DNA from: Candidatus Sulfurimonas baltica
Lineage (GTDB): Bacteria > Campylobacterota > Campylobacteria > Campylobacterales > Sulfurimonadaceae
Assembly (NCBI RefSeq): GCF_015265455.1
Contig: NZ_CP054492.1
Location: 2,046,001-2,110,000 of the forward strand
Length of the DNA: 64,000 bases
Reading direction: 5' to 3'
The notes beneath the pieces are model-generated. The model ran no database searches. It saw only the letters and a program-made list of their open reading frames with translations, and was not told where the DNA came from. The position numbers and the translations under genes were made by a program. Numbering within the stretch: the first letter of the stretch is position 1; every line of letters begins with the position of its first letter. Of the stretch, positions 1 through 64,000 are shown piece after piece.

Positions 1-1526
<1,526 letters not shown>

Positions 1527-1527
<1 letters not shown>

Positions 1528-1901
1528 TACACTTCGATACCCATAACGGCAGCTAGTTTCTCTTTTAATACTTGAGGAGTAAATGGTTTAACTATATAGT
1601 TATTCACGCCGGCTTTCAATGCAGTAATAACTTCTGCTTTACCGCCCTCAGTTGTTACCATAATAATAGGCAAGTCTGTAAAACGTGCATCTGCGCGAAC
1701 TTTTTTAACAAGTTCAAGACCATTCATCTCCGGCATGTTCCAATCTGTTATAAGCATTTGTACGTCAGGACTTGCATCCAATGCTGCCCAACCCTCAAGA
1801 CCATCAGCACCTTCAAGAATATCTTTATGTCCAAGTCTTGCTAGCGTGTTTTTAATTATACGGCGCATCGTGGAACTGTCATCAACAACAAGTAATTTCA
1901 A
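1527..1901 (-). CDS. cheY: Chemotaxis response regulator CheY
   Basis: This is a single-domain receiver of 124 residues that carries phosphate from CheA to the flagellar switch. The acidic pocket D7-D8, phospho-acceptor D53 (ITDWNMPEMNG), T83 and K105 (VKPF) are all present. It closely resembles Helicobacter CheY1 by eye, including the C-terminal FTPQVLKEKL stretch. No output domain is present. The start is TTG at 1901, with AAAGGA 7 nt upstream. An 80-nt AT-rich gap separates it from hisA and probably holds the operon promoter. Its switch partner FliG is encoded at the other end of the window. Confidence 0.96.
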
Positions 1902-1981
1902 TTGAAATCCTTTTATATATATTTATAATTTTATTTAAGTAATAGTATCTAAATTCTATTTATATTATGATTAAGTAAAGC

Positions 1982-2692
1982 TTAATTTAGAAGCTTAAAC
2001 ATATTCGCTAGGTCTAATGTGCCCTCATAGTAAGCTTTTCCTATGATTACTCCATCAACTGCATTGGTTGCAATTAATGCCTCTATATCACTCTCATCTT
2101 TAACTCCACCACTAGCAATAGTACTAATTCCACTTGCATTTGCTATGTCAACAGTAAACTCTACATTAACTCCGCTGAGTGTTCCATCTCTACCAACATC
2201 AGTACAAATAATTGCCTCAACACCAGCATTTGCAAACTCTTTTGCTAAATCTGTTGCCTTCATGGTGCTTACCTCTCCCCAGCCCTCAACTGCTACATAG
2301 CCATCGATTGCATCTATTCCAACCGCTATTGGGTATTTTGCTGCCATTTCTCTAACAAACGCAGAGTCTTTAACAGCGATAGAGCCTAGGATAATTCTAT
2401 CTATCCCTATATCTAGCATTTTTTTAATTGTAGCTTCATCACGGATACCTCCGCCTAGCTCAAGCTTTACATTACAGTTTTCTCTAATTTTAATAATTTG
2501 TTCTAGATTTTTTGGCTCACCTGCGAATGCACCATTTAAATCAACTAAATGCACCCATTCAGCACCCATCTCTTCAAACTTTTTCACAAGAATCCATGGT
2601 TCGTCTGAGTAAACTTTTGCACTCTCCATAAGACCTTTTGTTAGTCTTACTGCTTTTCCATCTTTTAAGTCAATAGCTGGGTATAAAGTCAT
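1982..2692 (-). CDS. hisA: ProFAR isomerase HisA
   Basis: This is 1-(5-phosphoribosyl)-5-[(5-phosphoribosylamino)methylideneamino]imidazole-4-carboxamide isomerase, the fourth step of histidine synthesis. The 236-residue TIM barrel begins [15 protein letters not shown], with the first catalytic Asp in AIDLKDG. The second lies in the [12 protein letters not shown] loop, and phosphate-binding glycines follow in IASGGVKD and IIGKAYYEG. It lies 10 nt downstream of hisH, which makes the glutaminase half of the preceding enzyme in the pathway region. hisF is not in the window, and hisD and hisC are tens of kilobases away, so the pathway is dispersed. Confidence 0.96.
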
Positions 2693-2702
2693 ATTTATTT
2701 TC

Positions 2703-3314
2703 CTATAGTTTAATAAAATTTTCTAATATTTTAAGACCATTTTCATGGCTTTTTTCAGGGTGAGGCTGAATTCCCATCACGTTAGAATGAGAAACAGCTG
2801 ATGTAAATTCGTACCCATAGTTGGTTCGCCCTATGATATCCTTTTCATCTGTACAATTAACATGAAAAGTATGCACGAAATAGAGATAATGTTCTTCATC
2901 TAAATTTTCAAATAGTGGATGCTCTTTGGTGAACATTCTATTCCATCCCATATGTGGAACTTTAAGTGGTTCGCTAAATTTAGTTACATCAAAAGCCGTT
3001 ACACTACCTTTGATTAAGCCTAATCCTTTATGCTGACCAAACTCTTCACTAGATTCAAAAAGTAACTGCATTCCAAGACAAATGCCTAACATGTACTTGC
3101 CACTTTTGGCGTACTCTCGTAAAGGTTCAATCATGTTTCGCTCTCTTAAGTGTTCCATTGCATCGCCAAAAGCTCCAACACCAGGAAGAATTAATTTATC
3201 ATAATTTTTAAACTTTGCAGGATCGCTCTCAACAACTGTTTCTTCACCCAACTTTATAAATGCATTTTGCACGCTTGCCAAATTTCCCATGTTATAATCT
3301 ACTATTGCTATCAT
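2703..3314 (-). CDS. hisH: Imidazole glycerol phosphate synthase glutaminase subunit HisH
   Basis: HisH hydrolyses glutamine and passes ammonia to HisF to make IGP and AICAR. The 203-residue class I glutamine amidotransferase has the nucleophile Cys in [11 protein letters not shown] and the His-Glu pair in GIQPHPEKS near the C-terminus. The oxyanion-side motif [11 protein letters not shown] is also present. Its ATG overlaps the stop of the upstream membrane-protein gene by 4 nt (ATGA), so the two are probably cotranslated. The downstream hisA confirms the pathway. Confidence 0.96.
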
Positions 3315-4216
3315 TCTTCACTTTTCACTTTTGTAAATTTTATGTACACTGCCAATGTTACAAGTAGCATTGCTACTCCTGCCACTATATACATTGAATA
3401 CAGTAACTTTTCTGGATCTGTTATAGCAAATTTGAATACTAACATCAATGCTTCAATGGATAAAGCAATAATTATAGAGCCTAAAAACCGAACCATTGTC
3501 TTATGCGGTCCTGAAATATTATACTCTTTATGTCTTCCTAATATTTCTTCTTCTATCAATGTTTTTGCCAAGTCAAATATAGCAAGGGCTAAAGTAAGTA
3601 GAATAGTTGCTTCAAAGACATATTTTATTTCAAAGTGCGAAGGTGATATTTCATATTCAAAAAAGCTCTGTACCCCTTTAAAAAAAAGCAACATTGCTAT
3701 TCCTATAAGTGCTACTGAAAAGGCCAGATAAGAATACATAAACAACTTCGAAAAGAATGAGTCAAACGTATTTTGATGAGATATTTTTATTACTTCATCT
3801 AGAGGCATATCAAAACATGCCACATATAATAGATTTCCATTTTCATCAAAAATAGGTTGAGAGGTAGTTACCGTCAACTCTTGCGTAATAAGAGATGGGT
3901 AAGGGTCTGTAATAGTACATCTGCCCTCTCTAACTGCACGGTAATAATAGGCTCTGTCAGCCCTTATCTTTCCAATATCACTTTCAATCTGTTTATGAGC
4001 CGTGTGTGTAGGAGTAACTTGAACGCCACGCTTGTCAAGAAGATAAACTCCTTCACAATTTTCTAAATCTGCTTTTATCTTTAAAAGACGAGGCATTATC
4101 ATATCAACAGAAAGAGAAGGCAATCTATTTGGAATATTTTTAGAAAATAGATAACAAAAATATGCTCTAGCCTTTGTACGACCCTCTGAAAAATTTTGTA
4201 TATCTGCTGCAACCAT
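3311..4216 (-). CDS. PDC-type sensor domain protein with four membrane segments, function unknown
   Basis: This is a 301-residue protein I recognise only by fold. Residues about 20-150 look like a PDC/Cache-type sensory domain: it has GVYLLDKRGVQVTP, then RAYYYRAVREG, then SQPIFDENGNLLYVACFDMPL, which is the typical helix/beta pattern. Four hydrophobic segments follow (about 160-182, 200-222, 243-267 and 272-293). There is no N-terminal signal or membrane segment before the sensor region, unlike ordinary Cache receptors, and no kinase, GGDEF or methyl-accepting output domain. It overlaps hisH by 4 nt. It starts at ATG 4216, facing away from lpxL. A role in sensing or in envelope or glycan metabolism is possible but not shown. 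Confidence 0.7.
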   Translation of the reverse strand: MVAADIQNFSEGRTKARAYFCYLFSKNIPNRLPSLSVDMIMPRLLKIKADLENCEGVYLLDKRGVQVTPTHTAHKQIESDIGKIRADRAYYYRAVREGRCTITDPYPSLITQELTVTTSQPIFDENGNLLYVACFDMPLDEVIKISHQNTFDSFFSKLFMYSYLAFSVALIGIAMLLFFKGVQSFFEYEISPSHFEIKYVFEATILLTLALAIFDLAKTLIEEEILGRHKEYNISGPHKTMVRFLGSIIIALSIEALMLVFKFAITDPEKLLYSMYIVAGVAMLLVTLAVYIKFTKVKSEE

Positions 4217-4307
4217 CTTTTATTGCCTTGTTTAAAATTAGCGTGATTATAGCAAAGGCTTAATAACAAGAAGATTATATGTTACTTTTTATATATAAGC
4301 ATTTTGC

Positions 4308-4313
4308 TATAAT
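4308..4313 (+). promoter_or_regulatory. Probable sigma-70 -10 element upstream of lpxL
   Basis: An extended -10 (TGC then TATAAT) lies 32 nt before the lpxL ATG. It is preceded by T- and A-rich runs in place of a clear -35, as is usual in this phylum. A ribosome site AGGAG follows at about 4331. Seen in sequence; function inferred. Confidence 0.55.
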
Positions 4314-4345
4314 TGCATTTATTAACTATAGGAGTTATTTAACTG

Positions 4346-5230
4346 ATGGGATTTAAACTATTTACACTAATTGAAAAAATTTTAATGCTTTTACCAAATA
4401 CTTTTAGAAAGAAATTTTTTTCTACACTAGGGACTATTGCCTACTACGCTTCTTCTAGATACAGAGATGTTGCATATAAAAATCTTGACTTTGCATTTGA
4501 TGGCAAGATGAGTAAAAAAGAGAAAGATGAAATAGTACGCTACAGTTTTAAAAACCTTCTGTTTAACTTTTTGCATCTTATGGAAATTAGACATATGAGT
4601 ATTGATGATTTAAAGAACAAGATAACGATACAAAATATTGAATCTGTTAAAAAAGCACATGAAGCTGGTCGCTCGGTTATCTATGTGACTCCCCACTATT
4701 CAGCTTGGGAACTTGGAGGAACATCTATCGCTGCCTTTATAGAACCAATTACGGCAGTTTTTAAAAAAATGAAAAATGAAAAATATCAAGAGTGGGTACT
4801 AGAGTCAAGAGGCAAGTTTGGCAACAAGTCTTTAGAAAAAGCAAATGTTATAAAGCCACTTATAAAACTAATAAAAAAAGGTGAAGCTTGTGGCATAGTT
4901 ATAGATACAGCTATTAATCCAAGAGAAGGGTTAGAAGTAATGTTTTTAGGTAAAAGTGTTCGTCAAACCTCGACACCGGCATATCTTGCTAGAAAATACA
5001 ACGCTGCTATTATACCAATAACCATTCGCACAGATGATGAGGACAACTATACACTTATGCTTTTTGATGAAATTGTGGTTGAAAAGAGCGATGATGAGTC
5101 AGCTGACATTCAAAAAGCCACTCAACTTCAAGCAGATTGGCTAACTAAACTTATCAGCGATGAGCCAAAATTTTGGTTTTGGATTCATCGTAGATGGAAG
5201 AGTGAATATCCAGAGATATATAAAAAATAA
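4346..5230 (+). CDS. lpxL: Lipid A biosynthesis acyltransferase (LpxL/HtrB family)
   Basis: This late acyltransferase adds a secondary fatty acyl chain to Kdo2-lipid IVA at the inner membrane. The 294-residue product has an N-terminal hydrophobic anchor and the family's HX4(D/E) catalytic motif as HYSAWE (about residues 116-121). FKKM and VIDTAINPREG blocks, and the C-terminal KFWFWIHRRWK stretch typical of LpxL/LpxM, follow. ATG 4346 has AGGAG upstream and its own -10. It converges with the permease gene, with only 2 nt between stops. Whether it is the lauroyl- or myristoyl-type enzyme cannot be told from sequence. Confidence 0.9.
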   Translation: MGFKLFTLIEKILMLLPNTFRKKFFSTLGTIAYYASSRYRDVAYKNLDFAFDGKMSKKEKDEIVRYSFKNLLFNFLHLMEIRHMSIDDLKNKITIQNIESVKKAHEAGRSVIYVTPHYSAWELGGTSIAAFIEPITAVFKKMKNEKYQEWVLESRGKFGNKSLEKANVIKPLIKLIKKGEACGIVIDTAINPREGLEVMFLGKSVRQTSTPAYLARKYNAAIIPITIRTDDEDNYTLMLFDEIVVEKSDDESADIQKATQLQADWLTKLISDEPKFWFWIHRRWKSEYPEIYKK

Positions 5231-5232
5231 AT

Positions 5233-6282
5233 CTACGGAGTTTTTTCTTCACACTCTTTTGTTCTCGCTTCAAAAAGCTTCATGATTGTTAAGAAAAAAG
5301 CTGTTATAGCAGGTCCTAAAATCATACCCCAAAAACCAAAAGTCGCGAGCCCAGCTATTATTGCAAAAAATATTACAAGCTCATTCATTCTGGCATCATC
5401 CTCTTTTAAAAGTCTTGTACTTATCTCTTTTATAATTAATGGCTTAATGAATGTATCTGCAACTACTGAAATCATCAAAATAGAATATAGAGCAATGAAT
5501 ACCGCATTTGTATTATCTCCAGTTGAAAATTCATACATACTAAATGGAAGCCACATTAGTGTTCCCCCAACTACGGGAATAAGAGATGCAAATCCATACA
5601 TAATTCCAAAAAGAAGTCCATTGTACCCCATAAAAGATATGACAATGCCAAAGAGTGCACCTTGAAACATTGCATTTATCAATATAGAGTAAAATACAAC
5701 ACTCATTACAGATGATAGTTCTTTAGAGAGAAGGGTGGTCTCATCAACAGACATCTGCACAACTCGTTTTAGGAATTCCACTATTGCTGAGCCATTATAT
5801 TGAGCAAAAAAATAGAAAATTATCACTAAAAAAGCATTTTTCAAGAAACCTGCACTGAATGCACCAACCTTCCCTGTTATAGATATGGCATTAGATGCAA
5901 GTGAGTTTATATCTATCTCTTCCAAGTACTCAACTGTATATGGTTTTAAAAAAGCTAAAAATTTTGGTGGATTTTGTATTGTATTGTTTATATATAATTC
6001 TATACTATCAAATACCTGTGGCTCAAGAGAATTTAGTTTTATAGTTAAAGTAGCTAAAAAGTATCCTAGTGGAGCAAAGAATAAAATAGCTAATAAAAAG
6101 CTTGAACTCAAAGCTGCCAATAGCTTGTTTTTAAATAATCGTTCAAATAACTCTTGAATATCAGAAGTAGAGATTGCCAAAAGTGCGGCGATTGTAATAA
6201 CTAATAAAAATGGAGAATACAATAAATACATCCAATAAAGAGATGTTGCAAAAAGTATGGCTACAAAATATTGTGGTTTCAA
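5233..6282 (-). CDS. AI-2E family (PerM/YdiK-type) membrane transporter
   Basis: A 349-residue integral membrane protein with about seven or eight hydrophobic segments. It ends in a conserved-type block ([17 protein letters not shown], then [15 protein letters not shown]) characteristic of the AI-2 exporter/PerM superfamily. Members export small molecules or act as cation/proton antiporters, and the substrate here is unknown. It starts at TTG 6282, overlapping the ruvB stop by 4 nt (TTGA), so it is the third gene of a panB-ruvB-permease unit. No Lux genes are near, so a quorum-sensing role is not supported. Confidence 0.85.
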
Positions 6283-7289
6283 AATAAAAGCTCTTCTTGG
6301 TCTGGAAACGAAATATTCAAAATGTCATATGTGCTTCTTGTTGCTTTTCTTCCCTTTGCTGTTCTCTCTAGATACCCGTTTGCAATCAAATAAGGTTCAA
6401 GAACATCTTCAACTGTTCCCTCATCTTCACTTAGAGCAGCTGCTATAGTACTTAGTCCAATGGCTCTCCCATTTGCACCTGCTAAAAGATTTAAGAGCCT
6501 TATATCCATTTCGTCAAATCCATGTGAGTTTATACCAAGCTCCTCTAATGCATACTCTGCTCTTGAGTGTCTTATATCCCTCTCGTTTGCAACATCTGCA
6601 AAATCTCTAACACGTTTTAAAAGACGCAATGCTATTCTAGGAGTTCCACGACTTCTTTTAGCTATTTCCATACTGGCATCATACACTATCTTTTTATCTA
6701 ATTTAGTAGATGCTTGCGTTATAATTTTTGACAACTCGTCATGAGTGTAAAACTGCATTCTAAAGTTCATACCAAATCTGTCTCGTAAAGGGCTTGAAAG
6801 CATCCCAGCCCTTGTTGTTGCGCCTATTAAAGTAAATCTCGGCAAGTCAATTTTAACGGTTTGAGCAGCTGGTCCACTACCGATTATAATATCTATGCGA
6901 AAATCTTCCATTGACGAGTATAGTATCTCTTCTACTGCTGGTGAGAGACGATGAATTTCATCTATAAAAAGTATATCGCCCTCTTCTAGGTTTGTAAGCA
7001 GAGCCGCTAAATCTCCACTTTTTTCTATCATTGGAGCAGCAGTGACTTTAATATTTGCATTCATCTCGCTCGCAATAATTAGAGCTAAAGTAGTTTTTCC
7101 AAGCCCTGGAGGTCCAAAAAACAGAACATGGTCTAGAGCCTCATTTCTTTTTTTACTGGCTTCTATAAAAACTCCGAGATTTTTTTTAATCTGCTCTTGA
7201 CCAATATACTCATTCCAAGCATTAGGACGAAGAGTTATTTCTATGGTTTCTTCATTCTCAAACTTCTCGATCTCAACCAATCTTTCCAT
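6279..7289 (-). CDS. ruvB: Holliday junction branch migration ATPase RuvB
   Basis: RuvB is the hexameric motor that drives branch migration with RuvA during recombination. The 336 residues include Walker [12 protein letters not shown], Walker [15 protein letters not shown], the sensor region [10 protein letters not shown], the arginine-finger region SPLRDRFG, and a C-terminal winged helix with [10 protein letters not shown]. The ATG shares one base with the panB stop (TAATG). ruvA and ruvC are not in the window. Standard length and complete motifs. Confidence 0.97.
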
Positions 7290-8080
7290 TAATAAGTGTG
7301 TTCCTCTTTTGGAAATTCTTTAGTTTTTACATCATTGGAATAACTTAACATTGCTTGCTTAACCAAAAAAGCGCCATCCATATACTTTTTTACAAACTTT
7401 GGTGTAAACTCTTCAAAAAGTCCCAACATATCAGAGAAAACAAGAACTTGTCCATCAACATCTTTACCAGCACCGATTCCTATAACTGGAATAGAGACAC
7501 AAGCAGCTACTTCAGCAGCTACTTCAGCTTTAACACCCTCTATAACCATGCAAAATGCCCCGGCATCTTCTATTGCTCTTGCATCTTTAATAAGCTGAAG
7601 CTTCTCCTCTTCTGTTTTACCTTTAACCTTATAGCCACCCTCACCACGTACAGCTTGAGGGAGTAAGCCAATATGTCCACACACAGCTATACCGTTTGAG
7701 CAAAGATATGAAACAATATCAGCTTTATCTTCTCCTCCCTCTATTTTAATACTATCTGCAGAAGTTTCTTGAAAGACTCTTATTGCATTTTTAAGTGCAT
7801 CTTCTTTATTTGTGTAGGTTCCAAATGGCATATCGCAGATGATAAAACTACTTTGCGCACCTTGGCACACTGCGTTAGTGTGATATATCATTTGTTCCAA
7901 AGTAGCACTCAACGTGTCACGTTTACCTGCAAAACTCATATTTAAACTATCACCGACTAAAATCATATCAGAGTATGGTGCTAATAGTTTTGCAAAAAGT
8001 GCATCGTACGAAGTAACCATCACCAAAGGCCTGTCACCTTTAGCTTTTTTAATAGAAGTTATTGTCATTTTTTTATTCAT
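7289..8080 (-). CDS. panB: 3-methyl-2-oxobutanoate hydroxymethyltransferase PanB
   Basis: PanB makes ketopantoate from 2-oxoisovalerate and methylene-tetrahydrofolate, the first step of pantothenate synthesis. The 263-residue TIM barrel has [14 protein letters not shown], the Mg-binding VGDSLNM, the catalytic-Glu region [11 protein letters not shown], and [16 protein letters not shown]. The start is ATG 8080; an alternative ATG four codons in gives nearly the same protein. It is the first gene of a minus-strand unit with ruvB. panC and panD are not in the window. Confidence 0.96.
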
Positions 8081-8104
8081 ACAGGTATTTTAACCAAAAA
8101 TTGC

Positions 8105-8110
8105 TATAAT
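8105..8110 (+). promoter_or_regulatory. Probable -10 element upstream of the Hpt gene
   Basis: TGCTATAAT lies about 25 nt upstream of the ATG at 8136, with TAGGAG between as ribosome site. It is the only good -10 in the short divergent gap shared with panB. Confidence 0.55.
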
Positions 8111-8135
8111 TATAACTATATAGGAGAAATATTTA

Positions 8136-8537
8136 ATGGGCATAAGAAGTGATTTAGATGCTAGCTTTGATTATGAAATAGTTGATGAATTTTTGGACCA
8201 CTACTCTATGATGGTTGATAATATGGAAACCATGATAATCGATTTATCAAGACCTAACATGTTTGAGCAGAGTATAAATGAACTCTTTCGTGTATTTCAT
8301 AATATTAAATCTGCATCTGGATATTTAAAAATTGAGCAGATGTCAAAACTATCAGCTTTTGTTGAAGACTCTCTTGAGCAAATAAGAACTAGCCATCAAA
8401 GCGTAAATGAAGAGACAGTCAATTGGTTACTTAGAATTAGTGATATGTATGCTCAATGGAATGAAGATTTAAAGCTCAACAACTCACTTAGCCACATTAA
8501 ATATACTCTGCTTAAATTACCTGATTTGGAAAAATAA
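8136..8537 (+). CDS. Hpt (histidine phosphotransfer) domain protein
   Basis: A 133-residue all-helical protein. FRVFHNIKSASGYL at 51-64 matches the Hpt consensus, with H55 as the likely phospho-acceptor, in the middle of a four-helix bundle. It has no kinase or receiver domain, so it would act as a free phosphorelay intermediate or as a CheA-P1-like fragment. Its partner is not identified; cheY at 1.5-1.9 kb is the only receiver in the window. It is the first gene of a two-gene unit with trpA (5-nt gap), with which it has no evident functional link. Confidence 0.8.
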   Translation: MGIRSDLDASFDYEIVDEFLDHYSMMVDNMETMIIDLSRPNMFEQSINELFRVFHNIKSASGYLKIEQMSKLSAFVEDSLEQIRTSHQSVNEETVNWLLRISDMYAQWNEDLKLNNSLSHIKYTLLKLPDLEK

Positions 8538-8542
8538 TATAA

Positions 8543-9283
8543 ATGAAAAAACTAGTAGCATACATAACTTCTGGGTATCCAGAAAAATCTTTCACAGTTG
8601 ACTTAGCCTTAGCCCTAGGAGATAGTGGTGTTGATTCACTTGAATTGGGAGTTCCATTTTCTGACCCAGTTGCAGATGGACCGTTAATAGAAAAAGCAAA
8701 TCATAAATCGTTGGAACTTGGCTTTAAATTCAAGCACCTTTTAGAGATTTCAAAAGAGGTTGCACCACATGTTGATACATTATGGATGGGGTATTTCAAT
8801 AGCTTTTACCAGCAAGATATGAATAAACTAATTCCACATGCAAAAGAGCTTGGAGTTAGCGGATTAATTATCCCTGATTTACCACATGAGGAAGCATTAA
8901 TCTACAGTGAACTATTTAAGTCAAACGACATATCAAATATAAGTTTTGTTGCTCCGACAGATAGTGAGGCAAGAATTAAAGATGTAGTTACAAATTCTCA
9001 AAAATTCATATATATGGTTGCATATACAGGGATAACCGGATCAGGTAAGGCAGAAGATTTACAACCATTTTTACACTCAATAAAAAAATATACTAAAACA
9101 CCAACTTATGTAGGTTTTGGGGTAAATAAAAATAGTGCAAAGGAAAAAGTAAAAGGTGCAGACGGTGTAATTGTTGGTAGTGCATTTGTTGATATACTTT
9201 TAAAAGAAAACCTGAACTATGCACAAAAAATTAAAGAGTGTGGTGAGTTAGCTAATATCTTAAAAAATGAGATAAATAGTTAA
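8543..9283 (+). CDS. trpA: Tryptophan synthase alpha subunit
   Basis: TrpA cleaves indole-3-glycerol phosphate and channels indole to TrpB. The 246-residue TIM barrel carries the catalytic Glu in LELGVPFSDPVADGP (Glu and Asp positions equivalent to E49 and D60 of E. coli). It also has the phosphate-binding GVNKN and VGSAFVD loops. It stands alone, five bases behind the Hpt gene. No trpB or other trp gene is in the window, which is a scattered arrangement. A hairpin follows at 9335-9363. Confidence 0.95.
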   Translation: MKKLVAYITSGYPEKSFTVDLALALGDSGVDSLELGVPFSDPVADGPLIEKANHKSLELGFKFKHLLEISKEVAPHVDTLWMGYFNSFYQQDMNKLIPHAKELGVSGLIIPDLPHEEALIYSELFKSNDISNISFVAPTDSEARIKDVVTNSQKFIYMVAYTGITGSGKAEDLQPFLHSIKKYTKTPTYVGFGVNKNSAKEKVKGADGVIVGSAFVDILLKENLNYAQKIKECGELANILKNEINS

Positions 9284-9334
9284 TCTTCATCTATAAACTA
9301 AAAGAGCAAGATTGTCGGTTTATTGTGAATAAAG

Positions 9335-9363
9335 AAACAGCATCACGATCGCAGATGCTGTTT
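9335..9363 (+). terminator. Hairpin terminator after trpA
   Basis: A perfect 10-bp stem AAACAGCATC/GATGCTGTTT encloses a 9-nt loop and is followed by a T-rich run. It lies about 50 nt after the trpA stop. The rest of 9284-9510 is AT-rich with no ORF that I can support. It separates trpA from the convergent tRNA gene. Confidence 0.7.
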
Positions 9364-9510
9364 ATATGTTGTTCTCTTAAACTTTATGAAATAAATTACT
9401 GTAAATAAATCAAAATGGGTATTGTAGATTCTAAATCTGTTGATACTTAATTAAAAAAATGGTAAGAATTCTATGTGTGGAGTATTATTCTTTAGGGTTC
9501 TAACGAAATA

Positions 9511-9587
9511 TGGTGCGCCCGACAGGAGTCGAACCTGTGACCTTCGGTACCGCAAACCGATGCTCTATCCAGCTGAGCTACGAGCGC
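9511..9587 (-). tRNA. tRNA-Arg, anticodon GCG
   Basis: The minus strand folds into a complete cloverleaf. The acceptor is GCGCTCG/CGGGCGC (one T-G wobble), with D stem GCTC/GAGC, anticodon stem TCGGT/ACCGA around loop TTGCGGT, and T stem ACAGG/CCTGT with TTCGACT loop. CCA is encoded at the 3' end. The anticodon in the loop is GCG, which reads CGC and CGT arginine codons. The 5' end is at 9587. No other tRNA is adjacent. Confidence 0.96.
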
Positions 9588-9606
9588 ACATTTTAAGTAG
9601 GTCGAA

Positions 9607-9612
9607 ATTATA
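9607..9612 (-). promoter_or_regulatory. Probable -10 element for tRNA-Arg
   Basis: Read on the minus strand, TATAAT lies 20 nt upstream of the tRNA 5' end, in the 41-nt gap after the small upstream gene. Position and sequence fit a dedicated tRNA promoter. Confidence 0.55.
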
Positions 9613-9628
9613 CCATCTCAAGCTTATT

Positions 9629-9853
9629 TTATCCTAAATCATCGCACTTTTTTATAATTTCTTTCATTTTTTGTTCTTGAGTAAACAGCTCATGATTTTT
9701 TCTAACATATGATTGAAGTAAAACCTTTAAATCATTATTGCCGTTTATGTTAAAATCTTTTGCCATTTCTTGCTTTAAAAATAGTGAAAACTCCTCTTCA
9801 ACATCAACATCAAAGTGACGGCCACCTATATTTAAGCCTATTTTTACACTCAT
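9629..9853 (-). CDS. Small ZapA-like protein (tentative)
   Basis: A 74-residue protein starting SVKIGLNIGGRHFDVDVEEEF, then a charged helix. The short beta strand pair followed by a helix recalls the N-terminal head of the FtsZ-associated protein ZapA, but it is shorter than typical ZapA (about 90-110 residues) and I cannot confirm homology by eye. It lies 4 nt downstream of a coiled-coil protein of ZapB-like size. The pair could therefore be a ZapA/ZapB-type cell-division module. Otherwise hypothetical. Confidence 0.6.
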   Translation of the reverse strand: MSVKIGLNIGGRHFDVDVEEEFSLFLKQEMAKDFNINGNNDLKVLLQSYVRKNHELFTQEQKMKEIIKKCDDLG

Positions 9854-9857
9854 TTTA

Positions 9858-10085
9858 TTAGCCTAAAATACTTTCAATTTTATCTACTATTTCTTCAATC
9901 TCTAAGTCTTTCAAGCTATTTTGTTCTATCAATCTTTCTATCTCTTGACTCTTTATTTCGCTTTCAGCCTTTAATGTAACCAATTCAATCCGGAACTTTT
10001 CGTTTTCACCTTTGAGTGAGTGATATTTATGTAATATATCTGACACTTTTTCATTTAGTAACTGCAAATTTGTTTGATTGTTCAT
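9858..10085 (-). CDS. Small coiled-coil protein (ZapB-like, tentative)
   Basis: A 75-residue protein that is almost entirely heptad-patterned helix (NLQLLNEKVSDILHKYH through IEEIVDKIESILG). Its size and composition are like those of the division protein ZapB. A longer reading from 10112 is possible, but the ATG at 10085 has TAGGA seven bases upstream and is preferred. It is translated just before the ZapA-like gene. No catalytic or binding motif is visible, so the functional call rests on architecture and neighbour only. Confidence 0.6.
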   Translation of the reverse strand: MNNQTNLQLLNEKVSDILHKYHSLKGENEKFRIELVTLKAESEIKSQEIERLIEQNSLKDLEIEEIVDKIESILG

Positions 10086-10156
10086 AAAAATCCTATTTTT
10101 TTGTATAAGCATAATTCTATCACAAAGTAAATTATAAAATTATTACTGTTTAGTTT

Positions 10157-10552
10157 CTAATTTTTTAGAGTTTTAAGATACCTCTGAAGGATAATCATTG
10201 CTGAAATTGAGTCAACTCGTCCATCACGAATGTATTTTATCTCACCTTTCATCATATTTTCTGCTTCAAGTGATGAGTGACTTTCATCTTGGTAAAAAAC
10301 TTCACCTTTAAAATCAACCAGATTCATAAAATGAGTAACTCTGCGACGCATTTCATCTTCGCTACTACCACCTATAGGGATTCCAACAACTACCGCATCA
10401 GCTTCCCACTCGTCAATGACTTTTTTAACTTCGGATGAGGCTTGATTACGATTTTTTCTCTCAACCCCTTTTAACGGAGATACAATATCTTTATGAGCAG
10501 AGTACGCTAATCCTATTCTTTTGAGGCCTAAGTCTATTGCTATGTATTTCAT
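10157..10552 (-). CDS. ruvX: Holliday junction resolvase-like RuvX/YqgF
   Basis: A 131-residue RNase H-fold nuclease that processes the 5' end of pre-16S rRNA and has been proposed as an alternative resolvase. It starts MKYIAIDLGLKRIGLAYS, giving the first catalytic Asp in IDLG. It also has AVVVGIPIGG, QDESHSSLEAE with the second acidic residue, and a C-terminal RVDSISAMIILQRYL helix with the third. The start is ATG 10552, 4 nt after the mnmE stop, so it is cotranscribed with the mnmE-jag-yidC cluster. Confidence 0.93.
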   Translation of the reverse strand: MKYIAIDLGLKRIGLAYSAHKDIVSPLKGVERKNRNQASSEVKKVIDEWEADAVVVGIPIGGSSEDEMRRRVTHFMNLVDFKGEVFYQDESHSSLEAENMMKGEIKYIRDGRVDSISAMIILQRYLKTLKN

Positions 10553-10556
10553 ACTC

Positions 10557-11897
10557 TTATTTTCCTAAACAGAAGCTGCCAAACATTTTATCAAGCATCT
10601 CATCATTTTCAAAAGGTCTGGTTATAGAAGCCATCTCTTTTACAGCTTCATTTAGATGAAAAGAGAATATTTCTAGCTCTTGATCTTTAAGCGGGAATAG
10701 TGCCTCTTCGATATTTGCCAAAGTATTCTCAACTGCCGATATCTGTCTTTGAGATATTAACATCATCTCATCAGAACTATTTGTTGTGTCCATAATCTTT
10801 TTTAGTGTTTCGATAAGCTCATCGACACTCTCTTTAGAGTTAATTTGCATGTCAAATTCTAAGCCTGCATGTAAGAACTTTGAATTTAAATCTATTTTAT
10901 TTTTGACAAATAAAACATGTTTATTTTGTGTATGTGAGTTTATTAAAGATAATATCTGCTCATCTTCACCGTCCGCTTCTCTGGAGCCATCAAAGAGTGC
11001 TATAACGATATCGCTCTGTTCTATTGCCTCTAATGAGCGCTCAATACCTATACGCTCTATCTCATCACTAGCTTCTCGTATACCTGCAGTATCAACAATA
11101 CGAATTAGATGAGTTCCAATTTTCACCTGCTCTTCTATAGTATCTCTTGTTGTGCCGGCTATTTCACTAACTATTGCTCGATTATAATTTAACAGAGAGT
11201 TTAATAGTGAGCTTTTACCAACATTTGGCTTCCCTACTATTGCTACCTTAAACCCTTGCATTAAACCCTCTCTCGCCTTGCTAGCCAAAAGAGTTGAGCT
11301 TAGAGATTTTTTTAACTCTTCAAGTTTTTTCTCAATTTGTAGCACTAAATCCTCAGGTAAATCTTCCTCTGCATAATCAATGCTAACTTCAGAATAAGCA
11401 AGTATATGAATAATATCATCTCGGATTTTCTCTATATACTCTTTAAGTGAGCCTTTCATCTGTTTAGCTAAAATTTTTGCGGCATCTTCACTTTTTGCTT
11501 CAATCAACTGCGCAATTGCCTCTGCTTCGCTTAAATCTATTCGACCATTGAAAAAAGCACGTTTACTGAATTCTCCTGCATTTGCTAGCCTAGCACCAAA
11601 ACCAATCGTTGCTTTTAATATACTCTGTGCAACTATAAAACCGCCGTGACATTGAATCTCTACTACATCTTCAGCAGTAAACGAAAATGGCGCTTTAAAG
11701 TATATAATTATTGATTCGTCAATTAATTCACCATTTTGATTATATACATTTGATAAGCTAGCATATCTTGGTGGGAAATCTTTTTTATTCGTAAGTTTTG
11801 TCGCTATTTCTAAAGCTCTATCTCCGCTTATTCGGATTATAGCAATGGAACCAATACCATTAGCTGTTGCAATGGCACTAATAGTGTCGCTGTTCAT
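10557..11897 (-). CDS. mnmE: tRNA U34 modification GTPase MnmE (TrmE)
   Basis: With MnmG, MnmE builds the cmnm5 group at wobble uridine 34. The 446 residues hold an N-terminal folate-binding domain (SAIATANGIGSIAIIRISG) and a central helical domain. An embedded G domain follows with G1 GKPNVGKSSLLN, G2 GTTRDTIEE, G3 DTAGIREA and G4 NKID. The C-terminus ends in CLGK, the position of the family's catalytic CxGK motif. It lies between jag (55-nt gap) and ruvX. Complete and of typical length. Confidence 0.96.
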   Translation of the reverse strand: MNSDTISAIATANGIGSIAIIRISGDRALEIATKLTNKKDFPPRYASLSNVYNQNGELIDESIIIYFKAPFSFTAEDVVEIQCHGGFIVAQSILKATIGFGARLANAGEFSKRAFFNGRIDLSEAEAIAQLIEAKSEDAAKILAKQMKGSLKEYIEKIRDDIIHILAYSEVSIDYAEEDLPEDLVLQIEKKLEELKKSLSSTLLASKAREGLMQGFKVAIVGKPNVGKSSLLNSLLNYNRAIVSEIAGTTRDTIEEQVKIGTHLIRIVDTAGIREASDEIERIGIERSLEAIEQSDIVIALFDGSREADGEDEQILSLINSHTQNKHVLFVKNKIDLNSKFLHAGLEFDMQINSKESVDELIETLKKIMDTTNSSDEMMLISQRQISAVENTLANIEEALFPLKDQELEIFSFHLNEAVKEMASITRPFENDEMLDKMFGSFCLGK

Positions 11898-11952
11898 TTA
11901 TTGGTCTCCTTTGCTTGAAAAACAAGTTCTCAAAGAAAAAACTCGTTTTTAA

Positions 11953-12897
11953 TTAGTTGTAATACTCATTTATTATTATAAATTTTAGTCCGTCCCGAGT
12001 AGAGCGGATTGCTACATACTTGTTAGGATATTTTTCGCGAAGCTCTCTTAGGGCTATTTGAACAAGAACACCATCTAGTATCTTAGTTTGCGCTTTTCCA
12101 TCTCTATCAATATTTTCATAAACACCTTCTAAATATCTTACTACAGATTCTTCCTGATTTTTCAGAAATTCTGCAATTTCAAGACGAAGCTGTAGTTTGT
12201 ACTTTGTATTAATCCAGTTAAATATCATATATGAAAGAGCTTTATATCTGTATCCCTCTTTACCGATAAGAAGAGCCGCATCTTCTCCTTTAAATTCAAT
12301 AAGTAGTGTAGCATCATCATATGCACTTACTTCGATCTTATCAATTTTAAAACAAGTTAGGTCAAAAAGTGTATTTATCTCTTTTTCAACAGTTTTAGCA
12401 ACTTCTCTGGCGTTTGTATTATCTTTAACATCTTCTTTATGCGTATGTGCTTCATCTTCATCATAATCTGCTGTGAAGTTAATATCTGCCATATCATAAT
12501 CTTCATCATCTTGAGTGCTTACAAATGATTCTGGCATTATTGTGTCATTAAAAATATTGTGCTCAGATTTTTTATTTGTTTGCTTAGGCTTAGATCTTTT
12601 TCTATTTTGTTTTTGTTCACTCTCTTGTTTTACTGTCTGCTTAATTTCTTGTTTTGCAACTTCTCTAACTTCTTCTTTAATTTCTTTTTTATACTCTTGA
12701 ATTGGTTCTTTGAATAAATTTTCAGAACTTGCAATCTTCTTTGTAACGATAATAATAGCACTCTTTTTAAAAAGTCCTAAAAAGCCGCTACTTGGAGATT
12801 GAACAACTTCAACATTTAACTCAGTCACAGAACACTCTAGTTTTAAAGCAGCACTTTTATAAGCTTCTTCTAAAGTTACTGATTCTATTTTAATCAT
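11953..12897 (-). CDS. jag: Jag/KhpB RNA-binding protein
   Basis: A 314-residue protein with the Jag-N domain (MIKIESVTLEEAYKSAALK, then SSGFLGLFKK). A long charged linker rich in Lys, Glu and Gln spans about 60-160. A type II KH domain with LIGKEGYR follows, and then an R3H-like end (KYVAIRSTRDGL). The family binds RNA and influences cell elongation and division. The ATG at 12897 is chosen over a further upstream start because it has GGAG eight bases before it. It overlaps the yidC 3' end by 8 nt. The position after yidC is the classical one. Confidence 0.93.
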   Translation of the reverse strand: MIKIESVTLEEAYKSAALKLECSVTELNVEVVQSPSSGFLGLFKKSAIIIVTKKIASSENLFKEPIQEYKKEIKEEVREVAKQEIKQTVKQESEQKQNRKRSKPKQTNKKSEHNIFNDTIMPESFVSTQDDEDYDMADINFTADYDEDEAHTHKEDVKDNTNAREVAKTVEKEINTLFDLTCFKIDKIEVSAYDDATLLIEFKGEDAALLIGKEGYRYKALSYMIFNWINTKYKLQLRLEIAEFLKNQEESVVRYLEGVYENIDRDGKAQTKILDGVLVQIALRELREKYPNKYVAIRSTRDGLKFIIINEYYN

Positions 12898-14515
12898 TTT
12901 TTTTCTCCGTTTTATGGGCAATAGCCACCTCTATATCTTTTGCATTTTTAAATTGTTGATTTACAATAAATTGCTGCGCTATTGAAAAAAGATTGTTTAC
13001 AAACCAGTAAAGCACTAGACCAGATGGGAATGTCACAAAGAAGAAAGTAAAAATTATTGGTAAAAACTTAAATACCTTCTCTTGCATTGGGTCTGTAAAA
13101 TTACTTGGAGTAAGCTTTTGCTGATAGTACATTGATGCACCCATAAGAATAGGGAGCACAAAAGTAGAGTCCATTCTTGACAAATCCTGAACCCACAACA
13201 TCCAAGGAGCACCTTGCAGTTCAACAGCATTTAAAAGAACACGATAGATTGCAAAGAACACAGGTATTTGCAGTAGCATTGGAAGACAGCCCCCAAGTGG
13301 ATTTGCTCCGTGCTTTTTATACAAATCCATTACTGCTGCATTCATACGCTGCGGGTCACCTTTGTATTTTGCTTGAACAGCTTTAACCTGTGGTGCAATA
13401 TTTTTCATCTTCTGCATAGAGACCATGCCCTTATATGTCAGAGGATAAAGAACAACCCTGATAATAAGAGTAAGTGCAATAATAGACCAACCCCAGTTAC
13501 CTAGAATTCCATGTAACCACAATAGAAGCTGAAAAAGTGGTTTAGAAGCAAAAGTAAACCAGCCATATTCGATAGCATTTGTTAAGACTGGGTTTATACT
13601 TTTTAATGTTTTGTACTCTTTTTGCCCAATATAACCATTAAAATCAATATTTTGTGTTGCCTCAAAATATACTACCGGATTATCATCTCTATCTCTTTCT
13701 ATAACAATATTTGTGTCTTTTGTAAATCCGTACATTATTGATGCAGAGTATTGATCAAATGCAGATATAAGTTCAACTCCACTAAAAGTTTTTCTACCTT
13801 CAGCATCTCCATCTTCAACGATAGTTACAATGCCGTCATCTGTGTAAACCATTGCTCCCGAGACAGTCATCATTTGCTCAGTTATCTCTGGTCTTTGACC
13901 TAAATAAATAAAATATCTTTTATTATCAGAAAGCAAAACTTTAGCATCATAATGTCCATCAGGATAAAAAGTAATCTCTTTAGTAACTGTTAAATTAGAT
14001 AATTTTTGAGTTAAAACAACTTTTTTTGCACCATCTTTTACATCAAGCGCTGAAATATTTGCAATATATGCAGTCTTAGTCGCCTCTTCGTTTAGGTTTG
14101 TGTCTAAGAATCTAATAAAGAGAGGTTTTGTTCCTGTAGCTGGGATAAGTTGCGCATGATTATCCTCTTTGTCATTAAACTTTTCATCCAGAAGTTCTGT
14201 AGATGAGATACGACCTAGTGTGTCCATTTTAAGTATAAAGTGCTTATTCGAAACTGTCACTAAAGTACTTAAGTCATTTGCCACCTTACTCTCTTGCGGT
14301 GAAATTTCATGTCCTGCTACATTAGAGACTGAGTTTGGTAATATGTTTGAAGCTTGTTGATTTTTAGAAGCCACATCACTTTTACTATTGCTTTGTTTTA
14401 CTTGTGCCATTTCTGGCTGCTCTGGTGGGAAAATTGCTGTATAAGCTACGAAAAATACGACTGAAAGTAGCACGGCTACCATTAATCTTTGATTTGGTGT
14501 CATTTTGTCTAACAC
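12890..14515 (-). CDS. yidC: Membrane protein insertase YidC
   Basis: YidC inserts and folds inner-membrane proteins, alone or with SecYEG. The 541-residue Gram-negative type has an N-terminal anchor (about 10-28) and a large periplasmic beta domain to about 320. A five-TM insertase core follows, with [22 protein letters not shown]-like residues ([12 protein letters not shown]). A GTG at 14515 is chosen: a GTG two codons earlier sits directly on the AAAGG ribosome site, and an ATG lies four codons further in. It begins just after the yidD stop and is followed by jag. Confidence 0.95.
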   Translation of the reverse strand: [541 protein letters not shown]

Positions 14516-14517
14516 GG

Positions 14518-14844
14518 TCACCCTTTATATGAAAAATTTTTTATAATATGAAAACGGTTTTTTTTATTTGGAACCAACCAATATTTTATAGAATCAACCC
14601 TTAAGTTTGCGGGCTTTAAAGACAGTTTGTCAAGTAGTGGGTACTCAATACCACCGTCAAATAATTGATTACAACGGAGTATTCTAGTGAAAGTGTGGTA
14701 AAAAGCACTTGAAAGTGAATTATTTTCAAAATGAATTCTTGCATATTCGCTGCAAGATGGGTAATATCTACAACTTCCAAAACCAATAAGCGTAAAAAAT
14801 TTCTGATAAAGCCATAAAAGCTTCAGCAATACTTCTCTAATCAT
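14518..14844 (-). CDS. yidD: Membrane protein insertion efficiency factor YidD
   Basis: A 108-residue small protein with the hallmark CRYYPSCSEYA motif and a following LRCNQLFDGGIEYP block. It helps YidC-dependent insertion at the inner face of the membrane. Its ATG directly abuts the rnpA stop (TAGATG), and it ends just before yidC, giving the canonical rpmH-rnpA-yidD-yidC order. The C-terminal 25 residues are basic and variable, as in the family. Confidence 0.95.
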   Translation of the reverse strand: MIREVLLKLLWLYQKFFTLIGFGSCRYYPSCSEYARIHFENNSLSSAFYHTFTRILRCNQLFDGGIEYPLLDKLSLKPANLRVDSIKYWLVPNKKNRFHIIKNFSYKG

Positions 14845-15189
14845 CTACTTTTGCTCTATTACATGCAGTCTATTTAAAACTTTTTTGAAATCATTTTGAA
14901 AGACGTCATGAGTAATATCATTTATTGCAATTTTTGCAACAAAAATATATGTGCCATCTTTAAGATTTGGGGAATATTCACGAAATTCAGCTCTAAGTTT
15001 TCGCTTAGCTCTGTTTCTTTTTACAGCATTGCCAATTTTTTTAGTAGCAGTAAATCCAACTTTGTGAGTGTTTTGTGTGGGAAGAAAAAAGAGTACTACA
15101 CTGCCTGAGTGAGAATCTTTTCCTTTTCTATATATATACTGAAACTCGCGATGGAGTTTCAGTGTATAGAAGTTGCCTAAACTGTCAAT
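14845..15189 (-). CDS. rnpA: Ribonuclease P protein component, non-standard start
   Basis: RnpA is the protein cofactor of RNase P, which matures tRNA 5' ends. The frame encodes [37 protein letters not shown] (split here as [14 protein letters not shown] and [10 protein letters not shown]) and a typical C-terminal helix, about 114 residues. It contains no ATG, GTG or TTG before its conserved core, and the frame is closed by a stop two codons before the chosen ATT at 15189. ATT has AAAGG nine bases upstream, inside rpmH, so it is the best candidate; CTG at about 15162 is the alternative. It would overlap rpmH by 13 nt. It abuts yidD. Confidence 0.88.
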
Positions 15190-15311
15190 CTTTTACGACC
15201 TTTAGCACGACGACGATTTATTATTCTACGACCATTCTTTGTTGCCATTCTAGCTCTGAAACCGTGAGTTCTTTTTCTCGGCGTATTATGGGGTTGGTAT
15301 GTTCTTTTCAT
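15177..15311 (-). CDS. rpmH: 50S ribosomal protein L34
   Basis: A 44-residue basic protein, [17 protein letters not shown] followed by [13 protein letters not shown] and [10 protein letters not shown]. It is an unmistakable L34 of normal size, too short for most ORF filters. It heads the rpmH-rnpA-yidD-yidC-jag-mnmE cluster. A ribosome site (AAGGAT) precedes the ATG at 15311. dnaA, often next door in other bacteria, is not here. Confidence 0.97.
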
Positions 15312-15393
15312 AGACATATCCTTATTTAAAATTAAGTTCGAAATATTACATAAAACTTACTTAAAGGGTGGTTAAGTTTTGTAAAAGCTTTTG

Positions 15394-15747
15394 CTACTTA
15401 CTTATAAACTCTTTTAATGTCGCCGAATGAGACTGGTCAAAAGAGTTTGAAAAATCAAAAAGTTTCTCTTTTTCGCCAACATGACAATCTCTGCACCCTT
15501 GAATTACATCGTGTTCTCTCACATTCGATGCATTGATTTTGGACATTGGATGACATGCAAAACAGTCTGCCCCACAATCTGCCATCTTGTTTGGATCTGC
15601 GGAGTGACAGTTTATACATGTGAGCATAGGCTTATGCCTTAAATCTTCATTTATTGTGGGGACAAGATTAGGGTGACATGTCAAACAATCCCCCGTACAA
15701 GCGAATACAGATAAAGTTAAAAATGCCATTAGTACCAAATATTTCAT
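15394..15747 (-). CDS. Small periplasmic tetraheme cytochrome c
   Basis: A 117-residue protein with an N-terminal signal peptide (KYLVLMAFLTLSVFA) and four CxxCH heme-attachment motifs: CLTCH, CINCH, CFACH and CRDCH. Extra Cys residues and scattered His could serve as axial ligands. It would carry electrons in the periplasm. The spacing resembles the small multiheme proteins of sulfur and nitrogen respirers, but I cannot name a specific family. It follows clpB by 24 nt on the same strand, and no reductase partner is adjacent. Confidence 0.88.
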   Translation of the reverse strand: MKYLVLMAFLTLSVFACTGDCLTCHPNLVPTINEDLRHKPMLTCINCHSADPNKMADCGADCFACHPMSKINASNVREHDVIQGCRDCHVGEKEKLFDFSNSFDQSHSATLKEFISK

Positions 15748-15771
15748 AGTGAAATTATAGCCTCTTTTTAT

Positions 15772-18348
15772 TTACGATACTTTTACTTTTATCTCACCGT
15801 TTTGCATATTAAACTCTACATGTGAGCCTTCAACAACATTCCCCTCAAGTATAAGGTCGGCTAGTCTGTCTTCTACTATCTCATACAATGCACGCTTAAG
15901 AGGTCTAGCACCATAAACAGGGTCAAATCCAGCCTCTGCTATGTAAGCCTTTGCGTCCGCACTCAGAGTAAGCTGTATATCCCTTTGCTCAACTTTTTTG
16001 GCAATCTCTTTAAAGAATATATCTACTATATCTACAATCTGCTCGCGTCCTAGTGCATTAAAAATAACTATATCATCTAAACGGTTTAGAAATTCCGGCT
16101 TAAATGCTTGTTTTAACTCACTTAAAACCATGTTTTGAAGTTCTTCTGAATTTGGATTATTTATAATTTTATCACTCGCAATATTAGAAGTTAAAATAAT
16201 AATAGTATTTGTAAAGTCAACTGTCACTCCCTTGTTATCAGTAAGTCTGCCATCGTCCAATACCTGCAGCAACATGTTAAAAACATCAGGATGTGCTTTT
16301 TCCACCTCATCAAAAAGTACAACACTATATGGTTTTCTTCTAACTGCCTCTGTTAGCTGCCCACCCTCTTCATAGCCTACATATCCCGGAGCCGCTCCAA
16401 CCAAACGTGAGACTGCATGTTTTTCCATGTACTCACTCATGTCTATTCTTATAAGTGCATCTTGTGAATCAAAAAGAAACTTTGCCAAAGTTTTTGCTGT
16501 TTGTGTTTTACCAACTCCCGTCGGTCCCAAAAACAGAAAACTTCCTATTGGTGAAGATGCATCTGACAAACCTGCTTTGTTTCTTTTAATAGCGCGAGCA
16601 ACAGCGTGTGTTGCTTTACCTTGTCCGACTACATCTTTATTCAGTTCATCTTCAACATTTAAGATTTTATCTTTATCCGCCTGAAGCATCTTGTGCACCG
16701 GGATTTTTGTCCATCTTGAGACAATTGAAGCTATCGCCTCCTCATCAACACTGTTTTTAAGAAGGGTTCCTGCGCTTTGAAGTTTTTCCCAGTTGCTGTT
16801 TATTTTTTTCTCTTCTTCTAAAAGAGCCGGTATTTCACCATACTCTATCTCCGCTGCACGATTAAATTCAGATGAACTTTTTGCTATATTTGCTTCTCTA
16901 CGTTTAGCCTCTATCTCATTTTTAACAGTTGATATTTTTTCAAATACCTCCTTTTCTGTCGCAAACTGAACTTCCAAATCTCTCACTTTCTCATCAACAT
17001 CTGCTAACTCTTTTGTTATCTCTACAAGTCGCTTTGCATTCGCCGGCGTGTCTTCCATTTTAAGAGCTTCTTGCTCTACATGTAACTCTGAACTTTTTAT
17101 CTTTTCATGACTTAAAACATGTGGTTCTGACTCTATCTGCATTTTGAGTTCTGCTGCCGCTTCATCAATTAGATCTATTGCCTTATCGGGTAAGAATCTG
17201 TCTGCAATGTATCTGTCCGAGAGTTTAGCAGCTGCGACCAGAGCACTATCTGTAATTGTTACATTATGGTGGGTCTCTAAACGCTCTTTTATCCCCCTAA
17301 GAATTTGCAAAGATTGGTTTACTGTTGGCTCATCAAGGTTAATTGGTAAAAAACGTCTTTGCAGAGCTGTATCTTTTTCAAAATATTTTCTATACTCTTT
17401 TAGTGTTGTTGCCCCAATAGTATGAAGCTCACCGCGGGCAAGAGCAGGTTTTAGGATATTTGCCGCATCCATACTACCCTCACTTGCTCCTGCTCCAATA
17501 ATAGTGTGAATCTCATCAATAAAAAGTATAATATTTCCACTTTTCTTTACTTCATTAATAACCGCTTTAAGTCTATCTTCGAACTCCCCTCTATACTTGG
17601 CCCCTGCAATAAGTGCACTCATATCAAGCGCTATTACTTTTTTGTTTTGAAGAGATGTTGGAACTTTACCATCTGTAATTCTTTGAGCAAGTCCTTCTAC
17701 TAACGCTGTTTTACCGACTCCTGGCTCACCTAGAAGCATAGGATTATTTTTTGTCTTACGGATTAGTATCTGCATCATACGAGTTATCTCTTCATCACGC
17801 CCTATGACAGGGGAAAGCTTTCCTTCCCTTGCCTCTGCCGTTAAATCTATTCCATATTTTTCTAATGACTCTAGAGTCTCATCTGAACTTTGTGAATCAA
17901 TTTTTGAACCACCCCTTGATGCTTCAATATTTTTTGCAAGTTCTGACATGTCAATATATTTTTTTAATATTGTAGAGTATGGTTCATTTTTTAAATTAGC
18001 TAATATATAAGTGTCAACTGCCAAAAATGAGTCTCCATTTTTTGTCATTAACCCTGCCCCGTTCTCTAAGGTTTGAACAAAATTCTTAGATAACCTGATA
18101 CTCTCTTTTGAAACTGTTGAAGATTTCGGAAGTTTTTCGCTCAAACTTTTTACATCTAACTCCATTGCAATTTTATCTATATTCATTTTATTAAACATCT
18201 GATTTAGTACAGAGTTTGAATTAGTAAGAAGAGCCCACAAGAAGTGAATCGACTCAACTTCCTGATTTTTGTTGTGTAGTGCTAAAGATATTGATGACTC
18301 TATTGCTTCAGTCATATTATTTGTTAATTTTTCAAAGATACCGCTCAT
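15772..18348 (-). CDS. clpB: ATP-dependent disaggregase ClpB
   Basis: ClpB is the Hsp104-type hexameric chaperone that rescues aggregated proteins with DnaK. The 858 residues comprise a Clp-N repeat domain (to about 145), AAA-1 with Walker [14 protein letters not shown], and the long coiled-coil M domain that marks ClpB rather than ClpA (about 400-520). AAA-2 follows with Walker [13 protein letters not shown], plus a C-terminal D2 domain. ATG 18348 has AAGGAT upstream. The divergent gap 18349-18516 must hold its promoter. No CIRCE-like repeat was evident to me. Confidence 0.96.
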
Positions 18349-18484
18349 TTATAAATCCTTTAATGCTTAGATAATCCAAACTAAATATAATTATATTTAA
18401 CTTTTGTGCATTATAGCAAGTTGAGTCACTCATTGTCAAGGTTTCTCACTGCAAAAAATCAATATAAAATTTAGTTATTTGTAT

Positions 18485-18490
18485 TATAAT
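18485..18490 (+). promoter_or_regulatory. Probable -10 element upstream of nitroreductase
   Basis: TATAAT lies 26 nt before the ATG at 18517, with TAGGA between as ribosome site. It is preceded by AT-rich sequence in the clpB-divergent gap. Confidence 0.5.
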
Positions 18491-18516
18491 TGCATAATTA
18501 TTTAATAGGATTTAAT

Positions 18517-19194
18517 ATGTCAACAATTTTAGAGGCTATCAAGAACCGCTCATCAAAAAGAGCCTATCTTCCTAAGGAAATCTCAAAAGATATTCAAGAA
18601 AAAATCTTAAATGCAGCAGCGATGACACCAAGTGGGGCAAATATGCAACCTTGGATTACTTATGCTATTAGCAACAAAGATGTACTTAAGAGTATAGGTG
18701 ATGCTATCATTTCAAAAATGCAAAGTGGTGTTGAAAAAGATCAATTTATTCAGTATTATCCTGTAAATTGGGTAGCTCCATATAAAAAAAGACGAGTAGA
18801 AACTGGATCCGGACTATATAAGCTTATGGAAGTTGATAGAAAAGATATCGATACTCGCACAAAAATGTGGCATGATAATTTTAGATGGTTTGGTGCTCAA
18901 ACTGTTTTTTTTGTATTTACAGATAAAGCTAATATTGATGGTTCACAGGGTGCCCTGCTTGATTGTGGAGCATACATGCAGAGCATTATGCTGGCTGCTC
19001 AGGAGTATGGAGTAGATAGTTGCCCTCAGGGCTCTACAACAGAGTTTGGAAAGGTTGTTGCTCAAGTTTTAGATATTCCAGACAACCTGGCACTTCTTTA
19101 CAGCGTTGTTTTGGGCTATGAAGATAAAGATGCAAAAATAAACTCTTACCAACCAAAGAGAGTTGAGCTTAAAGAGAATGTGATTTTTATATAG
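18517..19194 (+). CDS. Nitroreductase family FMN protein
   Basis: A 225-residue flavoprotein of the NfsB/NADH-oxidase fold. The FMN-phosphate-binding RSSKRAY near the N-terminus, the PSGANMQPW segment and the C-terminal GYEDKDAKINSY loop are typical. Family members reduce quinones, nitro compounds or flavin with NAD(P)H; the substrate cannot be assigned. The start ATG at 18517 has TAGGA eight bases upstream and is preferred to a TTG nine codons earlier. It converges on the PLP-enzyme gene, with a shared terminator. Confidence 0.88.
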   Translation: MSTILEAIKNRSSKRAYLPKEISKDIQEKILNAAAMTPSGANMQPWITYAISNKDVLKSIGDAIISKMQSGVEKDQFIQYYPVNWVAPYKKRRVETGSGLYKLMEVDRKDIDTRTKMWHDNFRWFGAQTVFFVFTDKANIDGSQGALLDCGAYMQSIMLAAQEYGVDSCPQGSTTEFGKVVAQVLDIPDNLALLYSVVLGYEDKDAKINSYQPKRVELKENVIFI

Positions 19195-19200
19195 AAGTTT

Positions 19201-20064
19201 TCAAAAGGGATAAATCCCTTTTTGCTTGTACCTCTGTAACATACTCTCGTTTCCTGTAACTCCGCCACTATGAATATACATAATCTCTTCATCCGTTTGC
19301 TCCAGCAAACATTTCCACATTCCAGGAGCATAGAGCAAATCAAACTCAATTCCTGCTTCTAAAAGTTTTTTCTGTACATGTAGAAACTCTGGGTATGGCT
19401 TTGCAAAGTGGTATTTTTTTTCAGGTTCTAAAAATATTAAGTTCTCGGGGATAGCGTGGAATGCACTCATCTGCTCTTTTAGGTAAGTTACATCTCCTAC
19501 ACAAGGAGTAGTATAAACTTTGTACTCAGGTAGAGATAAAGCTAAAAACAAAGCTGTTGTTCCTGTGCCTGATGGGGTAGCAAGAGATTTAACATGTAAA
19601 TCGTGTTCTCTTATCTCTTGCGCCAATACTTCCAATCCAGCTCTGGCTTCTTCAGTAGCACCGCCTTGGTCGACAATATATGTTTTATCATCCAAATTCA
19701 TTCTTATAGAGGCTATAAAATCTTTATAAAATTCATAATCAACCTCTACATGTAACATTCCTAGATTTTTTGCTATAAAAAAATTACCATGGTTTTCACT
19801 TTTTTGGGTTTCACCTATCGGCTTTGTATAGTAGACAAACTCCCAATCTTTCTCTGCGCACATTGCGGCAATAGCAAGCATTGCATTCGATTGAGTTCCA
19901 CCATAAGAAATTATTTTATTAAATTTATGAGAAGGAGTTTTTAAAAGTGTATATAGTTTACGATATTTATTACCAGCTAGATATGGATCTATTAAATCGT
20001 CTCGTTTTACATAAAATGTCCTACTCTCTAAAGTTAATTTAGAGATAGGAGATTTTTTAATCAT
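19201..20064 (-). CDS. PLP-dependent enzyme, ACC deaminase/D-cysteine desulfhydrase family
   Basis: A 287-residue fold-type II PLP enzyme. FYVKRDDLIDPYLAGNKYRKL contains the lysine (in NKYRK) that binds PLP in this family (quoted as FYVKRDDLID and LAGNKYRKL). SYGGTQSNAM is the substrate/PLP loop, and ATPSGTGTTALFL is the phosphate-binding loop. Members deaminate 1-aminocyclopropane-carboxylate or desulfurate D-cysteine and other D-amino acids. The latter is more likely in a bacterium of this type, but the sequence does not decide. It lies 4 nt after the PEB4-type chaperone gene. Confidence 0.82.
   Translation of the reverse strand: MIKKSPISKLTLESRTFYVKRDDLIDPYLAGNKYRKLYTLLKTPSHKFNKIISYGGTQSNAMLAIAAMCAEKDWEFVYYTKPIGETQKSENHGNFFIAKNLGMLHVEVDYEFYKDFIASIRMNLDDKTYIVDQGGATEEARAGLEVLAQEIREHDLHVKSLATPSGTGTTALFLALSLPEYKVYTTPCVGDVTYLKEQMSAFHAIPENLIFLEPEKKYHFAKPYPEFLHVQKKLLEAGIEFDLLYAPGMWKCLLEQTDEEIMYIHSGGVTGNESMLQRYKQKGIYPF
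19203..19223 (+). terminator. Terminator after the nitroreductase gene
   Basis: A GC-cored stem AAAAGGGAT/ATCCCTTTT with a 2-nt loop ends in five Ts on the plus strand, 8 nt beyond the stop. It lies within the last codons of the convergent PLP-enzyme gene. Confidence 0.7.
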
Positions 20065-20068
20065 ATTA

Positions 20069-20896
20069 TTATTTAATTGTTGCTTTCTTCTCTAAAACTT
20101 TCATTTTTTCTATCATTACAGCTTTAGCTTGTTCCATTTTTAATCTTTGAGAAATTTCTTCTTTAACTTCTTCAAATGATTTTGTTTGTTTATCTTTTCT
20201 GTCTTCAAGGTAAATCAGGTGATATCCAAACTGTGTTTTAACCGGAGCAGATACCGTTTCAACTTCCATGCTAAATACTTTATCACTAAAAGCCGGTACC
20301 ATCTGTCCTGGAGCAAAATATCCTAAGTCCCCACCTTTTGGTCCACTTGGTCCTGTTGATTTTGCTTTTGCTAAATCCATAAATTTATTTCTTAAAGCAA
20401 CACCTTTTAAACCTTTTAACTCTTTAGCAATGCTTTTAGCTGTATCTTCTGTTTCAACTAAAATATGGCGAGCGTGAGCGCTCTCTTTTTCGTTAAACTC
20501 TTCTTTATTTTTATCGTAATAGCTTTTAAGATCTTTGTCTGAAATTTTTATCTTATCTACTTCTCTTTTTTGCCAAACTTGAATTGCAATCTCTTTTTTA
20601 ATACTAGCTACTACCTCTTCATATCTATCTTTAAAATCTTTTGACTTTAAGACGCCTGTCTTTTTTGCGTCGTCATATATTAACTCTTTTGCAACCAGCT
20701 GCTCTAAAACTTGCTTTCTAAACTCTGCTTGCTTGTCAACCGGAACTTGATTGAATCTACCCTGTGTTGCTTGCATTAACTCTCTGTCAACATCTTCTTG
20801 AGTAATCGCGGTATCATTAACCGTTGCTAGTGTTTGTGCTGTCACAATTGTCGATAGAAGTGCCAAAGACACTACCAATTTAGTTGTTATTTTCAT
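20069..20896 (-). CDS. Periplasmic parvulin-type PPIase (PEB4/Cj0596-like)
   Basis: A 275-residue exported chaperone and prolyl isomerase that would assist outer-membrane protein folding. A signal peptide (about 1-20, cleaved near TAQT) leads into a SurA-like helical domain from TLATVNDTAITQEDVD. A PpiC parvulin domain follows: ARHILVETEDTA, then GPKGGDLGYFAPGQMVPAF, then TQFGYHLIYLED. It resembles Campylobacter PEB4, which sits between nth and fba homologues there too. It diverges from nth, and its SD lies before ATG 20896. Confidence 0.92.
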   Translation of the reverse strand: MKITTKLVVSLALLSTIVTAQTLATVNDTAITQEDVDRELMQATQGRFNQVPVDKQAEFRKQVLEQLVAKELIYDDAKKTGVLKSKDFKDRYEEVVASIKKEIAIQVWQKREVDKIKISDKDLKSYYDKNKEEFNEKESAHARHILVETEDTAKSIAKELKGLKGVALRNKFMDLAKAKSTGPSGPKGGDLGYFAPGQMVPAFSDKVFSMEVETVSAPVKTQFGYHLIYLEDRKDKQTKSFEEVKEEISQRLKMEQAKAVMIEKMKVLEKKATIK

Positions 20897-20971
20897 TAAG
20901 ATTCCTTATTAAGTTAAAAATTTTAGTAACTTAATACTAATGATTATTAAACAGAGTGTAATATTGCTTAT

Positions 20972-21622
20972 ATGATTAAAATAAAAAAAGCAACAAAAAA
21001 AGAAATTACAGAGATTCATCAGCTATTTATTGATAGATACAGTGACGCAGTAACCGAGCTTGAATACAAAAATGCCTATGAATTAGTTGTTGCTGTTGCG
21101 CTATCTGCTCAGTGTACCGACAAACGAGTAAACCTTATAACTCCTGAACTGTTTTTAAAATATCCAGACCCGTTATCTTTGGCGAATGCAAAACTAGATG
21201 ATGTAAAAGCACTTATAAATAGCTGCTCATTTTTTAATAATAAAGCGAAAAATATATTACTGATGGCAAAAAGAGTTGTTGAAATATATAATGGTGAAAT
21301 ACCGATGGATGAAAAAGAGTTAATAACACTTGCTGGTGTCGGTCAAAAAACTGCAAATGTTGTCATGATAGAGTACACGGGGGCAAACCTTATGGCAGTT
21401 GACACTCATGTATTTCGAGTTTCGCACCGTCTTGGTCTAAGTGATGACAAAACTGCTATAAAAACAGAAGCCACTTTAGTTAAAAAGTTTAAAAATAATC
21501 TCCATGCGCTTCATCAGGGGATGGTGCTGTTTGGTCGCTATATTTGTAAAGCAAAAAACCCTTCTTGCGAAGAGTGTTTTTTAACTCAGTATTGTAAAAC
21601 TAAAGAGAGTTTCAAGGTTTAG
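20972..21622 (+). CDS. nth: Endonuclease III
   Basis: Nth is the bifunctional DNA glycosylase/AP lyase for oxidised pyrimidines. The 216 residues include the helix-hairpin-helix LAGVGQKTANVV with its catalytic Lys, the catalytic Asp in AVDTHVFRVSHRLG, and a C-terminal [4Fe-4S] ligand set C-x6-C-x2-C-x5-C (CKAKNPSCEECFLTQYC). ATG 20972 follows a divergent promoter gap shared with the PEB4-type gene. No strong SD is visible before it. Confidence 0.96.
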   Translation: MIKIKKATKKEITEIHQLFIDRYSDAVTELEYKNAYELVVAVALSAQCTDKRVNLITPELFLKYPDPLSLANAKLDDVKALINSCSFFNNKAKNILLMAKRVVEIYNGEIPMDEKELITLAGVGQKTANVVMIEYTGANLMAVDTHVFRVSHRLGLSDDKTAIKTEATLVKKFKNNLHALHQGMVLFGRYICKAKNPSCEECFLTQYCKTKESFKV

Positions 21623-21658
21623 TATTAATATTGGATTACTATTTGCTTAGTACACCTT

Positions 21659-21898
21659 ATGATTAAATTATTATTACTTACTTCAACACTTTTCCTATTA
21701 TCGGCATGTGTGAATAAGCACGGCATCTCAGCTAAATACTATAGTGACTGCAATGAGTATTATGATTTACAGGGCTTCTACCATAAAAAATGTGGAGATG
21801 ATGACATTGTCACATATAAGCAACTAGAAGATGTGGCTAAAAAAGCTATTGACTATGTTAGCGGTGAGGATGAAAAACCAAAAGGTAATGTTTGGTAA
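21659..21898 (+). CDS. Small lipoprotein, function unknown
   Basis: A 79-residue protein with a clear lipoprotein signal: a hydrophobic run LLLLTSTLFLL then the lipobox LSAC, with Cys17 as lipidation site. The mature part is about 62 residues with three further Cys/His positions (SDCNEYYDL, KKCGDDD), suggesting a disulfide. No family recognised. It lies 36 nt after nth. The next 270 nt (21899-22168) are very AT-rich and hold no gene I can support; they probably contain the promoter of the following secreted protein. Confidence 0.75.
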   Translation: MIKLLLLTSTLFLLSACVNKHGISAKYYSDCNEYYDLQGFYHKKCGDDDIVTYKQLEDVAKKAIDYVSGEDEKPKGNVW

Positions 21899-22168
21899 GT
21901 AAAATCTTCTTAATAAATCTACTACTTTCATATTAGTACAAAACGCTATACTAAAAACAAAACTAATCTATTTTCTATTAAACACTACAATTATAAGTTT
22001 TTAGTCACATTCTACTTATAATATAACATAAATAACGACTTTTTACTGACTATTATAGTGTATAATTATCTTTACTATTCATTTACTTTATAACTATAAA
22101 CTTTCGAATGCAAACAAGGTATCAATAAAATATCTTAAATTAACAAACTGCAATTAAGAGGAAATAAA

Positions 22169-22483
22169 ATGAAAAAAGTAGTATTAGCTAGTATGATAAT
22201 GATAGGTGCATTAAATGCAAATGTAGTTGAAATCGCTTTAGACGCAGGTTACTGCAATGGTGAAGGTCATAAGGTGAGTATGTCTGACAATGCTAGAGCT
22301 CTTCTTGTTAAATATGAGAAAAGCGGATCTGATTTAGTTCTTGAAAAAGCTTTAAAATCAGGTTATTGTAATGGCGAAGGTCATTCAACTGAAAGAAACA
22401 CTATAGCTAGTAATGCTAAACTAAGTAATTCTACTTGTCCAATAGAAGAAGCAATGAATGCTTCGTGGAGTGATGAAGCATAA
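22169..22483 (+). CDS. Small secreted protein with duplicated GYCNGEGH motif
   Basis: A 104-residue protein with a signal peptide (MKKVVLASMIMIGALNAN). The mature part carries the same 8-residue motif GYCNGEGH twice, at 27-34 and 65-72, each preceded by AL(D/K)(A/S). A third Cys is at 90 (STCPIEE). The copies are 38 residues apart and differ at several third codon positions, so they are an old duplication held by selection. The Cys and His spacing could bind a metal or form a disulfide; this is inference. It has a strong ribosome site (AAGAGGAA) and a monocistronic setting with hairpins downstream. Family not recognised. Confidence 0.8.
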   Translation: MKKVVLASMIMIGALNANVVEIALDAGYCNGEGHKVSMSDNARALLVKYEKSGSDLVLEKALKSGYCNGEGHSTERNTIASNAKLSNSTCPIEEAMNASWSDEA

Positions 22484-22497
22484 TCCTTATGCTTCAT
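22473..22497 (+). terminator. Hairpin at the end of the secreted-protein gene
   Basis: An 11-bp stem (TGAAGCATAA/TTATGCTTCA plus one A-T pair) with loop TCC spans the stop codon region. The T-run after it is weak, so it may terminate or stabilise the 3' end. Confidence 0.55.
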
Positions 22498-22504
22498 TAA
22501 CACT

Positions 22505-22535
22505 TAGCAATAAAGTGGCTTTTACTTTATTGCTA
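22505..22535. terminator. Bidirectional hairpin between secreted-protein gene and cmoA
   Basis: A perfect 12-bp stem TAGCAATAAAGT/ACTTTATTGCTA with loop GGCTTTT. The right arm encodes the last residues of cmoA (IAIK, stop). It lies 8 nt after the previous hairpin and is placed to end transcripts from both convergent genes. Confidence 0.6.
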
Positions 22536-23229
22536 TAAATGTTGCGAAATTTGCCCATCTAAATACTACTTCACAATGAGAAAACCCACAATTTTTAGCC
22601 ATTTTAATATTCTCTTCTTCACTATATGGGACTAAGACGTTCTCTAGTGCTTCTCGTTTTTGCATTATCTCATACTCCGAGTAGCCCTGCTCTTTTTTAA
22701 AGTCGTAATAACACTCTATCAAATCTTTATTGAGTTTTGAATGGTGACTTATCACCTTTTCACTAAATATAAAAACTTTCTCTTTTTTTAGTGAGTCTGC
22801 TATCTTCTTTACGAGCTCCTCACGAACAAGCGGACGGATAAACTGAAGAGTATAATTACTAACGATTACATCAGCCTTTTTATAATCATATTCTAATATA
22901 TCAGCATTTTCAAGCTCAACATTAGCACCAAGTGCCAAGCACTTTTTCCTTGCTTGTTCTAGCATGGCTTCTGAATTATCAAGTCCAACTAAAGTAGCTT
23001 TGCATTTTAGTTGTTTACTTATATTTATAAGCAGAGATGCTGTTGATGAACCTAAATCATACATAATAGAGCCATCTTCTAAGTGCTTTAGGGAGAAGAA
23101 CTCAGTAATTTTTTGTGACTCTCTATAATAAGGGACACTTCTGTTTAACATGTCATCAAAAACTGCTGCAACTTCTTCATCAAACTCAAATTGTTTTTTT
23201 ATTGGTTTTGTAAATACTTTATCATTCAT
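22522..23229 (-). CDS. cmoA: Carboxy-S-adenosyl-L-methionine synthase CmoA
   Basis: CmoA makes carboxy-SAM from SAM and prephenate for the cmo5U wobble modification of tRNA. The 235 residues show the family N-terminus [20 protein letters not shown] and the SAM-fold loop [35 protein letters not shown] and SEKVISHH follow. Length and motifs match CmoA rather than a generic methyltransferase. The partner cmoB is not in the window. Its 3' end overlaps the hairpin shared with the secreted-protein gene. Confidence 0.93.
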
Positions 23230-23284
23230 AACGCAATTCTAGCAAAATTCTTATGATACAATTATGAATAAAGGTTTAACTATT

Positions 23285-23629
23285 ATGGAATTTGATATAT
23301 CAACTCTTATGATTGTATTTTTCATTATATTATTTGTCATTAGTATGTGGAAAATTTATGCTTTTTTACCAAATGAGCAACTAGAAGATGATGACACTAC
23401 TCAAGAGTCCAAAGAAGAACTTACAAAACTAGTTCTACATGTAATAAAATCAAACAGTGCTGAACTCTCTTTAGATGAGTTGTATGAAAAAATAAAAAGT
23501 AGTGAAAATTTTAATGAAAAACATTACTGGAGATTTAATAAAAATAGGCTAAATATTATTTTAAATAGCTATTACATAAAATATCCACATGCTAAAAGCA
23601 TCGCGGATATTTATGAAAATTTAAAATAG
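23285..23629 (+). CDS. Small single-pass membrane protein, unknown
   Basis: A 114-residue protein with one N-terminal membrane segment (STLMIVFFIILFVISMW). An acidic linker and a helical cytosolic domain follow (TKLVLHVIKSNSAELSLDELYEKI), winged-helix-like in pattern. The ATG at 23285 with AAAGG ten bases upstream is preferred over an ATG seven codons earlier. It runs into the convergent fba gene with a 1-nt gap. I do not recognise a family. Confidence 0.6.
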   Translation: MEFDISTLMIVFFIILFVISMWKIYAFLPNEQLEDDDTTQESKEELTKLVLHVIKSNSAELSLDELYEKIKSSENFNEKHYWRFNKNRLNIILNSYYIKYPHAKSIADIYENLK

Positions 23630-23630
23630 C

Positions 23631-24704
23631 TTAGTTTCTATTTTTTGCATTTAAGTTTGAGTATGCCTCTTCTACTCTGGAAATAAGCGTAGTTTGCCCT
23701 GCTCTTAGCCATTTTCTTGGATCGTAATAATTTTTATTTGGTTTATCTTCACCTTGTGGATTTCCAATTTGACCTTGTAGGTAATCTTTATTCTTCTCAT
23801 AATAATCTTTTACACCAATCCAAGTAGCCCACTGAGTATCTGTATCTATGTTCATTTTAATAACACCATAACCGATAGCCTCTTCAATTTCGCTAGGCTC
23901 TGAACCAGAACCGCCATGAAATACAAAGTTTACAGGCTTTTCACCTGTTTTGAATTTTTCTTGAATATATTTTTGGGAGTTGTCTAAAATTTTTGGAGTC
24001 AATTGCACATTACCAGGCTTATAAACACCATGAACATTTCCAAATGATGCAGCAATTGTAAAGTTTGGTGAGATTTCTTTTAACTCTGCATATGCATAGG
24101 CAACGTCTTCTGGCTGAGTGTATAAAAGAGCATTGTCGATACTGCTGTTGTCAACACCATCTTCTTCTCCGCCTGTACAACCTAGCTCAATCTCGATGCT
24201 CATTCCTATTTTACTCATGCGTGACAAGTAAGCTTTACATGTAGATATATTCTCTTCCAACGATTCTTCAGAGAGGTCTAACATGTGAGATGAGAAAAGA
24301 GGTTTTCCATGAGTTTTAAAGTAATCTTCGCTTGCGCTAAGCAATGCATCTATCCATGGAAGCAACTTTTTTGCAGCGTGGTCAGTATGAAGAATTACCG
24401 CAACACCGTAAGCCTCTGCCATCATGTGAACATGCATGGCACCAGAAATTGCACCTGCTATCGCTGCTTTTTCATTTTCATTACTTAAACCCTTACCAGC
24501 ATAAAATGATGCACCGCCATTACTAAACTGAATAATTACAGGAGAATTAACTTTTGCAGCAGACTCTAGTATCGCATTTATGGAGTCGGTACCTACAACA
24601 TTTACTGCTGGAATAGCAAACCCCGCATCCTTTGCATGTTGATAAACTTTTTGCACATCATCACCAAATAATACACCTGGTTTCACAATATCTAAAATAC
24701 CCAT
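23631..24704 (-). CDS. fbaA: Class II fructose-bisphosphate aldolase
   Basis: This zinc-dependent aldolase interconverts fructose-1,6-bisphosphate with DHAP and GAP, in gluconeogenesis for an autotroph. The 357-residue class IIA type has FAIPAVNVVGTDS, the catalytic/zinc region VILHTDHAAKK, LGCTGGEEDGVD, zinc His in ASFGNVHGVYKPG, VFHGGSGSEP, and VIKMNIDTDTQWA for phosphate binding. The ATG at 24704 is preferred over a TTG two codons earlier. It lies near peb4 and nth homologues, as in Campylobacter. Confidence 0.96.
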   Translation of the reverse strand: MGILDIVKPGVLFGDDVQKVYQHAKDAGFAIPAVNVVGTDSINAILESAAKVNSPVIIQFSNGGASFYAGKGLSNENEKAAIAGAISGAMHVHMMAEAYGVAVILHTDHAAKKLLPWIDALLSASEDYFKTHGKPLFSSHMLDLSEESLEENISTCKAYLSRMSKIGMSIEIELGCTGGEEDGVDNSSIDNALLYTQPEDVAYAYAELKEISPNFTIAASFGNVHGVYKPGNVQLTPKILDNSQKYIQEKFKTGEKPVNFVFHGGSGSEPSEIEEAIGYGVIKMNIDTDTQWATWIGVKDYYEKNKDYLQGQIGNPQGEDKPNKNYYDPRKWLRAGQTTLISRVEEAYSNLNAKNRN

Positions 24705-24823
24705 AATCAAATCCCTACTTTTTATATATTTATTATTGTGCCATTATATTGTAGGGTACATTTAAAATAACTTTTTTAAAAACTTTTTATGCTAAAATAC
24801 TAAAAAACAAGTTGGGAAGCCTC

Positions 24824-25480
24824 ATGAGATTAACACTAGATGAATACTGCAAGCACTTTAAAATGTCAAAAGAGATGGTTAACTCAAAACTAAAAGCAAA
24901 AAAATTAAACTATATTATCGAAGATGGCGCTACATTTATAATAGTAACAAGAAGCTCTCTTGAGAGTGACAGAAGAGTCGGAATTGATCAAGGAAAAAAA
25001 GAGGTAGAAGTAATCAAAACTAAAACTACCGTTGCGACCGTTATTGCTCTTTACCAAAAAGAGAATGCTTTTCTTAAAGAGAAAATAATGCAACTAGAGA
25101 TGAAAGTAGATAAACTCATAGGTGACAAAGAGCAGATGCTTCGGGATGAAAGGGATAAAATAGAGCAAGTTTACAGCGCTAAAGATGCACAGTTAAAAAA
25201 TATTTTAGAACTTGTGAATAATAAAATGATGCTTGAGCGCGAACACACTAAAATGCATGAATTGGAAAGTTTTGTGCACCAGGGCGAGGCTGAACTTGTA
25301 GAGAATGGGAAAGTAGAGCTTAAAGAGTATCTAAAATCACTAGGCATAAAGTCTTCTCAAAGAAAAATTATAAAAAATCGTTTTTTAGAAGTATATGACA
25401 GTGACATAAGAATAATTAGAGAATCTGGAAAACTATACTTAGATTTTTCAAAATATGATTATAGTGATTTACTTGCATAA
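24824..25480 (+). CDS. HTH-like plus coiled-coil protein (DUF3972-like)
   Basis: A 218-residue protein. The N-terminus LTLDEYCKHFKMSKEMV reads like a helix-turn-helix of the MerR/excisionase kind, followed by a coiled coil (about 75-165) and a C-terminal SQRKIIKNRF-to-LYLDFSKYDYS domain. I recall similar proteins in this phylum under DUF3972, with no assigned role. The ATG at 24824 has GGGAAG ten bases upstream; a TTG four codons earlier is less likely. Its last 26 nt overlap the start of the DUF342 gene, so the two probably act together. Confidence 0.7.
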   Translation: MRLTLDEYCKHFKMSKEMVNSKLKAKKLNYIIEDGATFIIVTRSSLESDRRVGIDQGKKEVEVIKTKTTVATVIALYQKENAFLKEKIMQLEMKVDKLIGDKEQMLRDERDKIEQVYSAKDAQLKNILELVNNKMMLEREHTKMHELESFVHQGEAELVENGKVELKEYLKSLGIKSSQRKIIKNRFLEVYDSDIRIIRESGKLYLDFSKYDYSDLLA

Positions 25481-27137
25481 TAAAAAAATAAAGACCAAAA
25501 ATATCAGTAACTCCATAGGCAAGTTTGCCGCAGAACATTTACTGAAAACATCAGAATATGATTTCAATATAAACCAGGTTGACACTTACATAAAAACAAT
25601 TGCTGATGATGACTTTTTGCTTTACAAAGATGATCCTAAAAATTACTATAATGATAAAAATAAATTAATCAATGAACATGTACAGTTTCAGCAATTTTAT
25701 ATCATAACAATAAAAGCACCGATAAAGTGTGTACTTAGCCTTGACTACACCATCAAATATACGGACAACAACACGAGCGCTTATATAATTTTAAATCCCG
25801 ACTCTCACATACCTTACAAAACATACAAACCCAAAGAGATATATTTGCTTCTATTAAAAGAGCTAAATAAAATAAAAGCTCAAAATAAAATTTTAGTAAA
25901 TATTTTTGACAATCAGATGAAAGATAAATTAAAAGCTTTTACTAAACACCTATATCAGGGTAAGTTTAGTAAAAAAATCAAGATTCCTCTTTTTGATGGT
26001 ATTGAGCCGGAGATTAGCAGAAATAGCAAACTTATAATGCACTTTTTAAAAAAACAAAATAATCATCAAGTTGCAGAAGTTAATGAAGGAGAGGTGCTAG
26101 TTGAGTTTATAAAACCGATTTTTGGAAAAAATGGCCTTAATGCTTTTGGTGAGATTATCACAAATAATTATTCAAATAATAAAGATGATTTAGAAGCGGA
26201 TATTGACAGCGATACAATAGAGATAATAGAAGATGAAAAAACAAAAATCTACAAAAGCAAAATCAAAGGATATGTACAGTTCAATAAAAAAGAGTTGTAT
26301 ATTGACAATAAATTAAAGATTAGCAAGCTTTCACGTGTTCAAAATGCTTTGGCAAAAGATGAAGACAATAATATAGAAGTGACAGTATCTCAAAATGACA
26401 CATCCATAGATAGTATTGGTGAGGGTGTTAGATTGACATCAGAGAGTATCCACATAAATGGGCACATCGGTGCTAAAAGCGTACTTGAAGCTGTTAACCT
26501 AAAAATTGACGGAGCAACGCATACTGAGTCTATTCAAAAAGCAAAATTTGCTGATATAAACAGACACAAAGGAAAACTGAGGTGTCATAAAGCAAAAATA
26601 AAACTATTAGAAGGTGGAGTGATTCACGCAACACATGTAGAGGTAGAGGCATCTCTAGGCGGCACTATATATGCCGAAGATGTAATAATAGGACATGTTA
26701 AAAACAATCTGAAAGTTTATGCTTCAAATTCAATCACCATAAGACTTGTCAGTGGTGAAGATAATCTTTTTAAGATTAATTATAGAGACATCCCAACTTT
26801 GAATAGTAAACTTAACTTTTTAGATAAGGAGATAGAGGATCTTAAGTATACGCTTGATGGAGCATTAAAGCATACTCAATCTCAAGTTCCAATTCTTAAA
26901 GATAAGATAAAAAAACTACAAAATCAAAAATACAAAATAGTAAACAGTGCAAAAAGTGCAAAAATAACTATTACAGAGCCACTAAAAGGGCTAAACACAA
27001 TAACATTCACTCTAAATGATAAAGATGAACTTACATATAAAACTGATGCTAGATTGTATAAGCCTTTTTACATAGAAGAATCAGAAGATTATATTATCCT
27101 CCACCCCACAAATAAAAAAATCCCTACAGAATCTTAA
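25455..27137 (+). CDS. FapA-family (DUF342) protein
   Basis: A 560-residue protein of the DUF342/FapA family. The conserved core contains VEFIKPIFGKNGLNAFGE and KGYVQFNKKEL. A beta-helical stretch with repeated VxxxxxxxGxIxA turns follows (GVIHATHVEVEASLGGTIYAEDVIIG), quoted in part as EASLGGTIYAED, then a coiled coil (about 455-495). FapA proteins affect polar flagellum assembly or localisation in Vibrio. The start is uncertain: ATG 25455, GTG 25464 and TTG 25473 are in frame, all overlapping the previous gene. It is followed by 209 nt of AT-rich regulatory-looking DNA. Confidence 0.8.
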   Translation: MIIVIYLHNKKIKTKNISNSIGKFAAEHLLKTSEYDFNINQVDTYIKTIADDDFLLYKDDPKNYYNDKNKLINEHVQFQQFYIITIKAPIKCVLSLDYTIKYTDNNTSAYIILNPDSHIPYKTYKPKEIYLLLLKELNKIKAQNKILVNIFDNQMKDKLKAFTKHLYQGKFSKKIKIPLFDGIEPEISRNSKLIMHFLKKQNNHQVAEVNEGEVLVEFIKPIFGKNGLNAFGEIITNNYSNNKDDLEADIDSDTIEIIEDEKTKIYKSKIKGYVQFNKKELYIDNKLKISKLSRVQNALAKDEDNNIEVTVSQNDTSIDSIGEGVRLTSESIHINGHIGAKSVLEAVNLKIDGATHTESIQKAKFADINRHKGKLRCHKAKIKLLEGGVIHATHVEVEASLGGTIYAEDVIIGHVKNNLKVYASNSITIRLVSGEDNLFKINYRDIPTLNSKLNFLDKEIEDLKYTLDGALKHTQSQVPILKDKIKKLQNQKYKIVNSAKSAKITITEPLKGLNTITFTLNDKDELTYKTDARLYKPFYIEESEDYIILHPTNKKIPTES

Positions 27138-27191
27138 ATATATACACATAAAGTTTAAAAAACGAAAATAGCATAGATATTTTAACGCAAT

Positions 27192-27223
27192 TATAATACG
27201 GTTTACCGTATGTTTTGTATAAT
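27192..27223 (+). promoter_or_regulatory. Operator-like dyad between two -10-like boxes
   Basis: ATACGG-TTTA-CCGTAT at 27196-27211 is a perfect 6-bp dyad. TATAAT boxes lie at 27192-27197 and 27218-27223. It stands in the 209-nt gap after the DUF342 gene, about 140 nt before the small HTH gene. It looks like a repressor site over a promoter; this is inference. Confidence 0.4.
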
Positions 27224-27290
27224 ATTGTATATTTTTAATTGCTTAATGATTATATTTAATACGCTATACACTGTTTTATAGTATATATAT

Positions 27291-27306
27291 ATCATATTAA
27301 TATGAT
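27291..27306. promoter_or_regulatory. 16-bp perfect palindrome upstream of the HTH gene
   Basis: ATCATATTAATATGAT reads the same on both strands and lies 40 nt before the HTH gene ATG, just upstream of its likely -10. The AT-rich background makes chance palindromes easier. The position still suits an autoregulatory operator. Confidence 0.35.
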
Positions 27307-27334
27307 TTAAATGTATATTTAAGTATTTATTCCC

Positions 27335-27340
27335 TACAAT
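27335..27340 (+). promoter_or_regulatory. -10-like element immediately before the HTH gene
   Basis: TACAAT ends six bases before the ATG at 27347, and no ribosome site intervenes. If used, the transcript would start at or next to the ATG, giving a leaderless message. Confidence 0.35.
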
Positions 27341-27346
27341 ACTTGA

Positions 27347-27586
27347 ATGCAAATTAATGATCTATTTAATATTCTTCATAACTCCATAGAATCCCAAAAT
27401 AATGGAAAGAAAATATCTCTTAAAGATATGGCCCTTTCATTAGGCATTTCTATGCGTACATATCAAGACTGGAAACTTGGTCGTGCGAAACCGCAGGCTG
27501 CTTCTGCTGTAATAAGAATGCTTGGAAGATTAGAAGATGCTGAGATTATAAGAGCTGTAAGAAAAATAAATAGGCTTGAGGATTAA
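27347..27586 (+). CDS. Small helix-turn-helix protein
   Basis: A 79-residue protein. ISLKDMALSLGISMRTYQDWKLG is a good match to an XRE-type helix-turn-helix (short form ALSLGISMRTYQDW), followed by a basic AKPQAASAVIRMLGRL helix. It probably binds DNA as a dimer. It has no visible SD, and a -10-like box lies six bases upstream. It is followed 4 nt later by a 77-residue partner, then HU. Palindromes upstream suggest autoregulation. No toxin partner is evident. Confidence 0.7.
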   Translation: MQINDLFNILHNSIESQNNGKKISLKDMALSLGISMRTYQDWKLGRAKPQAASAVIRMLGRLEDAEIIRAVRKINRLED

Positions 27587-27590
27587 GTTG

Positions 27591-27824
27591 ATGGGAACAC
27601 TAACAAAACAAGAGAGAGATGCTTTAGAAGATGTATTTTTATCCATACATTCAAATGTTAGCGGGTATAAAAAAATCAAAGATTTATCATCTTTAATAAT
27701 AGCTAGTGAAATTAGCACTGTTGTATCAAAACTACTCAAACGTGCGAAATTCGGACTAAAAAAAGCTAAAACATCACAATTTATATCATTATTTGATAAA
27801 AAGAAGAAATCTTTAAGCAAATAA
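27591..27824 (+). CDS. Small basic protein downstream of the HTH gene, unknown
   Basis: A 77-residue helical protein (TLTKQERDALEDVFLSIHSN) with a lysine-rich C-terminus (LKRAKFGLKKAKTS, KKKKSLSK). The ATG at 27591 has GAGG nine bases upstream, within the end of the HTH gene; a TTG five codons earlier is possible. The coupling to the HTH gene and the basic tail suggest a nucleic-acid-binding or accessory role. No family recognised. Confidence 0.6.
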   Translation: MGTLTKQERDALEDVFLSIHSNVSGYKKIKDLSSLIIASEISTVVSKLLKRAKFGLKKAKTSQFISLFDKKKKSLSK

Positions 27825-27886
27825 ACTATAAAGTATCTCTAGCTGAACTATTTGGCAACAAACATCTGTTTTTGTCTTTATAGTTT
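27823..27886. repeat. 11-bp inverted repeat flanking the gap before HU
   Basis: AAACTATAAAG at 27823-27833 is matched by CTTTATAGTTT at 27876-27886 with 42 nt between. It could form a long stem-loop between the 77-residue gene and HU, acting as an mRNA processing or attenuation structure. It is not flanked by target duplications. Confidence 0.45.
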
Positions 27887-27918
27887 CGGAAAATCTTTAT
27901 AAATTCAAGGGTCGATTT

Positions 27919-28203
27919 ATGAATAAAGCTCAATTCGTTGAACTAGTACAAACAAGTGGTGGATATAAAACTAAAGTTGAAGCAGAAGCAGCTATAAAAG
28001 CATTTACAGAGGCGGTTACGGCAGCTTTAGTAAAAAAAGAAGATGTTTCTTTAGTGGGATTTGGTAATTTTTCAGCAAATCTTCAAAAAGGTAAAAGTGG
28101 AAAAGTACCTGGTACTGATAAAACTTATACTACACAAGATAAAATGGTTCCTAAATTCAAAGCTGGTAAAGGTCTTAAAGACCGTATTGCAGCTGGCAAA
28201 TAA
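27919..28203 (+). CDS. hup: HU family DNA-binding protein
   Basis: A 94-residue nucleoid protein of the HU/IHF family. It has the N-terminal helical body (MNKAQFVELVQ), the hinge VSLVGFGNFSA and the DNA-embracing beta arm ending KMVPKFKAGKGLKDRI. The arm has the family shape, though its tip departs from the usual RNP consensus (KSGKVPGTDK). As a histone-like protein it bends and compacts DNA non-specifically. It is followed by a strong hairpin terminator. Confidence 0.95.
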   Translation: MNKAQFVELVQTSGGYKTKVEAEAAIKAFTEAVTAALVKKEDVSLVGFGNFSANLQKGKSGKVPGTDKTYTTQDKMVPKFKAGKGLKDRIAAGK

Positions 28204-28211
28204 AAACCTTG

Positions 28212-28239
28212 GCCTATCATAACAACTCTTATGATAGGC
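28212..28239 (+). terminator. Terminator after HU
   Basis: A perfect 11-bp stem GCCTATCATAA/TTATGATAGGC with a 6-nt loop lies 9 nt beyond the HU stop. A pyrimidine-rich tail CTCTCTT follows. Confidence 0.75.
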
Positions 28240-28253
28240 TCTCTCTTAGATAA

Positions 28254-29684
28254 ATGAAATTATCTTTTCTTCACTCTATATTTAAACAAAATACTCTTTC
28301 TACAAAATATTTAGAAACAATTTTAATAAAAAATCTAAGAAAAATCTGTAAAAAAAATTCTATTTTAATATATGAAGATATTACAATATATCATCATTCA
28401 AAAAAACTTACATTCCCCCTACTGCTAATTGATATCAATCGAGGACTTTACATATTTGAGCAAAAATTGTGGTCGTTTGATGATTTAAAAAACTCTACTA
28501 TATCAGAATCAAGCCATCAAGCCTCTACTGACAATGGGCTATCTTATGAAAATAGACAAGAGTTTATAAAACAAAAATTTAATGAGTTGATTCATTGTGA
28601 TGGGGTTCATATCTATAACTTTTTACTTATGGAAAATTTAGATAGAGATCAATATGAGCACCTTGATGATTCTTTTAAAAGATTGCTCCCTTTTGAAAAA
28701 ATAATATTTAAAGATTCTAATGAATTAGAAATGTCTACAAAGCTTCAAGAAAATATATCACTACAGATTAAGCCATCTAAATTAATAGATATAATCGGTA
28801 ATCTATTTGTCCAATATACAGTGCTCGATTATAATGGGCAAAAATATATTGCTACACTAGAACAAATTGAATTTATAGATCATGAGTTTAATAATACTGT
28901 AACACTCTATGCTGAAGAAGGTTCAGGAAAAACAAGTGCTATTGTTTTGAAAGCTTTACTTTATATATTAAAACATCCAAAAAAGAATCTGCTGATAATT
29001 AAGCCAACTCTATTTGATTGTGACGTATTGAAACATTTGCTCAATATAACCATAGAGCATTCAATGATAGAAATAGATATTGATTCTATAGATATAATTA
29101 CTCCAAAAGATTTTATTTCTAAAAAAATAAAAAAAACCGATTTAATTATTTGTGATGATATAGAACTGCTAGAGCAAAACTTTTTAACTAAAATAAAAAC
29201 CATACAAAAAAATCGTCCACTTATATTAGTCACTAGTAAGAAGGATGCTGATGCTGATTTCTCGTTCACTAAAAAATTTATATGTAAAACTCAAAACTTT
29301 TTGTTTGAACAATCAAATCATATTGATAAAGCTCTAGAGATAATAACCAATCTTCTTTATAGCAACAGTGCCAAAGATATTTTACTCTTTTGCAATTCAG
29401 ACAACAGAGAAATAATTCTAAATCAGTTAGAACTTTTAATTCCCGGCAAAAGCGGACTGTTTGATAGTTCAAACAACCTAATAGACCAAGATTTAAACAA
29501 ACTACTTCTTCACACATATGAGAACATCTCTACAATAAGCTCAAAATTTATTCTACTGCTTGATGTTGAGAGTATTCCATTGGAAATAGTAGAATACATT
29601 GCCAAGAGATGTAGCGACACCACATATATTATATATGATAATGAATCTGAAAAAATAAATAATCTTATAACTAAATTAGTCTAA
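28254..29684 (+). CDS. NERD-like nuclease domain fused to a P-loop ATPase, unknown
   Basis: A 476-residue protein. Residues 55-75 (LLIDINRGLYIFEQKLW) fit a NERD-type nuclease core, with D60, E69 and K71 in the D...ExK arrangement. At 201-210 TLEQIEFIDH resembles the Q-motif of SF1 helicases. Walker A AEEGSGKT is at 220-227 and a Walker B-like LIICDDIELL lies near 295. SF1 motifs IV-VI are not obvious in the C-terminal 170 residues, so it may be an ATPase rather than an active helicase. NERD helicases are known in DNA repair and anti-phage systems; function here is unproven. It has no SD before ATG 28254, and follows HU and its terminator. Confidence 0.65.
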   Translation: MKLSFLHSIFKQNTLSTKYLETILIKNLRKICKKNSILIYEDITIYHHSKKLTFPLLLIDINRGLYIFEQKLWSFDDLKNSTISESSHQASTDNGLSYENRQEFIKQKFNELIHCDGVHIYNFLLMENLDRDQYEHLDDSFKRLLPFEKIIFKDSNELEMSTKLQENISLQIKPSKLIDIIGNLFVQYTVLDYNGQKYIATLEQIEFIDHEFNNTVTLYAEEGSGKTSAIVLKALLYILKHPKKNLLIIKPTLFDCDVLKHLLNITIEHSMIEIDIDSIDIITPKDFISKKIKKTDLIICDDIELLEQNFLTKIKTIQKNRPLILVTSKKDADADFSFTKKFICKTQNFLFEQSNHIDKALEIITNLLYSNSAKDILLFCNSDNREIILNQLELLIPGKSGLFDSSNNLIDQDLNKLLLHTYENISTISSKFILLLDVESIPLEIVEYIAKRCSDTTYIIYDNESEKINNLITKLV

Positions 29685-29722
29685 TATAGATACAATTGCA
29701 GTAAATTTTCTTAGGAGAGACA

Positions 29723-30265
29723 ATGAAAAACATTATACTTACACTGCTGCTGGTATTATCTGTAAATCTTTTTGCGGAAACTAAAAACCCTTTTGTAGTT
29801 TTAGAAACAACACAAGGGGTAATTGAGATGGAGTTATTCCCAGAAATAGCACCATTAGCTGTTGAAAACTTCACTACACATGTAAAGAATGGCTACTATA
29901 ATGGAATTATATTTCACCGTATAATTAAAAACTTCATGATTCAGGGTGGAGATCCAACAGGAACAGGTCGAGGTGGCAATAGCATCTGGGGAGAAGCTTT
30001 TGAAGATGAGTTCAAAAGTGAAGTTTTTTCCCGTTCCGGAGTAGTTGCTATGGCAAACTCTGGACCTCATACAAATGGAAGTCAGTTTTTTATAACAACA
30101 GCTCCGACACCTTGGTTAAATGGAAAACATACTATTTTTGGCAGAGTAACGACACCATCCCTAGCAACGGTAGAAAAGCTTGAAAATGTTCCTACATCCG
30201 GTCGCTCCAGAGGAGATAGACCAATTGAAAATCAAGTTATAATCAAAGCATATATTAAAAAATAA
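29723..30265 (+). CDS. ppiA: Periplasmic cyclophilin-type peptidyl-prolyl isomerase
   Basis: A 180-residue cyclophilin with a signal peptide (KNIILTLLLVLSVNLFA), so probably periplasmic. The catalytic core has the family blocks FHRIIKNFMIQGGDPTG (with the catalytic Arg in FHR), GVVAMANSGPHTNGSQFFI and WLNGKHTIFGRV. It catalyses proline cis-trans isomerisation in exported proteins. AGGAGAG precedes the ATG. It lies 38 nt after the NERD-like gene, with no functional link. Confidence 0.94.
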   Translation: MKNIILTLLLVLSVNLFAETKNPFVVLETTQGVIEMELFPEIAPLAVENFTTHVKNGYYNGIIFHRIIKNFMIQGGDPTGTGRGGNSIWGEAFEDEFKSEVFSRSGVVAMANSGPHTNGSQFFITTAPTPWLNGKHTIFGRVTTPSLATVEKLENVPTSGRSRGDRPIENQVIIKAYIKK

Positions 30266-30327
30266 CTTTTAAATCTATATGCAGACGAGTTGCATACAAT
30301 ACCACAAATTAAAAAAGAGAGAGATTT

Positions 30328-31977
30328 ATGGAAATACAGACTATTAAGAAACTTGAACAAGAGGCACTTAAGAAGAGCGGAACTGATTTTACAAGATTAG
30401 GATTTGCACTATTTTTCATGATAGGTGTTTTAACATTTAGTTTACTAAGCAATGGTGGAATATCTAACAATATGTTCTTGGCTGTAGCTGCACTTATTGG
30501 TGCTTATATGGCCATGAATATCGGCGCTAATGATGTAGCAAACAATGTAGGTCCGGCGGTTGGCTCCAAAGCACTAACAATGACTACTGCAATAATAATT
30601 GCTGCTATTTTTGAAGCATCTGGAGCAATGATAGCAGGCGGTGAAGTTGTAGAGACTATCAAAAAAGGGATTATTGATATTGCGGCTTTTGGAGGACATG
30701 CTGATACTTTTATATGGGCGATGATGGCTGCTCTTTTAGCAGCAGCGCTATGGCTTAATTTTGCTACTATGATGCGTGCTCCGGTTTCAACAACTCACTC
30801 TATTGTTGGTGGTGTTATGGGTGCAGGTATTGCTGCCGCCGGATTTAGCATTGTTAATTGGGCTACAATGGGTAAAATTGCTGCATCTTGGGTTATCTCT
30901 CCAATTCTAGGGGGTGCTATTGCAGCTCTGTTTTTGTATTCTATAAAGAAATCTATTGTTTTTCAAGAGGACAAGGTAGCTGCAGCAAAAAAATGGGTAC
31001 CTCTATTTGTTGCAATTATGTCATGGGCCTTTGTAACCTATTTAACACTAAAAGGACTTAAAAAAATATGGCCTCATGTTGTTGAAGTTTTAAATATGAT
31101 TCCCCTGGTATCAATGGAGATGACAAAAAAACCAACTCTTATGACAGCGCTGACCCTAGGATTTATAATATCTGTGATTGTTTATGCTCTTGTAAAAAAT
31201 AGAATAAATTCAAAAACTACTACTCTTGAGAACAGTCGAGCATCAGTAAATACTATGTTCACTATTCCTCTTATATTTTCAGCAGCTCTTCTTAGCTTTG
31301 CTCATGGTGCTAATGATGTAGCAAATGCGGTAGGGCCATTAGCAGCTATACATGATGCTATAGTGAGCGGTGGTGTTTCCTCCAAGGCTGCTATTCCATT
31401 ATGGGTAATGGGAGTAGGAGCAATAGGTATAGCTATAGGACTTGCACTGTATGGCCCTAAGCTTATAAAAACTGTCGGTAGCGAAATTACTGAACTTGAC
31501 CAAATCAGAGCATTTTCTATAGCTATGGCAGCATCGATAACTGTTATTATTGCATCACAACTTGGTCTTCCAGTTAGTTCTACACATATTGCAATTGGTG
31601 GTGTATTTGGAGTCGGTTTTTTAAGAGAGTGGCTACATGTAACAGATGATAAAGGGAATACGGTCGAAGAGGACCAACTAATAATAAAAGATGAGCAGGA
31701 GAATAAAGAAGCATATAGTGCAGAGCTTAAAACTTTAGAGGAAAAAAGCAACAAAGAAAAAGAAGATTACACTAGGATAGTGGAGCTGTATAAACTAATT
31801 GCTAACGAAAAAAGAATAATTAAATCTACTAAGAAAAATATTAAAAAATCTAAAAAAGTTGAGTATGTTAGAAGAGATGCTATAAAGAAAATTGTTGCTG
31901 CTTGGGTTATAACTGTCCCAGCGGCAGCAGTTCTTTCAGGAATACTATTTTTTATGATAAAAGGCATAATGTCATAA
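30328..31977 (+). CDS. pit: Pit-family inorganic phosphate transporter
   Basis: A 549-residue polytopic membrane protein that takes up phosphate (as metal phosphate, H+- or Na+-coupled). The two inverted PiT signatures are present: NIGANDVANNVGPAVGS near residue 70 and AHGANDVANAVGPLAA near 330. STTHSIVGGV and SSTHIAIGGVFGVG follow each in turn. A charged cytosolic insert of about 80 residues (about 445-525) precedes the last TM. No PhoU-like partner gene is adjacent. A strong terminator follows. Confidence 0.95.
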   Translation: MEIQTIKKLEQEALKKSGTDFTRLGFALFFMIGVLTFSLLSNGGISNNMFLAVAALIGAYMAMNIGANDVANNVGPAVGSKALTMTTAIIIAAIFEASGAMIAGGEVVETIKKGIIDIAAFGGHADTFIWAMMAALLAAALWLNFATMMRAPVSTTHSIVGGVMGAGIAAAGFSIVNWATMGKIAASWVISPILGGAIAALFLYSIKKSIVFQEDKVAAAKKWVPLFVAIMSWAFVTYLTLKGLKKIWPHVVEVLNMIPLVSMEMTKKPTLMTALTLGFIISVIVYALVKNRINSKTTTLENSRASVNTMFTIPLIFSAALLSFAHGANDVANAVGPLAAIHDAIVSGGVSSKAAIPLWVMGVGAIGIAIGLALYGPKLIKTVGSEITELDQIRAFSIAMAASITVIIASQLGLPVSSTHIAIGGVFGVGFLREWLHVTDDKGNTVEEDQLIIKDEQENKEAYSAELKTLEEKSNKEKEDYTRIVELYKLIANEKRIIKSTKKNIKKSKKVEYVRRDAIKKIVAAWVITVPAAAVLSGILFFMIKGIMS

Positions 31978-31986
31978 TCAACTTCA

Positions 31987-32013
31987 TGACATGTAAGTGT
32001 GACTTACATGTCA
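31987..32013 (+). terminator. Hairpin terminator after pit
   Basis: A perfect 12-bp stem TGACATGTAAGT/ACTTACATGTCA with loop GTG lies about 10 nt after the stop. The T-run is poor, so it may also be an RNA-stability structure. Confidence 0.6.
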
Positions 32014-32114
32014 ATAGTCTATTTCCAAAATAATCCTTCAATTTTCTTATCAATATACCTCGCTAATCATAGTACAATTACTACGAAAATAAAACTATAA
32101 AACATTGGATTAAT

Positions 32115-32621
32115 ATGAAAGAAAAAATAATTAAATATATAAAAGAGATTCTAGTATTTATTGTAATTATAACTATATTTGCTAATCTTCTTAGCCTGTA
32201 CAGAAGTGTAGATTTAAATAAACAGCCTTTATCAATTAAAACAGTGACACTTTTAAATAACATAGATTATATACTAAAAGATGATAGACCTATATTAGTT
32301 CATTTTTGGGCCACCTGGTGCCCTGTATGTAAGGCAGAAGCAAGCAATATTCAAACAATATCTGATAATTTTCAGGTTATAACTATCGCGCTTAAATCAG
32401 GTAGTGACAGTGAAATACAAGAGTATTTATCTGTCAATAATTTAAATTATAAAGTTATTAATGACAGCAGTGGTTTAGTTACTGCTGATTTTGATGTTTC
32501 GATATTTCCAACAACTATTATATATGATAAGAATAGAAAAGTTCTATTTAGTGATGTTGGATATACAAGTACTTTTGGATTGTGGATGAGAATGTGGTGG
32601 GCTACTTACTTTAATTCATAA
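32115..32621 (+). CDS. TlpA/ResA-type membrane-anchored thioredoxin
   Basis: A 168-residue protein with an N-terminal membrane anchor (EILVFIVIITIFANLL). A thioredoxin-fold domain follows, whose active site is FWATWCPVCKAE (CPVC) around residue 70, with a cis-Pro region FPTTIIYD. It faces the periplasm and would reduce or exchange disulfides, for example in cytochrome c maturation. It lies just before, and converges on, the molybdoenzyme operon, separated by a perfect palindrome. Confidence 0.88.
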   Translation: MKEKIIKYIKEILVFIVIITIFANLLSLYRSVDLNKQPLSIKTVTLLNNIDYILKDDRPILVHFWATWCPVCKAEASNIQTISDNFQVITIALKSGSDSEIQEYLSVNNLNYKVINDSSGLVTADFDVSIFPTTIIYDKNRKVLFSDVGYTSTFGLWMRMWWATYFNS

Positions 32622-32661
32622 ATGAGGAAAAGCTCATTTATAATCGCTGCGTTCAGCAACT

Positions 32662-32689
32662 AAATATAGCCTCTTAAGAGGCTATATTT
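32662..32689. terminator. 28-bp perfect palindrome, bidirectional terminator
   Basis: AAATATAGCCTCTT/AAGAGGCTATATTT is a perfect 14-bp inverted repeat without spacer, with A and T runs on both sides. It lies between the convergent thioredoxin and molybdoenzyme genes, the right place to stop both. Confidence 0.75.
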
Positions 32690-32719
32690 TAGTCTTACAG
32701 CTATGCATTACTAAGGGGG

Positions 32720-35700
32720 CTACTTAGTAATTTTTACAGCATATGCTTTGTCTGAAAGTGGTACCCAAGGTCTCTTGATGTGTTGAGGACGACGTAGCGT
32801 AGAATTTTCATCTAACCCACGAGTAAGGTCGTCTCTCCAACCCTGATATATTTTAAAGTTATTGTCATAATTAACATAGATATCACCTATCTTATCACCT
32901 GGTTGTGCAGCTTCTAAGATAACTTTTTGATGCCAACAATGCATACCTGAAATTGGATCTGGATGAGCAGCAGCAACAGCATTTTGCCATGAACCACTTA
33001 GTCCATCCCACCAGATATTTCCACTATCTCTATTTTGATCAGCGAATCTGTCTGTATGGAAAGGTGTAATTCCCTTAATATATTTAAGTTTACCCTCTTT
33101 ACCATCCATCTGAAGTTCTGCTGTTGGAACACCATAGCTATTTAGCCCAGAAGTTCCATCATAATCTTCAATCTTAATTTGTCCAGCAACTTTACCAGCA
33201 TTCTCAGGTGAGTGTGCCATAAATTTAGGATCGTTCATATTTCTAACAATAGGCTGAGAGTCAACCTTACCGTCCGTAACACCGTTAGGGATAGTAATAG
33301 AGTTAACAAGTTTCCAGCGACCACCATGGTGTGAACAAGCAAGTGTACCTGGAAGTACACCCTCAGTTGGAACAGCCATAGCTACAAAGTAACCAGAATC
33401 TAAGCCAGTTATACTGTCTGTAATTCTTACACGAATTGCATCACCACGTTTAAACCCTTGACGTTTAGCATCCGGAGTCGAAATCCAGATAGGGTCATGG
33501 TTTTGTGAAATCTCCATAAGGTGCTTGCTATTAGCAGAACGAGTATGAATATTATATGGCAAACGGAAAACTGTATTAAGTGCATACGAATCTTTCTCTG
33601 TCATATAAGAGTGATTAACATGTGACACAATGTGTTTCATCTCTTTTTTCTCAGCTTCATTTCTTGGATAAATTGGAATAGCATATTCTGGCCATTTCCA
33701 GTCATCAGCGAACCACTCACAGAAGAAGTCAAGTTTCTTATCAAGTGTAGCGAAACCTTCCATCTTAACACCATCGATTTCAATACCGATAGATTTTTTC
33801 TTGCCATGAGAATCTGCAGTCATAACACCCGTACGCTTATTAATAGTTACATGTTTTTTATCATATTTATGACCGTGAGAAATATAGTTTTCGCCATCAT
33901 CTTTAATCACTTTCTCTTGAGAAGAGTAGATATGGTTCTCTTCCATCCAAGCACCATGATCTCTCATATACTCATAAACTGGAAATTCTGCATTTTTATA
34001 TCTGTCATCAGAAGTAGCAGTTTTCTTTAGATTTGGTAAGTTGTCACCAAATGCAGCATTATACCACTCCGCAATTGTTACAGGAGTACCAGGAGTTTTC
34101 TTAGATTCCCACATAGACTTGATAGTTTTAGTTTTAGCAGCGTCTAAGAATATATCACCCTTAGGGTCGATGTAGTTAACACACATATCAAACCAGAACT
34201 CATTCTCTTCCCAAACTTCACCAAGACCAGCTTTAATGTGAGCCTCAAGTGTAGCCCTTGCAGGGTTCTTAGGCTTCCATCCAGCTTTTTCTAAAGCAAC
34301 ACGCATAACCGGTTGACGGAAAGAAGTCCATCTTGCAGGCATAGTAGCTTCCGAGTGCTGATCGTGTCTCTCACCAGCTAAACCTACAGGCAAGATATAA
34401 TCAACATACCAGTTAGTCTCAGACCATGTAGGAGACAAGTTAAATGTAAGTTCCATTTTAGACTCATCTTTAATAGTCTCAATCCATCTAAAACCATCTG
34501 GATTAATCCAAACCGGGTTGTACATACGAGGAATCCAAACAGCTAATTTCTCAGCTACTTTTAGACCTTTATCTTGCCATTTTTTCTGCCATTTTTTATC
34601 AGCAAGAAGGTGTGGTAAAAGATATGACATTTCATAAGTTGACAGAGGCCATTCAGGTGGCCACGAAAGTTCATTATATACATCAATTTTAGGTACATCT
34701 GAACCACGTTTACCTTGACCAACAGTTGCACTACCACCTTTTCCAGCCACAGAAATAACATGGAAGTGATGAAAGAATGTACCACCTACTGGGCCGATTG
34801 CACCACGTAAACCAAGCATTAAGAAACCTGAGCGACCAGATGTCCAACCACCAAGGTTACCAGCAGCAGCTGCACGCCAGAAGTATGTAGAAACAGACGT
34901 ATCAGCCCAAATAACCATATCATATAACTGCTCTAATTTATAAGCTGGAACATGTGTTTCTTTTACGGCATAATCAAGTGTATATGGGGTATAAAGCTCT
35001 TTTAGCATATCTAAATATGATTCAAAATCGTTACCTTTAGGTGCTTTAGAGATATACCCTTTTTCTACCATAAAGTTTAGATAATTTTTATTATCCATCA
35101 TAACTTCCCAGTTAAACCATTTTTTTACGAAAGCTTTATTCACTTTATTCTCAGTTAACATACGTTGAACTAAGTAAAGGTAAATGGCAGCTTCAGTACC
35201 AGGCCATGCAGCAATCCATAAATCTGCCATACCAGCAGAGTTTGACATACGAGGATCCATAACTACAAGTTTAGCACCTTTTGAACGAGCATCCGCTATA
35301 TGTCCAGCTGCTTGTTGGAAATAGTGACCAGCATCTGCAGCATGAGATGAGTTAAGGAAAATTAGTTTCGCATTAGCCCAGTCAGGAGAACTTCTATCAT
35401 CATTTGCCCATTGAATAGTAGGTGTACGACCACCAGCAGAACAAATATTTGTATGTGAATTAAAACAATCTTGACCTAGAGTTTGCCATACTTTACCAGT
35501 AAACCCATTCTCATTTGGGCGACCAACATGGAACATACATGATTTTTTAGATAACTCATCGTCACCCTTCATTGCATCATGCATCTTGTTTCCGATTGTA
35601 GTCATTGCCTCGTCCCAAGTAGTACGAATCCATTTACCTTCACCACGAGAAGAACCTGGAGCTCTTTTAAGTGGGAATGCTATACGATCTGGATCATACA

Positions 35701-36136
35701 TTTGAGATTGTGTTGCATAACCTTTAGCACAGTTACGACCACGAGAACCTGGATGAAGAGGGTTACCCATATACTTTTTAACTGTAAAAGTTTTTTTATC
35801 AATCCACGCAGTCAAACCACAAGAAGCTTCACAGTTTGAACATGCTGTTGGAACAATAGCATAATCGTTTACTTCAATACCATCTGGATTAGAATCACTT
35901 CTAACGCCTTTACGGTCAATACCGCCTCTTTTCCAATCATCTCCATCTAACTCTTTAAAGTCAGCCCATTGATCCATCGGAGGATAAAATGATAGTGAGT
36001 CTGGTGTATTTGTAAACTTGCTATCGCTGATTGAATCAGCGATAGCATCTGATGTAAACACACCCTTCGCAATACTAGCACCCGCAACAGTGAATGCAGC
36101 GCCTTTTAAAAATGTTCTTCTACTTTGTAAATACAT
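32720..36136 (-). CDS. Mo-bisMGD oxidoreductase catalytic subunit (Psr/Phs/Ttr-like group)
   Basis: An 1138-residue DMSO-reductase-superfamily catalytic subunit, exported by Tat (RRTFLKG at 6-12). The [4Fe-4S] ligands are C99-x2-C102-x3-C106-x29-C136. The likely Mo ligand is C232 in SHTNICSAGG. A Cys ligand is expected for the polysulfide, thiosulfate, tetrathionate, arsenate and sulfite group. It excludes the Asp-ligated nitrate/selenate and Ser-ligated DMSO types. It is longer than typical PsrA/PhsA (about 760), ArrA (about 850) or TtrA (about 1020), so the substrate is unresolved. It is the last gene of a FeS-NrfD-Mo operon, 13 nt after the NrfD stop. Confidence 0.88.
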   Translation of the reverse strand: MYLQSRRTFLKGAAFTVAGASIAKGVFTSDAIADSISDSKFTNTPDSLSFYPPMDQWADFKELDGDDWKRGGIDRKGVRSDSNPDGIEVNDYAIVPTACSNCEASCGLTAWIDKKTFTVKKYMGNPLHPGSRGRNCAKGYATQSQMYDPDRIAFPLKRAPGSSRGEGKWIRTTWDEAMTTIGNKMHDAMKGDDELSKKSCMFHVGRPNENGFTGKVWQTLGQDCFNSHTNICSAGGRTPTIQWANDDRSSPDWANAKLIFLNSSHAADAGHYFQQAAGHIADARSKGAKLVVMDPRMSNSAGMADLWIAAWPGTEAAIYLYLVQRMLTENKVNKAFVKKWFNWEVMMDNKNYLNFMVEKGYISKAPKGNDFESYLDMLKELYTPYTLDYAVKETHVPAYKLEQLYDMVIWADTSVSTYFWRAAAAGNLGGWTSGRSGFLMLGLRGAIGPVGGTFFHHFHVISVAGKGGSATVGQGKRGSDVPKIDVYNELSWPPEWPLSTYEMSYLLPHLLADKKWQKKWQDKGLKVAEKLAVWIPRMYNPVWINPDGFRWIETIKDESKMELTFNLSPTWSETNWYVDYILPVGLAGERHDQHSEATMPARWTSFRQPVMRVALEKAGWKPKNPARATLEAHIKAGLGEVWEENEFWFDMCVNYIDPKGDIFLDAAKTKTIKSMWESKKTPGTPVTIAEWYNAAFGDNLPNLKKTATSDDRYKNAEFPVYEYMRDHGAWMEENHIYSSQEKVIKDDGENYISHGHKYDKKHVTINKRTGVMTADSHGKKKSIGIEIDGVKMEGFATLDKKLDFFCEWFADDWKWPEYAIPIYPRNEAEKKEMKHIVSHVNHSYMTEKDSYALNTVFRLPYNIHTRSANSKHLMEISQNHDPIWISTPDAKRQGFKRGDAIRVRITDSITGLDSGYFVAMAVPTEGVLPGTLACSHHGGRWKLVNSITIPNGVTDGKVDSQPIVRNMNDPKFMAHSPENAGKVAGQIKIEDYDGTSGLNSYGVPTAELQMDGKEGKLKYIKGITPFHTDRFADQNRDSGNIWWDGLSGSWQNAVAAAHPDPISGMHCWHQKVILEAAQPGDKIGDIYVNYDNNFKIYQGWRDDLTRGLDENSTLRRPQHIKRPWVPLSDKAYAVKITK

Positions 36137-36149
36137 TAAAATATTCTCC

Positions 36150-37052
36150 CTAACTCATTGGTAATAATTGTGGAATCATTAGCCATACATGTTTAACTAA
36201 ATATAGACCCACTAGTGATAAAATAGCTGCTAGTTTCAAAAGACTTTCACTTTTACTTGCTCTACTTAATACTATAAGTAACATTGGTAAAATGTAAGTC
36301 ATCCATTGACCTAACCAGAACATAACAGTATATGGTCCGTCACCTTTAATATACTCTAAAGTTGCCGCAACCTCTTCTGCTTTCATTGGTCCAAATACAT
36401 ACTCTGACATGTAGATAATAAATGCCATTAGCGCACTTAATCCAAGAACTACGCCTAATGTTTGTTTAGCCTCATAAGTAAGCTTGTTTCCAGAAAGTAA
36501 AATCATAGCTGCTGCGCCAGAAAGAAGAGCAGCTAAAATCATCTGTGCAGACTCTGCTGGCATTTGCCATAATTCACGAGCTGTACATTGAGACAGAAGT
36601 GCTGCTGTATAAAGTGTTACTGGAATAGCAAGAAGCGTTGTCCAAAACAAGACTTTATCATAAGCTTCATAGTTTTTCTTCCATCCTAAAAACACAAGAA
36701 GAGTCAACAGACCTAAGAAGCCTGAAGCCATAAACGAACCAATTGCAATAGCAGATGTAAAATGTGAATAAACAAATATATGCCACATTCTAAGTGGTTG
36801 ATGTAAATCTGCAAGTGTAAACAGCAAGAAAATATTAATAAATACAAAAGCTACTATAGCTGTTGGAAGTCTTAATTTTTCACTTTGCGCAGGGTACATT
36901 CTTAAAAGCATAAATAGCATAAAAATAACACCCGTACCTATACTTTTTGCCCATGTATTAACCGTAACCAACCAAGGCCAAACTATACCTGGTAATGCTA
37001 CATCTAAAGTTACTACAGCGTTTGTAGCTGCTAATATTTCATGTGCCGCCAT
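36150..37052 (-). CDS. NrfD/PsrC-type quinone-interacting membrane subunit
   Basis: A 300-residue polytopic protein with about eight or nine TM segments, of the NrfD/PsrC type. It has LPGIVWPWLVTVNTWAKSIG near the N-terminus (short form WPWLVTVNTWAK), ADLHQPLRMWHIF, LLSQCTARELWQMP and a C-terminal YLVKHVWLMIPQ. It would exchange electrons with the quinone pool and anchor the complex in the membrane. Its ATG overlaps the FeS-gene stop by one base (TAATG). No heme-binding His pattern is obvious. Confidence 0.87.
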   Translation of the reverse strand: MAAHEILAATNAVVTLDVALPGIVWPWLVTVNTWAKSIGTGVIFMLFMLLRMYPAQSEKLRLPTAIVAFVFINIFLLFTLADLHQPLRMWHIFVYSHFTSAIAIGSFMASGFLGLLTLLVFLGWKKNYEAYDKVLFWTTLLAIPVTLYTAALLSQCTARELWQMPAESAQMILAALLSGAAAMILLSGNKLTYEAKQTLGVVLGLSALMAFIIYMSEYVFGPMKAEEVAATLEYIKGDGPYTVMFWLGQWMTYILPMLLIVLSRASKSESLLKLAAILSLVGLYLVKHVWLMIPQLLPMS

Positions 37053-37690
37053 TAGTGGTGTCCTCCTACAGGAAGTGTTGTAATTTTGTTAAACAGGGAG
37101 TGTCCATCAACTCTATGAGAAGCAAGTGGGTTCAAGTTAACATTACCGCCTCCAACGTAATAGTGATGAGGATTAGTTCCCTTTTCAGGCTTACGCACTT
37201 GCACTCCACCTTGGTTTTTCATTATATATTTAGATATATTTGATTTAGGATCATCTAAATCTCCAAAAATATTTGCTTGAACTGGACATGCTACAACACA
37301 AGCTGGCATCATTGATGAAGCAACTCTATGCGCACAATATGTACACTTATCAGCAGTTTGAGTTTGTGGATCAATGTAGATAGCTCCGTATGGACAAGCC
37401 ATAACACAACCAGCACAACCAATACAACGCTCTTTGTCAATATTTACAATACCATTATCTAAATAGTGAAGTGCAGATACTGGACATATTCTCTCACATG
37501 GTGCATTCTCACAATGATTACATCTAAGTGGAGTAAATGTTCTTTTAGTTTCTGGGAAAGTTCCCACATCTACATATTTAACACGAAGTCTCCATGTGCT
37601 TAGTGGAACTTCATTTTCCACCTTACATGCGATTTCACACCCTTTACATCCCATACACAGATGCAAATCAACTAGGAAGCCTAATTGCAT
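37052..37690 (-). CDS. Four-cluster [4Fe-4S] electron-transfer subunit
   Basis: A 212-residue ferredoxin-like subunit of the PsrB/DmsB/NrfC type. Four ligand sets are visible: CMGCKGCEIAC, CNHCENAPCERIC, CIGCAGCVMAC and CTYC...CVVAC. It passes electrons between the membrane subunit and the molybdoenzyme. It has no signal peptide of its own, so it is probably co-exported with the Tat subunit. It is the first gene of the operon, with AAGGAGAA before the ATG. Confidence 0.93.
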   Translation of the reverse strand: MQLGFLVDLHLCMGCKGCEIACKVENEVPLSTWRLRVKYVDVGTFPETKRTFTPLRCNHCENAPCERICPVSALHYLDNGIVNIDKERCIGCAGCVMACPYGAIYIDPQTQTADKCTYCAHRVASSMMPACVVACPVQANIFGDLDDPKSNISKYIMKNQGGVQVRKPEKGTNPHHYYVGGGNVNLNPLASHRVDGHSLFNKITTLPVGGHH

Positions 37691-37988
37691 ATATTCTCCT
37701 TATAGCCTTTTGCTTGGCAATTGTTAAGATTTATAACTATAACTAATCTCTAAAAAAAGAATCCCTTATTAATAATAATATAGGATATCTTACTGAGGGA
37801 ATACTACCTACATAAAGCTTAAACTAGTTATAAAAAGTGATAAAAATATTATATAAAAATATACTTGTGTATATTTGAATATTTGCAGAAGAAGAATGAA
37901 TATTATATGATTTTTATGATTTGAAAACATCTATGGCACACCATTTAAAATGGTATGCCTTTAAGAAGTTGATAATTGAAGTTTATTA
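37691..37988. other. 298-nt AT-rich intergenic region with a hairpin
   Basis: It holds the promoter region of the molybdoenzyme operon (37691-37800 side). Near the other end, at 37935-37959, an imperfect hairpin has arms GGCACACCATTT and AAATGGTATGCC with one mismatch. This is placed to end transcription of the DUF2231 gene, which would read towards it on the minus strand. No ORF that I can support is present, and I recognised no regulator site with confidence. Confidence 0.5.
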
Positions 37989-38456
37989 CTAATCATCCAT
38001 ACTGTTTTCAGCAAGGCATGCACGACCTTCAGCGTGATCCTTTACATGTGCTCCATAGCTGTATGTAAGCTCACCACCAATTTTACCTTGACTAAGAATT
38101 CCTGCACTGATTAAGGCAAGCAATACAACTGCAAAAATTTCAACTTTAAAAATATTTTTAAAACAGCCAAATATTTTCACTAATGCTACTATAGTCATTG
38201 AGATTGCTAAATACAAACCTAGTTGAGCATGTTCTTTTAATAACTCTTTACCCTCTATCGATAAAAACTTGTATACTTCACTCCCGTCTTCTTTACCTGT
38301 AAAATATGCTATTACAACAAAAACTGCTGCAAAAGCTATAAAGCGTGTTGATATTTTTGACATTATCTCTGTCGGTTTGAAAAGATAAAGCAATCCTAAA
38401 ACTAAAGAGATGATTGGTAGAGATACCGCGAAGTGAGCTACTGCCGGATGTATCAT
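37989..38456 (-). CDS. DUF2231 family membrane protein
   Basis: A 155-residue protein with four TM segments. MIHPAVAHFAVSLPII is the family's HPxxVHF-type start, and GGELTYSYGAHV near the C-terminus is its usual ending motif. The conserved His suggests heme or metal binding, as proposed for related membrane proteins. The role is unknown. It lies between the molybdoenzyme operon and hisD, separate from both by gaps of 298 and 77 nt. Confidence 0.82.
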   Translation of the reverse strand: MIHPAVAHFAVSLPIISLVLGLLYLFKPTEIMSKISTRFIAFAAVFVVIAYFTGKEDGSEVYKFLSIEGKELLKEHAQLGLYLAISMTIVALVKIFGCFKNIFKVEIFAVVLLALISAGILSQGKIGGELTYSYGAHVKDHAEGRACLAENSMDD

Positions 38457-38533
38457 GTAAAAATCCTTATATTGAATTATAAAGAAATTTTACACTTTAA
38501 AGATTATCTTTATTTACAATAGTAAAACTAATT

Positions 38534-39826
38534 TTATTTTTTAAGCCTAACTCTGACTGATTGTTCATGTGCGGTTAAACCTTCCGTATTAGCAATAAGT
38601 GCGCACTCCTCACCTACTTCATTAATAGCTTTTTGGCTAAATGAGATAATAGATGTCTTTTTCATAAAGTTTTCAACTCCAAGCGGGGAGAAAAACTTAG
38701 CTGTACCACCAGTAGGTAAAGTATGGTTAGGGCCTGCAACGTAGTCTCCAATTGCTTCAGGAGTGTTGTGTCCAAGAAAAATAGCTCCAGCGTGCTTTAT
38801 AAATGGGAGCAGTTCAAAAGGTGAAGCAGTTGCTACTTCCAAATGCTCAGGTGCTATCTCATTCATTAAAGCAATTGCTTCATCCATATCAGAGGTAACT
38901 ATGATAGCACCTCTCTCTTCTATAGATTTTCTAGCAATCTCTTGGCGAGGAAGTTTTTGCAACCAAACTTCAAGTTCAATTTTTACCTCATCAGCCAACT
39001 TCTGCGATGGTGTGATTAAGATTGAGCTTGCCATTTCATCATGTTCAGCCTGAGAAAGCAAATCTATGGCCAAATGGTTCGCATTTGCACTTTCATCTGC
39101 TAGAATTCCTATCTCACTTGGGCCTGCGATCATATCAATGTTGACATCACCGAAAACCATCTTTTTTGCAGTTGCAACAAAAATATTTCCTGGTCCCGTT
39201 ATTACATCAACTTTAGGTATATTTTCTGTCCCATAAGCCATAGCGGCAATTGCACTAGCACCTCCAACTTTATAAACTTGTTCAACTCCGCACAGATGAC
39301 AAGCAGCAAGAAGAAGCTCATTTGGCTCATTATCTGGGGTTGGCGTACAGACCACAATATTTTCAACTCCAGCGACTTGAGCCGGAATAACATTCATCAA
39401 AAGCGAAGATGGATATGCAGCTTTTCCACCAGGAATATAAAGCCCTGCACTGTCAACGGCTGTAACTTTTTGACCTAAAATTGTTCCATTTTCTTCTGTA
39501 TCAAACCAAGATTTTGGTTTTTGTTTTTCATGGTAAGCTTTAATTCTGTCATAAGACAAATGCAAGGCTTTTTTTAGTTTTTCATCAATGTTGTCATAAG
39601 CTATTTTCATAGACTCTGTAGATATTTTCAAATCACTATCATCTACGGGAGTCCAATTGTCAAACTTTGCTATATGCTCTTTTAATGCTTTGTTTTTGTC
39701 AGTTCTAATTTCGCCTATTATATTTCCCACTATTGCACTGACATGGGCTATATCCATCTTCCCTCTTTGCAAAAGCTCTTCAAACTCAGCTCTAAAATTA
39801 CTACTTTTTGAATCAGTGAAAATCAT
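38534..39826 (-). CDS. hisD: Histidinol dehydrogenase
   Basis: HisD carries out the last two oxidations of histidine synthesis, from L-histidinol to L-histidine, with zinc. The 430 residues contain the family blocks LYIPGGKAAYPSSLLM, GGASAIAAMAYGTE, DVITGPGNIFVATAKK and AGPSEIGILAD. The zinc-binding LSQAEHDEMAS and PNHTLPTGGTA are also present. It begins within the end of the thioredoxin-fold gene (ATGA overlap), as the last gene of a hemerythrin-to-hisD unit. It is unlinked to hisA-hisH and hisC. Confidence 0.96.
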   Translation of the reverse strand: MIFTDSKSSNFRAEFEELLQRGKMDIAHVSAIVGNIIGEIRTDKNKALKEHIAKFDNWTPVDDSDLKISTESMKIAYDNIDEKLKKALHLSYDRIKAYHEKQKPKSWFDTEENGTILGQKVTAVDSAGLYIPGGKAAYPSSLLMNVIPAQVAGVENIVVCTPTPDNEPNELLLAACHLCGVEQVYKVGGASAIAAMAYGTENIPKVDVITGPGNIFVATAKKMVFGDVNIDMIAGPSEIGILADESANANHLAIDLLSQAEHDEMASSILITPSQKLADEVKIELEVWLQKLPRQEIARKSIEERGAIIVTSDMDEAIALMNEIAPEHLEVATASPFELLPFIKHAGAIFLGHNTPEAIGDYVAGPNHTLPTGGTAKFFSPLGVENFMKKTSIISFSQKAINEVGEECALIANTEGLTAHEQSVRVRLKK

Positions 39827-40245
39827 TTTGCATTTTTCCTTTTATTGAAGTCTTCTTTTACAATTTTTAATGCTTCTAAAAAATTCTTTGCATCAACAGC
39901 ACCCATTAGCGGCTGAAACATCGGTTGTCCATTCGGATACAAAAACCATATAGCCGGTGTTCCGGGTTGCCACAACTCTTTAGGCATAAAGTCCTGTTCA
40001 TCACTATATGCAACGATTGAGATAAACTCTTTATTTAGTTCTGCTATAACTTCCTCGTCTTTAAATGTAGTCTCTTCCAACATAACACAGTACTTACATG
40101 TATGTCTTGATGAAACAAATAATACAGGCTTATTAACATTTGCCGCCTCTTCCATTCCAGAATTGAAGTCTTTTGCCCATGTTATCTCTGAAGCAGTTAG
40201 TCCAATTGAAAACACTAACAACAAATATATAAAAATTTTACGCAT
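39823..40245 (-). CDS. Exported thioredoxin-fold protein
   Basis: A 140-residue protein with a signal peptide (KIFIYLLLVFSIGLTAS) and a thioredoxin-like domain. The CxxC is in SSRHTCKYCVMLE, and the cis-Pro region is PGTPAIWFLYPNG. It resembles the SoxW/DUF255-related periplasmic thioredoxins that act in sulfur or copper metabolism, but no sox gene is near. It overlaps aroK upstream by 8 nt and hisD downstream by 4 nt. Confidence 0.82.
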   Translation of the reverse strand: MRKIFIYLLLVFSIGLTASEITWAKDFNSGMEEAANVNKPVLFVSSRHTCKYCVMLEETTFKDEEVIAELNKEFISIVAYSDEQDFMPKELWQPGTPAIWFLYPNGQPMFQPLMGAVDAKNFLEALKIVKEDFNKRKNAK

Positions 40246-40753
40246 ATTTTTTTACCTTTTTTAAAATCTCTTTAGAACAATCCATTGCACTTTTATTTGT
40301 AACGTCTATTACCACATCAGCTAAAGCCAAATACTCAGGCAAACGCTCATTGTATAACTCTTTAGCTTTTTTCATATCAGCTAAAAGTGGTCTTTTTTTG
40401 AGTTTACTTGCTGAATTCGGGTGAGCTTTAATCCGTTTTAGTATTTTATCAAAAGGAGAGTTAAGAAACACAACTATTCCTATCTCTTTTAAATTTTTTT
40501 GTTTATAAAATCCGCCACCTGTAGATATAAGAGTATTTTGAACACTACTCTCAAGCCATTTTGACAGTTTATACTCTAATGCTCTGAAATACTCTTCCCC
40601 GTCATCTGCAAAAACTTTTTTTATGCTTTTGTTTTCCATACTCTCTATAAGATCATCCGTATCTATTGCAATGTAGTCTGAGTTCTTAACAACTTCACGA
40701 GCCACACTGCCTTTTCCTACACCCATAAAACCAATTAAAATAATATTTCTCAC
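40238..40753 (-). CDS. aroK: Shikimate kinase
   Basis: AroK phosphorylates shikimate in the chorismate pathway. The 171-residue P-loop kinase has IAIDTDDLIE (shikimate-binding Asp), STGGGFY, and KRPLLADM for the lid. The Walker A reads GFMGVGKGS: the residue after the Lys is Gly, then Ser, like the GKGT loop of adenylate kinases rather than the usual GKS/T of AroK. It starts at GTG 40753, overlapping the upstream stop by one base. Confidence 0.92.
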   Translation of the reverse strand: MRNIILIGFMGVGKGSVAREVVKNSDYIAIDTDDLIESMENKSIKKVFADDGEEYFRALEYKLSKWLESSVQNTLISTGGGFYKQKNLKEIGIVVFLNSPFDKILKRIKAHPNSASKLKKRPLLADMKKAKELYNERLPEYLALADVVIDVTNKSAMDCSKEILKKVKKYA

Positions 40754-42051
40754 TAACTTCCTTCTATCGGTATTGAAAACAGACTCATATCAAAATCTGG
40801 TTTTGTTTTTACAATTCTAGCATATATTAAAACTGGAGAGATAATGTTGTACTCAAGCATGAGCATACTGATTATAAAAGTAGTTGCGAACAGTGGTAAA
40901 AGAGTTGGCATAAAAAATGAAACTATAAAACCAAAGACAGAGATAATAAAAAATGCAAACTGAGTTTTTGCTAACTTTTTATTTATCATCTCTGTTATAG
41001 TTGGAATTGACATGTAACCTCTTGCATTTAGATGAAACCATACAAGAAAAGGGATTATTTTATAAAGCATTCCCATCATAATAGAGAGAATAAAACTGCC
41101 AATTAAGATAGAAACAACAACTATGTAAACTGAATCATATAAGTCGTTAAATGCCCAAGCAAATGCACCCAGTGTCATAAACACGGCTGAACTTCTCCAG
41201 TACCAGATGGTAACATCTACAATGGGGCGGCGTCTATCGTTTAATTTTTTCCAGACAGTTGTAGCAAATGCCCAGAAAAAAACTGCTATCCAAATCTTTG
41301 CTATTATGCTGTGAGAATCTACAAAGAGGTTTAAAACAAGCCACATAATTAACCCAATAGTTACAAGACCAACAACTTTTGTTTTACAAAAATTTTTGAA
41401 TCTTGGTGCTACATAAAACATTGGCAATACATGAAATGCAACTCCAATAATCAAGAGTCCGGCAAAGCCAAAAACACCCCAAACACTATGCACATTCGCA
41501 ATTACTACATGTAGAGATGAAAAACTGTTAATTCCATGAGAAAAAAGGAGATATATACCCATTAAAACTACAAAAATTGAAAAAATCAAACTTGTTATTA
41601 TGGCTCTTACACTAGAAGTGACATTTGTTACTTTGCTTAATCCTATTAGCATAGAGATTGTCAAAACTAAAAAACCTGCACCTAATAAAACTGCGGAAAT
41701 CAGAGTAAATATTGAGAACTCTTGCATAAGACCGATGATCATAAAAATTGTTCCAAGGAGTAAAAACGGATAAGAAATTTTTGATATTATCCCAACCTTT
41801 GGAACTTTTACACCTGCCAATACAGGAAGCATCTGAGTCAATGCCCCTAGCATTACAAAACCTAAAAATCCAATTGTTAGAGCGTGTGTCACTGCTATTG
41901 ATTCCATAGAAAAACGGTTACTTAGCGTACTGGCATCACTAAAAAGAATCAATATTCCAGCTAAAATTCCAAAAAGAGGCGCTGTTAAAAAAAATCTAAA
42001 AGGTACTGATATCGGTGGTGCTTGATCTGCACTTAAGCCATTTAAATCCAA
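40753..42051 (-). CDS. Twelve-TM heme-protein-like membrane protein (NnrS-like)
   Basis: A 432-residue integral membrane protein with about twelve TM segments. Conserved-looking His residues sit inside the membrane: THALTIGFLGFVMLGAL, NVHSVWGVFGFAG, VAFHVLPMFYVAP and WFHLNARGYM. The pattern recalls NnrS and the heme-copper oxidase subunit I superfamily, without the full set of six oxidase His ligands, so a nitric-oxide or oxygen response role is possible. The start is TTG 42051 with AGGAA eight bases before it. It lies 9 nt after hemerythrin, which supports a gas-binding context. Confidence 0.68.
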   Translation of the reverse strand: MDLNGLSADQAPPISVPFRFFLTAPLFGILAGILILFSDASTLSNRFSMESIAVTHALTIGFLGFVMLGALTQMLPVLAGVKVPKVGIISKISYPFLLLGTIFMIIGLMQEFSIFTLISAVLLGAGFLVLTISMLIGLSKVTNVTSSVRAIITSLIFSIFVVLMGIYLLFSHGINSFSSLHVVIANVHSVWGVFGFAGLLIIGVAFHVLPMFYVAPRFKNFCKTKVVGLVTIGLIMWLVLNLFVDSHSIIAKIWIAVFFWAFATTVWKKLNDRRRPIVDVTIWYWRSSAVFMTLGAFAWAFNDLYDSVYIVVVSILIGSFILSIMMGMLYKIIPFLVWFHLNARGYMSIPTITEMINKKLAKTQFAFFIISVFGFIVSFFMPTLLPLFATTFIISMLMLEYNIISPVLIYARIVKTKPDFDMSLFSIPIEGS

Positions 42052-42060
42052 TTTTATTTC

Positions 42061-42504
42061 CTACTTCTCTACCACCATTGACTGCATCATGTCTACTATT
42101 CGATCAGATTCCGCACTTAAGTGTTGCTGAGCCATTGTATAAAGCATCTGTTCCTCTTTCATATTGTGTTGCTGCATCAATATCATTAAAGTTTCACTGT
42201 TTGAGAAAAATTTATCTTTGTCCTTGTTATCGATTGCTAAGCCCATATCTTTAATCAAATTTCTCATTTGAGAATGTTCCATCCTCATCATAGCTGTAGG
42301 ACCTTGTGTCATTCCTGTTTTTGTCTCAAACTCTAAAAACATTACACGCTCCTCCATCTGGAAGTGTCTCTCTGTCTCCCCTGCGAAAAGCTCATAAGCC
42401 TCTCTTGCGCTATCTATTGATTTTGCCACTGCATCTTCCATATTGGCAAACAGTTCATCGCAACGCTTATGGTCTTCGCTTAAATACTCTTTAATTGTAC
42501 TCAT
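42061..42504 (-). CDS. Hemerythrin-like diiron protein
   Basis: A 147-residue four-helix protein of the hemerythrin/HHE group. Likely iron ligands are in EYLSEDHKRCDELF, GETERHFQMEERVM, MRMEHSQMRNLI and QQHNMKEEQML, giving the H...HxxxE...H...HxxxE pattern. It probably binds O2 or NO, or stores iron. The ATG at 42504 follows AAAGG and is chosen over a much longer in-frame reading, whose extra N-terminus is hydrophobic and unlike the family. The 230-nt gap to ctpA holds both promoters. Confidence 0.88.
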   Translation of the reverse strand: MSTIKEYLSEDHKRCDELFANMEDAVAKSIDSAREAYELFAGETERHFQMEERVMFLEFETKTGMTQGPTAMMRMEHSQMRNLIKDMGLAIDNKDKDKFFSNSETLMILMQQHNMKEEQMLYTMAQQHLSAESDRIVDMMQSMVVEK

Positions 42505-42689
42505 GTTGACACCTTTATTAATAATTATTGAAATTATATACAAAATAAACTCAATAAAGTTAACCCCCTTCTTTTGATTTTGGGCAAAGCTAATGTTTTC
42601 GCAAACGTAATAGCCCACATGTAGATATATTAAAGAGGTTTTATTATTTAATCTATTTTCTTATCATTGTTATTTAAACAGCTTTTTAC

Positions 42690-42695
42690 TATAAT
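42690..42695 (+). promoter_or_regulatory. Probable -10 element upstream of ctpA
   Basis: ACTATAAT lies 39 nt before the ctpA ATG, followed by TATAGGA as ribosome site. T-rich runs upstream fit promoters of this phylum. Confidence 0.5.
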
Positions 42696-42734
42696 ATCCT
42701 TTTTAAATTTAATTATACAAATATAGGATAAATT

Positions 42735-44039
42735 ATGAAAAACAAAAAGTTTATAACCCTTGGTTTTGCCTCTGTTACGGTTGCTTTATCGATACTGTTT
42801 TCTACAAATGTATTTGCAGCGCCAAAAGATAGTAGTGCCAAAAAAGAGGCTACTAGACTTGAAGCTCTAGCAAAATTTACAAAAGTCATAAGTATTGTTG
42901 AACAATACAATGTTGATGATATAACTATTGAAGAGCTAATGGACAAAGCACTTGAGGGCATGATGAGTAATCTTGATGCTCACTCAAACTTTTTAAAGCA
43001 AAAAGATTATAAAAATTTAACAGTGCAGACTAATGGAGAATTTGGTGGTCTTGGGATTACAGTGGGGATAAAAGACGGTGCGCTTACTGTTATAGCTCCT
43101 ATTGAAGGGACTCCGGCAGATAAAGCCGGATTAAAAGCCGGTGACATCATATTAAAAATAAATGAAAAGTCTACACTGAGTATGACTATAGACGAAGCTG
43201 TAGCGATTATGCGTGGAAAAGTTGGTGAGCCAATCAATATAACAATAGTTAGAGAAGGTGAAGCAAAACCTATTAAAATTGACATTATCAGAGGAATAAT
43301 AACAATTGAGTCTGTGTATGCGAAGACTATAGGTGATGATATTCAATACATAAGAGTTACAAGCTTTGATAAAAAAGTTGTTGATGATGTAGCTAAAGCA
43401 ATCAAAAAAAGAGCTACATCCACAAAAGGAATTATTCTTGATTTAAGAAATAATCCAGGTGGACTTCTTGATCAGGCTGTTGGGCTTGTTGACCTATTTG
43501 TTGACAACGGAGATATAGTCTCTCAAAAAGGGAGAAAAGAGTCGGACAATGAAGTCTACTCTGCAAAATCTTCAAATACTATAACGAAAGTGCCGTTGGT
43601 TGTTTTAATAAACGGAGGAAGTGCTAGTGCTAGTGAAATTGTAAGTGGCGCACTTCAAGATCACAAACGCGGTATTGTAGTTGGTCAAAATACATTTGGA
43701 AAAGGGAGTGTGCAAGTTATCCTTCCAATAACAGATAATGAAGCAATTAAGCTTACAATTGCAAGATACTATCTTCCAAGCGGAAGGACTATTCAAGCTG
43801 TGGGCGTAATTCCGGACATAGAAGTTTTACCTGGTGAAGTTAAAACTCGTAGTAATGAGTATGCACTTAAAGAGGCCGACTTAAAAAAGCATCTTGAAGA
43901 AGAATTAGAAAAAGTTGATGGAAAAGAAGAGGGTAAAAAAGATTCGAAACTTATAATAACACAAGAAATGATGAATAAAGACATGCAGCTAAAAGAGGCT
44001 GCAAATATTTTAAAAGCACTAATAATAACAAAAGGATGA
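42735..44039 (+). CDS. ctpA: Carboxy-terminal processing protease (S41)
   Basis: A 434-residue periplasmic serine protease with an uncleaved or cleaved signal ([17 protein letters not shown]). A PDZ domain ([11 protein letters not shown] to [11 protein letters not shown]) and an S41 catalytic domain follow: the Ser nucleophile in [15 protein letters not shown] and the Lys in NTFGKGSVQ, with [14 protein letters not shown] before them. It trims C-termini of exported proteins. It heads a unit with purC (7-nt gap). The C-terminal 60 residues are charged and lysine/glutamate-rich. Confidence 0.95.
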
Positions 44040-44046
44040 CAGAATA

Positions 44047-44760
44047 ATGGAAAAAAGAGAATTACTTTATGAGGGAAAAGCAAAAAAATTATTTTTAACA
44101 GATGATGAGAATTTAGTAATCTCAGAATTCAAAGATGATTTAACTGCGTTTAACGGTGAAAAGAAATCTAGTGAAGCAGGCAAAGGTGCACTAAACAATA
44201 AAATCTCTACTGAGCTTTTTAAACTGCTAGAGGCAAACGGCATTCAAACTCACTTTGTAAAGATGATTGATGATAACCACATGTTGCACACTAAAGTTGA
44301 TGTTATCTTAATAGAAGTAATTGTTCGCAATATTGCAACGGGCAGTCTTACTCGTAATCTAGGTATAAAAGATGGGACAGTTCTTCCGTTCACTCTAGTA
44401 GAGTTTGATTACAAAGATGATGCTCTTGGTGATCCAAAATTAAATGACCAACATGCACTAATATTAGGACTTGTTGATTACCAAGATGAGCTGGACAAGC
44501 TTCGTAGAATGGCAAGACAGATAAACGACATACTTAAGCCATATTTTGCAGAGAAGGGTTTAAATTTAGTTGATTTTAAACTTGAGTTTGGAAAAGACAA
44601 AAGTGGCAATATTATCCTTGTAGATGAGATAAGTCCAGATAACTGTCGCTTTTGGGATATGAAAAGTGGTGAAAAAATGGATAAAGACAGATTTCGTCAA
44701 GGTCTTGGTGGCTTAACAGTAGCATACGAACAAGTATTAAATAGAATTTTAGGAAAATAA
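44047..44760 (+). CDS. purC: Phosphoribosylaminoimidazole-succinocarboxamide synthase
   Basis: PurC joins aspartate to CAIR in purine synthesis. The 237 residues have [10 protein letters not shown] at the N-terminus, [38 protein letters not shown] and [13 protein letters not shown], all standard SAICAR synthetase motifs. It is followed 2 nt later by purS and purQ, making a compact purine operon behind ctpA. Confidence 0.97.
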
Positions 44761-44762
44761 TT

Positions 44763-45002
44763 ATGACAGCAATAGTAAATGTATCTTTAAAAGCAGGTGT
44801 TTTAGACTCTCAAGGTAAAGCAGTTCATCATGCTCTAGACTCTCTGCACTTTAACAGCGTAACCGATGTTCGCGTTGGAAAACAAATAATTCTTAAACTA
44901 AATGAAACTGATAAAACAAAAGCTATGGCTGATGTAAAACAAATGTGTGAAGACCTTTTGGCAAATACTGTAATCGAAGATTATGAGATAGAGCTAGTAT
45001 AA
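44763..45002 (+). CDS. purS: FGAM synthase subunit PurS
   Basis: A 79-residue small subunit of the three-part FGAM synthetase (PurLQS), which bridges PurL and PurQ. It has the usual alpha/beta pattern with VSLKAGVLDSQGKAVHHAL and VRVGKQIILKL. Its stop overlaps the purQ start by one base (TAATG). purL is not in the window. Confidence 0.94.
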   Translation: MTAIVNVSLKAGVLDSQGKAVHHALDSLHFNSVTDVRVGKQIILKLNETDKTKAMADVKQMCEDLLANTVIEDYEIELV

Positions 45003-45676
45003 TGAAAGTCTCTATACTTCAATTTCCTGGAACTAACTGTGAGTATGACACGCAACATGCATTTGAAAAGCTTGGTGCGAAAACAGAGATAGTATGGCAC
45101 AAATCTGAATCAATACCTAGTGACACTAGCCTTTTAGTAGTGGCCGGTGGCTTTAGCTATGGAGACTACCTTAGAAGTGGGGCTATTGCAAAGTTCAGCC
45201 CTGTTATGAAAGCTGTAGTAGAATATGCTAAAAATGGCGGGAAAGTGCTCGGGATATGTAATGGGTTTCAAGTTTTGACAGAAGCAGGACTGCTGCCTGG
45301 TGCTCTAAAAAGAAATGAGCATTTGCACTTCATCTCTAAATATCACCACCTAAAAGTTGTAAATAATGACAACATATTTTTAGAAAAGCTAAATAATAAT
45401 GATGTTGTTAATGTCCCTATCGCCCACCATGATGGAAACTACTACATAAATGAAGACGGACTTAGAGAGATGTACGACAACAATCAGGTTCTTCTAAAGT
45501 ATACGGACAAAAATGGAGAGATAAGCAACCCTAACGGCAGCGTTGACTCTATTGCCGGTATTTGTAATAAAGAAAAAAATATTTTTGGTCTTATGCCTCA
45601 TCCAGAGCGTGCAATGGAGTTGCTTTTAGGTAGTGACGATGGTATTAAAATGCTACAAGGTTTCTTAAAAGCGTGA
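45002..45676 (+). CDS. purQ: FGAM synthase glutaminase subunit PurQ
   Basis: A 224-residue class I glutamine amidotransferase that supplies ammonia to PurL. The nucleophile Cys lies in VLGICNGFQVL and the catalytic His-Glu in MPHPERAME. The N-terminal FPGTNCEYDTQHAF and GGFSYGDYLRSGA blocks mark PurQ. The stop overlaps the next gene's GTG by 4 nt. Confidence 0.96.
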   Translation: MKVSILQFPGTNCEYDTQHAFEKLGAKTEIVWHKSESIPSDTSLLVVAGGFSYGDYLRSGAIAKFSPVMKAVVEYAKNGGKVLGICNGFQVLTEAGLLPGALKRNEHLHFISKYHHLKVVNNDNIFLEKLNNNDVVNVPIAHHDGNYYINEDGLREMYDNNQVLLKYTDKNGEISNPNGSVDSIAGICNKEKNIFGLMPHPERAMELLLGSDDGIKMLQGFLKA

Positions 45677-46830
45677 TTCGTTTTCTTATAGCAGGGCTAT
45701 TACTATTTAATGCTTTAAGTGCAAATGCAATAAATATTGAAGATAGTAATATTTCTGTAGTTCTTGAGAACAACTCTACTCTAGATAACAGTGAAAATCA
45801 ACTTAGCGAAGAAGAGTTACTAAAGTTACCAAAAGTTATTTATCTAAGCTATGAGAAAATCCCTACAAGAGTTCTAAAAGGTGAAATATTCACAGTAACT
45901 CTAAAAGCACTCTCCACATACAAAGAGTTCACAGATATCATATATGAACTTACTGATTCAGCTGGATTAAGACTACTAAACGAGTACCCATCAAGAGAGA
46001 TAGACTCAAAATACTACTATGATACTTTTTATTTTTTAACCACTGAAGATAATGCTAAACTGCCAAATTTTACTGCCACATTATTAAGCTATAGCAATAA
46101 ACAGTTTAGGAATACAACGCTTGCCGGAAGCAAATTAAATGTTATTGCACTCAATCCAAAAAAAGATTTTTCAAATATACTAGCAAACTCATTCGAGCTT
46201 TTAGACTACAAGACTACCAGCTATGATCAGAGACACAATATAGTAGTTTTTGCAGCTATTGCAACAAATTGTGACATCACTTCGTTTAAACTGAAAAATA
46301 TTTTCAAGCAAGGGATTGAGTCTGTGATAGACTCCTATTTTGATTCAAAAATTACATACTATGCGGTTATAGATAAAAATGTAGAAAGTTTCTCATTTTC
46401 ATACTTCAATCTCAAAAAAAATAAATTTATACTTGTAAATATTCCAATAATAGTAAATGATGATAGCGTAACAACGCAAAGTGACCTAAAACCCAAAGAC
46501 CAATCTCGTGAAAGACTAAAAATGAGTATAGCAGCTGCCGTTGCTGCTATTGGATTTTTAATAATTTTATGGAGAAAAAAATATATATATTTGATTTTAG
46601 TAATTATTCCTTTAGCATATATAATCTATATAGGTTTGCCATCTAAAGATGTATGCATCAAAGAAGGTTCTGATATACATCTTCTTCCGGTATCAAATGG
46701 TACAATTTTTGACACTACATCAAATATGCAGTACTTTCAAAAAGAGGGTAGCACAAAAGAGTTCACCAAAGTAAAACTAAAAAATGAAAAAATAGGATGG
46801 GTTAAAAATGAAGATATTTGCTCACATTAG
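45673..46830 (+). CDS. Exported membrane protein with SH3-like C-terminus, unknown
   Basis: A 385-residue protein starting at GTG 45673 (GTGA overlap with purQ). A signal peptide (RFLIAGLLLFNALSANA) precedes a beta-rich periplasmic domain that begins VIYLSYEKIPTRVLKGE, BatD-like in style. Two TM segments follow (about 283-300 and 305-322), then a C-terminal SH3b-like module (GSDIHLLPVSNGT, KNEKIGWVKNEDI). It may bind peptidoglycan or act in envelope homeostasis; this is inference. It overlaps plsC by 23 nt. Confidence 0.72.
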   Translation: MIRFLIAGLLLFNALSANAINIEDSNISVVLENNSTLDNSENQLSEEELLKLPKVIYLSYEKIPTRVLKGEIFTVTLKALSTYKEFTDIIYELTDSAGLRLLNEYPSREIDSKYYYDTFYFLTTEDNAKLPNFTATLLSYSNKQFRNTTLAGSKLNVIALNPKKDFSNILANSFELLDYKTTSYDQRHNIVVFAAIATNCDITSFKLKNIFKQGIESVIDSYFDSKITYYAVIDKNVESFSFSYFNLKKNKFILVNIPIIVNDDSVTTQSDLKPKDQSRERLKMSIAAAVAAIGFLIILWRKKYIYLILVIIPLAYIIYIGLPSKDVCIKEGSDIHLLPVSNGTIFDTTSNMQYFQKEGSTKEFTKVKLKNEKIGWVKNEDICSH

Positions 46831-47506
46831 TTGGCTATTTGCCACAATAGTCATTTTTGCATCCCTTGCTTTAATGATATTAACTTTTTATTTTCTACCA
46901 AAACCTTACAGCAGAAAACTCTCTGCGTGGATAATCAGACTCTCTACTTTATTTCATGTAGATGTTGAAGGGGAAGAGGACCCAAAAGCTCAAATGTTTT
47001 TGCTTAATCATCAAAGTGATTTGGATATAGCAATAATGGAGACAATCTCAAGAAGAGATCTCGCTTGGGTTGCAAAAAAAGAACTTTTTGATATACCGTT
47101 TTTTGGACTATCTCTTAAGCTGGCAAAAGATATAGCAGTTGAGAGAGAGAGTAAAACTTCGCTGATTAAGCTTGTAAGAGATGCCAAACATGTTTTAGAC
47201 AACAATAGAGTGATTACTATGTTTCCAGAAGGGACTCGCTCAACTAAAGAAAAAATGCTCCCTTTTAAAAGTGGTGCGAAAATGGTTGCAGATAAGTATA
47301 AACTTTGCGTGCAGCCTGTTATTTTAATGCAGACCTCAAAATACTATAATGTTAAAAACTTGTACTACAAACCAGGAAGGATAAAAGTAATTTTTCTTGA
47401 TTCGTTTATTGCTGATAAAAGCGATAAAGATTGGTTGAATAACTTAAGAGAAAAAATGCAAAGGACGTATGACAATGAGCTGGCAAACAATCCTAGCCAT
47501 AGGTAG
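46808..47506 (+). CDS. plsC: 1-acyl-sn-glycerol-3-phosphate acyltransferase
   Basis: PlsC adds the second acyl chain to make phosphatidic acid at the inner membrane. The 232 residues have an N-terminal membrane segment, the HX4D motif in NHQSDLDIAI, the AWVAKKELFDIPFFG block and the substrate motif FPEGTRS. It begins inside the end of the SH3-like gene and overlaps crcB by 32 nt, so the three are cotranslated. Confidence 0.94.
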   Translation: MKIFAHISWLFATIVIFASLALMILTFYFLPKPYSRKLSAWIIRLSTLFHVDVEGEEDPKAQMFLLNHQSDLDIAIMETISRRDLAWVAKKELFDIPFFGLSLKLAKDIAVERESKTSLIKLVRDAKHVLDNNRVITMFPEGTRSTKEKMLPFKSGAKMVADKYKLCVQPVILMQTSKYYNVKNLYYKPGRIKVIFLDSFIADKSDKDWLNNLREKMQRTYDNELANNPSHR

Positions 47507-47861
47507 CGGTGGATTTATAGGTGCGGTACTTCGTGCTTACCTGAACGGCCTTATTTCACATAAACTTCCTCATGATTTACCATATGGGACTCTTGGCGTA
47601 AATTTAGTCGGCAGTTTTTTAATGGGTGTTTTAATAGCATACTTTATGTACACATCATTTTTTTCTTTACATGTAAAGTCATTTTTATCAACAGGTATAT
47701 TGGGTGCGTTAACGACTTATTCAACTTTTGCAATAGAGAGCTTTTTTCTTTTGGAGGGTGGTCATATAATGCTGGCTCTAGCAAATATTTCACTTAATGC
47801 ATTAGGAACTATTTTTATGGCCGGAAGTGGCTTTTATATTGTAAAGTATTTTGTAAAATAA
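47475..47861 (+). CDS. crcB: Fluoride channel Fluc/CrcB
   Basis: A 128-residue four-TM protein that exports fluoride as an antiparallel dimer. GSGGFIGAVLRAYL, the conserved Asn in YGTLGVNLVGSFLMG and the GALTTYSTFAIE segment are the family hallmarks. The ATG at 47475 has AGGA nine bases upstream; another ATG two codons earlier is too close to it. No fluoride riboswitch precedes it, because it starts inside plsC. A hairpin overlaps its end. Confidence 0.95.
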   Translation: MSWQTILAIGSGGFIGAVLRAYLNGLISHKLPHDLPYGTLGVNLVGSFLMGVLIAYFMYTSFFSLHVKSFLSTGILGALTTYSTFAIESFFLLEGGHIMLALANISLNALGTIFMAGSGFYIVKYFVK

Positions 47862-47870
47862 TAGCTTTAC
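47841..47870. terminator. Hairpin between crcB and the GGDEF gene
   Basis: GTAAAGTATTTT and AAAATA...CTTTAC can pair as a stem with a 4-nt bulge across both convergent stop codons. It is weak in GC, so the call is tentative. Confidence 0.4.
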
Positions 47871-48796
47871 TCAAATACCACACAGTTTTTACCTCTATTT
47901 TTTGCTTTGTAAAGGGCTATATCTGCGCGCTTAATTACCTCTTTTGATTTGTCATCTGCTTGAAATTGTGAGACACCAAAACTACATGTCATCTTTCCTA
48001 CACTGTTAAACTCAGACTCTTGAATTTTTATTCTTATTTTATTTGCCAGTTCAACACATTGCTTAAGTTCGGCTTCATAACAAATAATCATAAACTCTTC
48101 CCCTCCCCATCTACCTAGACTATCTGTGTTTCTTACGCTACTTGCTAATATATTTGCCATCTCTACTAAAACTTTGTCTCCAACGTCATGACCAAAAGTA
48201 TCATTAACATTTTTAAAATTATCTACATCTAAAATAATTACAGAGAATTTACTATTGTATCTTAAAGCACGCTTTAGCTCAGCGTCATAACTTTTGTCCA
48301 AAAACAGTCTGTTAGAGAGTTTGGTTAATTGATCGGTTACAGAGAGTTCTTCAATACGCTTTTTATCTGTTATATCATATCTAAGGGCGGTATAACCCTC
48401 TATAATTCCGCTGTCATCAAAATTTGGTGAGATAAACAAATCAACCCAATATGTACTCGAGTCTTTGCGTATGTTTTTTACTTCTCCTCTCCAATTTTTA
48501 CCGCTTTGAATTGTTTTCCATAAATCTCTAAAAAGTTCTTCTTCGCTATCTGGATGTCTAAATATATTATAAGGTCTTCCAATAAGTTCCTCTTTTGTAT
48601 AGCCGTTTAATTCACACAGAGCTTCACTAACATAGGTGATTCTCCCTTTAGTATCAGAATACGAGAGAAGAACATATTTATCTATTATCTTCATATCGTT
48701 ATTTATTTTTTTATTGTACTTTTTTATCTCTATATATCTGTAAATAAAAATTGCAAACAATACCGATACTACAGCTAAGAGTTCCCATCCTATCAT
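47867..48796 (-). CDS. PAS-GGDEF diguanylate cyclase
   Basis: A 309-residue protein with one N-terminal TM, then a PAS domain (about 40-150: LSYSDTKGRITYVSEAL, GRPYNIFRHPDSEEE). The PAS-associated C-terminal ITDKKRIEEL leads to a GGDEF domain. The active motif is GGEEF, and an inhibitory I-site RNTD lies five residues before it, so it should make c-di-GMP with product inhibition. The PAS sequence resembles Aer-type redox sensors, suggesting FAD or small-ligand sensing. Monocistronic. Confidence 0.93.
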   Translation of the reverse strand: MIGWELLAVVSVLFAIFIYRYIEIKKYNKKINNDMKIIDKYVLLSYSDTKGRITYVSEALCELNGYTKEELIGRPYNIFRHPDSEEELFRDLWKTIQSGKNWRGEVKNIRKDSSTYWVDLFISPNFDDSGIIEGYTALRYDITDKKRIEELSVTDQLTKLSNRLFLDKSYDAELKRALRYNSKFSVIILDVDNFKNVNDTFGHDVGDKVLVEMANILASSVRNTDSLGRWGGEEFMIICYEAELKQCVELANKIRIKIQESEFNSVGKMTCSFGVSQFQADDKSKEVIKRADIALYKAKNRGKNCVVFE

Positions 48797-48875
48797 ATAT
48801 TTGAATCCTTGAAAATATCATCGCTTAAATAAAAAATAATGTGTAAATATACTTAAAATGTACTGTTCACTTTCT

Positions 48876-48902
48876 ATTATAATTATTATAATTATTATAA
48901 TT
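48876..48902. repeat. 9-bp tandem repeat, three copies
   Basis: ATTATAATT is repeated three times exactly, ending on the stop codon of the ABC ATPase gene. Read on the minus strand in the gene's frame it gives a series of TAA/TTA triplets. Slippage by one unit would not restore the frame. Confidence 0.7.
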
Positions 48903-49470
48903 ATATCATAATAATATCATCGGCACACCACTTAGCAAGCTCTAAATCATGTGTAATCAACAGCATTCCCATAGAGTTTAGATTTTTCATCAACATACTC
49001 ATAACCTCTAGCTGAATAACATTATCAAGGGCAGATGTTGGCTCATCAAGCAAAAGTAAATCTGGCTTCATAAGCATCGCTCTCAAGATTGAAGCACGCT
49101 GAAGTTGTCCACCGGATAGTTCATGTGGCAGTTTTAAGAGTAGCTCATACTCAAGATTTATACTTTTTAAATAATTATCTAGTTCATCTAATGGTGCTAC
49201 ATCTGATATTTGATTTAAAAGGGTGAAACTAGGATGAAATGAGCTATAAGGGTCTTGAAAAACTTCTGAGGATTTTGCACAATAGAGTGAACCTGAAAAT
49301 GGCTTTAAATTGCTTAATATCAATTCAAAAAGTGTGCTTTTACCAGCTCCGCTTGCCCCTACTATAGCTTTTATCTCACCTTTTTTTAGAGTTATAGAAA
49401 AATTATCAAAAAGTAAAGAATCTTTTTTATACCCGAAAGATAGATTTTTTACCTCTAAAATATTTTTCAA
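48901..49470 (-). CDS. Solo ABC transporter ATPase, Opp/NikE-like, short C-terminus
   Basis: A 189-residue ABC ATPase with Walker A GASGAGKST and a Q-loop block VFQDPYSSFHPSFTL, which is typical of oligopeptide/nickel (DppD/F, NikE) ATPases. Signature LSGGQLQRA, Walker B LLLLDEPTSALD and H-loop LLITHD are present. It stops at ADDIIMI, just where most relatives continue with the short beta strand and Gly-rich turn, and the stop lies in a tandem repeat. No permease gene is adjacent. It starts at TTG 49470 without a good SD, 10 nt after dUTPase. Probably functional but possibly truncated. Confidence 0.82.
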   Translation of the reverse strand: MKNILEVKNLSFGYKKDSLLFDNFSITLKKGEIKAIVGASGAGKSTLFELILSNLKPFSGSLYCAKSSEVFQDPYSSFHPSFTLLNQISDVAPLDELDNYLKSINLEYELLLKLPHELSGGQLQRASILRAMLMKPDLLLLDEPTSALDNVIQLEVMSMLMKNLNSMGMLLITHDLELAKWCADDIIMI

Positions 49471-49480
49471 AGGAGAACTC

Positions 49481-50170
49481 TTACTTATTAAAAGAGTGGT
49501 ATATTTTAGTAAGTTCTATATAGAGAGAATCAGGTTTTAACTCACTGTTTTCTTCCCAAACTCTTTTCATAACTACATTGTCCTCTTCTGCGCCCCACAT
49601 TTTGTTATATGAGCCGTCTTTATACCCATTATCTTGGCGAAGCTGGTTTAAAATATTTTTTCCAACGTATAGTTTATAGAGACTCTGCAAATCCAAGCCA
49701 CTCATTAAAACTAAATCAAAAAAATCTTCTATCAGTTCTTCTATGTTTAGTGCATCTTTGGATAGCGTGCAAAGCATAATATCTTCAACCTTAGCTATAA
49801 CATCATTTTGGGGAGCAAACAGCTCGCTTTGTATATCAATTTTATTAAAACTATTTAGCTGAGATATATTTATTGCTAAGTCTTCAACGCCACCTTTTAA
49901 GTTTTGTGAGTAGTTCTCTATTGCTAAACTCATTATAAAATGCCAAACATCTATAACCTCAATCTGAAGGTTATCCCAATCAGCCTGGGCATCTATATTT
50001 TTCCAGTGCTTCCAGACAAAACTGTCAATCATCTCAGCGCACTCCATATATATGCATCTTCTCCAGTTGATAATTTTGCCGTTTTTAGTTATTCCATCAG
50101 TCCAGTTTTCACCATTTGTAGCCTCATTAAGCCCAGCTTGAAGTTGTAACATTAATAAAATTTTATCCAC
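49481..50170 (-). CDS. dut: Dimeric (all-alpha) dUTPase
   Basis: A 229-residue all-alpha NTP pyrophosphohydrolase of the dimeric dUTPase type found in Campylobacter. It hydrolyses dUTP to dUMP and PPi to keep uracil out of DNA. The metal-binding helices are in NWRRCIYMECAEMIDSF (ExxE) and QIEVIDVWHFIM (ExxD). The start is GTG 50170 with AAAGGAA upstream. It is the first gene of a two-gene unit with the ABC ATPase. Confidence 0.92.
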   Translation of the reverse strand: MDKILLMLQLQAGLNEATNGENWTDGITKNGKIINWRRCIYMECAEMIDSFVWKHWKNIDAQADWDNLQIEVIDVWHFIMSLAIENYSQNLKGGVEDLAINISQLNSFNKIDIQSELFAPQNDVIAKVEDIMLCTLSKDALNIEELIEDFFDLVLMSGLDLQSLYKLYVGKNILNQLRQDNGYKDGSYNKMWGAEEDNVVMKRVWEENSELKPDSLYIELTKIYHSFNK

Positions 50171-50248
50171 TGTTTTCCTTTAGTTTATTACACAAAAATT
50201 TACTATATATATCTTGTGAAATTAATTTACGTATTGTACCAAATATGA

Positions 50249-50254
50249 TAAAAT
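50249..50254 (+). promoter_or_regulatory. Probable -10 element for the 57-aa gene
   Basis: TGATAAAAT lies about 30 nt before the small gene's ATG and is followed by a ribosome site TATAGGT. It lies in the divergent gap with dut. Confidence 0.4.
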
Positions 50255-50284
50255 ACCACACTTAAAGCAGGTGTATAGGTAATT

Positions 50285-50458
50285 ATGAAGAGAATTAATT
50301 GTAGAAGATGTGAATATTTTTTTATTACTTGGGAAGCCAGTAAACCTTACGGTTGTAAAGCTTATGGCTTTAAATCTCCACAAATACCATCAATTGTGGT
50401 TTTTCAAAGCAGCGGCACTGATTGCACAATGTTTAAACTTAAGAGCACGTCCAAATAA
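50285..50458 (+). CDS. 57-residue cysteine-containing protein, conserved-looking
   Basis: A small gene: MKRINCRRCEYFFITWE, then KPYGCKAYGFKSPQIPS and VVFQSSGTDCTMF. Four Cys (6, 9, 24, 47) in CxxC...C...C order suggest a zinc or iron-sulfur site. I recall tiny proteins with the same CxxC-F-ITWE-GCKAYGFKS layout in other proteobacteria, sometimes mislabelled uracil-DNA glycosylase. AGG seven bases upstream and a possible -10 support expression. It overlaps the convergent UPF0306-like gene by 20 nt. Confidence 0.75.
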   Translation: MKRINCRRCEYFFITWEASKPYGCKAYGFKSPQIPSIVVFQSSGTDCTMFKLKSTSK

Positions 50459-50858
50459 TTTTTTTACCAAAACCTAGCTTATTATCTGTCATTTTAAACT
50501 CTTTTATCTTTATTGACCAAAGTTTTGGATTCATTGCTAGAGCATAAGGAAATCTCTTGAAGTATAGGTTTTTAAGAGCTTGTTCATCCAAACTTACAAA
50601 CTCCCCTGTAAACTGAATTCCCTGTATCTTACCGACAATTTTAGTCTCCAAGACTACACTCCCGGCAACAGAGGAGTTCTTTAGAATATTTTTAATATGA
50701 GTTGTATCATCGCTGCTAGCTACAACAAATGATAGTTTCTCTTTGTCAAATGCATAAAAAAGATTACATGCGCTTAGCTCATTCTCACTCATTGTGGCTA
50801 AACTCAGTACATGATGCTCTTGTAAGAAAGAGTCTATTTTATCTAGGTTACTACTCAA
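50439..50858 (-). CDS. UPF0306/YhbP-like pyridoxamine-phosphate-oxidase-fold protein
   Basis: A 139-residue split-barrel protein of the FMN-binding/PNPOx-like superfamily. HHVLSLATMSENELSACNLFYAFD opens the barrel (short form LSLATMSENEL), and FTGEFVSLDE follows. It resembles UPF0306 proteins, whose role is unknown; flavin or heme binding is possible. A TTG start at 50858 overlaps the upstream 76-residue gene by 8 nt. It is the last gene of the ovoA-led unit, which gives a redox context. Confidence 0.72.
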   Translation of the reverse strand: MSSNLDKIDSFLQEHHVLSLATMSENELSACNLFYAFDKEKLSFVVASSDDTTHIKNILKNSSVAGSVVLETKIVGKIQGIQFTGEFVSLDEQALKNLYFKRFPYALAMNPKLWSIKIKEFKMTDNKLGFGKKIIWTCS

Positions 50859-51081
50859 AACATTTAAACAAATGCTTCTCTAAATCAGCATTGCTGTTGA
50901 GATCTCTTTTTCTAAGCATAAGTTTAGCTATATCATCATTAGCCATTGTCTCATACATCTCCGAAGGGTTTGTCATACTGTAGTAACTTTTTAAAAAATC
51001 TAAAAGTGTCTCAAAATTATTATCTTGTTTTGCGGAGTGCTGCTTAAAAATTTTAAACTCTTCCCAATTTATATCAATCAA
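50851..51081 (-). CDS. 76-residue hypothetical protein in the ovothiol-type operon
   Basis: A small helical acidic/basic protein (INWEEFKIFKQHSAKQDN, LRKRDLNSNADLEKH). It has no membrane segment and I recognise no family. It starts at TTG 51081, overlapping the PLP-lyase stop (TTGA), with AGGGA seven bases before. It overlaps the UPF0306-like gene by 8 nt. The tight coupling suggests it is expressed with the thiohistidine genes. Confidence 0.6.
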   Translation of the reverse strand: MIDINWEEFKIFKQHSAKQDNNFETLLDFLKSYYSMTNPSEMYETMANDDIAKLMLRKRDLNSNADLEKHLFKCFE

Positions 51082-52265
51082 CTATATTTCCCTTTTTTTT
51101 CTAATGCATATTCCAGTTTGTCAATAACTTGTGACATTTTAGCACAAGAGAGTGCAAAATTCAATCTCATAAAGCCACTCCCCTCTCTGCCGAAACTAAG
51201 ACCTGCATTTAAGCCGAGTTTTGCCTCTTTTACAAAAAAATTTCGTAAAGCTTTATCACTTAGATTCATACCCCGGCAGTCAAGCCATGCCAGATATGTC
51301 GCCTCTATAGGTACTATCTTTATCATGTACGGGTATCGAGAACATACTGCTTCTAACATATTATAATTTTTTTGCAGATGAACTTTTAACTCCTCCAACC
51401 ACTCTTTGCCATTTTTATATGCTGATTCATATGCTACATGTGAGAGTACACTGCCCTGAGCAAAATGGACACGTTTATAAATTTTTAAATATTGTTCACG
51501 AAGCTTTTTATTTGTAATTACTACACTGCTCATAGCAAAACCAGCCATATTAAATGTTTTTCCTGCGCCGATTGCCGTAATAGTTATATCTCTTGCCTTA
51601 TCATTTAAAGAGGCAAAAGGGATATGTATATTCGGTTTATATACCAAGTCGGAGTGGATCTCATCACTAAACACTACAATATTATGTTGAAGACACACAC
51701 TTAATATCTCCTCAAGTTCTTCTCTTCGCCAGGTTCTGCCGACAGGGTTGTGTGGAGAGCACAAAAGCAGCAGCTTAGTTTTTTTGTCTATTTTTGACTT
51801 TAAATCTTCTATGTCAAAAACATATTTCCCATCACTGTTTTGCTTGAGTGGATTTTTCAGCAGCTCTCTGTCATGCTCAATTACACTGTGAAAAAACGGA
51901 GGATAGACAGGAGTTTGTACTATAATCTTGTCGCCAATCTCGCTAAACGCTTCAATAGCCACATTCATGGATGCTACTACGGAATGGGAGTAGAGCATAT
52001 CTTCTAATAAAAACTCTATACTATGCTCTCTCTTCATCCACTCTATCTGAGCTTTAAATGCACTTTGCGGAACATCTTCGTATCCAAATATAGGATGGTT
52101 AAGCCTCTGTTTTACAGCTTCTATAACAAAATCCGGAGTATTTATATCCATATCTGCGACCCAAACAGGCTGTACATCTTCTGTTTTGAAAAGCTTCTCT
52201 CTTAGTGTGTATTTTTCTGCATTTGTATCTTTCCTACATGCAGACTCTGAAAAATCATAACTCAA
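51078..52265 (-). CDS. PLP-dependent C-S lyase, OvoB candidate (PatB/MalY type)
   Basis: A 395-residue fold-type I PLP enzyme of the MalY/PatB cystathionine-lyase class. It has PVWVADMDINTPDF near the N-terminus, LLCSPHNPVGRTW, VVFSDEIHSDLVY and the PLP-Lys loop GAGKTFNMAGFAMS (about K236). It directly follows ovoA with a 4-nt TTGA overlap. This is the expected place of OvoB, the sulfoxide lyase that releases 5-thiohistidine from the OvoA product. A TTG four codons earlier is possible, but the one at 52265 has GGA eight bases before it. The OvoB role is inferred from position; a general cystathionine beta-lyase is the alternative. Confidence 0.82.
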   Translation of the reverse strand: MSYDFSESACRKDTNAEKYTLREKLFKTEDVQPVWVADMDINTPDFVIEAVKQRLNHPIFGYEDVPQSAFKAQIEWMKREHSIEFLLEDMLYSHSVVASMNVAIEAFSEIGDKIIVQTPVYPPFFHSVIEHDRELLKNPLKQNSDGKYVFDIEDLKSKIDKKTKLLLLCSPHNPVGRTWRREELEEILSVCLQHNIVVFSDEIHSDLVYKPNIHIPFASLNDKARDITITAIGAGKTFNMAGFAMSSVVITNKKLREQYLKIYKRVHFAQGSVLSHVAYESAYKNGKEWLEELKVHLQKNYNMLEAVCSRYPYMIKIVPIEATYLAWLDCRGMNLSDKALRNFFVKEAKLGLNAGLSFGREGSGFMRLNFALSCAKMSQVIDKLEYALEKKGKYS

Positions 52266-54358
52266 TTTTTTTTCCAAACAGTAGCCTGAGAGATAGTATG
52301 CTGATACTTTCTGCTTGTCTCTTTTATAACAAACTCAATATCTTGAGTATGTATCAGCTCAAACTTAGCGCCTAGTATCTCTTTTAATGCCTCTAAAGTC
52401 CTAACCTCTTTGCCATTCTTATCTCTGTAGCCTCCAAGCCAAAACTCTTTTTTTGTTGAGCTCTCCTGCCAAGTGTATGGTGATGTTAAAATCAAGATTC
52501 CATCTCTGTTTAGCCTATCGACAACAGTCTCCAAAAAGAGTTTAGGGTTGTAGAGTCTGTCTATTAGGTTGGTTGCTATAACTAAATCATATGAGTTGAA
52601 GTTAGGCTTCAGATTACAAGCATCGCCCTGCCAAAAAGAGACTTTTTCTCTTATCTTCTCATAGCCTAACTCTTCAATTGTAACCTTTTTATTTGTAAAA
52701 ATTTCACCCTCTTCATAGGTATGAAAAGCCACATAACCATCATTTTTCAGCTTTGAACCGACTTGGACAAAACGAACAGAAAAGTCTAACCCCTCAACCT
52801 CATCAAATGTTTTTGCCAGCTCAAATGTTGCTCGACCGGTGGCACATCCTAAATCAAGCGCTTTGCCTCTGTTAATCGCAAACTTAGAGGCCAGTTTTGC
52901 ACATGCAATTGCAAAATTTTCAACTCCAAACTTCTCCTCGCCGTACTGAAATTCACAATACTGAGAAACAAGCTCATCACTCTCATAGATATCTATCTTC
53001 GCCTCTTTATGCAAAGCCGAAACAACATACCTGAAACCTGCATGTTGATAGAAGTGTCTTCTAAAGGCGTAACGGGAGTGCTTCATTATCAGGTTTCCGC
53101 TGCTAGCCCATGAAGAACCTAAAATAAGTGCGTGTTTGTTGTCAAAAGTTGGGACCGAAAAGTCATCATATGCCTCATGCACTTTGAAACCTTCAAAGCC
53201 ATGTATAGGTGTTGAGCTCCACTGCCATACATTACCAACAACATCATAAATATCGCCGAAGTTATGCTTATCTACTGGGCATGAACTAAAATTATTTAGG
53301 TTCAAGTTCGCACTATTTTCATCAAACTCTGGAATATCTTTAAGTCCTACATGTAGAGTTATTGCACCGTACTCCGCTTCACTTGGCAAAGTATAAGCAA
53401 TACCCTCTTTTTGCGTTTTATATCTGCAAAAGGCTTCGGCTTCCAAAGCATTTACATCAACAGGCCAGTTGCTTGGCATGTCAATAATTTTACTTAAAGC
53501 TCTATATCTGTAGACGCCGTTTTGCATAACCCAAAATGGGGGATGTTTCGCAGATGTAATATCTAAAAACTTTTTCCCCTCTTCATCCCAATACTCCTCG
53601 TTATCGTATCCTCCATCTTTGACGAACTCCATAAACTCACTGTTTGAGACAAGATATTTTGAAGCTTGAAACTTATCTACATGTATGGACTCTTCTCCGT
53701 ACTCGTTATCCCAGCCATAAAGATTATGAGAACTATCTTTTCCTAAATTGACTTGAGCTTCAGGTATCTCTACCATCTCATTTTTAGGAGCATCGCCTGC
53801 TTCGAAGCAAGGAGTGAGTCCATCCACTTCTTTTATATATTCTAATGGCATCTGTCTATGAAGAACCAAAGAAGTCTCTATATGAATTCTCTCATGTTCA
53901 ATTCCCATAAGGATAATCCACATATCAGAGTCCTGCGTTATAGGAAGAGATAAAGGTATATTCATAATTAATTTATCAACCAAATCCCTTACTTTTGTTC
54001 TGTACTCTCTAACATCTTGCACTTTTGGCCAAGTATAGTTTTTAGACTCAGTATCATCCCAATCCATCTCATCTACACCGATGGCAAAAATAGACTCAAA
54101 ATCTGGATTTATTCTTTCGTCTATTATCTTCATATTTATAAGTTTATTTATGTAAAAAGTTGCCGTATGTCCGAAATAAAATATCATAGGATGGCGAGTT
54201 ATTTCAGATTTTTTATAAAAGACTTCATCACTTTTTAACAACTCGAACACTTTTTCAAATATCATATTTGTATTGTAAAAATATTCCCTTATCTCTTCTC
54301 GTTTTTTTTGTATGTCACCACCATCTAGCGTGACGGGATATAAACTAAACTTGCTCAA
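52262..54358 (-). CDS. ovoA: OvoA-type 5-histidylcysteine sulfoxide synthase/methyltransferase
   Basis: A 698-residue three-domain enzyme. An N-terminal DinB-like domain carries the non-heme iron ligands HERIHIE at 155-161 (HX3HXE), with H64 in YFGHTATF near the cofactor site. A central FGE/SUMF1-type sulfatase-modifying domain has VGNVWQWSSTPIHG and AFRRHFYQHAGFRYV. A C-terminal SAM methyltransferase begins ALDLGCATGRATFE. The C-terminal methylase distinguishes OvoA (ovothiol) from EgtB (ergothioneine). It joins cysteine to histidine C5 with O2 and later methylates thiohistidine. The start is TTG 54358 with AAAGGG upstream. First gene of a four-gene unit. Confidence 0.9.
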   Translation of the reverse strand: MSKFSLYPVTLDGGDIQKKREEIREYFYNTNMIFEKVFELLKSDEVFYKKSEITRHPMIFYFGHTATFYINKLINMKIIDERINPDFESIFAIGVDEMDWDDTESKNYTWPKVQDVREYRTKVRDLVDKLIMNIPLSLPITQDSDMWIILMGIEHERIHIETSLVLHRQMPLEYIKEVDGLTPCFEAGDAPKNEMVEIPEAQVNLGKDSSHNLYGWDNEYGEESIHVDKFQASKYLVSNSEFMEFVKDGGYDNEEYWDEEGKKFLDITSAKHPPFWVMQNGVYRYRALSKIIDMPSNWPVDVNALEAEAFCRYKTQKEGIAYTLPSEAEYGAITLHVGLKDIPEFDENSANLNLNNFSSCPVDKHNFGDIYDVVGNVWQWSSTPIHGFEGFKVHEAYDDFSVPTFDNKHALILGSSWASSGNLIMKHSRYAFRRHFYQHAGFRYVVSALHKEAKIDIYESDELVSQYCEFQYGEEKFGVENFAIACAKLASKFAINRGKALDLGCATGRATFELAKTFDEVEGLDFSVRFVQVGSKLKNDGYVAFHTYEEGEIFTNKKVTIEELGYEKIREKVSFWQGDACNLKPNFNSYDLVIATNLIDRLYNPKLFLETVVDRLNRDGILILTSPYTWQESSTKKEFWLGGYRDKNGKEVRTLEALKEILGAKFELIHTQDIEFVIKETSRKYQHTISQATVWKKN

Positions 54359-54378
54359 AAAACACCCTTTTATTTTGT

Positions 54379-54384
54379 TATAAT
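54379..54384 (+). promoter_or_regulatory. -10-like element immediately before pgeF
   Basis: TGTTATAAT ends six bases before the pgeF ATG, with no ribosome site between. It is the best -10 in the 32-nt gap shared with ovoA. If used, the pgeF message would be leaderless. Confidence 0.4.
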
Positions 54385-54390
54385 CATTAT

Positions 54391-55116
54391 ATGAAATTTT
54401 ATCAAAGTAACTTATTAAATAACTTTTCGAATATTAGTCAGGTTTTCACATTAAGAGAGAGTGGGAATTTAGCCTTTCATGTAAATGACAACATTCTACA
54501 TGTAAGGACGAATCATGATATTTTAGCCAAAGAGCTAAGCTACAATCTAAACTCACTTATTCATATGAAACAAATCCATTCCGATATTGTACATGTAGTA
54601 AATGATAATGACAGCTTTACGAATCCCCCTACATGTGATGCAATAATAACAGACAGGTTAAACACTCCACTTATGGTTATGGTTGCTGATTGTAGCCCAA
54701 TTCTCTTTTATGATGATAAAAAAAAAGTAATAGCAGTTGCTCATGCTGGACGTGCTGGAGCTTTTAAAAATATAGTTAAAAATGTAATTGACTCTTTTGT
54801 AAACAATTTTAACAGTGAAATAAATAATATACATGTAACTATCGGAGCCAGTATAGGTTCTTGCTGCTATGAAGTTGGAACTGAAATTTTCTATGAAGCC
54901 AAAGAGCTGAACTTAGAGTATGCAATTGAGAAAAAAGATGAGAGTTTTTATCTTGATATAAGTAAAATTTTAAAAAAACAACTTTTGGCATGTGGGATTA
55001 AAAAAGACAATATTGAGATCTCTACCGAGTGCACAAAATGCAACTCCGATAAATATTTTTCCTACAGAGACGACTCTCTTACTGGAAGATTTGCCGGTGT
55101 TATAGAGCTAAAGTAG
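54391..55116 (+). CDS. pgeF: Laccase-domain protein PgeF (YfiH)
   Basis: A 241-residue DUF152 protein, once called polyphenol oxidase. In E. coli it edits peptidoglycan by removing L-Ser from UDP-MurNAc-L-Ser, and homologues act on purine nucleosides. HMKQIHSDIVHVV, PLMVMVADCSPILFYD, VAVAHAGRAG (as AVAHAGRAG) and GASIGSCCYEVG contain the conserved His-Cys-His metal site. It diverges from ovoA across a 32-nt gap. Its end overlaps dxs by 9 nt on the opposite strand. Confidence 0.92.
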   Translation: MKFYQSNLLNNFSNISQVFTLRESGNLAFHVNDNILHVRTNHDILAKELSYNLNSLIHMKQIHSDIVHVVNDNDSFTNPPTCDAIITDRLNTPLMVMVADCSPILFYDDKKKVIAVAHAGRAGAFKNIVKNVIDSFVNNFNSEINNIHVTIGASIGSCCYEVGTEIFYEAKELNLEYAIEKKDESFYLDISKILKKQLLACGIKKDNIEISTECTKCNSDKYFSYRDDSLTGRFAGVIELK

Positions 55117-56928
55117 CTCTTGAACTCTCTTAGCAAGTTGCTTCGGTAAAAGCCCCAAAGACTCCTCTACCAACTTTGTATTTCCATGAGTTATGAAACT
55201 GTCTTCATATTCGAAGCTTTCAACTTCTACATGTAGAATTTTTTCTTTTGCTAAAAACTCTAAGATTGCAGAACCGACTCCGCCCATTTTTGAGCTATCG
55301 CTAAACACAAACCATTTTTTATGTTTTTTAGCCATAGCTCTAAGCATAGTTTCATCAAGAGGTTTTACAAAGCGTAAATCTAAAATACTTACTTCACTCT
55401 CTAAAATTTCTGCTGTTTCATATGCACGGCCAACACCATTTCCGTAACCGATAAAAAGTATATCTGTATCACACGAGCGAAGAAGCTGAGATTTTGCCAA
55501 TTCAAAAGGAGAAGATTCAGGTAAATCTGTTTGAGTAAATGCACCTCTTGGATAGCGGACAGAACAAGGGTGATTATACTCAGCTGCAAATGCAAGTGAC
55601 TGATGCATAGACTTCTCGTCTCTTGGAGCTAAAAGTGTCATATTTGGAATAGCTCTTAAAAAACTAATATCAAAGACACCCTGATGTGTCTCCCCGTCTT
55701 CACCAACTATTCCGGCACGGTCAAGTGCAAAAACAACTGGTAAGTCCATAAGACATGTATCGTGAATTATCTGATCATATCCTCGTTGTAAAAATGTTGA
55801 GTAGATTGTACAGAATGGTTTAAAGCCCTCTTTTGCAAGAGCACTCATTGATGTTACAGCGTGCTGCTCTGCAATTGCTACATCCCAAAATCTATCAGGG
55901 TATAGCTCCATCAGTTCTGTCAAACCTGTTCCGCTTGGCATTGCAGCTGTAGCACCTACTATTTTGTCATTATGTTTTGCAAGGTGAAGAAGAGCCTCTG
56001 TATAGATTTGAGTTGCACTTTTTGCAGCACTTTTTTTAGATGCATTTCCACTATCTAAATCAAATGGACCGACACCGTGCCACTTCTCTTCTTGACCCTC
56101 CGCAATATCATACCCCTTGCCTTTAATAGTTTGAGCATGAACTATCACGGGCCTTTTTAACTCTTTTGCTTTTTCAAATATCTCTATCAGCTGAGTTAAA
56201 TTATGACCGTCTACCGGACCAATATAGTTAATTCCCATCTCTTCAAACATTATACCTGGTGTAATTAGCTTAAGGGACTCTTCGGCTTTCTTCGCCATAT
56301 AATGAGCAGCCTCACCAAAATTATCAACAAAATTTTCAGTATGTTTTTTGAATTTTTGATAAAAGGGGCTTGCCATTGCAGAACTCAACATTCTGCTTAT
56401 TGCCCCAATTGGCTTAGCGATGCTCATCTCGTTATCATTAAGTATAATAACCATCGGGTACTTTCTATCACCCAACTCATTTAGTGCCTCATAAACCATA
56501 CCGGCTGTCATAGAGCCATCACCAATCATAATAACCGGTACACGTGAATCTTGCTCACCTTTTAGAGCTATTGCCTTAGCTGCTCCAACCCCTAAAGATA
56601 TAGAAGTAGAACTATGCCCAGCCACAAAATAGTCATCGTCACTCTCACTTGGCTTCGTATATCCGCATAATCCATTAAACTGACGCAGAGTATCAAACTC
56701 ATCCCATCTATCTGTTAAAAGTTTATGTGCGTATGATTGATGTGAAACATCAAAAACAAAAGGGTCTTTTTTCGAATCAAATACTTTATGCATTGCAACA
56801 ATTAACTCTGTAGCGCCCAAAGTTGAACTTAGATGTCCCCCATTTTTACTTACAACTCTTAATATCTCTGACCTGATATCTTTACAAATATTATCTAGTT
56901 CTAATATACTTTTTTCTTTTATATTCAT
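55108..56928 (-). CDS. dxs: 1-deoxy-D-xylulose-5-phosphate synthase
   Basis: DXS condenses pyruvate and glyceraldehyde-3-phosphate with TPP, the first step of the MEP isoprenoid pathway. The 606 residues have SSTLGATELIVAMH, GHSSTSISLGVGAA, the TPP motif IGDGSMTAGMVYEALNE with LNDNEMSIA, GPVDGHNL, DVAIAEQHAVT and GEDGETHQGVFD. It is the last gene of the lysA-to-dxs unit, as in Campylobacter jejuni, with 9 nt to fliH. Confidence 0.96.
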   Translation of the reverse strand: MNIKEKSILELDNICKDIRSEILRVVSKNGGHLSSTLGATELIVAMHKVFDSKKDPFVFDVSHQSYAHKLLTDRWDEFDTLRQFNGLCGYTKPSESDDDYFVAGHSSTSISLGVGAAKAIALKGEQDSRVPVIMIGDGSMTAGMVYEALNELGDRKYPMVIILNDNEMSIAKPIGAISRMLSSAMASPFYQKFKKHTENFVDNFGEAAHYMAKKAEESLKLITPGIMFEEMGINYIGPVDGHNLTQLIEIFEKAKELKRPVIVHAQTIKGKGYDIAEGQEEKWHGVGPFDLDSGNASKKSAAKSATQIYTEALLHLAKHNDKIVGATAAMPSGTGLTELMELYPDRFWDVAIAEQHAVTSMSALAKEGFKPFCTIYSTFLQRGYDQIIHDTCLMDLPVVFALDRAGIVGEDGETHQGVFDISFLRAIPNMTLLAPRDEKSMHQSLAFAAEYNHPCSVRYPRGAFTQTDLPESSPFELAKSQLLRSCDTDILFIGYGNGVGRAYETAEILESEVSILDLRFVKPLDETMLRAMAKKHKKWFVFSDSSKMGGVGSAILEFLAKEKILHVEVESFEYEDSFITHGNTKLVEESLGLLPKQLAKRVQELL

Positions 56929-56937
56929 TTTATTACT

Positions 56938-57744
56938 TTACTCACTTAATGCAGCTCTTTTAACACGTTCAAATCTTTTTGAAATCTCAGCATCAATATT
57001 GCCGGCATCACTTATTGCTATTACACCGCCTGGACTAACTGCACTGTCGGATATAATCTCTACATGTTTCATGGAACCAAGACTCTCCGACAAAGCACCA
57101 TGGTCTTTTGGATTTACTTTTAACTTTATTTTTGAGGCACTCTGCAACTCTCTAATTAGTTCGTTGGATAAGATTGTAGCTATATGGTTAGAATTTTCAC
57201 CTAGTTCTATATTTATAACTTCTTTTGATATGTCTATCGCTGCGCTAATTAACTCTTTTTTTATCCCCTCTAATGCACTGTAAAACTCTTTTGCACTACT
57301 CTCTAAGGTTGCAACAGAAGATGAAAACTGATTCAATACCTTTGTCATATTATTATCATCATTCTCAGATGAGAGTTTTTTACCAGCTTCAATACCCTTT
57401 GCAAATGAGTCTTCTTCAGCTTTAATAAGCTCTTTTTTATGCTCATCTGTCATCTCTTCTAACTTCATTTGAAGTTTAATAAAGTTAGATGACATCTCAT
57501 CAGTTTTTTTCATCAGCGACTCAATTAATGAGTCTTTAGAACTTTGACTCATAGCACTAGCGTCAATATCATTCTCTCTTCTATCAGGGTGCACATCTTT
57601 TGTAAACACATCTTTTTTCTCATGTATCAGGCTAGACTCAAACATATCATCTTGAGGTTCATGAGGTCCAACAGCCAGCACTTTAAAGCTATACTTGCTA
57701 ACAGTATGATTTTCTCTGTTTTCGTTACTGATTATAGGAGCCAA
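56938..57744 (-). CDS. fliH: Flagellar export ATPase regulator FliH
   Basis: FliH binds the export ATPase FliI and docks it at the C-ring. The 268-residue protein has an acidic helical middle with GxxxG-like spacing (about 90-140). The C-terminal FliH/SctL domain runs from LISAAIDISKEVINIEL, with a KLKVNPKDHG-type core. The start is TTG 57744 with GGTGGA upstream, 2 nt after the fliG stop. N-terminal ISNENRENHTVSKYSFKV resembles other members of this phylum, which supports the start. Confidence 0.9.
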   Translation of the reverse strand: MAPIISNENRENHTVSKYSFKVLAVGPHEPQDDMFESSLIHEKKDVFTKDVHPDRRENDIDASAMSQSSKDSLIESLMKKTDEMSSNFIKLQMKLEEMTDEHKKELIKAEEDSFAKGIEAGKKLSSENDDNNMTKVLNQFSSSVATLESSAKEFYSALEGIKKELISAAIDISKEVINIELGENSNHIATILSNELIRELQSASKIKLKVNPKDHGALSESLGSMKHVEIISDSAVSPGGVIAISDAGNIDAEISKRFERVKRAALSE

Positions 57745-57746
57745 AA

Positions 57747-58772
57747 CTATTCCACCATCTCTTCACTTGAACCCATTTGTATAGCCCCAGCTTCAGCAAG
57801 ACCATTAACAAGCTCAACAATTTTTCTCTGAGCTGTTTCTACATCTTTCATCTTAACAGCACCCATAAACTGCATCTCTTCATCGAATGCAGCCTTAGCT
57901 CTTTCACTCATTGCAGAGAAGAATTTCTCTTTTAAATCTTCAGGAGCACTCTTGAGAGCAAGCATTAAGTCAGGCTTCTCAACTGTTTTGAGTAGCTCTA
58001 CGATAGCATTCTTATCAAGAGTAACAATATCTTCAAATGTAAACATCATCTCTTTAATAAGTGTTGACATCTCTTCATCTCTCTCCTCAATCTTAGAGAG
58101 AGTGTCTTTAGATGCTTTTGCGCCAAGACGATTGAAGATATCGGCAACAGCACGAGGTCCACCAACCTCAACTTTGTAGGTCGCAAGTGATTCAAGCTTA
58201 GACTCAAGAACCGCGGAAACCCTTTTGATAACAGAAGGGGATATATCTCCAAGTTTTGCCATTCTCATTGCAACTTCAGAGCGTAAATCATCCGGAAAAT
58301 ACTGAATAGTGTCAGCAGCCTGCGTTGCATCCATATGTGCCAGTATAAGTGCTATTGTTTGCGGGTGCTCATTTATAATAAAGTCTGAAAGTTGTTGAGG
58401 CTTAATTTTTGATAGATATGAAAAATTTTGAGTCTCCTGCATACTTTTTGATAGTTTTTCTAAAATTACTTTTGCCTCTTCTGGACCAAGTGTCCTATAC
58501 AACAACTCTCTAGCATACTCCATACCGCCAGATGTAATAAACTGACCCGACTGTATTATTGCATGAAACTCTTCGAGAACTGCTGCTGCGACTGCTTTAT
58601 CTACCGTCCTGTTACCTGCAATATATTTGGATATCTCTGTAATTGTTTCAACACTCATCAGCGCAAATAGTGAAGCGGTTATATCTTCTCCGAGTTGCAT
58701 TAAAAGGATTGCTGCCTTCTCTCCCATACTCATCTCATCAAATGCTGCTTGCTGTAATGGATTTAAGTTCAT
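57747..58772 (-). CDS. fliG: Flagellar motor switch protein FliG
   Basis: FliG is the rotor component that interacts with the stator and sets rotation sense. The 341 residues have the N-terminal domain contacting FliF (MSMGEKAAILLMQLGED), the middle EHPQTIALILAHM motif with PSVIKRVSAVLE, and the C-terminal torque domain. The latter has FTFEDIVTL and charged residues in LKSAPEDLKEKFFSAMSERA (as KEKFFSAMSERA). It sits between fliF and fliH. The CheY target region FliM is outside the window. Confidence 0.97.
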   Translation of the reverse strand: MNLNPLQQAAFDEMSMGEKAAILLMQLGEDITASLFALMSVETITEISKYIAGNRTVDKAVAAAVLEEFHAIIQSGQFITSGGMEYARELLYRTLGPEEAKVILEKLSKSMQETQNFSYLSKIKPQQLSDFIINEHPQTIALILAHMDATQAADTIQYFPDDLRSEVAMRMAKLGDISPSVIKRVSAVLESKLESLATYKVEVGGPRAVADIFNRLGAKASKDTLSKIEERDEEMSTLIKEMMFTFEDIVTLDKNAIVELLKTVEKPDLMLALKSAPEDLKEKFFSAMSERAKAAFDEEMQFMGAVKMKDVETAQRKIVELVNGLAEAGAIQMGSSEEMVE

Positions 58773-58783
58773 GCGACCCCCTT

Positions 58784-60484
58784 TTATCTAATTATACCGT
58801 CAGCTTCTTCTGTTAAAAGAGCCTGCAATACTAATGCAATCTGCTCAGGAGATTCCTCAGCCATAGTTTTAACTTTTTCAAGAAGAACTTCATATTTTAA
58901 GGCATCTTCACTAAAGCCCTCGCCTAAGCCAAGCTGATCCTCAACTTTTTTACGCATTGATTGAACTTTTTCCACCAAATCTTCATCATCACTATCCTCA
59001 ATATCCAAATAAGGTTTAATATGATCATCCTCTTCTTTGGAAATCTCTAACATTCTCTCTGCAAACGGACTAATAACTTTTTTGTATAAAATTAAAAGCA
59101 TCAAAAGTACAAACATATACTTGAAAACTGCAGAGAAAGGAGTTAAGTATGTTTGAGAAAATTTCATTGCTTTACTTACTCCATCTTCTCCAATTAGACC
59201 AGCAGTTCTTTTGAATTGTAAATTTTTAACAGTTATCTGATCGCCTCTGGCTTCATCAACACCGATTGAGCGACTAACAAGAGAAGTTAGCGCCTGCAAA
59301 TCGCTCTCTGAGAGTGCCTCATATTCCAACTCTTCAGTTACATTGCCATTTTCATCAGTTTTATATTTATATTTTCCATCAACCATAACAGCGGCTGTAA
59401 CTCTTTTTATACGAGCAAACTGACTTTTTGTTGTTGAAACAGTTTTTCCAACTTCATAATTTGTTGTACCAGAGTTTTTCTCATATTTTTCATTAGTTTT
59501 ATTGCTCTTTAGCCCTTCTACTGGGCCTATATTACTGACAGTTCCTGGAACACCTCCAACTTCTGCCGGAGTTGCTCCCTCTCTCTTCTCTTCACTAACC
59601 TGCTCACTTCTTACAACATTTTCAGGGTCATAAACCTCAGAAGTAGAACTTTGTATTGAAAAATCAAAATCAATAGTTACCTGAGCTACTACTTTTTTAC
59701 TTCCACCGACAAAAGGAGATATTACATCTATAATTTTATTCTGATTTTTTTTCTCTTCTTTTGCTTTATATTTTTGTTGTGTCGCTGAGAGTTCGCCCAT
59801 CTGAGCCATCTCATCCTCATCCCCTAACGTTTCGCCTTCATTGTCTATCAACATTACATTTGCGGGAGTCAGCTTAGGGACAGCAGCAGCTACGAGATTT
59901 TTTATTCCTCTTATTTGCTTAGCAGACAGCCTGCGCCCTTCAACCATACTAACCATTATTGAGGCAGTCGGCTCTACCTGCTTAGATACAAAAAGCGTCT
60001 CTTTTGGTAAAGCCAAGCTTACACTTGCTGATTCTATAGGAGCAAGAGCATTGATTGTCCTAGATAGTTCACCTTCAATTGCACGTAGAAACTTAATATT
60101 TTGGTCAAACGAAGTTGCTCCAAACTCTTGAGTATCAAAAAGTTCAAAGCCTACACCGCTATTCTTTGGTATACCAAGCGAAGCAATAGCAATTCGCTCT
60201 CTGTATACTACATTTTTTGGAACTTTTATAACATTTTTGTCCAATAGTTGGTAAGGTATATTGTCTTTTTCCAGATGCTCAACAATTTTAGCTGCCTCTT
60301 CTGAACTTAAAGAATCGAAAAGAGTTTCATATTTGTTGTTTTCATCTTTTTTAGCTGTATAAACAACCATAAATATCAAAAATGAGACTATCCCTATAAT
60401 AGCTGAAGCAATAATAACCTTCTGCTGATTGGTCAGTTTGTCATATAGAATAACTAACTGTGAAAAAAGTACTTTAAAATCCAT
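58784..60484 (-). CDS. fliF: Flagellar MS-ring protein FliF
   Basis: FliF forms the MS ring in the inner membrane on which the rotor and export gate assemble. The 566 residues have an N-terminal TM (about 23-45), the YscJ/FliF ring-building motifs (GFELFDTQEFGATSFDQN, ALAPIESASVSLALP) and a second TM (about 445-465). A cytosolic tail that binds FliG follows. The ATG at 60484 is preferred over a TTG one codon earlier. It is between hisC and fliG. Confidence 0.96.
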   Translation of the reverse strand: MDFKVLFSQLVILYDKLTNQQKVIIASAIIGIVSFLIFMVVYTAKKDENNKYETLFDSLSSEEAAKIVEHLEKDNIPYQLLDKNVIKVPKNVVYRERIAIASLGIPKNSGVGFELFDTQEFGATSFDQNIKFLRAIEGELSRTINALAPIESASVSLALPKETLFVSKQVEPTASIMVSMVEGRRLSAKQIRGIKNLVAAAVPKLTPANVMLIDNEGETLGDEDEMAQMGELSATQQKYKAKEEKKNQNKIIDVISPFVGGSKKVVAQVTIDFDFSIQSSTSEVYDPENVVRSEQVSEEKREGATPAEVGGVPGTVSNIGPVEGLKSNKTNEKYEKNSGTTNYEVGKTVSTTKSQFARIKRVTAAVMVDGKYKYKTDENGNVTEELEYEALSESDLQALTSLVSRSIGVDEARGDQITVKNLQFKRTAGLIGEDGVSKAMKFSQTYLTPFSAVFKYMFVLLMLLILYKKVISPFAERMLEISKEEDDHIKPYLDIEDSDDEDLVEKVQSMRKKVEDQLGLGEGFSEDALKYEVLLEKVKTMAEESPEQIALVLQALLTEEADGIIR

Positions 60485-60503
60485 CAAGTTCCCATTTTAA
60501 AAA

Positions 60504-61598
60504 TTATAAACACTGTTTTAGCAACTCAAAAAAACGACTATTTTGATCTTTTGTTCCAACAGTAACTCTAATTGCATTCATACCGTAACCACTTAAATTT
60601 CTAACTATCATCCCTTTTTGTAAAAGAGAGTTTGATATTTCTGTGGAGTTTTGATTATTATTTAGACATAAAGTAACAAAATTTGTATAACTGTTTATTA
60701 TATCTATTTTTTGCTCTAAAGCAAACTCTTCATAACGTTTCATCTGCTCAAAATTAAGAGTAACACTTTTTTGCACAAACTCTTCATCACTAAGTGCTAT
60801 TGTAGCAGCTTCAAGAGAGAGAGTAGTTATGTTAAATGGCGGTCTGAGCTTATACAACTCTTTTATTATTTTTTCATCTGCTATACCGTATCCAACTCTC
60901 ATTCCACCAAGACCGTAAGCTTTGGAAAAAGTACCAAGGTATATCACGTTGCTGAATTTATTCACAAGCTCTTTTGCTGAAATCTCTTTTGAACTATCCT
61001 TAGCAATCGCATACTCCATGTAAGCGCCATCAACTACAACTAATGTGTCACTATCAATCTTTTCAATAAACTCAAAAAGCTCATCTCTATCAATCGCATC
61101 ACCAGTCGGATTATTTGGTGTACATAAAAAAATAATTTCTGGTTTTTGTTCTTTATAAATTTTATAAAACTCATCTAAATCATGTTTTTGAGAAGCTGTT
61201 TTTATTATCTTAGCACCAACATGTTTTGCATATATCTCATACATTGCAAAGGTTACACTGTTGACTAAAATTTTAGAGCTTGAGTTTGCCTTCGCATGCA
61301 TTAAAAACTCTATTACTTGATCACTACCTGAGCCAATAATAACATTACTTGATTCAACACCAAATCTTAAACTTATGGCATTTTTTAATTTTATCATTGA
61401 ATCATCAGGATAAAGAGCCATATTCGCTAATATAGCACCTACGGCATTTTGCACTTTAATTGAACATCCATAAGGATTCTCGTTTGAAGCAAGCTTTACA
61501 ACATCTTTTGCATCTATTCCAAACTCTCTGACTACTAATTCTATGGGCTTTCCAGCCTCATATGTACTTATACTTTCTAAATTTTTATTAAATTTCAC
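60504..61598 (-). CDS. hisC: Histidinol-phosphate aminotransferase
   Basis: HisC transaminates imidazole-acetol phosphate in histidine synthesis and can also serve aromatic amino acids. The 364 residues contain [33 protein letters not shown] and the PLP-Lys loop [18 protein letters not shown]. The GTG at 61598 with GAGG eight bases upstream gives the phylum-typical start [17 protein letters not shown]; a GTG three codons earlier is less likely. It overlaps pheA by 11 nt. It lies next to pheA, so a tyrosine/phenylalanine role is possible. Confidence 0.95.
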
Positions 61599-62679
61599 TA
61601 TTATCACCTCTAATATAACTGCCTAACCAAGTCACTTCTCCATCATGTTTTTGTAAAACACTCTGAATATCAACATCATCAATATGCCCGTAAAAATCTA
61701 TAAAAAACCAATAACCAAATCCGCCCTCATCCTTAGATGGACGAGACTCAATTTTAGATAAGTTTATTTTCTTTTCATCAAAATCTTGTAAAAAATGGAC
61801 AAGAGATCCAGCCTTAACTCCATCTTTTAGTCTAACTAAGATTGAAGTTTTATCCTCGTCGCTTATTTCATTTTTAAAGTCACTAAGTATAACAAACCTT
61901 GTTTGAGAGCCTATGTCATCCTCAATATCATCAAACATTGTTGGAATACCATATAGTTTTGCAGCTATATGACTGCATATTGCTGCAGAATTCTCATCTT
62001 CTGTCGCTAATATTGCTGCCTTAGCTGTTGATTCAACTGGTATAAGCTCTACATTTGATAGCCCATGCTCTTGAAGGAACTCTCTACACTGTCCAAAACC
62101 CTTATCTTTAGAGTATATTTTTTTGATACTTTCAAGATTTCTAGCTTTGGTTGCAAAAGACATATGGATTGGCATGTATAATTCAGCAACAATTTTTACG
62201 GAACTTTTTGCAAGCAAGTCCAATGTTTCACCTACAATTCCATCTCTTGAGTTTTCAATTGGCACAACACCAAACTTTGCTCTCTTTGCTTCTAATGTCT
62301 TAAATACTGAATATATAGAGCCCAAAGATAGATAGTCACTCATAGCTCCGAAACGGCTCTCAGCAGCTTGATGAGTAAAGCTTCCTTCTGGTCCCAAATA
62401 GGCAATTCTCTCTGGAAGTTCTAAGTTTCTAGAAACTGCAAAAACTTCTAAAAATATTGCTTCAATCGCATTCCTGTTTAAAAGCCCTCCACTTCTTAAA
62501 CTATTTTCAGACAACCTTTGTATGATTGCTTTTTCTCTCTCAGGTCTGTATATTGCTCCGCCAGTGTTACTTTTTATCTCGCCAACACGCTCAACAACTT
62601 TCATTCTTTTGTTGAGAAGTTCTAATATTTCATCATCAATAGAATCTATAATAACCCGACAATCATCTAAAGTTTTCAT
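61588..62679 (-). CDS. pheA: Bifunctional chorismate mutase/prephenate dehydratase
   Basis: PheA converts chorismate to phenylpyruvate. The 363 residues comprise an AroQ chorismate mutase (about 1-85: [25 protein letters not shown]) and a prephenate dehydratase domain ([31 protein letters not shown]). A C-terminal ACT regulatory domain has [10 protein letters not shown] for feedback by phenylalanine. It overlaps the HAD gene by 4 nt and hisC by 11 nt. Confidence 0.96.
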
Positions 62680-63467
62680 ATTATCTCCATATTCTTGTAT
62701 TCCAAAATTTCTTGCATATCACCATATATAGAGTCTGGTCTTAGAGATGGCTCTAAAAATGGAACTATCTCATCTGCTGATTTATATTTTCCGCTTGTTA
62801 CAAATACAGTTTTCATCCCCATCTCCTTGGCTCCGCCGAGATCTCCCTTAACATCATCACTAATTATAGTTATTTCGCTAAACTCAGCATTTCTAGCCTG
62901 ATTACGCAGCATTTTTAAAGCCTCTTTGTAAAAAATTTCACTAGGTTTTCCCACAACTTCATAATTTGCAGATGTAGCAAACTCAAGCATCTTTAAAATT
63001 GCTCCAACACCTGGGTATCTTTTGTTGTTTTTAGCATATATTGATGTTTCATGCATTCCTACCAAAGAGGCTCCACTCAATAAAAAATCTATCATCTGCG
63101 CATACTCATCAGCTGTAAAATCATCTTTTACTGAGACCAATACCGTTTTTGGATTTTTATAATTGAGTAAATACCCTCTTTTGACCAACGTCTCTAAAAA
63201 TTCATTTGTGCCATAAGCAGCAACAGCTTCTTTTTTTACACGAGAGTCCAAAAGCATTAAAGGGTCAAGGTACTTAGAAAATTCAAAACTAAAACCTATT
63301 GATTGCAAAAATGAATAAAAATCTAAAGAGTCTTTTTTGGTGTTATTTGTAATTACCATATATGGGATTTTTTTTTCATTTAGCATATCAATAAACTCTA
63401 TACTCCCGCGTATTGGCGATTTATCTGTATCACTAATCAAAGTACCTTGAACATCTATGAAATACAA
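62676..63467 (-). CDS. HAD-IIA (NagD-like) hydrolase
   Basis: A 263-residue haloacid-dehalogenase phosphatase. The nucleophile motif is FIDVQGTLIS, where Asp is followed by V-Q in place of the common D-x-D/N. Motif II is MVITNNTKK, with VGKPSEIFYKEAL and motif IV SDDVKGDLGGAKEMGMK after it. It starts at TTG 63467 with GGGG six bases before. Its place between lysA and pheA is conserved in Campylobacter, but the substrate is unknown. Confidence 0.88.
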   Translation of the reverse strand: MYFIDVQGTLISDTDKSPIRGSIEFIDMLNEKKIPYMVITNNTKKDSLDFYSFLQSIGFSFEFSKYLDPLMLLDSRVKKEAVAAYGTNEFLETLVKRGYLLNYKNPKTVLVSVKDDFTADEYAQMIDFLLSGASLVGMHETSIYAKNNKRYPGVGAILKMLEFATSANYEVVGKPSEIFYKEALKMLRNQARNAEFSEITIISDDVKGDLGGAKEMGMKTVFVTSGKYKSADEIVPFLEPSLRPDSIYGDMQEILEYKNMEII

Positions 63468-63469
63468 AT

Positions 63470-63550
63470 CTATCCCCTTGTCTCGTATAGCATGAACTCA
63501 ACCATATAATATTCAGTCACTAAAGCTTTGCCTCTGGCAAGATATGTCAT
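63470..63550 (-). CDS. Possible 26-residue micro-ORF between lysA and the HAD gene
   Basis: ATG 63550, preceded by AGG seven bases upstream, opens 26 codons (MTYLARGKALVTEYY..., ending YETRG). It stops 2 nt before the HAD TTG start, filling exactly the gap between lysA and HAD. This could be a real micropeptide or a leader that couples translation of the HAD gene. No homologue is known to me and it is too short for codon statistics. Confidence 0.35.
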   Translation of the reverse strand: MTYLARGKALVTEYYMVEFMLYETRG

Positions 63551-63558
63551 TCTGATAC

Positions 63559-64000
63559 CTAAACCAAAAATTCTTTTTCTAAAGCTACTAAATCTTCAAA
63601 ATTTTCACGTTTGCGTATAAGTCTTGCTTTGCCATCTTTTAACGCAATCTCAGCACTTCTTCCTCTTGTGTTGTAGTTACTGCCCATACCAAAGCCATAT
63701 GCACCGGCACTATGAACAACCAATAAATCATTGTGCTCTAAAATTGGCAGTGGGTAGTTTTTTGCAAAAAAGTCACCGCTCTCACAAACTGGACCAACTA
63801 CATCCGCTTTACTTAGCTCTGACTTACTATCTGTTATAGCTTCTATTTTATGATAAGCATTATAAAGGCTTGGACGAAGAAGATCATTCATAGCACCATC
63901 AACTACTACAAATCTTTTTGTCCCATTTTGTTTTTCATACAAGACTTTTGTTAAAAAGTATCCAGCATTTGCTGTTAAAAATCTTCCCGGTTCGCAGATT
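63559..64000 (-). CDS. lysA: Diaminopimelate decarboxylase, C-terminal part (runs off right edge)
   Basis: LysA decarboxylates meso-diaminopimelate to lysine with PLP. About 146 C-terminal residues are in the window: CEPGRFLTANAGYF at the edge (EPGR binds PLP phosphate), VVDGAMNDLLRPSLY, the substrate Cys in VGPVCESGDFF and the Tyr in AGAYGFGMGSNYN. No start is inside the window. It is the upstream member of the lysA-HAD-pheA-hisC-fliF-fliG-fliH-dxs unit. Confidence 0.96.
   Translation of the reverse strand, partial: ICEPGRFLTANAGYFLTKVLYEKQNGTKRFVVVDGAMNDLLRPSLYNAYHKIEAITDSKSELSKADVVGPVCESGDFFAKNYPLPILEHNDLLVVHSAGAYGFGMGSNYNTRGRSAEIALKDGKARLIRKRENFEDLVALEKEFLV

Follow-up and report, generated by a model that had tools for sequence, protein, structure and literature searches.

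A probable two-gene ovothiol A operon followed by S76, YhbP and dUTPase genes in a Sulfurimonas-type chromosome

The window, a 64,000-nt stretch of the Candidatus Sulfurimonas baltica genome (2.74 Mb, one contig), contains four genes on the minus strand in the order OvoA, PatB/MalY-type PLP lyase, S76 and YhbP/UPF0306-like protein, with overlaps of 4, 4 and 8 nt (Table 1). This order, the coordinates and the 4-nt overlap of ovoA with the lyase gene agree with an initial annotation of the same DNA. The mechanical open reading frame of the lyase spans 51078-52277; however, its likely start is the TTG at 52265, where it overlaps the OvoA stop. The remaining two overlaps are formed by the TTG start of S76 with the lyase stop and by the TTG start of YhbP with the S76 stop. 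A promoter scan identified 21 promoter-like sites compared to a shuffle mean of 15.5, and a terminator scan identified one terminator-like site compared to a shuffle mean of 2.1; neither scan was informative.

Table 1. Genes of the locus and its immediate context
Feature	Position	Strand	Details
ovoA: 5-histidylcysteine sulfoxide synthase with C-terminal 5-thiohistidine N-methyltransferase domain (predicted)	52262..54358	-	698 aa, TTG start
PatB/MalY-family PLP C-S lyase, proposed OvoB	51078..52265	-	TIGR04350 529.6 bits (cut-off 340)
S76: 76-aa protein, five helices (predicted), outside known families, neighbour	50851..51081	-	TTG start
YhbP/UPF0306-like protein, PNPOx-type split-barrel fold (predicted), neighbour	50439..50858	-	TTG start
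dUTPase gene, context	49481..50170	-	PF08761 116 bits
pgeF, divergent neighbour upstream of ovoA, context	54391..55116	+	TIGR00726 178 bits (cut-off 141)

Both halves of the OvoA protein passed the corresponding family models, the N-terminal sulfoxide synthase with 650.5 bits against TIGR04344 (cut-off 400) and the C-terminal methyltransferase with 318.7 bits against TIGR04345 (cut-off 170). PDB entry 8khq aligned with the protein almost end to end (E 1.3e-242, 810 bits), and the two halves, the HX3HXE iron site and a SAM-binding stretch are common to the window protein and OvoA enzymes with a fused methyltransferase. The iron-ligand motif reads GIEHERIHIE in the translation and is identical in 8khq. 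The narrow form of this motif was present in 112 of the 119 OvoA loci of relatives, and five of the remaining seven contained HX3HXE. As no diagnostic difference was seen, the window protein appears to be an ordinary member of the family and is a predicted histidylcysteine sulfoxide synthase. EgtB, SenA and OvsA were all among its matches, as might be expected if an OvoA-like enzyme made a different product, i.e. ergothioneine, selenoneine or ovoselenol. However, the protein scored only 161 bits against the EgtB model (cut-off 360) and 153 bits against the SenA model (cut-off 420), and among solved structures OvsA gave 69 bits, SenA 67-68 bits and chains named 'EgtB-IV' 337 bits, compared to 810 bits for OvoA. 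Membership in the EgtB, SenA or OvsA families was rejected on these scores. As the methyltransferase half also passed the OvoA C-terminal model, we consider a different product highly improbable.

The distribution of OvoA and the lyase was determined by a scan of 397 Campylobacteria genomes in which each protein was counted over its cut-off (TIGR04350, 340 bits, for the lyase). A PatB-family lyase was present in all 119 OvoA genomes compared to 74 of the 278 OvoA-less genomes; these counts apply to the whole PatB family rather than to the lineage of the window lyase alone, and they are not independent because the genomes are related. Thus, OvoA over its cut-off was never found without a PatB-family lyase. 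The lyase was also missing from all 18 OvoA-less genomes of a set compiled by hand from the scan rows, comprising 17 genomes from seven OvoA-variable genera and the single g2 genome, and was kept by two of three OvoA-less genomes of g10 and by ten of ten of g14. The lyase reading frame was located -50 to +150 nt after OvoA in 54 of the 119 fetched loci (families f1, f4, f7, f8 and f11), and 53 of the 119 had no same-strand downstream lyase within the fetched stretch, some of these being cut by contig ends. The initial annotation had made its reading depend in part on finding the ovoA-lyase pair in close relatives; the pair was not absent, and OvoA matched in 81 of the 85 genomes of the window's genus. 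In an 82nd genome (G428) ovoA is truncated, it seems by the end of a contig. A distance of 1.1-5.5 kb separates the lyase from ovoA in 7 of the 28 loci from the genus Sulfurimonas, and in each of the seven the lyase is found beside S76 and YhbP, which speaks against a strictly two-gene unit.

The lineage of the window lyase was compared with those of three solved members of its family, 5z0q, which we take to be OvoB of Erwinia tasmaniensis (the entry title is only 'Aminotransferase, class I and II'), and 6qp3 and 9k71, which we take to be PatB C-S lyases of Bacillus. The Erwinia enzyme is of the same PatB/MalY-type PLP family, is about 35% identical to the window lyase and is proposed to carry out the same reaction, but its lineage differs. 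Joining the window clade with 5z0q was rejected in an AU test (p-AU 5e-6), and orthology with the Erwinia-type OvoB was rejected with it. Lyases that do group with 5z0q, those sampled from f10 and two f3 genera, are not adjacent to ovoA. The Bacillus enzymes are 39% (6qp3) and 32% (9k71) identical to the window lyase and constitute a separate clade. Constraining the window clade to group with 6qp3 alone, or with both 6qp3 and 9k71, was rejected (p-AU 1.3e-5 and 1.5e-88; these groups were named after the tree was seen), and a Bacillus-type PatB was therefore discarded as an identity for the window lyase. Placement among housekeeping lyases had been raised in the initial annotation as a reason for doubt; by these tests, the lyase falls outside the PatB/cystathionine-lyase group. 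None of the 27 rows in the window lyase clade came from an OvoA-less genome. Eight OvoA-less rows were found in other OvoA-partner groups of the tree, three in the 5z0q group, four in the f4/f11 group and one in the f7 group. Twelve genome rows grouped with Bacillus PatB and 4dgt, nine from OvoA-less genomes and three that were second copies in OvoA genomes. Within g14, three of three sampled OvoA genomes carried a lyase of an OvoA-associated clade, whereas four of four sampled OvoA-less genomes held only a Bacillus-PatB-like copy.

These results also bear on the alternative of a housekeeping role for the lyase, as a cystathionine beta-lyase or a general cysteine-conjugate lyase, in which case it would only adjoin ovoA and another lyase would serve the pathway. 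The window lyase belongs to the PatB family, and its best solved match, 6qp3, is named cystathionine beta-lyase PatB. Moreover, a double role for the lyase is possible, as a single full-length PF01053 protein is encoded in G000. However, the AU tests separate it from that match, a PatB-family lyase accompanies OvoA in every OvoA genome scanned, and three OvoA-less genomes (G015, G027 and G010) lack the lyase over its cut-off while keeping a full-length PF01053 protein. A purely housekeeping lyase is thus very unlikely. As enzymes of the PatB family may accept a broad range of substrates and one is encoded in 74 OvoA-less genomes, the window lyase could additionally serve sulfur amino acid metabolism.

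Ovothiol is a sulphur antioxidant, and Sulfurimonas species are sulfur oxidisers of oxic-anoxic boundaries. Given OvoA and its lyase partner, we infer an ovothiol A pathway, the reactions, product and redox use of which are predicted from characterised families. OvoA would use O2 to link histidine with cysteine as 5-histidylcysteine sulfoxide. Loss of the cysteine part, catalysed by the coupled PLP lyase, would give 5-thiohistidine for methylation to ovothiol A by the C-terminal OvoA methyltransferase. We consider it very probable that ovoA and the PatB-type lyase gene, the latter acting as OvoB, constitute an ovothiol A operon of two genes, with a block of S76, YhbP and dUTPase genes downstream. 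The ovothiol unit proposed in the initial annotation is therefore supported for OvoA and the lyase, but not for S76 and YhbP as parts of it. The pathway itself is already known; a review implies that genes for ovothiol occur in a species of Sulfurimonas, and a survey of bacterial ovothiol (PMC8433421) is cited in PMC9103826. The pathway is probably present in almost every genome sampled from the window's genus, which we take to be Sulfurimonas, and in 119 of the 397 Campylobacteria genomes, so that a simple two-gene test of the role of ovothiol is possible. According to the lyase tree, several distinct lineages of the PatB family may carry out the lyase step, and resemblance to the Erwinia enzyme is consequently by itself too narrow a basis for scoring genomes for OvoB. 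The apparent use of different lineages as OvoB by different Campylobacterota may be new.

S76 matched in 30 of the 397 genomes, 29 of which belong to the 119 OvoA genomes; within this class-wide scan it was confined to f1, the family of the window. Each of five ungapped comparisons with relatives placed most of the differences at codon position 3 (e.g. 20/13/31). From these matches and this excess, S76 is apparently a genuine gene. It had no Pfam or NCBIfam match, and 43 members compared with Pfam gave only scattered weak matches. The predicted fold consists of five helices (pLDDT 92.9) without a significant match in the PDB, and a PDB profile search found nothing convincing. Evidence for linkage of S76 to the pathway is mixed. 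Of 94 S76 loci found in named genomes 80 were kept, and among these the lyase was directly upstream in 73 and YhbP directly downstream in 69. A contig of S. indica also carries S76. S76 was missing from four of four genus genomes scored OvoA-less compared to 8 of 81 with OvoA (Fisher p 2.4e-4), although one of those four, G428, was later found to hold the end of ovoA. In G027, ovoA, the lyase and S76 are all missing; the start of its YhbP resembles the end of S76 by eye, but a BLAST match was not found there. This pattern indicates that neighbouring genes could be lost together. In addition, three genomes (L242/L338, L301 and L308) have S76 but neither ovoA nor the lyase. It is unlikely that S76 acts with the lyase in ovothiol synthesis and persists as a relic, or was reused, where ovoA is missing. 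If it did, this and the lyase tree would together imply that the family recruited a separate PatB lineage as its own OvoB and evolved a helper of its own.

The best family for YhbP was UPF0306 (NF002900), but the window copy scored 129 bits, below the curated cut-off of 176. All 36 members of the YhbP alignment matched this family at E 0.01. The predicted fold (pLDDT 93.5) matched heme- and flavin-binding split barrels, consistent with the PNPOx-type barrel shared with NF002900, and a PDB profile search found nothing convincing. The papers searched contained nothing on UPF0306 and nothing relevant on YhbP. Among the 397 genomes, 70 had both YhbP and OvoA, 49 OvoA only, 165 YhbP only and 113 neither (odds ratio 0.98). 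The initial annotation had suggested that the two small genes could be new accessory parts, and all four genes could form one functional ovothiol operon. In such an operon YhbP, as a flavin- or heme-binding protein, might for example reduce lyase-derived sulfenate or recycle ovothiol disulfide, and S76 might be a small helical protein that acts together with the lyase. The 4- and 8-nt overlaps, the conserved flanks of S76, its loss alongside OvoA within the genus and the YhbP fold would all fit such an operon. However, YhbP shows no association with OvoA, S76 occurs in only 29 of the 119 OvoA genomes, its loss in G027 could reflect loss of neighbours, and both S76 and YhbP persist at the three loci where ovoA and the lyase are missing. 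As DXS, PgeF, dUTPase and ABC are also syntenic in the genus, four-gene synteny was not accepted alone as evidence. A four-gene operon is accordingly improbable, and S76 and YhbP were not accepted as conserved accessory genes on co-occurrence and the ovoA-less loci. From their presence and absence, S76 and YhbP are probably neighbours of the two-gene operon with other roles, which makes them less likely candidates for parts of the pathway. The dUTPase gene was next to YhbP even without ovoA and the lyase (L242-L245), and in G311 the OvoA-lyase pair and S76-YhbP-dUTPase are located on separate contigs.

The initial annotation correctly described ovoA, a PatB/MalY-type PLP lyase, the gene for a 76-aa protein (S76) and a YhbP-like gene as coupled. 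The window, at 2046001-2110000, belongs to a 2.74 Mb genome in one contig. Its longest lyase ORF starts at a TTG in the last OvoA codons, 16 nt before the end of the OvoA stop codon. As -16 was also the commonest OvoA-lyase spacing at fetched OvoA loci elsewhere, the true ovoA-lyase overlap was taken as about 4 nt. Beyond pgeF lies a gene that, by its sequence, we take to be DXS.

Genes and reading frames at the ovoA locus (window coordinates)
Feature	Position	Strand	Arrangement
ovoA	52262-54358	-	first of four overlapping genes
PLP lyase	51078-52265	-	4-nt overlap with ovoA
S76	50851-51081	-	4-nt overlap with lyase
YhbP-like gene	50439-50858	-	8-nt overlap with S76
57-aa ORF	50285-50458	+	opposite YhbP
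pgeF		opposite to ovoA	upstream of ovoA
606-aa gene			upstream, beyond pgeF
dUTPase and ABC ATPase genes			downstream of the four-gene set

OvoA scored 650.5 bits with TIGR04344 (cut-off 400) and 318.7 bits with TIGR04345 (cut-off 170). The EgtB and SenA models gave 161 and 153 bits, under their cut-offs of 360 and 420 and far below the OvoA-model score, and the closest solved structure was an OvoA (PDB 8khq). A second FGE-sulfatase-domain protein in this genome (G000:C1:970993-971664) reached 139 bits with PF03781 and only 54 bits with the OvoA model. With 529.6 bits against a cut-off of 340, the lyase belongs to the PatB family of C-S lyases. S76 fell into no Pfam or NCBIfam family, and 43 members compared with Pfam yielded weak scattered matches only; its confidently predicted fold of five helices had no significant match in the PDB. 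The YhbP-like protein scored under the curated YhbP cut-off and has a confidently predicted split barrel, as in heme and flavin proteins.

We scanned 397 genomes of the class Campylobacteria, sampled from a larger group. OvoA was over the cut-off in 119 and a PatB-family lyase in 193, including all 119 OvoA genomes versus 74 of the 278 others. Among listed genomes of genera varying for OvoA, every OvoA-less member of g1 (2), g17 (6), g30 (1), g41 (3), g44 (1), g46 (1) and g50 (3) also lacked the lyase, as did the single g2 genome sampled. OvoA-less genomes retained a lyase in g10 (2/3) and g14 (10/10). The lyase tree offers a reason for g14: the copy in the four sampled OvoA-less genomes groups with Bacillus PatB. 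The three sampled g14 OvoA genomes have a copy in an OvoA-associated clade, and two (G315 and G346) hold both copies. Apart from a second copy in G234, which was under the cut-off, the 119 fetched OvoA loci represent 118 genomes other than the window's own. A lyase ORF began -50 to +150 nt from the OvoA stop in 54 of them (families f1, the window's own, f4, f7, f8 and f11), overlapped further in 4 and lay 1.1-5.5 kb on in 8; 53 had no same-strand lyase downstream within the fetched stretch, some being ended by the contig.

Different lyase lineages apparently serve the ovothiol pathway in different groups, and this recruitment is the main, if modest, interest of the locus. The tree comprised 96 rows (92 lyases and four PDB chains), with 21 genus-g1 rows excluded; OvoA-less genomes supplied only 17 of the rows. 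The window lyase falls in a clade of 27 rows (support 99/92), to which OvoA-less genomes contribute nothing. This absence and the co-occurrence count are not independent observations, because the three sampled OvoA-less f1 genomes have no such lyase. The Erwinia-type lyase 5z0q, presumably Erwinia OvoB, groups (100/100) with the rows sampled from family f10 and, within f3, from genera g55 and g63; g55 is represented by three rows, all of them from OvoA-less genomes. Such genomes also contribute four rows to an f4/f11 group and one to an f7 group. With groups named after the tree was seen, joining the window clade to 5z0q (p-AU 5e-6), to the Bacillus PatB 6qp3 (1.3e-5) or to 6qp3 plus 9k71, another Bacillus PatB (1.5e-88), was rejected.

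Passages of PMC12631010 describe the ovothiol pathway as three steps, with OvoB a broad-specificity beta-lyase. PMC9103826 calls two species among ovothiol-gene carriers anaerobic, and one of the two references given for this is the genome paper of S. hongkongensis. The literature therefore already implies that a Sulfurimonas carries ovothiol genes. Searches on ovothiol in Sulfurimonas, Campylobacter, Epsilonproteobacteria and Campylobacterota returned nothing on this operon among the matches listed. The probable pathway here is a known one, in a group with little found written on ovothiol.

The two small genes had been proposed as new accessory parts. YhbP matches occurred in 235 of the 397 genomes, with an odds ratio to OvoA of 0.98 (both 70, OvoA only 49, YhbP only 165, neither 113). 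S76 was confined to 30 f1 genomes, 29 with OvoA and 30 with YhbP. Within the genus, OvoA was matched in 81 of 85 genomes (78 over the cut-off) and S76 was found in 73, being missing from all four scored OvoA-less and from 8 of the 81 with OvoA (Fisher p 2.4e-4, counting as OvoA-less G428, in which the fetched stretch breaks off within ovoA and shows only its end, adjoining a lyase). G015, G027 and G409 (92% complete) had neither OvoA nor lyase over the cut-off. Nothing else speaks as strongly for a link between S76 and ovothiol as this pattern, but one deletion can remove adjacent genes. In G027 the YhbP start resembles the S76 end by eye; BLAST found no match there.

Named genomes yielded 94 S76 loci, of which 80 were kept. 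Among these 80, the lyase was directly upstream in 73, further away in 2, absent in 4 and beyond a contig end in 1, and YhbP was directly downstream in 69; most of the other 11 still have ovoA and lyase before S76. At L242 (G010) PgeF is followed by S76-YhbP-dUTPase-ABC, with ovoA and lyase missing. At L243 (G015) DXS is followed by YhbP-dUTPase-ABC, with S76 absent, and G311 carries ovoA-lyase (L059) and S76-YhbP-dUTPase (L245) on different contigs. Two of the four lyase-less S76 loci, L301 and L308, are from genomes without an OvoA match, and L301 keeps a short lyase C-terminus remnant with stops (6832-6987) directly before S76; the remaining two were taken as contigs of G311 (L267) and G010 (L338). 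Where ovoA was set apart by 1.1-5.5 kb (7 of 28 Sulfurimonas-genus loci), lyase-S76-YhbP stayed together in all seven. These patterns make the linkage evidence mixed for S76 and negative for YhbP. The accessory role was not borne out, and both are most likely neighbours unrelated to the ovothiol pathway.

The cysteine-containing ORF opposite YhbP recurs at L242 (5416-5589), L243 (6101-6274) and L244 (6001-6177); a search of 139 loci gave matches in 43. It had no match in Pfam or NCBIfam and is probably an unannotated small gene.

OvoA itself varies among relatives. According to PMC9103826, the methyltransferase domain is missing from some OvoA-like proteins of bacteria. In genus g5 (e.g. L087, L090, L097 and L102) the OvoA frame is 467-502 aa in 8 of 9 genomes, too short for the methyltransferase half; G217 has a 644-aa frame with a partial TIGR04345 match. 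TIGR04345 was over the cut-off nowhere in 7 of the 9 and elsewhere in the genome in G176 and G390. In these g5 genomes the pathway may end with 5-thiohistidine, or this product may be modified in another way. The second OvoA-like gene of G234 (L121; 355 bits, 473-aa frame) accompanies a full-length OvoA elsewhere in that genome. At L118 (G056) the match falls in two pieces in different frames, with a stop inside one, and this ovoA looks interrupted.
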